This document shows positions 1 through 38,428 of a DNA stretch of 38,428 nucleotides, piece by piece. Each line of letters opens with the position of its first letter. The first letter of the stretch is position 1. Position numbers and translations under genes: made by a program. This stretch comes from Bacillota bacterium (GTDB lineage Bacteria; Bacillota; Negativicutes; Sporomusales; CTSoil-080), in NCBI GenBank assembly GCA_017889635.1, contig JAGGAC010000056.1, positions 1 to 38,428 of the forward strand, written 5' to 3'. The notes under the pieces are model-generated. The model had not been told where the DNA came from, searched no databases, and was given only the letters and a program-made list of their open reading frames with translations.

Positions 1-75
1 AAGAATTACTTTTGTTTCGGTTGCTCTTTTTCAAGTGCAACCCGCACATCTGGCTTTTATTTACCTACATTGTTT

Positions 76-90
76 AGTTTTCAAAGAACA
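76..90 (-). promoter_or_regulatory. boxA-like rRNA antitermination element
   Basis: On the minus strand the sequence reads TGTTCTTTGAAAACT, very close to the boxA/leader motif (TGCTCTTTGAAAACT) found upstream of 16S and in rRNA spacers of Firmicutes, where NusB-S10 load for antitermination. It lies about 36 bases downstream of the second promoter, the expected place in an rRNA leader. Confidence 0.65.
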
Positions 91-125
91 CTTTTCGTTC
101 GCGCCCCGTTTGAGGCGACTTGTAT

Positions 126-154
126 ATGTTAACATAACCTTGCGGTGTTGTCAA
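126..154 (-). promoter_or_regulatory. rRNA promoter P2 (sigma-A type)
   Basis: Minus-strand -35 TTGACA (149-154), 17-base spacer and -10 TAACAT (126-131). It is the downstream member of a tandem pair, as is typical of rRNA operons. Confidence 0.75.
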
Positions 155-212
155 CATCTTTTTTTGTTTCTGTCTTGCGTTTGCCGCTTGTTTTTAAAGA
201 AGCAGCTTATTT

Positions 213-241
213 ATATTAACACAACCAATTTGTTGTGTCAA
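213..241 (-). promoter_or_regulatory. rRNA promoter P1 (sigma-A type)
   Basis: Minus-strand -35 TTGACA (236-241), exactly 17 bases, then -10 TAATAT (213-218). The spacer carries a small inverted repeat (ACACAAC ... GTTGTGT). It lies 87 bases upstream of P2. Confidence 0.75.
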
Positions 242-333
242 TATATTTTTGTTGTTTTCCTTTGCTGATAATAACTCAGCAGGAACGCAAGAAATATAGT
301 ACCATAATAATTATCTCTAGTCAAGGGCAGCGC

Positions 334-951
334 CTACATTTTTAGAAGATAAATCAGATATGCGCCGCTTATCCACATAATTATCGCTGAAAACCGATTA
401 AGTAGCCCCAGAATATATCCCGATCTGTCTAACGTTCTCACTATTCTTCCCATACTGGCGAGTAATGTAAACCAGCACCAAGAAACCAATATGCAGGCTG
501 TCATAAAGGCTATTTTCTGCTCACCGCCATATGATAGCGAACTGGTACCAATAACACCAATAGTATCTAAAATAGCATGAGGATTAAGGATAGACACCGA
601 CAATGCAAACAGTACTTGTCTCCAGAGCGACCAATCCTTTGCTTCATTCTGTTTAAGCCGTATGTAATCACTATTCTTCCACGTAAGCCACCCCATATAG
701 CTGATAAATACTATCCCCACGATCAAAAGTGCCACCTTAAGCCAAGCATAACTTAATACCACCAAGGAAACTCCCTGAACGGCAACTACAATTAGAACAG
801 TATCCGAAATCGCCGCCGCAATAACCGCCGGAAATACTCGCAGCCATGTTGATTGATAAGCCCCTTGAGAAAAAATAAACACATTTTGTACCCCTAGCGG
901 CAAAATAAGTCCAAGCGCCAAAATAAACCCATGCATAAATGCGACAAGCAT
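334..951 (-). CDS. LysE/ArgO-family amino-acid exporter
   Basis: A 205-residue inner-membrane protein with about six hydrophobic segments, the normal size and topology of the LysE superfamily, which exports basic or other amino acids using the proton gradient. The N-terminal segment contains LPLGVQNVFIFSQG, matching the family signature LPLGPQNAFxxxQG of ArgO/LysE, except that the usual Pro before Gln is Val. The ATG start has an AGGAG site at good distance (GACAGGAG then TTGATTAA). It stands downstream of lysS, separated by a palindromic terminator, so it is probably transcribed on its own. The substrate cannot be read from sequence; arginine or lysine is the family default. Confidence 0.85.
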   Translation of the reverse strand: MLVAFMHGFILALGLILPLGVQNVFIFSQGAYQSTWLRVFPAVIAAAISDTVLIVVAVQGVSLVVLSYAWLKVALLIVGIVFISYMGWLTWKNSDYIRLKQNEAKDWSLWRQVLFALSVSILNPHAILDTIGVIGTSSLSYGGEQKIAFMTACILVSWCWFTLLASMGRIVRTLDRSGYILGLLNRFSAIIMWISGAYLIYLLKM

Positions 952-977
952 TTAATCAACTCCTGTCTTTACAAAAC

Positions 978-1009
978 TAATCGGCAGACTATTAATAGTC
1001 TGCCGATTA
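978..1009 (-). terminator. Perfect 32-bp palindrome downstream of lysS
   Basis: A perfect 16+16 inverted repeat (TAATCGGCAGACTATT and its complement) lies 4 bases after the lysS stop. The minus-strand tract after it (GTTTTGT) is only moderately T-rich. It probably ends the greA-lysS transcript. Confidence 0.65.
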
Positions 1010-1012
1010 ACC

Positions 1013-2512
<1,500 letters not shown>

Positions 2513-2537
2513 TTACGCCCCCATACAACACCCAAAA

Positions 2538-3017
2538 CTAGATGCCCTTAATATCCTTAATCTCATACTTCAATGTCCCTGCAGGCACGTGGACTTCAAC
2601 AATACTGCCTACTTTTTTCCCCATAATCGCTTCACCTACCGGCGATTCATTAGAAATTTTAAACTCAGTTGGATCAGCCTCTGCTGAACCAACAATAGCA
2701 TATTCTAACTCATCACCAAATTCGAGATCCTTCAAAAGTACCGTCGACCCCAATGATACCACATCGGCACTGATTTCATCCTCATCTATCAGCTTAGCGT
2801 TACGCAGCATTTTTTCCAGTGTTAATATCTCGCCTTCAATAAACGCCTGCTCATTTTTGGCATCTTCGTATTCTGAGTTTTCGCTAATATCACCAAACTC
2901 AATTGCCTGTTTAATTCGTTCAGCCACATCACGACGGCGTACCGACTTGAGATAATCCAGTTTTTGTTCTATTTTCTTTAGACCTTCTGCAGTGAGAATA
3001 GTTTGTTTTTCCGGCAT
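2538..3017 (-). CDS. greA: Transcription elongation factor GreA
   Basis: GreA enters the secondary channel of RNA polymerase and stimulates cleavage of backtracked transcripts. Its 159 residues are typical of GreA. The N-terminal coiled coil (1-75) carries the acidic tip [17 protein letters not shown], with D43 and E46 in the place of the essential acidic pair. The C-terminal FKBP-like domain contains [20 protein letters not shown] start after AAAGGGGAGCAAA. It is first gene of the greA-lysS unit, with a 160-base leader behind a perfect promoter. Confidence 0.96.
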
Positions 3018-3177
3018 TATTTTGCTCCCCTTTTATCTGTTAAATTACGTCCAACTTCCCGTAATATACTATTCTAATACCTCAGATATTGATGCAAGGA
3101 CGGCATAAACAATATAAATAGTGTCAAGCGAGCAACTTGACACTTTGCAGCACTCCGGGGCCCTCGTCCCCGCATTT
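3018..3177 (-). promoter_or_regulatory. Structured 5' leader of greA-lysS
   Basis: About 160 untranslated bases separate the likely transcription start (near 3177) from the greA ATG. The leader holds two hairpins: CGGGG/CCCCG around 3158-3174, and an 8-bp stem GTGTCAAG/CTTGACAC (3121-3128 with 3136-3143, loop 7). The second is followed by TATTTATATTG rather than a clean T run. There is no T-box signature or recognised riboswitch core. Function unknown. Confidence 0.4.
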
Positions 3178-3183
3178 AGGATA

Positions 3184-3212
3184 ATTATAGGCATAAACCA
3201 AGCGTTTGTCAA
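3184..3212 (-). promoter_or_regulatory. Consensus sigma-A promoter for greA-lysS
   Basis: Minus-strand TTGACA (3207-3212), exactly 17 bases, then TATAAT (3184-3189): a perfect match to the housekeeping consensus. It lies just downstream of the stop of the acyl-ACP-reductase-like gene, giving greA its own strong promoter. Confidence 0.85.
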
Positions 3213-3218
3213 CGATTT

Positions 3219-4310
3219 CTAACAGCTTACCTCCTTTTGCCCAGTTTTTTTTGCAATACTATCTTTGATCCGTTCGATTTCATCTGTGGTCACAGGACGA
3301 TCAAAGCTGCGAAACCCGGCAAGCTTAAAGCCATGTTTAGCGGCCAATTTTTCAATTGTTTGAATCTGTTTTACCGTAAGTTCCCGTCCCAGCGTAAAAT
3401 TTTCATAACGCTTTTCCAGTGCTAATATCATGGTTTCGGCCATACATGCATATGCCGTCTTAGGCGGAAAACCAAAATTCAGCCTAAAATTCACATCTCC
3501 AGGAACTTCAACGATTCCACCTTCAATAACCAAAACATCATCCCGCATGTCACTGACCCGTTTAGAAACATTGCGTGGACGAGCAACATCGCATACCACC
3601 GCGCCACTTTTTAAGTCTTCGGGTTCAATAATAACATCCACAGCGCTCGTCACCGCAATAACAATATCAGCAGCTCTCAGGGCTGCCTTAGTATTTGCAG
3701 TTACCTTCACTGCTAACCCTGATGTACGATATATTTGCGCGGCAACTTTTTCCAACTTACCTTCATCACGAGCTACCAAAGTAAGATATCGTACTTCCCT
3801 TGCCATAATCTGAGCGCAGGCCGCCCCAATCGACCCGCTGGCACCAAGCACAACAAGATTTGCCTGTTCCAAGTTGATTCCAAGAAGCTTAGCCGCCTGA
3901 CGCGTTCCCTCCAAAGCAGTTGCCACCGTGTAACTATTACCGGAAGTAACAGGTATCTTCAAATTGTTGGCAACAGTAATGCCTGCATCACCAACAACAG
4001 AAGTAAACGCCCCAAGCCCGAGAATCTTAGCCCCTAGCTTTTCAGCAACCTTGCCTGCCTTAATAATTTTATTCATTACATACGGCTCAGGTAAAATTGT
4101 CATCTGCCGAGAAGTTAGCGGACACCCTACAAACCACCCCTGAACCGCATTATGAGTTGATGAAACTCCACTTATGTCCGATACCCTAAATGGGGGAATA
4201 TACCTCATAATTCCTTCAACAAATCCATCTGACCACCCCTTGGCAAAAGAAAACTTACGACTAAAATCCTTTGCTGTGAGCGGATGGACCACGAATGCGA
4301 AGTTATCCAT
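3219..4310 (-). CDS. Long-chain acyl-ACP reductase-like dehydrogenase (AAR family)
   Basis: A 363-residue NAD(P)-dependent oxidoreductase. Seen: an N-terminal FAFVVHPLTAKDFSR; GLGAFTSVVG (98-107); VTSGNSYTVATALEG (121-135); nucleotide-binding GASGSIG (156-162); and a C-terminal YACMAETMILALE (287-299) followed by NFTLGRE. From knowledge of the family, these follow the order of cyanobacterial acyl-ACP reductase, which makes fatty aldehydes by way of a cysteine thioester; Cys289 falls at that catalytic position. Databases often label such Firmicute proteins shikimate dehydrogenase, but the fold match to AAR is clearly better. It is last in a three-gene unit, 22 bases after its neighbour, with a GGGGGAGAG ribosome site. 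No aldehyde-deformylating oxygenase is nearby, so alkane synthesis is not implied. The substrate is inferred. Confidence 0.75.
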   Translation of the reverse strand: MDNFAFVVHPLTAKDFSRKFSFAKGWSDGFVEGIMRYIPPFRVSDISGVSSTHNAVQGWFVGCPLTSRQMTILPEPYVMNKIIKAGKVAEKLGAKILGLGAFTSVVGDAGITVANNLKIPVTSGNSYTVATALEGTRQAAKLLGINLEQANLVVLGASGSIGAACAQIMAREVRYLTLVARDEGKLEKVAAQIYRTSGLAVKVTANTKAALRAADIVIAVTSAVDVIIEPEDLKSGAVVCDVARPRNVSKRVSDMRDDVLVIEGGIVEVPGDVNFRLNFGFPPKTAYACMAETMILALEKRYENFTLGRELTVKQIQTIEKLAAKHGFKLAGFRSFDRPVTTDEIERIKDSIAKKTGQKEVSC

Positions 4311-4332
4311 TTGTATGCTCTCCCCCTTTTAA

Positions 4333-5235
4333 TTATGATAGTTTCCGTACCTCGGGTTCAATCCCAATTCTATCAAGCAGCGAAACATACTCCATTGCTG
4401 ACAGCTCTTCAGGACGCTTTTCGGCCAAAGCAACTAGAATAGCCTCCATAATATTTGTGCCGAATGCCCGACCAGCAATTGCCGGAGTTGTTGTCACTAA
4501 ATTTGCCACCCCACGATCACGCAGCAAATTCTCATCCTCCATAGTCACAGTATTGGTAATAACTGTTTTTCCACTAAGCATTGCCGGCATATACCGTCGT
4601 ATAAAATGAAAATCGCCGGCAATAATGTCCGCCTCTTGAAAGTAGCTGCCAAAACGCGGGCGAAATTCATTTTGCCGCTTACCGGTTGGATAAAAATTGC
4701 TTATAGGCAGTCTAGTAACCACCGGTGCCGCTACCTTCACAATTCGGGCAAGACTTTTAAGCGTCCTTATTGGAATAGGAAGTCCTAACCCGAATAACAG
4801 ATCGCCAAATACCGTTTTAGTGCCCGCCTCAACCAAAGCTTCCGCCAGACCAAATCTGTCTAACGCACAAACTACAAGCGCTTTACGGCCTTTGAAATCC
4901 ATTCCCCGACTACTTTCCAAAAAACCAACCACACGCCGCTCCAAAGTATTCTTAATTCCACTTCCGTCAACTACAGGTGTTATCTTGGCTGCAGCTGCGA
5001 TTTTAGCCGACTCTTTGAAAGTATACCGTTTACACCCGGCGTAAATATAAAGATCGGTACCGCCTAAGCCAAATGCATCCACTTTTCCGTCCAAACTGCG
5101 TATCAGTTCTACTGCCTTTTCCCGATCTCCGTCCGTACCTATTCGCTCGATAGAAAAGGTATGGCCACCAAACTTCTGTTGAGCCTTATTATCTCGTTTT
5201 GAAGAACCGAGACTAATACTCACTACCCGTTTCAT
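4333..5235 (-). CDS. Protein conventionally annotated as quinate 5-dehydrogenase; function unproven
   Basis: A 300-residue soluble protein of a Firmicute family usually labelled quinate dehydrogenase. The N-terminus (MKRVVSISLGSSKRD) and FGLGGTDLYIYAG (56-67) look Rossmann-like, but there is no ordinary GxGxxG dinucleotide loop and none of the shikimate-dehydrogenase hallmark Lys/Asp pattern, so the label should be doubted. The C-terminal part contains DIIAGDFHFIRRYMP and TTTPAIAGRAFGTN, which look like conserved active-site segments. It lies 14 bases after the regulator and 22 bases before the acyl-ACP-reductase-like gene. The three are probably one operon, and a joint role with the neighbouring reductase is the best inference. 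Confidence 0.5.
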   Translation of the reverse strand: MKRVVSISLGSSKRDNKAQQKFGGHTFSIERIGTDGDREKAVELIRSLDGKVDAFGLGGTDLYIYAGCKRYTFKESAKIAAAAKITPVVDGSGIKNTLERRVVGFLESSRGMDFKGRKALVVCALDRFGLAEALVEAGTKTVFGDLLFGLGLPIPIRTLKSLARIVKVAAPVVTRLPISNFYPTGKRQNEFRPRFGSYFQEADIIAGDFHFIRRYMPAMLSGKTVITNTVTMEDENLLRDRGVANLVTTTPAIAGRAFGTNIMEAILVALAEKRPEELSAMEYVSLLDRIGIEPEVRKLS

Positions 5236-5249
5236 TTGCGGCCTCCTGA

Positions 5250-5771
5250 TTATGAATGTAACTGCCGAATAATATTCCTAATTTCATTGACATCTACATA
5301 CTTGTCAGTTGCAAGTGGTGATTCTCCAATCTCAACACCAATTACGTCTTTGTCAAGCAAGCTCGTAGCTAACTTAACCCGCATGTCTGATCCGATAATG
5401 ATGACACTATCATACATTCGAAGAACGCCTACAAGTTCCATAATCATGTTCGTCAATTCCACACCAGTCTTACTTTGGACAAACTCCCAACGTTCCTTCT
5501 CAGACATCACGAGACAGTAATCAACCCCCTCAACTTGCGCCATCTGGCTTAATTCAGAACAGTTTTCTATTGGAAAACCAACCAGGGCGACCCGTCCGCC
5601 TTTGCGAACCTCGCCTAAGCTTTCCAGACGGGAAATAAACGTGCGATCAACACCTAGTTTGTTGGCAATATCCTGTTGCGACATTCCCCGCACTCGTTTC
5701 TCCAGAATGTCATCAATTACACGATGAATTTTTTGGCTATTTAGAATTTTCTCGCCAATATGTAGCAGCAT
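5250..5771 (-). CDS. HTH transcriptional regulator of the quinate/AAR-like unit
   Basis: About 173 residues starting at MLLHIGEKI. An upstream in-frame ATG at 5834 is rejected because the interval contains a 26-bp palindrome that looks like an operator, and a GGGAG site precedes 5771. Residues 31-51 (SQQDIANKLGVDRTFISRLES) form a clear helix-turn-helix. The rest (VALVGFPIENCSEL onward) looks like a small alpha/beta sensor domain with hydrophobic strands VDYCLVMS and DSVIIIGSD. It is first gene of the three-gene unit and ends 14 bases before the next gene. Autoregulation through the palindrome is likely. The effector is unknown. Confidence 0.7.
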   Translation of the reverse strand: MLLHIGEKILNSQKIHRVIDDILEKRVRGMSQQDIANKLGVDRTFISRLESLGEVRKGGRVALVGFPIENCSELSQMAQVEGVDYCLVMSEKERWEFVQSKTGVELTNMIMELVGVLRMYDSVIIIGSDMRVKLATSLLDKDVIGVEIGESPLATDKYVDVNEIRNIIRQLHS

Positions 5772-5794
5772 AATTGCACCGCTCCCACATAATA

Positions 5795-5820
5795 ATATGT
5801 GCACAAAGTTGTGTACATAT
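5795..5820. promoter_or_regulatory. 26-bp palindromic operator candidate
   Basis: Arms ATATGTGCACAA (5795-5806) and TTGTGTACATAT (5809-5820) around a two-base centre, matching at 11 of 12 positions. It lies 24 bases upstream of the chosen regulator start. On the minus strand it overlaps a weak promoter (TTGAAA, 16 bases, TATGTA), so binding would block transcription. Best read as the autoregulatory site of the adjacent HTH protein. Confidence 0.6.
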
Positions 5821-5867
5821 ACATATTTTAGCATTTTTCAAATAACTTTTCCACCATAAATACCAAA

Positions 5868-6815
5868 TTATGGTTCAAAAGGAAACCGACTAATGATTTT
5901 CTTTAATGTATCCACTTTAAGCCTAGTATCATCATGACGCATGCCCCTTTTTAGTCCCGCCAGCACCCTGATTCCCTCGGTGGTGGTAATCCCTAAATCA
6001 GCGGTCAACTGACTCATCGCACTTCGCCTGGCATCATGGAGAGACTGCGCAACCGATTTTCCGGCTGCAACATTATCGATCAATTCTTTTGTCAAGTAAA
6101 ACTGAGCCAAATTACTCATCGGGTTGCCACAAGCTCCGGTGGAAGTTCGTCCAATAACCTCCGGCATCGCAAAACGCATTCCCCACTCTACCGATTGTTT
6201 TAATTCATCCGTTTCTTTCGCCATTTCAGTCAACAAAGTACGCGGAGTACACAACCCATATGTACTCAAGGCCCTAATAATTCCATGTTCTATTGTATGG
6301 GCCTGTTCCTCAGTAACCAGACCACCCAAATTAGCCCGGATGCTCACCTCCCGGCCAGCTTCTAAATTAGTACCATAAACTGTAACAACAATATCTGTTT
6401 TATCGCGGAACTCAGTAAACCCGCCAGCCGGTAACCATCCTGCGCCGGAAATAGCAGGGTACTCCTTGCGCTTAGCCTTAAGTTGCATTAAATTAATATC
6501 GGAAGAGAAAATGCTGGAGTCTACAACATGCAGGGTATTCCACCTTGCATGCCCCCTTCCTTCAAGCATTGCCATTGAAACACTATGCTCCTGACCATCC
6601 GCATCGCTTACAGGTTGAGCCCACACCCTTAATATCCGTGCAACTACGCCAACAGGATACAAACTTGCTTCATCCGCTATCCATGGGCAAACAAGAACAT
6701 CCTGTCCCACCTTAGCGACAAACTTATTTTGATCAGCAACAGCAAAAGCCCCAGACACCAACCCTCCTTGCGGGTTCGGCAAGACCCCGTTCGCTACCGG
6801 TAGAATCAACATCAT
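5868..6815 (-). CDS. LON-substrate-binding-domain protein with an HxxEH C-terminal domain; function unknown
   Basis: 315 residues from the ATG at 6815, only 4 bases after the dusB stop and preceded by AGAGGTG; a longer frame reading into dusB is rejected. The N-terminal 100 residues resemble the LON/PUA-like domain: ILPVANGVLPNP, then YPVGVVARILRVWAQP (53-68) and MLEGRGHARW (83-92), which parallel the VGTVARI...VLVEGxxRARI pattern of Lon protease. No AAA or Lon protease domain follows. The C-terminal half has HTIEH (173-177) within EEQAHTIEHGIIRAL, a Cys at 189, and GRTSTGACGNPMS (222-234). The HxxEH pattern occurs in zinc enzymes such as LuxS and M16 peptidases, so a metal site is possible but unproven. 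Co-transcribed with dusB. Confidence 0.6.
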   Translation of the reverse strand: MMLILPVANGVLPNPQGGLVSGAFAVADQNKFVAKVGQDVLVCPWIADEASLYPVGVVARILRVWAQPVSDADGQEHSVSMAMLEGRGHARWNTLHVVDSSIFSSDINLMQLKAKRKEYPAISGAGWLPAGGFTEFRDKTDIVVTVYGTNLEAGREVSIRANLGGLVTEEQAHTIEHGIIRALSTYGLCTPRTLLTEMAKETDELKQSVEWGMRFAMPEVIGRTSTGACGNPMSNLAQFYLTKELIDNVAAGKSVAQSLHDARRSAMSQLTADLGITTTEGIRVLAGLKRGMRHDDTRLKVDTLKKIISRFPFEP

Positions 6816-6819
6816 AACA

Positions 6820-7791
6820 CTACACCTCTGGCAAACCATATAATTTTTCAAGTATTGCGAAAAAATCATTCCGACTTTCCGCCTGATTAAACTTAAGCCT
6901 AATTTCAGCTGCATGTTGAAACCCTTTGGTATACCAAGCAGCATGCCGCCGCATTTCTCGAATCGCGACATATTCTCCCTTACATGCAACCAGCATATCC
7001 AAATGACGCATTACTAATGCAAGCCGTTCCCGCGCTGCCGGTAAAGGCTGCAGTTTACCTGTCTTAAGATACTCTATAACCTGGGAAAAAATCCAAGGAT
7101 TCCCTTGGGCTGCCCGTCCTATCATTATGCCATCGCAACCGGTTTCAGTCAACAATCGCAGCGCATCGTCAGGTGTGCGGACATCGCCGTTCCCAATGAC
7201 CGGAATAGTTATACTTTCTTTGACCGCACGGATAATATCCCAATCTGCCTTTCCGGCATAAAATTGTTCCCGCGTCCGGCCATGCACAGCTATTGCCGCA
7301 GCTCCGGCCCGTTCAGCAAGCTGAGCTATCTCCACCGCATTAACCGAACACTCATCCCAGCCTTTACGAATTTTTACCGTAACCGGAATCCCAACCGCAT
7401 CTACCACATTAGCTATTATCCGATATGCCAGCTCAGGCTGTCGCATCAAAGCTGAACCCTCGCCATTCTTAACTATTTTTGCTGTCGGACACCCCATATT
7501 AATATCGATTATATCAACACCGAACCGCTCGACAATTTTAGCCGCCGCTGCCATACTGTCAGGCTCCGACCCAAAAATCTGAACAGCAATCGGTCGTTCC
7601 TGTTCATCAAACTTCAAAAGATCAAGGGTGTTACAATTTTGATAAATAAGCCCCTTGGCACTAATCATTTCCGAATATACCAGACTACACCCCATTTCTT
7701 TAACCAGTATCCTGAATGGCAAGTCGGTCACACCCGCCATCGGAGCAAAAATAACTGCTGGTTCGCTAATCGTTTTTCTTCCGATCTGCAC
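6820..7791 (-). CDS. dusB: tRNA-dihydrouridine synthase DusB
   Basis: FMN- and NADPH-dependent reduction of uridine in the tRNA D-loop. 323 residues, the usual size. The TIM barrel begins FAPMAGVTDLPFR, has the catalytic cysteine in DINMGCPTAKI (C101), then VHGRTREQFYAGKADW and the phosphate-binding GNGDVRTPDDA and DGIMIGRAAQGNPW. The start is GTG at 7791, supported by AGGAG seven bases upstream. It is followed after 4 bases by the LON-domain gene, and separated from coaX upstream by 144 bases containing an inverted repeat. Confidence 0.95.
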   Translation of the reverse strand: MQIGRKTISEPAVIFAPMAGVTDLPFRILVKEMGCSLVYSEMISAKGLIYQNCNTLDLLKFDEQERPIAVQIFGSEPDSMAAAAKIVERFGVDIIDINMGCPTAKIVKNGEGSALMRQPELAYRIIANVVDAVGIPVTVKIRKGWDECSVNAVEIAQLAERAGAAAIAVHGRTREQFYAGKADWDIIRAVKESITIPVIGNGDVRTPDDALRLLTETGCDGIMIGRAAQGNPWIFSQVIEYLKTGKLQPLPAARERLALVMRHLDMLVACKGEYVAIREMRRHAAWYTKGFQHAAEIRLKFNQAESRNDFFAILEKLYGLPEV

Positions 7792-7872
7792 TTTACCACT
7801 CCTACCATATCAAAACTTAGTAACGGGCCATTATTTTTACTGAGCAAAATATTGCCAAATCATTTAGTTAGA

Positions 7873-7904
7873 GCAAAGGACTTGGCTTACGCCAAGTCCT
7901 TTGC
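7873..7904 (-). terminator. 14-bp perfect inverted repeat between coaX and dusB
   Basis: Arms GCAAAGGACTTGGC and GCCAAGTCCTTTGC around TTAC. It lies 32 bases past the coaX stop. The minus-strand sequence after it (TCTAACTAAATG) is not a T run, so it is a weak intrinsic terminator at best and may act as an mRNA end or processing structure. The first half of the interval contains a T-rich stretch before the hairpin instead. Confidence 0.45.
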
Positions 7905-7935
7905 CGTCAACAATTTTTTAAAACAACCAGTATAA

Positions 7936-8712
7936 TTACCCTTTTACAACAGCGTTACGCTCATAAATAATTCGAAGCCCCTCCAGCGTTAGAAAGGACT
8001 CGACTACATTAATAGTCTGCGATTCCTGGGCAATTAGATTAGCCAGTCCTCCTGTAGCCACCACGCAGGCTTCTCCGCCAAGCTCCACCCGCATCCGTCG
8101 TACAATCTCATCAACTTGTCCGACAAAGCCGAATATTATTCCCGACTGCATACTGGCAACAGTATTACGGCATATTACAGTCCGTGGCTTCACCAGTTCA
8201 ATTCTAGGCAACTTTGCCGCCCGTTGAAACAAAGCCTCGGTTGAAATTCCGATGCCGGGTGCTATAGCGCCGCCAAGATAATCACCATTATGATCAATAG
8301 CACAAAAGGTGGTAGCTGTACCAAAGTCAACAACAATAACCGGGCCACCGAATTTCTCGTAAGCAGCAATGGCATTAACAATTCTATCGGCCCCAACCTC
8401 GCGCGGATTTTCATATTTTATCCGAATGCCGGTTTTAATTCCCGGTCCAACTACAATCGGCTCCACATCAAAATACCGTTGGGCCATACGTTGCAATGGC
8501 ACCATTAATGGCGGCACTACCGATGATATTATCACCGCATGTATATCTGACATGTCTAGACCACGATGCGAAAAAAGTATATTCATCAATACCCCGTACT
8601 CGTCGGCAGTCTTTTGTCGATCGGTTGATACCCGCCAATGATGAAGGAGGTTTTCCTTATCATACACTCCGAGAACAATGTTAGTATTTCCCACATCAAA
8701 TACTAATAGCAT
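7936..8712 (-). CDS. coaX: Type III pantothenate kinase
   Basis: Phosphorylates pantothenate, the first step of CoA synthesis; type III enzymes are insensitive to CoA feedback and use a monovalent cation. 258 residues, normal for CoaX. Visible: DVGNTN (6-11), the phosphate loop of the ASKHA fold; GPGIKTG (89-95); GADR (107-110) with the catalytic Asp109; and DFGTATT (129-135). It follows birA by 14 bases with a GAAGGGA ribosome site. With panC and panD upstream, the locus carries pantothenate from beta-alanine to 4'-phosphopantothenate. Confidence 0.95.
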
Positions 8713-8726
8713 ATTCCATTCCCTTC

Positions 8727-9707
8727 TTATTTCAAAAATCTAATTGACACATCTCCGGCCATTACCTTTTCAACACCCTCTGGTGTTTGAACTAGAAGCG
8801 CGCCGTCACTATCAATATCTAATGCCAAGCCAGAAAAATGATTTCCAAAACCAAAAACATCAACTTGCTGCCCTAAAGTTACCGATTCATCCCGCCATTG
8901 ATCAAGTATTGATGAAAAACCATCGCGCAATACTTCAGTATATAAACTTTCCAATTCCCCTAGAATAGCAGCAATAAGCCCAAGCCGCGAAATTTTATCC
9001 CGGCTCGCTACCATAAGCGAAGTTGCTATTGCTGCAAGTTCTGGCGGAAATTCTTCGGCAGGAATATTTACATTGACCCCTATACCAATTACTACATAAT
9101 TAATAGCATCAATCTCCGCCGACATTTCGGTGAGAATTCCAACAAGCTTTTTCCCATCAAACAAAATATCATTAGGCCATTTAATACCGCAATTTACCTT
9201 AGTAAACTTTTTTATTGCTTTATTGACCGCCACCGCTGCCATTAGAGTACACTTAGGAGCATCTTGCAAGCGAAAGGACGGCCTTAACACTAACGAAAAC
9301 CAGATACCTTTGCCAAAGGGAGAAAACCATGTCCGCGCAAGCCGGCCTCGCCCACCATGTTGCGCCTCAGCTACAACAACTTGGCCCTCAGGACACCCCT
9401 CGGCCGCCAACTGTTTTGCTACATCATTAGTCGATATATCAACTTCAGACCGATAATAAATTTTTCGGCCAATAAACTTTGTTGAAAGCCGCGACTCAAT
9501 TTCGTTCGGGAGCAGCAAATCTGGAACCTGGCGCAAAATATATCCTAAACGTGAATGAGCTTCGATATCATAGCCGTCTTGTCTTAAAGCCCGAATATGC
9601 TTCCAAATTGCAGTTCGTGATACAGCAAGTTGCCTGGAAATTTCCTCACCTGATAAGTACTGCCCAGGCTGCTGTCGGCGCATCATATCAAGTATTTCAC
9701 TACGCAT
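8727..9707 (-). CDS. birA: Bifunctional biotin-protein ligase / biotin repressor
   Basis: Activates biotin as biotinyl-AMP, transfers it to carrier proteins and, in bifunctional members, represses biotin genes. 326 residues. The N-terminal winged helix (about 1-60, [21 protein letters not shown]) marks the regulator type. The ligase domain has [10 protein letters not shown] (118-127), the biotinyl-AMP loop, then [17 protein letters not shown] and a C-terminal SH3-like cap. It lies between panD (46 bases) and coaX (14 bases), a common Firmicute arrangement. No biotin-synthesis gene or clear BirA operator was found in the window. Confidence 0.95.
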
Positions 9708-9753
9708 TCATAATCCCCCTAGCAAAGCCAAACAAATCACCTTATTCTAAACG

Positions 9754-10137
9754 TCAAAAAATTTCCCCATGCTGCTCAGCCCGCTTTATTTGCGCTACCC
9801 GATTATTATCATCCAAAAATACCACTGTCGGCTGAAAAGTTTTCGCTTCCCGCTCATCAATCAAGGCATAGGTAATAATAATCACCTTATCGCCAGGCTG
9901 AACTAACCGAGCGGCTGCGCCGTTAAGACAAATAACGCCTGATCCTCTAGCCCCAGGAATAACATATGTCTCAAATCTAGCACCATTATTATTATTAACT
10001 ACTTGTACTTTCTCATTGATACAGATGTCGGCAGCATCGAGAAGATCCTCATCAATGGTAATACTGCCCACATAGTTTAAACACGCTTCAGTTACTGTTG
10101 CACGATGCAGCTTCGATTTGAAGATATTGCGAAACAT
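9754..10137 (-). CDS. panD: Aspartate 1-decarboxylase (pyruvoyl enzyme)
   Basis: Makes beta-alanine from aspartate for pantothenate. 127 residues from the ATG at 10137; an upstream in-frame start overlaps the ribosome site GGGAGGG and is rejected. The proenzyme self-cleaves at Gly24-Ser25 to make the pyruvoyl cofactor, and the exact site is present in [17 protein letters not shown]. Conserved [17 protein letters not shown] follows. It begins two bases after the panC stop, so the pair is translationally close-coupled. Confidence 0.97.
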
Positions 10138-10139
10138 GT

Positions 10140-10994
10140 TTAACCCTCCCACAGCACATTATCAATAAGTCTGGTTTTACCAATACGAACAGCCAAAGCA
10201 ATAAGGGCTGGTCGATCAACAACCACTAACTCATCAAGCGTTTCTGAATCGCTAATTGAAATATAATCAATTTTCGCCAGCGGCTGCTTATTAATTAACT
10301 CATTCATTAGTTTGATGATTTGTGCAGCGTCACGTAATCCACCGGTTAATTTTTCCCGGGCCAACATTAATGACTCATACAATACTAGCGCTGCCTGCCG
10401 CTCTTTCGCATCAAGATACACATTTCGCGACGACCTTGCCAGTCCATCAGACTCTCGAACAATAGGAACAGCAACAATTCGTAAATTCATATTTAAATCT
10501 TCTACCATCCGTTTGATAACAACAACCTGCTGGGCATCCTTCTGTCCAAAATAAGCGGCATCTGGTTCGACCAAGTTAAACAATTTACATACCACCGTTG
10601 CTACGCCCTGAAAGTGCCCTGGACGAGCCTTTCCACACAACCGCTCGCTAAGACGGCGAACTTCCACCATAGTGAGCATATTCTCCACTCCGCGCGGATA
10701 CATTTGTGCAACTTCCGGTGCAAACAGTATGTCGACTCCAGCTGTTGAAGCAAGCTTGCTATCGCGTTCAAAATCTCTGGGGTATGTGGCATAATCCTCG
10801 CTTGGTCCAAATTGCAATGGATTTACAAAAATGCTGGCCACAACAATACCATTCTCGCTCTTAGCTTGACGCATCAATGTTAAATGCCCCTCATGCAAAT
10901 AGCCCATGGTTGGCACAAAGCCAACCGATTTACCTGCCTGTTTTGCCTGACGAACAAGTGTCTTTAAATCATTCACGCGGCTGACAATCTCCAT
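10140..10994 (-). CDS. panC: Pantothenate synthetase
   Basis: ATP-dependent ligation of pantoate and beta-alanine. 284 residues from the ATG at 10994; the earlier in-frame ATG (11009) overlaps the ribosome site GGGAGGTG. The HIGH-like motif TMGYLHEGH is at 29-37, followed by [20 protein letters not shown] and KPGHF-like [14 protein letters not shown], and the KMSKS-equivalent region [13 protein letters not shown]. First gene of the panC-panD-birA-coaX unit. No panB (ketopantoate hydroxymethyltransferase) is in the window. Confidence 0.97.
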
Positions 10995-11232
10995 ATCAAC
11001 ACCTCCCATTCAACAATTCATTATTAATCACAATTGCCAGATATCTTGTCCATTTTCTTGTGATACAAGCAAAATTAAAAGCCCTCCCGTATAGACAGAA
11101 AGGCCCAATCGCAAGCAGTCCCTACCGTCTCAGTCTAATGGATCCAAGCGGTCTACAACCAACCATAATATATAATTATTAATATCGTTAGAGTACGGTT
11201 CCCTATAGATACCGCCTATCATACTTTTAGTC
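10995..11232 (-). ncRNA. Structured panC leader RNA, possible pan-motif-type element
   Basis: About 240 untranslated bases lie between the panC promoter and its ATG. A long-range stem pairs 11211-11217 with 11146-11152 (AGGCGGU with ACCGCUU in the RNA), enclosing a variable AU-rich hairpin. Downstream is a terminator-like hairpin (11077-11104). Promoter, folded element, terminator, then gene is the layout of a transcription-attenuating leader. A pan RNA motif is known upstream of pan operons in Firmicutes, but I cannot confirm the match by eye. It is not a T-box, since the AGGGUGG core is absent. Confidence 0.45.
11077..11104 (-). terminator. Attenuator-type hairpin in the panC leader
   Basis: In the minus-strand RNA GCCUUUC (11104-11098) pairs with GGAGGGC (11087-11081), 7 bp with two G-U pairs and a 10-base loop, followed by TTTTAATTTT. 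It lies between the panC promoter and the start codon, so termination here would stop panC expression. Confidence 0.5.
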
Positions 11233-11238
11233 ACGCTT

Positions 11239-11267
11239 ATCATAGCATGTTTTGAAAAACCGGGCAA
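11239..11267 (-). promoter_or_regulatory. panC promoter
   Basis: Minus-strand -35 TTGCCC (11262-11267), 17-base spacer, -10 TATGAT (11239-11244). It predicts a transcript start near 11232 and the long leader described separately. Confidence 0.65.
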
Positions 11268-11346
11268 GCAACAGATAAAAACTCACAATTTTCTAAATTA
11301 TTCCTTTTCAAATAACTGCCCATATAAGCATACTCGAAACTACAAT

Positions 11347-11380
11347 ATAAAAAAGCTTGTGAAAAAATCTCCACAAGCTT
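11347..11380 (-). terminator. Intrinsic terminator after pssA
   Basis: Arms AAGCTTGTG (11353-11361) and CACAAGCTT (11372-11380); on the minus strand the stem is followed by TTTTTTA. It starts 12 bases after the pssA stop and ends the ftsH-thioesterase-pssA transcript. Confidence 0.85.
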
Positions 11381-11392
11381 TTCTGTCACAGA

Positions 11393-11905
11393 TCATCGAA
11401 AATGAATTTTAGGTACCCTAATTGTTGAAATCATAAGCCCCGCCAGCACCAACAAAACTACAGTCAAAGTAAGCGTTTGAAACTCCTGTGTCAGATATGA
11501 ACAAACCGCTAACATTGGGCCAGCAATAGTAATTGGCAAACCAACATAATAACCTTTAACCTGAAAAACCTTGAAGCGAACTAAACGCACAACCCCGCAA
11601 AGAAGAAACACAGCAACTAAAATCCCGCCATTCCAGTTGCTATCGGCAAAATTCAATAAATATGCAATAGTAGCCGGGGCAACACCAAAAGATATCAAAT
11701 CTGAAAATATATCGAGTTGCCTGCCTACATCGTTGGCAATATTAAGACGCCTAGCAATCCGCCCGTCAACACTATCAAACAGTGCTGCCGCAAAAACAAT
11801 TGCTACTGCCATCGCCCACTGCTGCATAAATGCTAATAAAATAGCCAAAATCCCGGCTAAGAGGTTAATCACCGTTAAGATATTAGGCATCCACCTTCGC
11901 GGCAT
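11393..11905 (-). CDS. pssA: CDP-diacylglycerol--serine O-phosphatidyltransferase
   Basis: Makes phosphatidylserine, the precursor of phosphatidylethanolamine, in the membrane. 170 residues with several hydrophobic segments. The CDP-alcohol phosphotransferase signature is complete: D44, D47-G48, A51-R52, G61, D65 and D69 in DSVDGRIARRLNIANDVGRQ and the following LDIFSD. Shorter than many PssA enzymes but normal for the Firmicute type. It begins 4 bases after the thioesterase stop. No phosphatidylserine decarboxylase gene is in the window. Confidence 0.9.
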   Translation of the reverse strand: MPRRWMPNILTVINLLAGILAILLAFMQQWAMAVAIVFAAALFDSVDGRIARRLNIANDVGRQLDIFSDLISFGVAPATIAYLLNFADSNWNGGILVAVFLLCGVVRLVRFKVFQVKGYYVGLPITIAGPMLAVCSYLTQEFQTLTLTVVLLVLAGLMISTIRVPKIHFR

Positions 11906-11909
11906 GCAC

Positions 11910-12296
11910 TCACCTCTTCTTGGATTTTTCCTCCACCTTATTCAAGAATTTCATAGAACTAATAATAAACCGTTCATGTTGTCCTTGACCTACCTTCTCC
12001 GCATCATCCCAGGCTTCAACATCAAAAATCAGTCGCTTGCCGTCGATTTCGCGCAGTTTAGCAACAGCCCGAACATTCATCCCTACTGGCGTAGCTGCAA
12101 TATGATCAATTTCCAGCCTGGTTCCAACGGTTCCTTCGCCTTCTGCCAGATAACCTCTGACCGCAGCAATAGCTGCTTGTTCCATCAGTCCAACCAAGAA
12201 TGGAGTTGCAAATACCATAGCCCCGTGATTACCGAATTTTTCTGCCGTATTTTCCAATGTTACAATAGTAGTTGCCTCACCAACAACACCACACAT
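11910..12296 (-). CDS. FlK-type hotdog thioesterase
   Basis: About 128 residues. The ATG at 12296 overlaps the ftsH stop as TGATG, the usual form of translational coupling, so it is preferred to a GTG 15 bases upstream. The family is related to the fluoroacetyl-CoA thioesterase FlK; the FlK catalytic residues Thr42, Glu50 and His76 have counterparts at T31, E39 and H65, all shifted by 11. Substrate unknown: there is no sign of fluoroacetate use, and housekeeping hydrolysis of small acyl-CoAs is more likely. It lies between ftsH and pssA in one operon. Confidence 0.85.
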   Translation of the reverse strand: MCGVVGEATTIVTLENTAEKFGNHGAMVFATPFLVGLMEQAAIAAVRGYLAEGEGTVGTRLEIDHIAATPVGMNVRAVAKLREIDGKRLIFDVEAWDDAEKVGQGQHERFIISSMKFLNKVEEKSKKR

Positions 12297-14224
12297 CAAG
12301 GTCTGGGACACGCTAAATCATCCTCCCGCCGCGACAGAATCACGACCTTAGGCCCATTTCCTTCATCTAGTGTCGGACTATCGATAGATGGCGCGGCATC
12401 TGTTTTATCGTCTATTTCTTCAACCGGTTTCTCAATTTTGCCGGTTTCAAGGAGTTCAGCCAGTTCTGCTCCCTCAAGTGTTTCCCGCTCAAGCAGCGCA
12501 TTAGCAATCAAATGCAATTTTTCAATATTATTCTTTAACATTTCCATTGTCTTAGAATATGCATCATCAATAAGATGCCGAACCTCTTTATCAATCGCAG
12601 CAGCAATTTCTTCACTGTAATCGCGATCCCGGCCGATATCCCGCCCTAAAAACACTTGATCCTGCCGACGACCAAAAGTTACCGGCCCCAAAGATTCACT
12701 CATTCCAAACTCGGTAATCATCTTCCGCACTATCCCAGTAGCCCGTTCTAGATCATTCTGTGCACCAGTGCTTATTTCACCAAGCACTAGAGCCTCAGCT
12801 ACCCGTCCGCCAAGAAATGTTTTGAGCCGATCCAAAAGCTCCGACCTCGTAGCATAAGAACGATCCTCTTTCGGCAGGTACATGGTATATCCACCGGCAC
12901 CACCACGCGGAATAATCGACACTTTATGAACCGGATCAGTATGAGTAAGCAACATCCCCACCAAGGCATGACCGGCTTCATGATAAGCAGTCAGTTTTTT
13001 CTCCTTGTCGCTGATAACCTTGCTCTTGCGTTCAGGTCCGGCAATCACCCGTTCTACCGATTCTTCCATCTCAGCCATACCGATACGTTTTCTACTCCGC
13101 CTAGCAGACATCAGTGCTGCTTCATTCACCAGATTGCTAAGATCAGCACCTGTAAACCCAGGCGTGCGCCTTGCTAAGACGTCAAGACTTACATCTTTAT
13201 CCAACGGCTTGTTTTTTGTATGAACCTTAAGAATTTCCAACCGACCCTTAACATCCGGCTTATCCACCACTATCTGTCTGTCAAATCTGCCAGGCCTTAG
13301 TAGAGCCGGGTCAAGGATATCCGGGCGGTTAGTAGCTGCAACTATAATAATTCCTTCATTAACCCCAAAGCCGTCCATCTCAACTAACAGCTGATTAAGG
13401 GTTTGCTCTCGTTCATCATGTCCGCCGCCTAAACCTGCGCCCCGCTGACGCCCCACGGCATCAATCTCATCAATAAATACAATACATGGTGCATTCTTCT
13501 TCGCCTGCTCAAATAAATCCCGCACCCTTGATGCACCAACACCAACAAACATTTCAACAAAATCCGAACCACTAATACTGAAAAATGGCACACCAGCCTC
13601 ACCAGCCACTGCACGGGCAAGTAGAGTTTTACCTGTTCCAGGCGGCCCAAAAAGTAACACGCCTTTAGGAATGCGCGCCCCCAAATCGTTAAATTTCTTG
13701 GGATGCTTAAGGAATTCTACCACTTCTTCTAGTTCTTGCTTAGCTTCATCAGCTCCAGCGACATCACTAAAAGTAACCTTTATCTTATCCTCGCCATGCA
13801 ACTTTGCCCGGCTTTTGCCAAAAGACATCACCCGGTTTCCGCCACCTTGGGTTTGCTGCATAATAAAAAACCATACACCAATCAAAAGAAGCATCGGTAA
13901 TACTGAAGAAAAAATAGCGGTCCACCAGGGAGGAGTAGGCGGTTGCTTTGCAGTTATCTCAACCTTTTTCTCCCGCAATAAATTAATCAAGGTCGGATCA
14001 TTCGGAGCAACAACCTCAAATTCCGCGCCATCCTTAATCTTACCCATGATGGAGTTTTCCTGGATTGTTACTCGTTCAACTTTTTCCTCTTCCACATTCC
14101 TCACAAATTGGCTATAACTCATTTCCTGTTTGGTTGTGGTGCGGGAATTATAATACTCAATAAAAGATATTGCAATGATGATAATCAATAAATAGACGCT
14201 CACATTGCGAAAAAATTTATTCAA
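12296..14224 (-). CDS. ftsH: ATP-dependent zinc metalloprotease FtsH
   Basis: Membrane-anchored AAA+ protease that degrades misfolded membrane proteins and regulators. 642 residues: two transmembrane segments (about 8-22 and 104-122) around a short extracytoplasmic domain, Walker A GPPGTGKT (193-200), Walker [10 protein letters not shown], second region of homology [20 protein letters not shown], and zinc site HEAGH (415-419). A full-length canonical enzyme. The hpt-ftsH order is conserved in Firmicutes. It has its own promoter at 14285-14313. Confidence 0.98.
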
Positions 14225-14284
14225 ACAGTAAACCTCCTCTCGTGGAGCTCACACGGCCAGAACTTGTGACATCCATAGGTAGTC

Positions 14285-14313
14285 AGTATACCACAAATTA
14301 GCCGAAATGACAA
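14285..14313 (-). promoter_or_regulatory. ftsH promoter
   Basis: Minus-strand -35 TTGTCA (14308-14313), 17 bases, -10 TATACT (14285-14290), about 60 bases upstream of the ftsH start. Confidence 0.7.
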
Positions 14314-14358
14314 TCATTCCTTATTTGATCACTTTACTCTATATAATTTATGCATTTA

Positions 14359-14898
14359 TCAGTGTTTATACGCCTCCGGCCTCAAAACACCAATAAATGG
14401 TAAGTTGCGATATTTTTCTGCGTAATCCAGACCATACCCGACAACAAACTCATCTGGAATATCAAACCCATTATAAGCAACATCCACCGCTATTTTACGC
14501 CGTGAAGGCTTGTTCAGCAGTGTACATATTTTAGCGCTTGCCGGATTACGGGACATCAAATTATCCATTAAATATTTTAACGTAAGACCACTATCAATAA
14601 TATCTTCAACAATCAATAAATGCTTACCTTCTACGCTTTCATCAAGATCTTTCAAGATTCTCACTACACCACTTGAACTGCTGGCTGTACCATAACTCGA
14701 TACCGCCATAAAATCTAAAGCCACCGGCAAATCTATAGCTCTAGCAAGATCACCCATAAAAATAACAGCACCTCGGAGAACGCCAATCATCAAAATCTCT
14801 TTGCCCTTATAATCGGCAGTAATCTCTGCCCCCAGTTCCCTGACGCGTTTATCAAGTGTTTCCTTACTTAATAGTACCTCTTTAATATCCCCTGTCAA
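14359..14898 (-). CDS. hpt: Hypoxanthine phosphoribosyltransferase
   Basis: Purine salvage: converts hypoxanthine (and guanine) plus PRPP to the nucleotide. 179 residues, usual size. The PRPP-binding loop VEDIIDSGLTL is at 97-107, with LRGAVIFMGDL and FVVGYGLDYAEKYRNLPFIG conserved. The start is TTG at 14898, with GGGGAG ten bases upstream; no better in-frame ATG exists. It begins 6 bases after the tilS stop. Confidence 0.96.
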   Translation of the reverse strand: MTGDIKEVLLSKETLDKRVRELGAEITADYKGKEILMIGVLRGAVIFMGDLARAIDLPVALDFMAVSSYGTASSSSGVVRILKDLDESVEGKHLLIVEDIIDSGLTLKYLMDNLMSRNPASAKICTLLNKPSRRKIAVDVAYNGFDIPDEFVVGYGLDYAEKYRNLPFIGVLRPEAYKH

Positions 14899-14904
14899 AT
14901 GTTT

Positions 14905-16293
14905 TCAACTCCCCTGTCTTTTTATGGTAAGATACAAAAAATCCCGGGTATCATGATCAGGTATTCCTCGCTGTGCTTGTCGGCAGCCTGCTAACCAGAT
15001 TATCCCTTTGCTATCACACAAAACAGGAATGCGATCACGTTCTGCCCGAGGAACTTTAGCATCAATAAAATATTTTTTTAGTTTTTTGCTTCCAGACATA
15101 CCTGAAGGCCAAAATCGGTCACCGTCTTGCCTGGTTCTAACATATAAAGGAGGAGTTAGTTTTCGCCAGTCGAAAACTGCTCCACCCAAATTTTTTTCCG
15201 GCATTGATTTAAGCAACTCCGCAGTTATTTCAATTTCAAGCTCGGGAATATAAGTAGTACCAGGTATCATGATTTCGACCCCGGGAGGCCTAATTCCTGT
15301 CGTTTCTTTAGCCAATTTAGGCATTTCTAGAATAATTGACCAATATTCTTTACGAGCAATTAAGTTTCCAGGCAATTCCACTACCTTGCCTGTTTCACCG
15401 TTTGCTGCTAATTCTAACAAATTTTCCACATGAGAAAAGGTTATTCCTTTTAATGTTCCACGTTTTTTTTCAATCGCAGCCCGAATAATTTCTCTCGCTA
15501 ATGCTAAATGAAGTTTCATCAACTCACCGCAGTTAAGCTCAATCTTATCTTCTTCGCATCGGGCAACCATAGGCCAAGCGGCTTTTACGCTCTTCTCAAT
15601 GAAGTCCTGAGCGTCGCCAACAAGGCTAGCGGTTCTAAACAATGCATCAGTTAAATTAACGTTAAGTTTATTTTTTAATAACGGCATTAACTCAAGTCGC
15701 ACATAATTGCGAAGATAGTCGGTCTTCAAATTAGTACTGTCCAGCCGGGGATTAAGACCCTGTTCGCGGCAATAAATCTCAATCTCACTGCGGCTGATAT
15801 CCAATAGTGGCCTGATAATGCCGCCGTTATTTGGCTTTATGCCCCTAAGTCCGGTCATGCCGGTTCCCCGAAACAAATTCAGGAGCACCGTTTCAGCTTG
15901 GTCATCGCGGTGATGACCTGTGGCAATCTTTGCTCCGCCCAGCGCAGCAGCAACTTTCCGTAAATAGCTATACCTGAGTATCCGGGCTGCGTCCTCTGTT
16001 GATCGACCGCTCACATCAATGAACCTTGGAACATCAATTTTTGTTAAATAAACTGGCAGTCCTGCGGCTGCACAAAATTCTCTGACAAAAGCTTCGTCGG
16101 CATCTGATTCGCTGCCGCGAAGCATATGATTGACATGGGCTACAGCTAGCTCCACGCCATACTCGCCTGCCAGTGTATGCATAATACGAACAAGCGCCAG
16201 CGAATCCGGCCCCCCCGAACATGCCACTAACACCTTATCACCATAATTGAGGAGCTGGTATCGCTCAATCCAAGCTCTAATTTTCGTCAACAT
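14905..16293 (-). CDS. tilS: tRNA(Ile)-lysidine synthetase
   Basis: Converts C34 of tRNA(Ile2) to lysidine so that it reads AUA. 462 residues. The N-terminal PP-loop ATPase has SGGPDS (26-31) and ATGHHRDDQAETVLLNLFRGTG. The C-terminal region has the TilS substrate domain with FWPSGMSGSKKLKKYFIDAKVPR and a PVLCDSKGIIWLAG ending. The ATG at 16293 overlaps the preceding ThrE-family gene by 17 bases, suggesting coupling. The tilS-hpt-ftsH order is classical in Firmicutes. Confidence 0.96.
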   Translation of the reverse strand: MLTKIRAWIERYQLLNYGDKVLVACSGGPDSLALVRIMHTLAGEYGVELAVAHVNHMLRGSESDADEAFVREFCAAAGLPVYLTKIDVPRFIDVSGRSTEDAARILRYSYLRKVAAALGGAKIATGHHRDDQAETVLLNLFRGTGMTGLRGIKPNNGGIIRPLLDISRSEIEIYCREQGLNPRLDSTNLKTDYLRNYVRLELMPLLKNKLNVNLTDALFRTASLVGDAQDFIEKSVKAAWPMVARCEEDKIELNCGELMKLHLALAREIIRAAIEKKRGTLKGITFSHVENLLELAANGETGKVVELPGNLIARKEYWSIILEMPKLAKETTGIRPPGVEIMIPGTTYIPELEIEITAELLKSMPEKNLGGAVFDWRKLTPPLYVRTRQDGDRFWPSGMSGSKKLKKYFIDAKVPRAERDRIPVLCDSKGIIWLAGCRQAQRGIPDHDTRDFLYLTIKRQGS

Positions 16294-16741
16294 TTCCTGT
16301 CTCGTTTCTAAATTTAAAACTTGCTGCCAAACGGTAGCCGGAAATACTTATTATAATACCGAAAGCAATTGCTCCCGCCATCAGCAGCGTTTGAACCCCC
16401 ATTGACAATGCCTCGAGCTGCCAACCTTCCACCATATAACGCATGGTTGTATACGCTTCCCGTCCAGGAACCAAAGGTATAAACCCTGGAATTATAAAGA
16501 CCGTCGATGGTTTACGCAGCAGCCTAGCCAACGTTTCAGCAATAATGCCAACAGCCAAACTGCCGCAAAAACTTGCTGTAATAACATTTACACCATTTTC
16601 AATTAAACTATATAGTATCAACCACGAAATAGTTCCGTTAAGGCTACTGTAAAATACGACACTACGTGGCACACGATACAAGATACCAATAGCACCACTC
16701 AGTAGAAACGCAGCAACAATTTTTGCCGCTAACACCATCAT
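16277..16741 (-). CDS. Threonine/serine exporter family, small subunit
   Basis: 154 residues with about four or five hydrophobic segments and the conserved FIIPGFIPLVPGREAYTTMRYM. It corresponds to the second half of the ThrE exporter of actinobacteria, split into two genes as is usual in Firmicutes. It starts 7 bases after the partner gene and overlaps tilS by 17 bases. Transport of threonine or serine is inferred from the family. Confidence 0.85.
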   Translation of the reverse strand: MMVLAAKIVAAFLLSGAIGILYRVPRSVVFYSSLNGTISWLILYSLIENGVNVITASFCGSLAVGIIAETLARLLRKPSTVFIIPGFIPLVPGREAYTTMRYMVEGWQLEALSMGVQTLLMAGAIAFGIIISISGYRLAASFKFRNETGNVDEN

Positions 16742-16748
16742 TCACCCT

Positions 16749-17525
16749 TCATTTTCCAAATGATAAAGCAATAACTACCCCCATAGCCACGGCTACCGCA
16801 GTTAGGGTAGCTTCCAAACCACGAGATATACCACTTAATAAATCACCGGCAATAATATCACGAATAGCATTGGTAATAACCATTCCCGGCACCAACGGCA
16901 TTAAGCCGGCGACGATAATAACGTCCCGGTTAAGCTCAGAATAATAATTCTGCAGCAAAATACCGATAAACGCTGCAACCAGCCCACCAAGAAACTCATA
17001 AATAAATTGACCGCCATGAAAACCTGTTACAAGGCTTGCAATCCAACTGACTCCAGAAGCAGCTATAAAACCTCCAACCATTTCGCCACTCCCGCCCGAC
17101 TGGACCACCGCATAACCGCCTCCAATTACACCTGAGGCACCAATAGAAATGACAGCAGGTAAAACGGCTCGCTCTTGAGCGATATTATTAAGCAGATTTT
17201 GGGCCTCAGTAAACTCTATACGATAATCAACTAACCGGCGAGATAATTCATTAACTTTAGCAATTCGTTCGAGATCAATTGTCCGGTACTTTATTCGCCG
17301 CATTGCAGTCAACGAACGCCCTTCCATATTGGAAACCGTTAAAAACACCCCTGTTGGAATTACAAAACTATTTACAGCGCTAGCACCACAAGCCCAGGCA
17401 ATATGATCCATTGTTTCCTCGGCCCGCGAGGTTTCCGCGCCATTTATAAGCATTACCTCCCCGGCAAGGATGGCAAGATTCACCGTTTCTTCAAGGGAAA
17501 CGTGATGCACCAAGCTCACCTCCAT
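16749..17525 (-). CDS. Threonine/serine exporter family, large subunit
   Basis: 258 residues. The cytoplasmic N-terminal part (AILAGEVMLINGAETSRAEETM is the head of the family domain) is followed by five or so membrane segments and AGLMPLVPGMVITNAIRDI. This is the first half of ThrE; the second half is the next gene, and together they would form one complete transporter. It lies between spoIIE and tilS. Ribosome site GGGGAGAATAGG. Confidence 0.85.
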   Translation of the reverse strand: MEVSLVHHVSLEETVNLAILAGEVMLINGAETSRAEETMDHIAWACGASAVNSFVIPTGVFLTVSNMEGRSLTAMRRIKYRTIDLERIAKVNELSRRLVDYRIEFTEAQNLLNNIAQERAVLPAVISIGASGVIGGGYAVVQSGGSGEMVGGFIAASGVSWIASLVTGFHGGQFIYEFLGGLVAAFIGILLQNYYSELNRDVIIVAGLMPLVPGMVITNAIRDIIAGDLLSGISRGLEATLTAVAVAMGVVIALSFGK

Positions 17526-17656
17526 ACTTGCCTATTCTCCCCTATTTCGATCATTTCCTGCATTATTATACCATTAGCATAGTCTTTCCTTATATAATTT
17601 TTTTATTAGAAGCTTCAGTTTAACTTGCTATCGAACAACATCCCTATATCTGCTTC

Positions 17657-20074
17657 TTAAATTTCAGATATTTTTCCTACCAATACCGTCATATCATCCC
17701 GGCAATTTCCTCCGGACATTTCCCTTGCTTGACATAGTATCTTTTCAGCGATTTTTTGCGAATCGGTTTCCGTTACGCGCCGCAAAAAATTCACGACCCA
17801 TGATTTCCCATGCGAATTTGAATTCGGACTATCAACAACGCCGTCACTAACCAGAACTATAATATCCCCTGGCGCAAGCGTCCATTTTACTTGTTCAATC
17901 TCGACATCCTGCAATATACCGACAGGCAGTGTTGCAGACTTAATTACCGAAACTTCACCTACACGTTTAATAAAACTTGATGCAGCTCCGACTTTGAGAA
18001 ATTCAGCCTCCCCAACATTTAAATCAATAACAACAAGGTCAATAGTAGCATAGCTTTCTTCCGACTGCTGCAATAAAAGTAGCGAGTTAACTGTCTTGAC
18101 CGCCACATCGACTGAAAAATCAGCAACTAAAAGCTTTTTTAGAAATTCAACTGCAAGTAAGCTTTTCCCTGCGGCGCTAACGCCGCTGCCCATACCGTCA
18201 CTGAGCACTAGCGCCACTCTTCTTTCCCCTAGTTTAACAACTGAACAAGCATCGCCGCTAATTTTCTCCGGCTCCTTTATAGCAGAGGCAATTCCAGTAT
18301 TCACTTTATAACAGGCAGCTGTCCGCAGACTTATTCGACAATTGCTGTTAGCACATGCCTTGCCGCACTTGGTTTCAATTGTCATCCTTTTTCTAAGCAT
18401 TGCCGAAACAAGCGGCAATACTGTATTGACACACTCACGATTACCCTTGCAAGGAATTTTTTCGGCCTCAACAACAAATGATCCGTCTATACAACTTACT
18501 TTAACAGTTTCCAGCTGACAACCGACAAAAGCTGCTTTTTCAAGAATGGCCGCAGCTTTTTCCTCTTCTTGCGGCGGTTCCTTCTTTACTTCCCTGGCCA
18601 AATCACCCATAACTTCAGCTATAGCAGTTATCTGATCATTCATTGCCTGACGTGCGGCAGCTGCTTTCTTTTTCCAGTAAAGCTGGGTATAGTTGCTGGA
18701 AATGACAGTTAAGATATACTTTTCAAGTTCCTCATGCTTAATACAACTTTCTCTTAATATCCTTGGCATTTTTATATTTTCCATATCCCCTTGTTCAAAG
18801 CGCGCCAGCGCATCCAACATTGTCTGGTATGTACGATAAAAGTTATTATCCCAACACTCAGTCCTCTTGGTACACAAGCCGCATACTTGTTCTCCAACCC
18901 TTGTCAATAGCTGAGTGGTTTCCTCTTCCCGTACTTTAGCGCTCACTATTCCCGAAGTATTTCCAGCAGCAGCCAAGCTGCCAAACATACCACTGATTTC
19001 AGCCAACTTCATAGCAGCATTTTTAACTATATCGGCCTCTCTATCTGCGCCTATCTTAGACTCCTTTAAACTATTTGCCCACATCTCCAGCTGTCGGGCT
19101 GGAATAAACATAATCACTGCCGCTCCGACGGCAGCCTCAGTTAACACTGCATAAAATTCTTCCATTCGGCCAAAACACAGCACCGCAATTATACAGCCTA
19201 GAAGAAAACCTGCAATCACAGCAAATTTGCCAAGTGATCTAAAAGCACCTGCCAAGAGTCCGCCAACGGCATATAAGCTTACAACCATAACGGAATTATT
19301 ATTGGTTAAATCCACCACTAACCCTACAGCCACTCCGACTATTGTCCCAAGTCCGGCTCCACTAAACGCCAATGCCATTATAACAAGACTACCAACCATA
19401 TTGCGCACACTATAGCCAAAAGCAGTTATCCCCCCAAAACCGGCTATCGCTGCAGATAGAAGTATTACTAAACACATCAACATTTCACTACTTACTTGCC
19501 TACTTCTATTCCGGCATGCCAAAATAGTTACCCCCGGAAGAAAAATATAAACAAGCAGCATGCCTATAGCGGCATTAAAAATAACCTGCAACAAATTATA
19601 TAAAGTTACATCCTGCCACAACATTGGAAGGCCCTCGCCTAAAAATAAAGTACCAAATACAAATAACAACACCTTCCATGATCTTCTTTCCATTTTTGCA
19701 GGCTTGTCCACAAAACCGAAGTACAGCATTAAAGCAAAAAAATATAACTCACCCTCGTAATAGCGCCCGGTAGAAAGCACTCCCAAAGTAGTCAATACAG
19801 CAGCCACCGCTGCTTTTGCCCTTGATACCTGGGCTACGGCGGCAAAAAGGGCCAATCCAAATGGTCCAATTTCACCCATAATCGACACTCGGCCTATAAA
19901 AAAAGCTACAGCATTAAGCAGCAGACGGTCAGGGTTAATTAGCTGCTCCAGGCAAAGGTAGCTTTTACAAGAGCTTAAACAGTCATGTAAACGTTGCACC
20001 AATGGCTTTTGCTGCAACGGCCTGCTTGCAGGCAACATTTCTCCAGGCAAAGTAATTATTGTTCCTTTGGGCAT
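17657..20074 (-). CDS. spoIIE: Stage II sporulation protein E (membrane PP2C phosphatase)
   Basis: Dephosphorylates SpoIIAA to activate sigma-F in the forespore and localises to the polar septum. 805 residues from the ATG at 20074 (MPKGTIITLPGEM), chosen for its AAAGGGGAG site; an upstream in-frame start reads through terminators. About ten membrane segments (roughly 60-340), a linker with coiled-coil character and a cysteine-rich patch (CGLCTKRTECWDN), then the PP2C/SpoIIE domain with VVKLGERRVALVLSDGMGSG and a late GDIIVLVSDGVVDSP giving the metal-binding aspartates. It is a strong marker of an endospore former. Tandem terminators upstream isolate it from the divIC unit; no Spo0A box was recognised. 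Confidence 0.97.
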   Translation of the reverse strand: MPKGTIITLPGEMLPASRPLQQKPLVQRLHDCLSSCKSYLCLEQLINPDRLLLNAVAFFIGRVSIMGEIGPFGLALFAAVAQVSRAKAAVAAVLTTLGVLSTGRYYEGELYFFALMLYFGFVDKPAKMERRSWKVLLFVFGTLFLGEGLPMLWQDVTLYNLLQVIFNAAIGMLLVYIFLPGVTILACRNRSRQVSSEMLMCLVILLSAAIAGFGGITAFGYSVRNMVGSLVIMALAFSGAGLGTIVGVAVGLVVDLTNNNSVMVVSLYAVGGLLAGAFRSLGKFAVIAGFLLGCIIAVLCFGRMEEFYAVLTEAAVGAAVIMFIPARQLEMWANSLKESKIGADREADIVKNAAMKLAEISGMFGSLAAAGNTSGIVSAKVREEETTQLLTRVGEQVCGLCTKRTECWDNNFYRTYQTMLDALARFEQGDMENIKMPRILRESCIKHEELEKYILTVISSNYTQLYWKKKAAAARQAMNDQITAIAEVMGDLAREVKKEPPQEEEKAAAILEKAAFVGCQLETVKVSCIDGSFVVEAEKIPCKGNRECVNTVLPLVSAMLRKRMTIETKCGKACANSNCRISLRTAACYKVNTGIASAIKEPEKISGDACSVVKLGERRVALVLSDGMGSGVSAAGKSLLAVEFLKKLLVADFSVDVAVKTVNSLLLLQQSEESYATIDLVVIDLNVGEAEFLKVGAASSFIKRVGEVSVIKSATLPVGILQDVEIEQVKWTLAPGDIIVLVSDGVVDSPNSNSHGKSWVVNFLRRVTETDSQKIAEKILCQAREMSGGNCRDDMTVLVGKISEI

Positions 20075-20151
20075 TGTCTCACTCCCCTTTATGTCGTAAT
20101 AGTATTTTACATAAATTTCCATGCACTGCATGTCTAACCAAGTCACCCAAA

Positions 20152-20175
20152 GAAAAAAAAAACCGACACCGTCGG
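20152..20175 (-). terminator. Second terminator upstream of spoIIE
   Basis: Arms CCGAC and GTCGG with a three-base loop (20163-20175), followed on the minus strand by ten consecutive T. It lies 16 bases beyond the first terminator and before spoIIE. Confidence 0.75.
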
Positions 20176-20191
20176 CTAAGAAAGAACACAT

Positions 20192-20220
20192 AAAAAAAGA
20201 GCATCCGAAGGATGCTCTTT
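20192..20220 (-). terminator. Terminator after the S1-domain gene
   Basis: Arms AGAGCATCC (20198-20206) and GGATGCTCT (20210-20218), 9 bp with a 3-base loop, then seven T on the minus strand. It ends the unit that contains divIC and the S1-domain gene. Confidence 0.9.
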
Positions 20221-20229
20221 AAGCCTAAA

Positions 20230-20652
20230 TTATTCTGCTCGTCTGGCCGCACCACGGCCACCACGTTTAGACTCGGTGTTGCGCTTAAGATCTGTAAGTC
20301 GCTCATCGCTATCTTTCAAAAATTTGCTAAGCTTATCTTCAAAAGAAGCTGGAGGTGCAAAACGATGCGGTCGGCGGATATCGTTGGCAGGGGGCCTCTT
20401 GGCACTTGGTTCTTGGAGTTGTTTAATTGATAGGCCAATTTTGCCACGTTCATCGACAGATAGGACCTTCACTTTTACCTTGTCCTGTTCCTTAAGAAAA
20501 TCTTTTACATCGCGGACATACACGTCGGCAACCTCTGAAATATGGATAAGACCTACTTTTCCTCCCGACAGTTCGACGAATGCACCGAAGTTCGTGATGC
20601 CTGTCACAACCCCTTCCACCACACTGCCAACTTGAATGGACATACTAATCAA
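20230..20652 (-). CDS. S1 RNA-binding domain protein (YabR-like)
   Basis: 140 residues. One S1 domain at about 5-75 (VGSVVEGVVTGITNFGAFVEL, then VGLIHISEVADVYV and KVKVLSVDERGKIGLSIKQL), followed by a basic, low-complexity tail rich in Arg, Lys and Pro. Members of this family sit directly after divIC in Firmicutes, as here (72 bases apart). Role in RNA metabolism unproven. The TTG at 20652 follows AAGGAGG closely; the ATG at 20643 is an alternative start. Confidence 0.9.
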   Translation of the reverse strand: MISMSIQVGSVVEGVVTGITNFGAFVELSGGKVGLIHISEVADVYVRDVKDFLKEQDKVKVKVLSVDERGKIGLSIKQLQEPSAKRPPANDIRRPHRFAPPASFEDKLSKFLKDSDERLTDLKRNTESKRGGRGAARRAE

Positions 20653-20724
20653 AATTCCTCCTTAAACTTGTTCTGCAACCATATTATACTCTTGCTGAGG
20701 TTAACTTGCTATAATGTCATATAA

Positions 20725-21012
20725 TTACTTATTTTCCGTCTGAATATAGGGAATCTCGCCTGGTTTTACCATTCCTAGTTCTTCACGGGCGATTTTTTCC
20801 AGATAAGCAGGTGTAGACAAGCGTTCTTTTTCCTCAGCAAGAGAGTTATTCGCCTGCTTTAATTGTTCCAGTCTAGCTTTGGTAGCCTCAGTCTCACGGC
20901 TAACAGCATTAAATTCAAGCTGCTGGCTGGTAAGAATGTAAAAGCAATATCCTACAATCACCAGTGTCGCCATGCGAAACCATTTTATGCGATATGTACG
21001 GCTAGACCGCAT
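20725..21012 (-). CDS. divIC: Septum formation initiator DivIC/FtsB
   Basis: About 95 residues, a bitopic divisome protein that pairs with FtsL. Short basic N-terminus, one transmembrane helix (MATLVIVGYCFYIL), then a coiled coil (SRETEATKARLEQLKQANN) and a C-terminal KIAREELGMVKPGE, the conserved end of the family. The ATG at 21012 is preferred; an upstream GTG lies in an eight-G run that serves as the ribosome site. Gene order yabP-yabQ-divIC-S1-spoIIE is conserved in spore formers. Confidence 0.93.
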   Translation of the reverse strand: MRSSRTYRIKWFRMATLVIVGYCFYILTSQQLEFNAVSRETEATKARLEQLKQANNSLAEEKERLSTPAYLEKIAREELGMVKPGEIPYIQTENK

Positions 21013-21086
21013 TCTTACCCCCCCCACACTAGATTCTCTTCAGTTATATTCGCCTAATATGTAACCATTCCTCTTTTTTATTGGAA

Positions 21087-21545
21087 TTACTTTGGTACAT
21101 TATCCTCCTCTGATTTCTCTCTGGAAAAAATCCGACGGACGCTTCGGCATACCGGCTGCCCCAATAGCTTCGCCCCCCATAAAACCGGAGCAATAATATA
21201 CATTAACAGCATCCTTTTCGTACCATTAAAAACTCGCACTACACACCGAACCAACCATATTAGAATTCCTATTGCCCGTTTACTAAGCAGACGATAATAA
21301 ACAGCCACTCCCGATACCAATCCGAGGAAAACATAAAATCTTACTTCACCGCCATTACCTGCGATAAGGGTCACAAAAACGATCGCTGTCGCCAGCAGCC
21401 AGTAAAACAAGTCTGTTACTGAAGTAACTATCCATCGTGGTCTAAAAACCCCCCGCATAACACGGTAAACGTCGAATACAACTCCCAAAATGACTCCGGC
21501 CAGAATAGTTAACAGAAACGTTTCAAACTGCCCAGTAACCCCCAC
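21087..21545 (-). CDS. yabQ: Spore cortex biosynthesis protein YabQ
   Basis: 152 residues with four membrane segments. The N-terminus (FETFLLTILAGVILGVVFD, then YRV) matches YabQ. It is required for cortex formation and acts in the outer forespore membrane. GTG start at 21545, set by the conserved N-terminus; GAGGTGA immediately precedes it, unusually close, so initiation may depend on coupling with the transglycosylase gene 21 bases upstream. Confidence 0.88.
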   Translation of the reverse strand: MGVTGQFETFLLTILAGVILGVVFDVYRVMRGVFRPRWIVTSVTDLFYWLLATAIVFVTLIAGNGGEVRFYVFLGLVSGVAVYYRLLSKRAIGILIWLVRCVVRVFNGTKRMLLMYIIAPVLWGAKLLGQPVCRSVRRIFSREKSEEDNVPK

Positions 21546-21566
21546 TCACCTCGCCCCTTTTTCCAG

Positions 21567-22298
21567 CTAACGCCAGCGCCAAGATCCATAAACCACAACC
21601 AATTTTTTGGTTACCGCCACAACCATAAGTAAAGTACCCGCCAGCAACCATACCAATATTCGCCGCACTTGTTCGCACTTTACACTCCACCGCCCGTAAA
21701 ACGGAACAGGCGTATTAGTGAGATCATACCAGTAAGCCATAACCCTTGCAACGTATTCCTCAGTCTCCGGATAAGAAGGAACATCGCCGGAAGCATCCAC
21801 AGCACCCGGACCAGCATTATAAGCCGCTATAGCTAACACCAGATCGCCGTTATAGTGTTTAATCATCTGACTAAGATAAACTGTACCAATATGAATATTT
21901 AATTCAGGATCATAATAGCACTCTGCACCACAGTCGGAGCTATGTCGGCTGACGCAGGCTTTGATATCGCCGTTGACCTGCTGCCAGGTGGCAGGCATAA
22001 CTTGCATCAGCCCTGCAGCTCCTGTTTTAGACACCGCCAGCGGATTAAATGAACTCTCGGCCTTTATTACTGCAGCAATCAAGCCGCCGTTAAGTTGTTC
22101 TTGATATGCATACCTATTTATAATGCTTGCAAATGGAACATTATCAATTTCACGATAACCAGCTGCGACTGTATTAAAGTGACTGCGTGTGCTTTGTCGA
22201 TAGTAACCATTCATCCCCGAGGCAATACATAAAATAACTGCCTCTATTATAATTGCCACCAACAAACCATACCATAATATCAGCCACTTATGCCCCAA
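21567..22298 (-). CDS. Membrane-anchored SLT-type lytic transglycosylase
   Basis: 243 residues. An N-terminal transmembrane helix (about 5-27), then a goose-lysozyme-like SLT domain with the catalytic Glu in AVIKAESSFNPLAVSKTGAAG (first ES), GLMQVMP, and AIAAYNAGPGAV, followed by a second hydrophobic helix near the C-terminus (ILVWLLAGTLLMVVAVT). It cleaves peptidoglycan to 1,6-anhydro-muramyl products. Start TTG at 22298 with AGGGGTG seven bases upstream. It lies between yabP and yabQ, where many spore formers have nothing, so a role in spore envelope remodelling is a reasonable inference. Confidence 0.88.
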   Translation of the reverse strand: MGHKWLILWYGLLVAIIIEAVILCIASGMNGYYRQSTRSHFNTVAAGYREIDNVPFASIINRYAYQEQLNGGLIAAVIKAESSFNPLAVSKTGAAGLMQVMPATWQQVNGDIKACVSRHSSDCGAECYYDPELNIHIGTVYLSQMIKHYNGDLVLAIAAYNAGPGAVDASGDVPSYPETEEYVARVMAYWYDLTNTPVPFYGRWSVKCEQVRRILVWLLAGTLLMVVAVTKKLVVVYGSWRWR

Positions 22299-22310
22299 AC
22301 CATTACACCC

Positions 22311-22592
22311 CTATTTCAGCAGTCTTTCCAACAGCCCCTTTTTCTGTCTAACCTCGTCATCATAGGTAATAGACTTTACTGTTCCCTCAATCGTTATGTT
22401 ACCCTTCTCCAGGTTTAAATTCTTAATATTTAGTCCCTCACCTTTTACAATCAACATGCCTTGCTCCGTTTCCATGACAATTTCCCGCTCATCATAGCTG
22501 CCTAGATTGGCAACTCCTTCCACAGCCATCTCCTCACGGTCAACAAGACTTAACTGATGACGCCATTTTGGGGTTTTATCATCTACCGGCAT
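22311..22592 (-). CDS. yabP: Sporulation protein YabP
   Basis: 93 residues, soluble, beta-rich, with the family core HQLSLVDREEMAVEGVANLG and EIVMETEQGMLIVKGEGL. It is needed for spore coat/cortex assembly and made under sigma-E control in Bacillus. Ribosome site GGGGAGGGG. It ends 12 bases before the lytic transglycosylase gene, forming the head of the yabP-slt-yabQ-divIC-S1 unit. Confidence 0.9.
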   Translation of the reverse strand: MPVDDKTPKWRHQLSLVDREEMAVEGVANLGSYDEREIVMETEQGMLIVKGEGLNIKNLNLEKGNITIEGTVKSITYDDEVRQKKGLLERLLK

Positions 22593-22661
22593 GTCTTCCC
22601 CTCCCCATTCATCTGCTTGCTGATATCTATGCCAAGCACAGAAAAAATATTACTTGAAGCA

Positions 22662-22689
22662 CAAAAAAGCAGCCGGAAATTCCGGCTGC
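22662..22689 (-). terminator. Terminator after spoIID
   Basis: Arms GCAGCCGGAA and TTCCGGCTGC (22669-22689) with a one-base centre, followed on the minus strand by six T. It ends the spoIID transcript and separates it from yabP. Confidence 0.88.
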
Positions 22690-22693
22690 CTTT

Positions 22694-23641
22694 CTACTGC
22701 CACCGTTTTTCGATTTTTACGCCATTGAAATAGTATCCGACAATCTCTTCAGGTTTTTTCCCCTGCTGGGCAAGCTTGTTCGCTCCCCATTGGGACATTC
22801 CCACGCCATGCCCATAACCTTTGCCACTGAAAATCACTTCATCACCGGAAACTTCAATCTTATCAAGCAGCATGGAGCGTAGTTTTATACTATCAAGGTG
22901 AACCCGAAAATCAGGTCCCGGCACTTGAAGGTTTTTATTAAAAACTAACATTACCGTCCGCCCAGAAGGCCCTTTCTGTCCAATTTCCACGCTATCAATA
23001 GCAGTCACATTATGCCCCATCTTTGACAAGGCAGCCATAATATCTTTTTTAGAAAACCGCACATTCCAGTTTTGGATATCCTGCGGAGCTAGGTCATCAG
23101 GCGAAGCTACTGTCTGAACATACGGCGGCTCAGCTTCCTTGTAATTCAGACCTTCTTTTGCGGTAGCAGTAATGCCTCCGGCTGAGGAATGAAACCAAGT
23201 CTTAATCGGTCTCCCCTGGTAAGTTGCCACCATCCCGCGAGTCATTTCCACAGCTTTTCGTACATTGTCATTTATCGCTTTGGCATTATAAGCTTGAAAT
23301 TCTTTAATATCAGTCGATGCCTGAGTACCCCGACTAGGTACCCCACCTTTAGTCTCAAGCGCATCCATGATAAATGTGCGAGCAATAATCGCCTGGGCCG
23401 CCAATGCCTCAACCGGCCAATCGGTCTTCATCTCTCCGGCCACTACTCCAGCAATGTACTCTTCCATCTTCATCGTCTTTTTTTCGCCGGTTTCATGCAT
23501 ATACACTGTTACATCCGGTTCCATGATCATTTTAGGAGCCTGTTCAGGCTTCTGCTGTGGCGCCTTAAACATCGAGCACCCGCTAAACAACAGTTGAATC
23601 GTCAACAAGAAGGCTAAACCAAAATACCATTTTTTGCGCAT
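22694..23641 (-). CDS. spoIID: Stage II sporulation protein D (peptidoglycan lytic transglycosylase)
   Basis: Part of the SpoIID-SpoIIM-SpoIIP machine that digests septal peptidoglycan during engulfment. 315 residues from the ATG at 23641 (GGGAGG site); an earlier in-frame start is rejected. An N-terminal hydrophobic helix ends at Ser-Gly-Cys22, which resembles a lipobox, so it may be a lipoprotein. The core has YIAGVVAGEMKTDWPVEALA with the catalytic Glu of the GEM motif, AQAIIARTF, FHSSAGG and a C-terminal GKGYGHGVGMSQWGANKLA, all hallmarks of SpoIID. A sigma-E-like promoter and an inverted repeat precede it. Confidence 0.95.
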   Translation of the reverse strand: MRKKWYFGLAFLLTIQLLFSGCSMFKAPQQKPEQAPKMIMEPDVTVYMHETGEKKTMKMEEYIAGVVAGEMKTDWPVEALAAQAIIARTFIMDALETKGGVPSRGTQASTDIKEFQAYNAKAINDNVRKAVEMTRGMVATYQGRPIKTWFHSSAGGITATAKEGLNYKEAEPPYVQTVASPDDLAPQDIQNWNVRFSKKDIMAALSKMGHNVTAIDSVEIGQKGPSGRTVMLVFNKNLQVPGPDFRVHLDSIKLRSMLLDKIEVSGDEVIFSGKGYGHGVGMSQWGANKLAQQGKKPEEIVGYYFNGVKIEKRWQ

Positions 23642-23691
23642 GATATGCCTCCCTTCATTAATATTAGTATGGCACCAAAGAGGCATATCAT
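23640..23691. repeat. 12-bp inverted repeat around the spoIID start
   Basis: Perfect arms ATGATATGCCTC (23640-23651) and GAGGCATATCAT (23680-23691) with a 28-base loop. One arm covers half of the spoIID ribosome site and the start codon; the other covers the -35 side of a sigma-E-like promoter. Either a DNA operator or, if transcription starts upstream, an RNA stem that hides the ribosome site. Confidence 0.6.
23663..23690 (-). promoter_or_regulatory. Sigma-E-like promoter of spoIID
   Basis: Minus-strand CATACTAAT (23663-23671), close to the sigma-E -10 CATACAnT, with TGATATG 12 bases upstream as a poorer -35. Expected for spoIID, a sigma-E gene in Bacillus. The spacing is slightly short. 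Confidence 0.45.
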
Positions 23692-23700
23692 ACGCAGCAA

Positions 23701-23736
23701 AGAAGCGTTCTTCTTCTACCGAAAAAGAACGCTTCT
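23701..23736. terminator. Hairpin after the phloretin-hydrolase-family gene
   Basis: Perfect 12-bp arms AGAAGCGTTCTT and AAGAACGCTTCT with a 12-base loop, 5 bases past the stop. The minus-strand T tract after it is weak (TTGCTGCG), so termination may be partial. Confidence 0.6.
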
Positions 23737-23741
23737 GTTAA

Positions 23742-24572
23742 TTATTCAGCTATGACACCTTTTTGCTCTCGATATATCTCAGGCAAAAAAGAAGCCAAAT
23801 TAGTATATTCCAAAACATTATGCGTTGCCAAGTTTCTTGGCGCAACTTCCGGAATTTTAATTCCTGGCGGTAATAAAAGTTTAGGCTTCTTGTCAACAAT
23901 ATGATAGCCCATCCAGAACCGGGTTCTAAATTCGATCCCCCCCGGAATCTCGCGAATGAAGTGGCACATAATTGCCGGCGCCTTAGGCACGCCAGGCGGA
24001 GCATTCAATGGCGAGCTTACTCCGTTCGCCGCCACCAGCGTCCCAACATTCGGAGCTTTAAACCGCTTCATGTCAAACCCCATATCTTCCGGTGTCAAAA
24101 AGCTTATAAATATATCTTCTTTACCGCCACCGACATCTTCAACCACATGATGGGTTATCCCCTGAAATTTTTGCGTAATAGGCCGCTCCGGGTCAAGAAT
24201 CTTTTTCCGGTCTTCATCGCTGACACAGGCGCTATAGTGCCCTTTAGGCCACCAGATTTTGTACCGCAGATCTTCCAAGGCATGCCAGGCAAACCACCAG
24301 TTAATCATATCAACAGTCACACCCGGCATTTTCGTATGGTTAGCTGCAAATGCCGCGCCGTTTGGCAGGATGCACCACCCGGCTTCAACTTCATGATAGC
24401 CGGGGTCTAATAAATCATTAATATTCTCGGGTAACAAAGCTTTGCCAGCATCAATAGGCTTTTCCATTTTTGCTAAAAGCTCAGCATTAGGTTTAGCCGG
24501 CTCACGATAAAAATACTTAGCATAGGATTTTAACTTTTCTGCATCAGTTAATTGGTTTTGCAAATCACTCAA
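23742..24572 (-). CDS. Phloretin hydrolase / DAPG hydrolase family C-C hydrolase
   Basis: 276 residues, the length of the PhlG/Phy family. Known members split a carbon-carbon bond next to a phloroglucinol ring: PhlG cuts diacetylphloroglucinol, Phy cuts phloretin to phloroglucinol and phloretic acid. The zinc site of the family uses two His and two Glu; here the candidates are H112 in WWPKGHY, E145 in THHVVEDVG, and H251 with E255 in ATHNVLEY. WFAWHALEDLRYKIWW is also typical. Start is uncertain: TTG at 24572 abuts the AAGGGG site, while TTG at 24563 has better spacing. It begins 32 bases after the flavoenzyme gene in the same unit. The true substrate is inferred only. Confidence 0.8.
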   Translation of the reverse strand: MSDLQNQLTDAEKLKSYAKYFYREPAKPNAELLAKMEKPIDAGKALLPENINDLLDPGYHEVEAGWCILPNGAAFAANHTKMPGVTVDMINWWFAWHALEDLRYKIWWPKGHYSACVSDEDRKKILDPERPITQKFQGITHHVVEDVGGGKEDIFISFLTPEDMGFDMKRFKAPNVGTLVAANGVSSPLNAPPGVPKAPAIMCHFIREIPGGIEFRTRFWMGYHIVDKKPKLLLPPGIKIPEVAPRNLATHNVLEYTNLASFLPEIYREQKGVIAE

Positions 24573-24604
24573 CCCCTTCTTATCTTCTTATTTTATACAA
24601 AAAA

Positions 24605-26605
24605 TCAAATCTCCACTGCCGTATCAAACCCGGCATGAACGGCCGCAAACACATTACCAATCTGTTTACAGTCACCAATAACATATACTTCGGTCTCAGG
24701 TATCACATGTCTGAGTTCAGCAACTTTATCTCTGCGCGCTCTCATTCCTAAAGCCAATACTATGGTATCTGCCTGAATTTCTTTCCATTGGAATTTGGAA
24801 TTAATTGTTTTTATACCACTATCAGTAACTTCTTCTAATTTAGTATTTGTTACAATTTTAACTCGCTGTTCCGCCAATAAGGACTGCAGCGAGAATCTAT
24901 TAATAAGTGACGCGCCATTTAGCAAAGCCTCTGGACCTTGCATTTCTACCATTGTTACTTCCTTACCTTGCATCGCTAATGCCAGTGCAGACTCTGCCCC
25001 TGTCAGCCCGCCGCCAATAACAACGACTTTTTGTCCAACTTCAACTCTGCCGCAATCAACATCGCCAGCCCAATGCACATTGCTCTTGTCAATACCAGGA
25101 ACGTTGGGAATAAACGGGGTTGCGCCTACCGCAATAATTAAAGCATCGGCCTTGTCCTGTTTTATAATATCTGCCGTAACTTCGGTGTTTAACCGTATGG
25201 CAGCGCCGCATTTTTGAGTTTGGACAACAATCCATTCTAAGTAATTTTTTAGATCTTGTTTAAATGCAAGGTCAGTAGCATGCCGCAATGTTCCGCCTAA
25301 TTTGTCTTCCTTCTCATACAAAATGACCTCATGTCCCCGTTCGACAGCAGTAAGTGCTGCCTGCATTCCCGCCGGGCCGCCACCAACAATGACTACCTTC
25401 TTCTTAACCTCTGCCTTGGTAATTTTGCCACCGCGATACTCGATTTCACGCCCATTGATAGGATTAACTGCACAACGTGTCTTCTTGAAGAATGCCGACC
25501 GGCCACAGCAGGTATTACAGCGTACACATGGACGAACATCTTCTAATTTTCCAAGAGCAGCTTTTCTCATAAATTCCGGATCAGCAACAAAAGGCCGTGC
25601 CATTGCCACAAAATCGACAAGTCCGCGCGAAAGAATCTCTTCTGCATTTTCTAATGTCATAACCGAACCAACTGCAGTTACATATAAATCATTTCCTACC
25701 GCTTTTTTTATTTCTTCAGCAAAATGTATATTAGGCATATAAGGAATATATAACGGTTGAATCATGCGTTGAATAGTAAACGGATTAGGGAGCATCCCTA
25801 CCGAGACATGCAAAATATCAATTTTATCTTTGATCATTTTTACAAATCGAATGACTTCTTCAATATGCATGCCACCGTCGACCAATTCATCTGCACTAAT
25901 TCGGTATTCGATAATAAAGTTCTCTCCGACTCTTCTCCTAACAGCTTCTAGCAGCTCAATACAAAAGCGTGCTCTGTTTTCAAAGCTTCCGCCATACCGG
26001 TCCACACGTTTATTTACGTACGGCGATAAGAACTGTCCCGGCAGCATGCCATGCGCACCATGAATCATAACCATTTTAAAACCGCTATCTTTGCAGCGTC
26101 CTGCTGCCTCAGCGTAATCATTAACGGTTTGATTTATAAGCGGAATACTCATTTCTTCTACTTCTGCCGGTGGTTTCCCTTGAAGTTTAGAAAAAAACTC
26201 ATCAATTTCGGCCGGTTTTGGTGTTGAACTAACAGGTTTTAACCCTTTACTTGCCAGATTTATTGAGTTAGAGAAGCGACCACCGTGATTTAATTCAACC
26301 GAGATAACTGCACCATACCGCTGTATTTCATCAGCGATATCATCCAAACCCATTTTTACATTATCATTACCCAAATTAAGCTGGCCCTCATGATCCATTG
26401 CATGTGTCCAGTTTACTGCCGAGTCTCCTAACGTAACAATTGCGGCCCCGCCTTTGGCAAACGGTCTGTAAAATTCAATAAGCTCTTTAGTTACCCACCC
26501 CTCCGGCGTAGCCATACAGGGAACCATAGGAGCCACTTGAATTCTGTTTTTGAATTCTACTCCCTTAATAGTAATAGGCGAAAAAACATTTTTGTATTTG
26601 TTCAT
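24605..26605 (-). CDS. Old-yellow-enzyme/enoate reductase family iron-sulfur flavoprotein
   Basis: 666 residues in the three-part 2,4-dienoyl-CoA/enoate reductase design. An FMN TIM barrel (1-350) contains HGAHGM (182-187) and QFLSPYVNKRVDRYGGSFEN. A [4Fe-4S] cluster is bound by Cys360, 363, 367 and 378, then come FAD- (GGGPAG, 408-413) and NAD(P)-binding (GGGLTG, 531-536) folds. It reduces activated C=C bonds with NAD(P)H. The tyrosine that acts as proton donor in 2,4-dienoyl-CoA reductase (AHGY) is Met187. It lies upstream of the phloretin-hydrolase-family gene and diverges from a LysR regulator, suggesting a substrate-induced reductive step. Similar proteins act on bile acids, cinnamates or flavonoids, so the substrate is open. 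Confidence 0.85.
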   Translation of the reverse strand: MNKYKNVFSPITIKGVEFKNRIQVAPMVPCMATPEGWVTKELIEFYRPFAKGGAAIVTLGDSAVNWTHAMDHEGQLNLGNDNVKMGLDDIADEIQRYGAVISVELNHGGRFSNSINLASKGLKPVSSTPKPAEIDEFFSKLQGKPPAEVEEMSIPLINQTVNDYAEAAGRCKDSGFKMVMIHGAHGMLPGQFLSPYVNKRVDRYGGSFENRARFCIELLEAVRRRVGENFIIEYRISADELVDGGMHIEEVIRFVKMIKDKIDILHVSVGMLPNPFTIQRMIQPLYIPYMPNIHFAEEIKKAVGNDLYVTAVGSVMTLENAEEILSRGLVDFVAMARPFVADPEFMRKAALGKLEDVRPCVRCNTCCGRSAFFKKTRCAVNPINGREIEYRGGKITKAEVKKKVVIVGGGPAGMQAALTAVERGHEVILYEKEDKLGGTLRHATDLAFKQDLKNYLEWIVVQTQKCGAAIRLNTEVTADIIKQDKADALIIAVGATPFIPNVPGIDKSNVHWAGDVDCGRVEVGQKVVVIGGGLTGAESALALAMQGKEVTMVEMQGPEALLNGASLINRFSLQSLLAEQRVKIVTNTKLEEVTDSGIKTINSKFQWKEIQADTIVLALGMRARRDKVAELRHVIPETEVYVIGDCKQIGNVFAAVHAGFDTAVEI

Positions 26606-26730
26606 CCGATATCACCCTTTCAACTATTATTTCAATGACGATACTCCACTTTTCTGCTAACTAATTCAAATGTTAAATTTATCACTAACCCTAGTATATT
26701 CTGAAAACTCTGGCAAGTAAAATATCAAAA

Positions 26731-26772
26731 AGCAACTTGAATAAGAAGAAAATACTTCTTATTCAAGTTGCT
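26731..26772. repeat. 18-bp perfect inverted repeat in the divergent intergenic region
   Basis: Arms AGCAACTTGAATAAGAAG (26731-26748) and its complement (26755-26772), loop 6. On the minus strand it is followed by five T, so it resembles a terminator aimed at the flavoenzyme gene, yet it lies upstream of both divergent genes. The right arm overlaps the -35 of the LysR promoter. Confidence 0.8.
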
Positions 26773-26796
26773 TTCGACCACTAATCGAACTATAAT
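26768..26796 (+). promoter_or_regulatory. Promoter of the LysR gene
   Basis: TTGCTT (26768-26773), 17 bases, TATAAT (26791-26796), 42 bases before the start codon. The -35 overlaps the right arm of the 18-bp inverted repeat, a position suited to autoregulation. Confidence 0.65.
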
Positions 26797-26838
26797 TAGG
26801 CTGAACTAGCATAAAATTTTCTTATTGGAGGATTATTT

Positions 26839-27777
26839 ATGTACTCCCGGCAAATTGACTACTTTATTTCAGTTGCCGAGTATTTAAACTTTACCAAAGC
26901 AGCCAAACATCATTTCATGGCCCAAACCGCCATGAGCCAACAAATCCGTGTACTGGAGAAAAAACTCGGCGTCGATCTTTTTATTCGCAACAACCGATCC
27001 GTCCAACTTACACCGGCAGGAAGAATATTTCTCCAGGAAGCTAAACGTATTGTTGCTATTTCAGATGAGGCCATAAAAAAAGCGCGACATGCCGCTTCCG
27101 GCTTTGTTGGCACTCTCAAAATCGGTTTTTTAGGGCCAAACGAAAAACGTTTCCTGCCAGACCTGGTAAAGAAATTCCGGCACGACTACCCAAACATCAT
27201 ACTATCCTTTAAACAAGGTAACGCCGAAACCATCCGCAGTGATTTAGAACATGGCTTACTTGATATCGCCTTTACTATGGCCTTCGATCTTGACCAAACC
27301 CCAGGACTGATTTGGGAAACACTATACACCGACCCGATATGTGTCATTATGCACCGTGACCATCCGTTAGCCAACGAAGCCAAAATAAACCCAGTTGCTT
27401 TGGCCCATGAACCCTTTGTCGCTATGGAACACCGTGAATATCCAGGTGCAGTCGAGCGGATGATCCAATTTTGTATAACCAGAGGCTTTACCCCAAATAT
27501 CGTCAGCCAGCATGCTTACCTGGAAACAGTGCTCTTAATGGTTGAAGCTGGAATAGGCGTCACTCTTCTCCCCCGTTTTTTCGATACTTATTCCAACCCC
27601 AATCTTCGGTTCATCGACCTAGCAGGCGACACTGATTATGTTTATTCGGTAGCTACCTGGAAAAAAGACTACACTAACCCGTCAATCCCAATATTTCTAA
27701 AAGAACTGGGAATAACAGTTGCCGATAAACCTACTCCCAAGAAAAAAAGTCGAACAGAAAACCAGAAAACGCCTTAA
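26839..27777 (+). CDS. LysR-family transcriptional regulator
   Basis: 312 residues. N-terminal winged HTH (YFISVAEYLNFTKAAKHHF, then AQTAMSQQIRVLEKKLGVDLF) and a C-terminal periplasmic-binding-protein-like effector domain starting near LKIGFLGPNEKRF. ATG with TTGGAGG nine bases upstream. One of only two plus-strand genes, divergent from the enoate-reductase/phloretin-hydrolase-type unit, which is the standard geometry for a LysR activator of the facing operon. The C-terminal tail is lysine-rich (PTPKKKSRTENQK). The inducer is probably the pathway substrate; this is inference. Confidence 0.92.
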   Translation: MYSRQIDYFISVAEYLNFTKAAKHHFMAQTAMSQQIRVLEKKLGVDLFIRNNRSVQLTPAGRIFLQEAKRIVAISDEAIKKARHAASGFVGTLKIGFLGPNEKRFLPDLVKKFRHDYPNIILSFKQGNAETIRSDLEHGLLDIAFTMAFDLDQTPGLIWETLYTDPICVIMHRDHPLANEAKINPVALAHEPFVAMEHREYPGAVERMIQFCITRGFTPNIVSQHAYLETVLLMVEAGIGVTLLPRFFDTYSNPNLRFIDLAGDTDYVYSVATWKKDYTNPSIPIFLKELGITVADKPTPKKKSRTENQKTP

Positions 27778-27796
27778 TCATCCACACTACTATAAA

Positions 27797-28947
27797 TTAT
27801 GCTACGATTGATTTTACTGTTTCAACTAACGAAGTCTCGCCTCGTTTGGCCAATATAAAGTATAGTTGCTCAAGAGTAGCTTGGGAGAATACATAATTTC
27901 GGAAGGCATAGAATTTTTTAGTCTGTAGTTCTGTGTCAGATATACCATACTCGCGTTGAGCAATTTTCTCAAGGTTTGCAATCATCCATTTCGTGCAAGG
28001 AGCCGCGAATACCCAGTCATGATCACCTAAATGAGTAATGAAACCTTCAGGATTACGCGGTAATGGAAGTGTCTTGCCGCTATCAGCCAATAATCCAAGC
28101 GAAACAACATCCTCTTGCGCTAAAATTGCGGCTGCCCTTAGCCAATTTACTACATCACGTTCATCATCACTAGAGCCGGGATGATTATGAGCACAGGCTG
28201 TGGCAACAATCAATTCTGCCGGCATTTTTCGATGTATAAGCTCAGCCAGAGAAAGGATATGATGACTCCCTGTTCCAGCAATACTATATTCCGTTCTTGC
28301 CACGCCATTATCTTGCCACTGAAAAACCCACGGTTTGTGAATATCATGCAAAGCCTGAGCGGCAATAACAATATCGCGGTTCATTGGAAAACCGTAGATA
28401 TCTTTATAAGCACCAAAAAAACCCAGTGATGCTTTAAGGTTAACAGCTACATGAATAGGAAGCCCACCAGGGTAGGCATGGTGACTGCCGTAGCCACTGC
28501 CTGGTGCAGCCCAAAAGGGAACTGACGACCTTGTATAATTTGTACAAGGCGGTAAAAATTCCTCATAACCGGATGTTGCCTTTATATACCCTGCCGCAAC
28601 TAGACGCTGTTTGACAGTTTCTTTTATAGTTCCATAAGCCGTGGTGCGGGATTTTGCAATAATTCAACAACGGCATGCCGTAATGTTATATCCTGTATTT
28701 GATTAACGGTTTTTAGTATAAAGTCCCACGCGGAAATTATAACAGCTGATTGCGCAGCCATTTTGACTGGTTCCATTGCCAAACAGTCATCAAGCGATCT
28801 TTTTACTGCTTTTATTTCCGGCACTTGGGCTGAAACATCAATCGGTAGTGCCGCTAATGTCAGTGCCGCAGCAGCACCTACCGACAAGCGAAAAAACTCT
28901 CTACGATTACAGTCAAGTATTGCCTTATCAAATAGATTATTCATCAT
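27797..28947 (-). pseudogene. Tat-exported HD-domain protein, broken by a frameshift
   Basis: A single ancestral gene in two frames. The 5' part (28947-28624) has MM at a good ribosome site (AGGAGGG), a twin-arginine signal peptide (CNRREFFRLSVGAAAALTLA), and ends PAPRLMEL then TAA. In the shifted frame the reading continues from about 28622 as KETVKQRLVAAGYI, includes SHHAYPGGLPIHVAVNL, and passes into ALHDIHKPW and SHHILSLAELI. The HD metal ligands are thus split across the point where a 1-base deletion explains everything. Internal ATG 28384 has no ribosome site and would lose the first HD histidine. Likely inactive, unless the frameshift is an assembly error. A metal-dependent phosphohydrolase exported to the periplasm is the inferred ancestral product. 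Confidence 0.75.
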
Positions 28948-29093
28948 ATCCCTCCTGGCAATTTGTTAATTAATCTTATTTTATATTAACGCAGCCAAGC
29001 CATTGTTATTAGGATGTTAAGATATTGTGAAAATATGGAATAAACATTTCTGCAATATCTTATTTTTAGCCCCATTATTGAAAGAACTTCTGC

Positions 29094-29140
29094 AAAAAGA
29101 CTAAAACTCCAACCATAAAAGCTGGAGTTTTAGTCTTTTT
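29094..29140. terminator. Bidirectional terminator after larA
   Basis: Perfect 18-bp arms AAAAAGACTAAAACTCCA and TGGAGTTTTAGTCTTTTT (29094-29111 and 29123-29140), loop 11, with T tracts in both directions. It lies 49 bases after the lactate racemase stop and ends the lactate operon. Confidence 0.9.
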
Positions 29141-29189
29141 GCCTTTTTTGTCTTTAAAATCCGGGAAAATGTATATGGAAACAAGTAAA

Positions 29190-30473
29190 TTATTCGTTTA
29201 CAATCACTGACACTCCATCAGGAATAACAGTAAAAGTTGCCGCTTCACCAGCGATGCTTTTCGCCATATCAATCGCCTCCGGCAAAGTTTTCGCGGCTTT
29301 CATATGCATAGCTTCAATAAACTTGTGGTCACAACAGTCTGTAACAATAATAACCGTTGCTTTAAGCTGAATCCGAGCAAGGATTTGCGCTTCCCACTGA
29401 TCGGCAATGGTCTCAGCAGCCTCAATCTTCATAATTTTGTCCATAACTTTTTGAGCGCCGCCAGCTTCTTCAGCAAACCATTTATAGAAAGCTTCACCAC
29501 CATGACCGTCATTACACGCCGAACAAATAATAATCACGCCGCCTTGTTTTACCGTAGCCTCAGCTGCAGACATCCCCTTAACAGTCTGATAAATATTCTG
29601 ATCCAGCGGATACCCGCCATTAGATGTTATAACAATATCTGCCGGCACTGCCTTCACTGAAGCCAGCTCACCTACAAACAAACAACCTGCATTATGAGCC
29701 TTCTCCATGTCGCCGGCATAGGCTTTAATAATCTTCTTATCAGCGTCAATAACCACATTAACAATAAAAGCTAGTTTCGCTACTTTGGCAGCGTACAGCA
29801 TATCAATATGTAGCGGATTACCGTTAAGATTGCCAGCCCGCGCTTTATCACTGGCAATAAACTTAGCACAGTGATTTGCCAGCACCGTTTCTTTACTGAC
29901 GATCCCAGGCAATACACTTTTGCGTCCGCCAGAGAATCCGGCGAAAAAGTGTGGTTCAATAAATCCTTCGGCTAATAGTAAGTCAGCTTCGAGCGCCAAT
30001 TTATTGATTATGATACTGCCGCCGGACGGCAAAGTCCCAATATTCTTCATTCCTGATACATCACGGCAGTCATGCACAATAATTTTTTCTTCTCGGACAA
30101 TTTTTTCGCCAAATTTATTGATCATTTCTTCAGTTGTTGTACTGCGGTGAAAGCCGGTAGCAATCAAAAACGTAATATCCGCGTCAGGATTTCCTTGGCG
30201 AATCTCCTCAAGTAAGAGAGGCGCAATAATTCTCGAAGGTACCGGACGAGTATGGTCACTTGCGATAATAACTATCTTTCGCTTGCCCTTAGCCAAGTCA
30301 CGGAGTCGTGGGGAACCGATAGGCTGCTGCAAGGCTTGGCGAACAATTTCAGCTTGCTCTGCTGCAGCATGATAGTTATGAGCCTTCGATTCCAAAACAG
30401 CCAATAACTTATCATCAACAATCTCGGTCTCAAGATAGGACTTAGCATAAGGCATTTTTATAGTGGTACCCAT
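29190..30473 (-). CDS. larA: Nickel-pincer-dependent lactate racemase family protein
   Basis: Interconverts D- and L-lactate with a nickel-pincer nucleotide cofactor. 427 residues. Residues matching the LarA active site (His108, His174, Lys184, His200 of the Lactobacillus enzyme) are H109 in ATGFHR, H175 in EGFIEPHFFAGF, K185 in SGGRKSVLPG and H201, all offset by one, so it should be functional. SDHTRPVP (72-79) is the family N-terminal signature. Cofactor-making larB, larC and larE are not in the window. Last gene of the glcD-regulator-lctP-larA unit; ATG with AAAGGAG. Some LarA homologues racemise other 2-hydroxy acids, so lactate rests on context. Confidence 0.88.
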   Translation of the reverse strand: MGTTIKMPYAKSYLETEIVDDKLLAVLESKAHNYHAAAEQAEIVRQALQQPIGSPRLRDLAKGKRKIVIIASDHTRPVPSRIIAPLLLEEIRQGNPDADITFLIATGFHRSTTTEEMINKFGEKIVREEKIIVHDCRDVSGMKNIGTLPSGGSIIINKLALEADLLLAEGFIEPHFFAGFSGGRKSVLPGIVSKETVLANHCAKFIASDKARAGNLNGNPLHIDMLYAAKVAKLAFIVNVVIDADKKIIKAYAGDMEKAHNAGCLFVGELASVKAVPADIVITSNGGYPLDQNIYQTVKGMSAAEATVKQGGVIIICSACNDGHGGEAFYKWFAEEAGGAQKVMDKIMKIEAAETIADQWEAQILARIQLKATVIIVTDCCDHKFIEAMHMKAAKTLPEAIDMAKSIAGEAATFTVIPDGVSVIVNE

Positions 30474-30558
30474 TTTTCGTTCTCCTTTTACCAGACATCA
30501 GATAGTTATAGAAACCTCTGCTCTGCACTGGCAACAATCGATATTTTCTGTTAACTCA

Positions 30559-32142
30559 TCAAAAAAGATGTGTAGCATTAACAAAATACACCCAAGCACC
30601 CAACAAAACGGTATATAAGAGACAATAGCCCACTGTCGCCCGTAAAATGTCTCCTTCCATACCAACCTGACCAGTTGCCGAAGTAGCAATAGCAATGCTT
30701 TGCGGCGAAATCATTTTACCGGCAGTAGCCCCGGTTGTATTGGCAGCAGTAATCCATACCGGATCGGCACCAATTTGGACCGCAGTCTGTTTCTGCAGCG
30801 CGCCAAACAGTACATTAGAATTTGTGTCACTGCCTGTTACAAAAGTACCCAACGCACCAATAATTGGTGCAATGAAAGGATAAAAACTGCCGGTAGTCTG
30901 CGCTAGCGCCACAGCAATATCTGATACCATTCCACAATAGCCCATTACTTTGGCCAAAGCAACAATAGACACTACAGTAATTGTTGTCTTTTGCAACTGA
31001 ACGCAAGTTTTTTTGAAGACCGCTATAATATCACTGCCTGAAGCACCTTGAAGCCTACCACCAATAAGCGCCCCGATGATTATAAGCGTACCAGGCGTTA
31101 ATAACCAGGCTATAGTGCTTGGCTTCCCGCCCGGTCCATCATAAATACTAATCGTGGTTTGAATAGCTCCGAGCGCCTTACTCAAAGCAGGAAATACAGT
31201 GCTATTCGTGCCAAGAATTAAAATAAACAACAAAACATATGGCGACCAGGCAATACACTGTTCACCAAACGTTGTTTTTGCCTCAGCATTTTTCTGTCCA
31301 GCGGCAGATTCACCAGGAAAACGCCACTCCTCTTTAGGCGGAGAAATCTTATTCCATACGGCGATGCCGACCATTGAAAGTACCGATCCAACAATAGCGG
31401 TCAGTTCCGGTCCCATATACGCGGCAATCAAAAGTTGAGGAAGAGCAAAAAATACTCCAGCCACAATCGCCATTCCGATTATCCCTTTAAGACCAGACAG
31501 ACTTCTGGTCATTATCCAGATTAACGCGAGAGGAATGATAATAACAAAGGGAGTTAGTTGAATAGCCGTATCCAGCGTAAGCCGCAAGAGATCCACATCA
31601 GCAACTTTAGCTAGAGTAATAACCGGAATTCCCACAGCTCCAAACGCTACCGGTACTGTGTTGGCAATAAGACAAAGAACCGACGCAAAAAATGGATTAA
31701 ATCCCAGACTAATTAAAATAGCTGCCGGAATAGCAACAGCTGTACCAAACCCGGCCGCCGCTTCCAAAAATCCGCCGAAGCCCCAGGCAATAAGCAGCGC
31801 CTGCACCCGCCGGTCACTGGAAAAACTAGCCATAACCCCTTTTATTTTATCCATTGCTCCGGTTTTTAACGTTATATTATAAGTAAAGATAGCAGCAAAA
31901 ATAACCCACAAAATTGGCCAAATCGCTAGCACTGCTCCATCGAGCGCGCCTTTGACCACCAAATTCAGCGGCATTTGCCAGCCAATCAAGGCTAAAACCA
32001 TACTAAGAACCATTCCAATAAAACAGGTTTTATGTGCTGGCATCTTCCAGACGCCAAGACTAACCAACAACCATAGTAAAGGAATAAAAGCAATCAATGC
32101 TGATAACCCAATTCCAAAGGGGTGCTGCACTATTTGCCACAT
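30559..32142 (-). CDS. lctP: L-lactate permease family transporter
   Basis: About 527 residues from the ATG at 32142 (MWQIVQHPFG), with GAGGTGAT upstream; a longer frame overlapping the regulator is rejected. Twelve or more membrane helices and the LctP family segments GGFLEAAAGFGTAVAIPAAIL (first half) and GTFVTGSDTNSNVLFGALQ, then TTGATAGKMISPQSIAIAT. It imports lactate (or glycolate) with protons. It lies between the FadR-type regulator (23 bases) and larA (85 bases), which fixes its role as the lactate uptake system. Confidence 0.93.
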   Translation of the reverse strand: MWQIVQHPFGIGLSALIAFIPLLWLLVSLGVWKMPAHKTCFIGMVLSMVLALIGWQMPLNLVVKGALDGAVLAIWPILWVIFAAIFTYNITLKTGAMDKIKGVMASFSSDRRVQALLIAWGFGGFLEAAAGFGTAVAIPAAILISLGFNPFFASVLCLIANTVPVAFGAVGIPVITLAKVADVDLLRLTLDTAIQLTPFVIIIPLALIWIMTRSLSGLKGIIGMAIVAGVFFALPQLLIAAYMGPELTAIVGSVLSMVGIAVWNKISPPKEEWRFPGESAAGQKNAEAKTTFGEQCIAWSPYVLLFILILGTNSTVFPALSKALGAIQTTISIYDGPGGKPSTIAWLLTPGTLIIIGALIGGRLQGASGSDIIAVFKKTCVQLQKTTITVVSIVALAKVMGYCGMVSDIAVALAQTTGSFYPFIAPIIGALGTFVTGSDTNSNVLFGALQKQTAVQIGADPVWITAANTTGATAGKMISPQSIAIATSATGQVGMEGDILRATVGYCLLYTVLLGAWVYFVNATHLF

Positions 32143-32165
32143 GATATATTGATCACCTCGCCCAT

Positions 32166-32864
32166 TTATTTTACATACGATTTTACAAACTCCATATGTT
32201 CGAGCATTGCCTGGCGAGCTTTCTGAGCATCCTGTTCGCAAATATACTGATATATCTTCTTATGCTGAACTAATAGCTGTTCAATATTATCCGGATCATT
32301 TACTATTCTTAGCCGCATAGTACGAATATGATGCTTTAAAGCCTCAGAAATCGCCGAATAGAGATAGTACAACAAAACATTGCCACTCGCCTTGGCAATA
32401 GTAAAATGAAATGTCCGGTCTACCGTACTACTAAAAGTCTGATCAATAGTATTCTGTTCAAAATCCTGTATACACTGTCTAAGCAAACCAATATCTTCTT
32501 CCCCTGCGGAATGCGCCGCTAAAAATGCGCATTCCGCTTCCAACATTCGCCGCACATCAATCAGTTGAAGCTGGGCATCCTCCTCTAACATGAAAAGGAG
32601 TGACAATGGTTCCACAGAACTGTGTCGCAGCGGCTCAACACTAACAAACGACCCCTCACCATGTCTACTTTCTAAAATACCGAGCAGTTCTAGTGCACTG
32701 AACGCTTCCCGTATAGTGCTTCGGCTCACTCCAAGCTGAGCCGCCAAATTCCTCTCGGCCGGTAACTTATCACCTTTTTTTAGTTGCCCATCAAAAATCA
32801 TCTGCTTGACTTGTTGAATGACATTTTGGTACATTTTTTCTTTTTGAATCGGTTCAAAATTCAA
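32166..32864 (-). CDS. FadR-subfamily GntR regulator (LldR-like)
   Basis: 232 residues. N-terminal winged helix with LPAERNLAAQLGVSRSTIR and EAFSALELLGILESRHGEGSF, then the helical FCD effector domain with conserved ligand residues (DVRRMLEAECAFLAA; FHFTIAKASGN). TTG start at 32864 with GGGGGAGAG seven bases upstream. In the middle of the lactate unit, so it most likely senses lactate or glycolate and represses the operon. A near-consensus operator lies at 34476-34486. Confidence 0.88.
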   Translation of the reverse strand: MNFEPIQKEKMYQNVIQQVKQMIFDGQLKKGDKLPAERNLAAQLGVSRSTIREAFSALELLGILESRHGEGSFVSVEPLRHSSVEPLSLLFMLEEDAQLQLIDVRRMLEAECAFLAAHSAGEEDIGLLRQCIQDFEQNTIDQTFSSTVDRTFHFTIAKASGNVLLYYLYSAISEALKHHIRTMRLRIVNDPDNIEQLLVQHKKIYQYICEQDAQKARQAMLEHMEFVKSYVK

Positions 32865-32897
32865 CGCAAGACTCTCCCCCAGCAGCTATTTAGTCTA

Positions 32898-32926
32898 TAT
32901 ATATCACACTTTCTTGGTCAGGTAAA
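32898..32926 (-). promoter_or_regulatory. Possible internal promoter before the lactate regulator
   Basis: Minus-strand TTTACC (32921-32926), 17 bases, TATATA (32898-32903). TGGT and ACC half-sites (CTGGTACG and TTTACC) lie close by. Weak evidence. Confidence 0.3.
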
Positions 32927-32962
32927 CTATTACGTACCAGGAGAATAGCCATCACGTTCAGT

Positions 32963-34366
32963 TCATTCAACGTTAATTACTTTGCCGGGATTCATAATCA
33001 AATTCGGGTCCAGCGCCGCTTTAACCGCCTTCATCATTTCAATTTCTATTGGATTAGCGTATTTGGCCAGCGCTTGAACGCGTTTGAAACCAATACCATG
33101 TTCGCCGGATAATTTCCCGCCCATGCTATAAACTTTACTGTAAATCTCGGCTTGCACCGCCGGCAGAATTTCATCCCATTCTTTTTCACTGTACTTATCC
33201 TTGAGAATATTGGCATGAATATTACCATCCCCGGCATGACCGCAACAGTGAATAGCAACATTATATTTTTGACTCAAATCAGCAATATATTTAACGGCTT
33301 CCGGAATCTTAGTTACCGGAACAACTATATCCTCCATCGAAAACACCAGACTGCGGGCTCTATCTGCCTCAGCATAGGCTTTTCTTGCTTTCCATATTAC
33401 CGCTGGGTCGGCAACCAACACTTCTACCGCCCCATTTTCGGTAGCCATTTCATCAATTAAAACGCATTGGTCTTCCAGTAATTCTTCATTGTCACCAGCT
33501 ATCTGCACAATTATATAATAGCCGTCATTGCTATGCGGCAATTTCTCCCGCAAAAAACTTTCCACACATTGAATAGAAGCATTATCCATAAACTCAACAC
33601 ACACTGGTGAAATTCCAGCCCCCATAAGTTTAGGTGCCAAACCAATCGCCGACTCAAGATCTTTAAAAATAGCCAACAAATCCATAGTGACCTTAGGAAG
33701 AGCTACTAATTTCAAATAAATTTTTGTTACAAATCCCAACGTACCTTCAGAACCAATCACTAGATTCATTAAACTATAGCCTGATGCATCTTTCTTCAAT
33801 TTTCCGCCAAGCGTTATGATCTCGCCGGTCGGAGTAACTATCTCGAGTCCGGCCACCTGATTGCGTGTAACGCCGTACTTAACAGCTTTATTGCCGCCGG
33901 CATTGGTTGCTATATTGCCGCCAATGAAAGAACTATCACCACTGCATGGATCGCCAGCATATAAGAATCCTTTATCATTGGCCGCCTTCTGAACTTCCTC
34001 GGTTGTTACCCCCGGCTCAGTAACCATAATCATATTTTCGATATCAATTTCCAAAATTTTATTCATTCTTTCTAACGCCACTACAATGCCGCCTTTAAAC
34101 GGAACAGCAGCACAAGCTAACCCTGTTCCGGCTCCCCGTGGCACAAGAGGTATACTACTGCGATTAGCCAATTTGACGATTTGAGCAACTTCTTCAGCGT
34201 TCGCTGGCAATACAGCAACCTCTGGAGCCTTAACATAATGAGGATCAGTTACCTCATCATGCGAATAAGGCTCTAATTTATCCTGATCGGTGTAAACATA
34301 CTTTTCACCAACAATTTTCTTAAGTTCTTCCACTACTTCTGAAGTAACCGCATTATACTTTGTCAT
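32963..34366 (-). CDS. glcD: GlcD-type FAD-dependent 2-hydroxyacid dehydrogenase (lactate/glycolate)
   Basis: Oxidises D-lactate or glycolate to the 2-oxo acid. 467 residues. FAD-binding PCMH domain with PRGAGTGLACAAVPFKGG (76-93) and GDPCSGDSSFIGGNIATNAGG, and a C-terminal FAD-oxidase cap with HCCGHAGDGNIHANIL and GKLSGEHGIGFKR. No GlcE, GlcF or electron-transfer flavoprotein gene is adjacent, so its electron acceptor is not visible here. First gene of the lactate operon, ATG after GAGGAGG, with a promoter and operator 110-160 bases upstream. Confidence 0.93.
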   Translation of the reverse strand: MTKYNAVTSEVVEELKKIVGEKYVYTDQDKLEPYSHDEVTDPHYVKAPEVAVLPANAEEVAQIVKLANRSSIPLVPRGAGTGLACAAVPFKGGIVVALERMNKILEIDIENMIMVTEPGVTTEEVQKAANDKGFLYAGDPCSGDSSFIGGNIATNAGGNKAVKYGVTRNQVAGLEIVTPTGEIITLGGKLKKDASGYSLMNLVIGSEGTLGFVTKIYLKLVALPKVTMDLLAIFKDLESAIGLAPKLMGAGISPVCVEFMDNASIQCVESFLREKLPHSNDGYYIIVQIAGDNEELLEDQCVLIDEMATENGAVEVLVADPAVIWKARKAYAEADRARSLVFSMEDIVVPVTKIPEAVKYIADLSQKYNVAIHCCGHAGDGNIHANILKDKYSEKEWDEILPAVQAEIYSKVYSMGGKLSGEHGIGFKRVQALAKYANPIEIEMMKAVKAALDPNLIMNPGKVINVE

Positions 34367-34475
34367 TTTTTAAATCCTCCTCTTTTTTATGAAGGGCCGT
34401 TCATATTTGTTAGATAATTTAGACTATTATTGTTTCACTCTAGCGCATTTCCTATTAAATTTATAATTGGTCCGG

Positions 34476-34486
34476 TGGCCCTACCA
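34476..34486. promoter_or_regulatory. FadR/LldR-type operator upstream of glcD
   Basis: TGGCCCTACCA, one mismatch from the TGGTnnnACCA core of the FadR subfamily of GntR regulators. It lies 9-19 bases downstream of the -10 of the glcD promoter, where bound repressor would block RNA polymerase. The encoded regulator is two genes downstream of glcD's promoter. Confidence 0.55.
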
Positions 34487-34494
34487 CTACTTTC

Positions 34495-34523
34495 ATTGTA
34501 TCGCTTCTTATTGTATTTGTCTA
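34495..34523 (-). promoter_or_regulatory. Promoter of the lactate operon
   Basis: Minus-strand TAGACA (34518-34523), 17 bases, TACAAT (34495-34500), about 130 bases before the glcD start. The predicted start site falls inside or next to the operator. Confidence 0.65.
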
Positions 34524-34569
34524 TATTTTACACAAATATACAGACCGCCCGAAATCATCATAACTTATA

Positions 34570-34615
34570 AACAAGCCAGGAGCAGCCACGTTAAAAACAC
34601 TGCTCCTAGCTTGTT
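34570..34615. terminator. Hairpin after the rubredoxin-domain gene
   Basis: Arms AACAAGCCAGGAGCAG and CTGCTCCTAGCTTGTT (34570-34585, 34600-34615) pair at 15 of 16 positions. It begins 9 bases after the stop. The following T tract on the minus strand is short. Confidence 0.7.
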
Positions 34616-34624
34616 ACCAGTTGA

Positions 34625-34960
34625 CTACCATTTACCTTTTTTCATATGACCTTCAAGTTCGGCTTTTGAACGCTGCTTAATGACATAAACTTCATCTTTT
34701 GCTTTTTCAAACGTTGATACACAAGGAGGATCGAGGTTAATACCGATCCCCTCCTTCGATAATTCAACTATCTTATCAACTAGTTGAATTATCTCCATAT
34801 GAATATCATTAGTTCTTTCCGCCGCATAAACTTTCTGAGCGTCCTCAGCGCCAAGCTCAACAAATTTGTCTTTAGGAGCACCACACTTCGGACAGGCATC
34901 CGGCGCATCAGTTCCTTCATGAATATAATTACAAACACTACATTTAAACAATTTCTTCAT
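34625..34960 (-). CDS. Rubredoxin-type zinc/iron domain protein
   Basis: 111 residues from the ATG at 34960 (AGGAGGG seven bases upstream). Residues 5-35 (KCSVCNYIHEG ... CPKCGAPKDKF) form a compact rubredoxin-like domain with CxxC at C7/C10 and C23/C26, as in the C-terminus of rubrerythrin. About 75 mainly helical residues follow, without the diiron ligand set of rubrerythrin, plus a lone cysteine (DPPCVSTFEKA). Probably a small electron-transfer or oxidative-stress protein of an anaerobe. It stands alone between a palindrome upstream and a hairpin downstream. Confidence 0.75.
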   Translation of the reverse strand: MKKLFKCSVCNYIHEGTDAPDACPKCGAPKDKFVELGAEDAQKVYAAERTNDIHMEIIQLVDKIVELSKEGIGINLDPPCVSTFEKAKDEVYVIKQRSKAELEGHMKKGKW

Positions 34961-34981
34961 TATTTTCCCTCCTTGTTTATA

Positions 34982-35005
34982 AAAACAATACCCTTGTATT
35001 GTTTT
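34982..35005. promoter_or_regulatory. Palindrome upstream of the rubredoxin-domain gene
   Basis: Perfect 10-bp arms AAAACAATAC and GTATTGTTTT around CCTT, 22 bases upstream of the start codon. It is either an operator or a 5' mRNA hairpin. It does not match the PerR, Fur or Rex consensus. The rest of the 34961-35276 interval is AT-rich and shows nothing else I can support except the ribosome site AAGGTGGTGG for the next gene. Confidence 0.5.
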
Positions 35006-35276
35006 CAATTTATCTGTCAGCAATACCGGCAATCATACAACTACCCTTTTCATATTAGAAATTTCTTTGTATTAATAATTATTCGCCGCAAAATAAAAAT
35101 ATCCTTCTTTTTGGGAATATTTACAAGGAAGGCTGTAAGCCCTCAATATGCACAAGTAAAGTTGCAAAACAATACTCACTACAATTAAAAGCGCACTTTT
35201 CCAATGAAATTCCAATAAAACTATTCGATGTAACATACTAAATAGCTATACTTAATTTTCATAACAAGGTGGTGGT

Positions 35277-36971
35277 ATGATAATCATGATATCGCTGGTC
35301 AATACTCCTTTTTCTAATGCGGCCCAACAAAAAAAACTTGTGGCTAAAAGTGATGATTCATTAGTAGCTCAGCCATTTTCTAACCCCAAAGAAGCAACCG
35401 CATCAGTCCAGCTACCTGATTATAATAGTACTGACTTTATACTTAATATATCAAATAAAACACAGAAGCTTGCTAATACTAAGCAAACGTCGCCCCCTAC
35501 ATCAGATGGCGAAGCCTTACTTAAATCCGCCCAAAAATCCTTATACGGAATTTACTATCGGCTGCTAATAGGAAAAGAACTTGCAAATAGAGCAATACAT
35601 ACTAAAAATGAAAAAAAGAAACAAGCCATTCAAGTACAACTAAATAAACTTAACTCGGAAATTAACAACATTAGTGCATCAACTAAGTACAAAAACATTA
35701 AGCTCTTTTGTGACTCAACTACAGCAACAAAAGATGATCGTGATATTATTAATTGTTTAAAAAGCGATTGGCTGGAATCGGCCGAAAATGTAATCAAAGA
35801 ACGCTATGGGCTGACAGGCGACAACTCTAGTATCAACATTTTTATCGATGAAACGTCTAAACCTTATCTTGCCGCTACAGAATTCAACATCAATACCGAT
35901 GGAAAAGCAATTGATCAGTCTCTGCGAATCGCTATTAAAAGTGCGCTTCCCGCTACCTTGCCAAACGGCGGGGAAGCTCCCTATTATGATGACCGGACAA
36001 TTACTCACGAAATGGTCCATGCTATTATGGGGCGAACGATGAATTTTGCTTCTGTTCCGATTTGGTTCCAAGAAGGCGCAGCAGAATTTATCCACGGAGC
36101 AAATGAGCGGGTAGTCGGTGATTTGGCGTATCTTGGCGGCGGGATGCTAGGCGCCGAGAGAATTCAGGATGCCTTAGGCGACGGTACTGATAAAAGCTGG
36201 ATTAATGACAGCCAACATTACTCAGCAGGCTATATGGCTGTACGCTACTTACATGAGCAAATCAAAGCAGCCGGACATAGCGGCGGAATTAAAGATTTAT
36301 TTACCGAACTAAAGAATAATCCGACAATGACCTTTGATCAAGCATTGCGCAATGTTTCCAATTATCGAGGTGGCACCAAGGCTTTTGTTAGAGACTTTCT
36401 AGGCCATAATCATGGCGCAAAATTTATTCATAGTCGTGATGTCGCTGGTGAATTTAAAAATGCGCAAGCCGGTGGGGACACTGGCGGAATCGGCGGAGCT
36501 AACGCCGACAACGGACCTGTCCAAACAGCTAAATCAGTAATTCCTGACATTAGTCATTCTACCGATACACCACTAAAGAGCTACAAAATATCCTGGCCAA
36601 CTTATGAACAGAATGCTATAAAGAATATACAAATCGGAACAAACCATAACAAATCAGTTTATTATGATATCTTTAAACTTGACAGCGACGTAATTGGAAC
36701 AAAGGATATAAATGTTTTAAAATATCCTACTGAGGCTATTTCAACATATAATAACGCTCTATCATATGTTTCCAACGCCCTGGAAAAAATCAGCAAATTG
36801 AAAAATCAACTTAAAACCTCTTCTCCATCACCAACTACTACAAACGGTCCACACCTTCCAGATGCCGCAGCCGCCCGAAAAATGGCAGCAACTATAAAAG
36901 CAAGTCTCAACCAGACAACTTTTTTGTCACAAGCAAATATGCAGCCAGACCGTGTATTGCAGCTTTTATAG
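35277..36971 (+). CDS. Flagellinolysin-like protein: flagellin-type ends with an internal zinc metallopeptidase
   Basis: 564 residues. Zinc protease motif HEMVH (244-248) with a downstream glutamate cluster WFQEGAAEFIHG (E266, E270). N-terminal flagellin-like helices at about 78-145 (EALLKSAQKSLYGIYYRL; QLNKLNSEINNISASTKYKN), and a C-terminal flagellin domain with IQIGTNHNKS (451-460), AISTYNNALSYVSNALEKI and the terminal FLSQANMQPDRVLQLL. This is the layout of flagellinolysins, which assemble as proteolytic flagellar filaments. Odd: residues 1-70 keep the length but not the flagellin D0 signature (no LSSGLRIN or DDAAG), so export or polymerisation may be altered. ATG with AAGGTGGTGG; ends at a strong terminator. 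No other flagellar genes are near. Confidence 0.8.
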   Translation: MIIMISLVNTPFSNAAQQKKLVAKSDDSLVAQPFSNPKEATASVQLPDYNSTDFILNISNKTQKLANTKQTSPPTSDGEALLKSAQKSLYGIYYRLLIGKELANRAIHTKNEKKKQAIQVQLNKLNSEINNISASTKYKNIKLFCDSTTATKDDRDIINCLKSDWLESAENVIKERYGLTGDNSSINIFIDETSKPYLAATEFNINTDGKAIDQSLRIAIKSALPATLPNGGEAPYYDDRTITHEMVHAIMGRTMNFASVPIWFQEGAAEFIHGANERVVGDLAYLGGGMLGAERIQDALGDGTDKSWINDSQHYSAGYMAVRYLHEQIKAAGHSGGIKDLFTELKNNPTMTFDQALRNVSNYRGGTKAFVRDFLGHNHGAKFIHSRDVAGEFKNAQAGGDTGGIGGANADNGPVQTAKSVIPDISHSTDTPLKSYKISWPTYEQNAIKNIQIGTNHNKSVYYDIFKLDSDVIGTKDINVLKYPTEAISTYNNALSYVSNALEKISKLKNQLKTSSPSPTTTNGPHLPDAAAARKMAATIKASLNQTTFLSQANMQPDRVLQLL

Positions 36972-37032
36972 CTGCAGAAATTGCCTTTCTATGTTAAATA
37001 TTAATTATGTTCTATACTTCTCAGTTGACAAG

Positions 37033-37066
37033 AAAAAGCCCGGAAGGCGTTCCTTCCGGGCTTTTT
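37033..37066. terminator. Bidirectional terminator between convergent genes
   Basis: Perfect 15-bp arms AAAAAGCCCGGAAGG and CCTTCCGGGCTTTTT (37033-37047, 37052-37066) around CGTT. It serves both the flagellinolysin-like gene (+) and the beta-helix gene (-). Confidence 0.93.
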
Positions 37067-37102
37067 CATACACAAGCTACTATGAAATTCTAACAATATT
37101 CT

Positions 37103-38254
37103 CTATTCCTTCGGAGCTAGTTTCCCCCCATCAGTTAAAGTATAAGTTTCAGCGTTCAACCAGCTATTGGCACTCAGGCTGGAATCATAATAAATCGTAT
37201 ACCCATTGTCGTCAATGTTAGCTAAACTTGTATCGGCATCAGTAAATGTTGTCAGATACGACGTTCCGGTTACACTCCATGTGCTTGTTTCATCAAGTGT
37301 CAAATTAATTGCTGAAGCTGTATTTTCACCGTTGATAGTACCAGTCAGGCTACTGTTATTTTGTAATATCAGAGTAATCGAACTGACACTATCTGCAACC
37401 ACATCACCAACCAAGGTTTGACTATTTGCGGTAAAGGTCACATCAGCGCCATTCTCGCCTTCCGTGCCCCATTTATCGGCGCTGGCCTTTAAAACAGTTC
37501 CTGACGCAACAGCCGCACTTACACCAGTCAGGTTAATTACCGCTGTCGTGTTTGTACTATAGAACAATGGTCCAACTTCCGCCGTTAGTGATCCGCCTGT
37601 CATAGTAAAGGTTCCTGTTCCTACCTCGGCATCGCCGGAGAAGCTTTGATATATCATCGCCCCACATTTTTTTGCTCCCGACAAAATGGTGTCAGTTAAA
37701 GTTATCGAGTTTAAACCTTCAATAACAGCGCCTTCTGATCCGGTAGCCGTAATTGTAGCTCCATCTATTGTAATAGCTCCTGTCGAATAAATTCCAGGCG
37801 AATTTCCCCCAGACGTATTCATAGTACCGCCGCTAACATTTACAGTTCCGCCGCCACGATCAGTCGCAATAGCTGCGCCACTTGCTCCCGCGGTTGTAAT
37901 AGTCACATTATTAAGATTTAATACGCCAGCATTAGTTGCATCCACACCATGCCCCAATCTGCCGGTGCAATCAATCGTAACATTAGTCAGATTAACTGTT
38001 GATCCTGAATCAGTTGCAAAAACCCCATTAGCTCCCAAGCCACTTGTAGACACCGAACAATTAGAAAGGTTTATTATACTAGCAGCACTTGCCAAAATGC
38101 CAGCGTTAAGACCATAAAAACTACTGTCGTCCTCTGAAGAAGAATCACCACTTGTTGTTACCGTTGAATTTGACAGTGTTAATGTCCCGCCATCGGTTAC
38201 ATAAATGCCGTATTCATCCGGCTCAGTTGCGATAAGTCGGCGCCAGCTTCCCAC
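37103..38254 (-). CDS. Beta-helix surface protein, 5'-truncated or frameshifted
   Basis: Up to 383 residues of repetitive, Gly/Ser/Thr/Asn-rich sequence with 20-25-residue beta-helix rungs (for example GGTLTLSNSTVTTSG, STVNLTNVTIDCTG, GVLNLNNVTITTAG), typical of passenger regions of adhesins and autotransporters. Ends DGGKLAPKE. There is no signal peptide or ribosome site. The frame enters from within the 3' end of another coding sequence (38223-38428) in a different frame; GTG 38254 is not a credible start. It therefore looks like a module separated from its N-terminus by frameshift or by recombination between repeats. No outer-membrane beta-barrel is present in the visible part. Confidence 0.6.
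   Translation of the reverse strand: MGSWRRLIATEPDEYGIYVTDGGTLTLSNSTVTTSGDSSSEDDSSFYGLNAGILASAASIINLSNCSVSTSGLGANGVFATDSGSTVNLTNVTIDCTGRLGHGVDATNAGVLNLNNVTITTAGASGAAIATDRGGGTVNVSGGTMNTSGGNSPGIYSTGAITIDGATITATGSEGAVIEGLNSITLTDTILSGAKKCGAMIYQSFSGDAEVGTGTFTMTGGSLTAEVGPLFYSTNTTAVINLTGVSAAVASGTVLKASADKWGTEGENGADVTFTANSQTLVGDVVADSVSSITLILQNNSSLTGTINGENTASAINLTLDETSTWSVTGTSYLTTFTDADTSLANIDDNGYTIYYDSSLSANSWLNAETYTLTDGGKLAPKE
37126..37302. repeat. Direct repeat copy A (C-terminal module)
   Basis: About 177 bases nearly identical to 38252-38428, offset by 1126 bases. It encodes the C-terminal module TSTWSVTGTSYLTTFTDADT through DGGKL. Confidence 0.85.
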
Positions 38255-38428
38255 CGTCGGTTAACGTATAAGTCTTGCTGTCCAGCCAGCTATTGGCGCT
38301 CAAACTGGAATCATAATAAATTGTATAACCATTATCATCAATGTTAGCTAAACTAGTATCGGCATCAGTAAATGTTGTCAGATACGATGTTCCGGTTACA
38401 CTCCATGTGCTTGTTTCATCAAGTGTCA
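38223..38428 (-). CDS. C-terminal end of a second beta-helix protein (partial at window edge)
   Basis: Reads off the right end of the window. The visible residues parallel the last 60 of the gene at 37103-38254 and end SKTYTLTDGGKLAP, TYRN, then TGA at 38223-38225, instead of KLAPKE. The last bases overlap the adjacent frame of the next gene. A paralogous module in tandem, or the same long gene interrupted by a frameshift. Confidence 0.7.
   Translation of the reverse strand, partial: TLDETSTWSVTGTSYLTTFTDADTSLANIDDNGYTIYYDSSLSANSWLDSKTYTLTDGGKLAPTYRN
38252..38428. repeat. Direct repeat copy B (C-terminal module)
   Basis: Matches copy A with scattered third-position differences towards its left side and near identity towards its right side. 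The repeat probably continues beyond the window. Confidence 0.85.

Follow-up and report, generated by a model that had tools for sequence, protein, structure and literature searches.

The gene at 35277–36971 on the forward strand of the window (the whole 38,428-nucleotide stretch of DNA analysed here, contig C16 of a genome of 4.54 Mb in 152 contigs) encodes a protein that is, as judged from its sequence, a flagellinolysin, in which the peptidase and the flagellin D1 bundle are kept and D0 is degraded at both ends. Profile scores and a tree of its relatives show this loss as a trait of one well-supported clade, including Sporomusa and Lucifera, and not as local decay. Known flagellinolysins are enzymes built into the flagellar filament.

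Identity of the gene and its start codon

The open reading frame is intact and codes for 564 aa. Translation more likely starts at the second ATG (35286), giving 561 aa, because this codon is preceded by the ribosome-binding sequence AAGGTGGTG, and the first residues from this ATG (MISLVN...QQKKL) align with those of the orthologs at loci L006 (MFSLIN...QQKRL) and L007 (MVSLVN...QQKKL). Residue numbers refer to the 561-aa form, except for ranges quoted from Pfam, NCBIfam and 9hpz profile and sequence matches, which refer to the 564-aa form.

The NCBIfam flagellinolysin model NF033876 matched residues 118–501 over model positions 1–380 of 384 with 338.3 bits, against an equivalog cut-off of 205; this score and the presence of HEMVH...EGAAE bore out the identity proposed in the initial annotation. 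Since this match leaves out D0, records named 'flagellinolysin' need not be filament proteins. Pfam Flagellin_N was matched only at profile positions 52–137 of 139, the D1 part; hmmscan gave this match 24.1 bits, under the cut-off of 26.6, and the genome search gave it 27.4. Peptidase_M9 reached 22.7 bits, under its 26-bit cut-off. Flagellin_C gave no match to the protein at E up to 1, and in the genome search matched only the normal flagellin; no further domain was found above cut-off in the Pfam and NCBIfam scans. The solved flagellin 9hpz matched both sides of the peptidase (residues 58–149 and 449–563; whole-sequence E 2e-6), the C-side match being weak (12.7 bits). The genome carries one flagellinolysin, one normal flagellin (C4:19813), FlhA and FliS, together with C4:17496, a protein of 324 aa that has a flagellin N domain and is FlgL-like by place and size. 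The parts of the protein and the elements around the gene are collected in Table 1.

Table 1. Features of the flagellinolysin gene and its surroundings in the window
Feature	Position	Strand	Basis
D0-less flagellinolysin gene, 561 aa	35286..36971	+	NF033876; start by ribosome-binding site and ortholog alignment
Residues 1–70, collinear remnant of D0-N, spoke and lower D1	35286..35495	+	pLDDT ~23–32; D0-N HMM 2.7 bits
Residues 71–140, flagellin D1 N-side helical hairpin, predicted helices 72–104 and 109–132	35496..35705	+	pLDDT 79–96; Flagellin_N 52–137; VIA-align
Residues 141–425, gluzincin-type metallopeptidase domain, M9-like	35706..36560	+	NF033876; Peptidase_M9 below cut-off
Active-site motif HEMVH (241–245) ... 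EGAAE (263–267)	36006..36086	+	Alignment of 15 sequences
Residues 426–511, D1 C-side, predicted strands and helix 481–511	36561..36818	+	AlphaFold2 model; flagellin D1 match to residue 521
Residues 512–522, Pro/Ser/Thr-rich linker	36819..36851	+	Helix break 512–524 in model
Residues 523–561, degraded D0-C with SQANMQPDRVLQLL tail	36852..36968	+	C-D0 HMM 16.1 bits; related tails in 12/12
Right-handed beta-helix repeat protein	37103–38254	-	Pfam 27.7 bits, cut-off 25.9; convergent with protease gene
16-bp perfect palindrome, loop CGTT, bidirectional terminator-like, between protease and beta-helix genes	37032..37067	.	Seen in sequence
Tandem repeat TTCCAAT-N4-TTCCAAT, candidate regulatory element	35199..35216	+	3 exact places in own genome, one here

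Predicted structure

For AlphaFold2 the window protein was aligned to 14 relatives, a shallow input of 15 rows; a control run used these sequences with the canonical flagellinolysin L018 in first place (mean pLDDT 71 and 66 for the two models). In the window model the peptidase, predicted mostly at pLDDT 69–96 with dips at 221–240 and 411–430, is set between the N- and C-side flagellin D1 helices, as seen both in the model and by VIA-align. The C-side helix has pLDDT 85–89 up to residue 510, and beyond the break low-confidence helices run to the C-terminus. The control model has helices at 7–30, 43–97 and 104–127 and a single unbroken C-terminal helix at 467–551, and its D0 parts also fall below pLDDT 50. 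As pLDDT is low in D0 of both models, the difference between the eroded and canonical proteins lies in helix content and less in confidence. Within residues 1–70, about the first 12 are still flagellin-like, and the remainder is of low complexity and predicted to be disordered.

Foldseek alone gave no match at E ≤ 0.001, though its listing was mostly flagellins, and the fold match rests on VIA-align, a second pass over Foldseek's own matches. The best of the 50 VIA-align matches listed was B. subtilis flagellin (5gy2_C; Z 17.2, 146 residues, rmsd 2.1), and all of them were by title flagellins or flagellin-containing complexes (Z 14.0–17.2), covering model residues 63–521. B. subtilis flagellin was aligned from residue 58 on and Salmonella 1ucu over 62–447, corresponding to D1 without D0. 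Retention of the D1 bundle is shown in this predicted structure.

These results agree with two earlier descriptions made from the sequence, namely a D1-like N-terminal helix (partial Flagellin_N match, predicted D1 bundle) and residues 1–70 without conserved D0 but with its spacing kept (D0-N score, collinear models). The proposed flagellin-type C-terminus held in part: a residual likeness is detected by the C-D0 HMM and the predicted structure has a coiled D1 bundle of N- and C-terminal parts, but Flagellin_C is unmatched in Pfam and the helix is broken.

Loss of D0 in one clade of flagellinolysins

Relatives were collected by a contig scan, which gave 27 loci and was the only source for other phyla, and by search with NF033876, whose cut-off was exceeded in 3/3 genomes of the family, 7/28 of the order and 64/380 of the class. 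In an even draw from the phylum, six of 398 genomes, the own genome included, gave matches at E ≤ 1e-70. In the class, the best 30 places among the 64 genomes over cut-off were taken as loci, and the 23 new ones (L079–L101) were read; a 435-aa frame in G318 is among the class matches outside the loci read for D0. HMMs of D0-N, C-D0 and D1 were built from nine flagellins of the order.

The eroded state was found in 12 distinct flagellinolysins, all with intact open reading frames: the window protein; L006 and L007 of CTSoil metagenome-assembled genomes (MAGs), the same proteins as those of G002 and G001 of the window's family; L008 of Lucifera butyrica; L009 and L010 of Sporomusa, with the same proteins in genomes of the window's order; L048, also of this order; L011 and L019 of the MAGs UBA8346 and UBA8347; and L079, L080 and L084 of another family of the class (f15). 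Sporomusa sp. KB1 and S. silvacetica are among the carriers. The 12 proteins were compared with 33 canonical proteins, a set dominated by Massilia and family f28 that includes L096 (1085 aa, irregular) and leaves out the first open reading frames of L023, L024 and L025, which have an HExxH pattern and are not flagellinolysins. Neither the count nor the tree includes L026–L029, L031 and L032, which are contig ends or non-flagellin proteins, or L030, whose frame is split.

The D0-N HMM scored at most 2.7 bits in all 12 eroded proteins (five unreported altogether) versus 17.9–77.9 bits in 33/33 canonical proteins, and the C-D0 HMM gave −0.7 to 16.1 bits, the window protein scoring highest and the two Sporomusa proteins 0.8 and −0.7, versus 45.4–76.9 bits. 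Four of four further canonical loci reached at least 41.6 bits for D0-N and at least 70.9 bits for C-D0. The N-side D1 HMM detected every eroded protein (9.5–42.1 bits, median 26.4; canonical 44.4–105.5), and the C-D1 HMM gave 0.9–16.3 bits versus 20.3–48.9 in canonical proteins. The lowered scores of both D1 parts suggest relaxation throughout the flagellin scaffold, D0-N being down at background level. NF033876 gave 301.5–364 bits in 7/7 other eroded proteins scanned, and HE[ML]VH...EG[AT]AE was present in all 12; in the 15 aligned sequences, window included, the motif columns are invariant except for position 265 (A/T). The NCBIfam flagellin models matched in register (for example, residues 62–131 of L011 with model positions 62–131), and the two Sporomusa proteins had a collinear match to flagellin models from residues 17–40 on, with some D0 signal left. 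Such matches in register indicate erosion of D0 in place and not truncation. A VLxLL-like tail was kept in 12/12, with substitutions (VFHLL, VAQLL, VLDLI) and, in some, short extensions.

A maximum-likelihood tree was built from the peptidase region of 44 proteins (279 columns; 32 canonical proteins, L096 being absent). In it all 12 eroded proteins fell on one side of a branch with 100/100 support, so that a single change of state suffices for the loss; the root is not inferred by the tree. D0 is general to flagellins, and for this reason D0 was probably lost rather than gained. Among canonical proteins, those from Massilia came nearest, followed by Pseudomonas and Hylemonella, an order with modest support (83/58, 89/83, 94/88), and f28 was distant. 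D0 was present at both ends in the 20 loci read from f28, a large family of the same class, two of these loci having an extra shorter open reading frame. It was likewise kept in three loci belonging to two further families of the phylum. The N-terminal erosion first noticed in the window thus extends across an entire clade, the 33 others all keeping D0.

The D1 interface position that we take to be R90 of Salmonella was considered as a clue: the eroded proteins have GK forms in place of LQRxRE, with the first R kept in L079, L080 and L084. It was not used, as canonical f28 members depart from LQRxRE as well.

The scan also recovered the flagellinolysin peptidase module in proteins seemingly without flagellin parts, both at L027, L028, L029, L031 and L032 and among class matches with a profile range of about 37–218. 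Some of them carry RTX repeats (L032, Pfam HemolysinCabind 104 bits), L031 and L032 being of Selenomonadaceae. Genus g66 of family f28 has many copies of the module, one genome having as many as 55 candidate places at first look, four of which were scored. In the same family, L090 (G271:C31) and L096 (G295:C14) each hold two neighbouring flagellinolysin-like open reading frames, the shorter one of L090 being without the N-terminal flagellin part.

Selection on the parts of the protein

The ratio dN/dS was estimated by region (Nei–Gojobori) in close pairs, more distant pairs being near or at silent-site saturation. In four close pairs it was 0.03–0.14 for the peptidase and 0.12–0.37 for the N-terminus. 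Pairs among L079, L080 and L084 gave 0.03–0.08 for the peptidase, 0.12–0.35 for the N-terminal 70 residues and 0.16–0.23 for the C-terminal tail; L009/L048 gave 0.14, 0.37 and 0.82, and L009/L010, with few changes, 0.42, 0.53 and 0.56 for the same three parts. By these estimates the peptidase is shown to be under purifying selection; the N-terminus is freer, yet not neutral, in the f15 trio, and the tail varies.

Flagellar export genes and signal sequences

FlhA was found in 11 of the 12 carriers, the exception being G002 (the genome of L006), a MAG that is 65% complete and has FliS, and FliS was found in 7/7 carriers of the order. As both genes are near-universal in the order (26/28 genomes each), their co-occurrence with flagellinolysin says little and is permissive evidence. 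None of the 12 eroded proteins has a lipobox within its first 40 residues, and simple hydropathy, a test that is not a signal-peptide predictor, detected no strongly hydrophobic stretch and no Sec-type signal in them (10-residue mean in the first 40 residues at most 1.38; 19-residue mean anywhere at most 1.07).

The last ~40 residues of flagellin wrap FliS (PMC7248283, as consulted in part). This FliS-binding segment is partly kept in the window protein and nearly gone in Sporomusa; given this degradation of C-terminal D0, FliS binding may be lost, and the FliS step is uncertain for part of the clade. A new export route, which the initial annotation had raised, does not appear to be needed, since flagellar genes are present in every carrier (FliS in the twelfth), the first residues and the last ~10 stay flagellin-like, and neither a lipobox nor a hydrophobic signal was seen.

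Gene neighbourhood and upstream elements

The gene stands alone, with a divergent rubredoxin-like gene on one side and the convergent beta-helix gene on the other. The palindrome between the latter and the protease gene was not listed by the terminator scan. Flanking open reading frames were read by eye, a domain scan covering some of those of the window. Read in this way, neither the surroundings of the window gene nor the flanks of L007–L011 and L019 showed an evident flagellar gene. This isolation had been thought unusual; the gene is indeed alone, but may not be special in this, as five of seven canonical loci were likewise, by eye, without evident flagellar neighbours, L013 and L030 lying clearly among flagellar genes. 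Flagellar genes are reported as flagellinolysin neighbours in the part of Eckhard 2017 consulted. L030, of Fervidicella metallireducens, is canonical and has its frame split into two open reading frames near the active site, by sequencing error or as a broken gene.

Gene neighbourhood as a functional clue was rejected, as the neighbours differ between the window, L007, Lucifera and Sporomusa. The adjacency to a beta-helix gene is not kept among the orthologs: L006 otherwise shares the window's neighbours and had no match to this gene in the stretch examined, and L007 has three genes between the protease and beta-helix genes, with longer beta-helix relatives ~4.6 kb downstream. BLAST found no window neighbour in common with Lucifera or Sporomusa.

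Upstream of the gene in seven of the 12 carriers, from three families, the repeat TTC[AC]AAT-N4-TTC[AC]AA[TC] is followed by roughly AAANCTTTCGAT. The repeat is exact in the window, L006, L007 and L008, has two mismatches in L079, L080 and L084, and is not evident in the other five; in G001, as in the own genome, the copy upstream of the gene is one of few exact matches (one of two). The repeat has an 11-bp period, as is typical of OmpR-family sites. Genome-wide counts with at most one mismatch against a reversed control were 34/22 in G000, 18/19 in G001, 31/16 in G027 and 61/16 in G098, raised in G027 and G098 and not clearly so in G000 and G001. Genes beside 13 other repeat sites had no common theme by eye. 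A Pho box was rejected, as eight PstS-family loci (of 10, in four genomes) were without the TTCAAAT repeat at fewer than two mismatches; four of the PstS-family loci (L145–L148) have, by eye, TTAACA-type repeats upstream instead.

A sigma-28 promoter was not convincing upstream of any of the 12 genes in a low-power scan with what we take to be the sigma-28 consensus. Among 200 dinucleotide shuffles, 13 and 20 were as good for L011 and L019, and 77–199 for the other ten. The test has little power, as seven of nine true flagellin genes of the order failed it (82–200 of 200; 19 and 37 for the other two).

Comparison with known systems

Described flagellinolysins (NF033876; Clostridium haemolyticum and Hylemonella gracilis; Eckhard et al. 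2017, 2020) have the same peptidase in the flagellin variable region, with HExxH...EGxAE, the same order of parts and D1 helices on both sides. The difference lies in the flagellin N and C domains, which in these members are conserved and form the filament core, whereas the window protein has a degraded D0-N, spoke and D0-C and a break in the C-terminal helix. FliC/Hag flagellins share the D1 bundle, the N- and C-terminal parts that fold together and the VLxLL tail; unlike them, the window protein is without conserved D0 and Flagellin_C is unmatched. Peptidase M9 collagenases share the gluzincin-like zinc motif, in line with the weak Pfam M9 match, but the window peptidase lies inside a flagellin D1 bundle and no other collagenase domain was found.

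The Campylobacter jejuni flagellin FlaC is the precedent for the fate proposed here. FlaC is a non-structural flagellin that is secreted via the flagellum and bound by FliS (PMC5466977, in part), secreted and not assembled also according to the part of PMC4863622 consulted, and like the window protein it is a flagellin paralog beside normal flagellins. The two differ in that FlaC has D0–D1, is largely without D2–D3 and has no enzyme domain named in the consulted text of PMC5466977, whereas the window protein has lost D0 and carries an enzyme.

Flagellinolysins without D0 are not described in the consulted parts of PMC5595980, PMC7643111 and PMC8442362, and 'Sporomusa' is absent from the main text of two flagellinolysin papers. 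The literature found on flagellins lacking D0, in a search of main texts mostly of open papers, seems to deal mostly with structure, immunity and engineering, and with FlaC.

A proposed non-filament flagellinolysin and alternative explanations

The explanation that we favour, at slightly better than an even chance, is a non-filament flagellinolysin: a D0-less, active-looking protease exported by the flagellum and released or loosely associated with it. The protein would be a zinc metallopeptidase on a short flagellin D1 bundle, D0 having been lost at both ends in one Bacillota lineage. Its peptide chain would leave by the flagellar type III export channel in the manner of a late substrate, using the flagellin-like first residues, the disordered N-terminal stretch and the VLxLL-like tail, which in flagellins is part of the region that FliS binds. 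D0 is the major driver of self-polymerisation (PMC7643111, in part); as D0 is absent, the protein presumably could not lock into the filament core and would be released or held loosely by D1 contacts. The metallopeptidase, with the D1 bundle as its stable base, would then cleave external peptides or proteins. Flagellar export, lack of polymerisation, proteolytic activity and substrates are what we infer from these features. A wider claim is held more tentatively, somewhat short of even: that this lineage has converted flagellar export into a means of secreting a dedicated enzyme, by way of a flagellin that is without its polymerising domain and keeps the export tail and D1 scaffold.

Filament association could take another form, in which the protein is a minor subunit of the filament, tip or junction, co-assembling with normal flagellin via D1–D1 contacts and placing a few proteases on the surface or ends. 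The retained D1 bundle is very similar to that of flagellin, the genome has a normal flagellin, and the flagellinolysin of C. haemolyticum forms part of the filament (PMC5595980, in part); however, both D0 halves and the D1–D0 helices are degraded and D0 is kept in 0/12, so that this role, also suggested in the initial annotation, is weakened by the degradation of D0 and lower D1 and now seems unlikely. Somewhat less probable still is a surface or secreted protease that is exported independently of the flagellum and keeps D1 for oligomerisation or binding. The lack of evident flagellar neighbours by the window gene, L007–L011 and L019 and an upstream element unlike sigma-28 would fit such a protein, but some canonical members also seem, by eye, to lie away from flagellar genes, the 12 proteins have neither a lipobox, a strongly hydrophobic N-terminus nor a membrane-length hydrophobic stretch, and no other domain exceeds cut-off while the flagellin-like first residues and tail are kept. 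The same absence of a classical signal in the hydropathy test would suit a protein that is cytoplasmic and never exported, such as a flagellin-handling protease or a decoy binding FliS or FliW; the characterised C. haemolyticum relative is extracellular, on flagella, in the consulted part of PMC5595980, which makes this explanation improbable. Lastly, the lost D0 sequence is what a decaying gene heading for loss might display, an explanation to which we give very little weight in view of the 12 intact open reading frames, the active-site motif in all of them and the low peptidase dN/dS in four of five close pairs.

A clade in which the enzyme is kept and the filament core is lost provides a natural experiment that separates the two functions of flagellinolysin, and would show that the enzyme is of use to the cell even off the filament. 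The D0-less clade would also test which parts of flagellin suffice for export, as a natural model for flagellar secretion. The wider claim, if true, would show how a structural filament protein can evolve into an effector exported by the flagellum.
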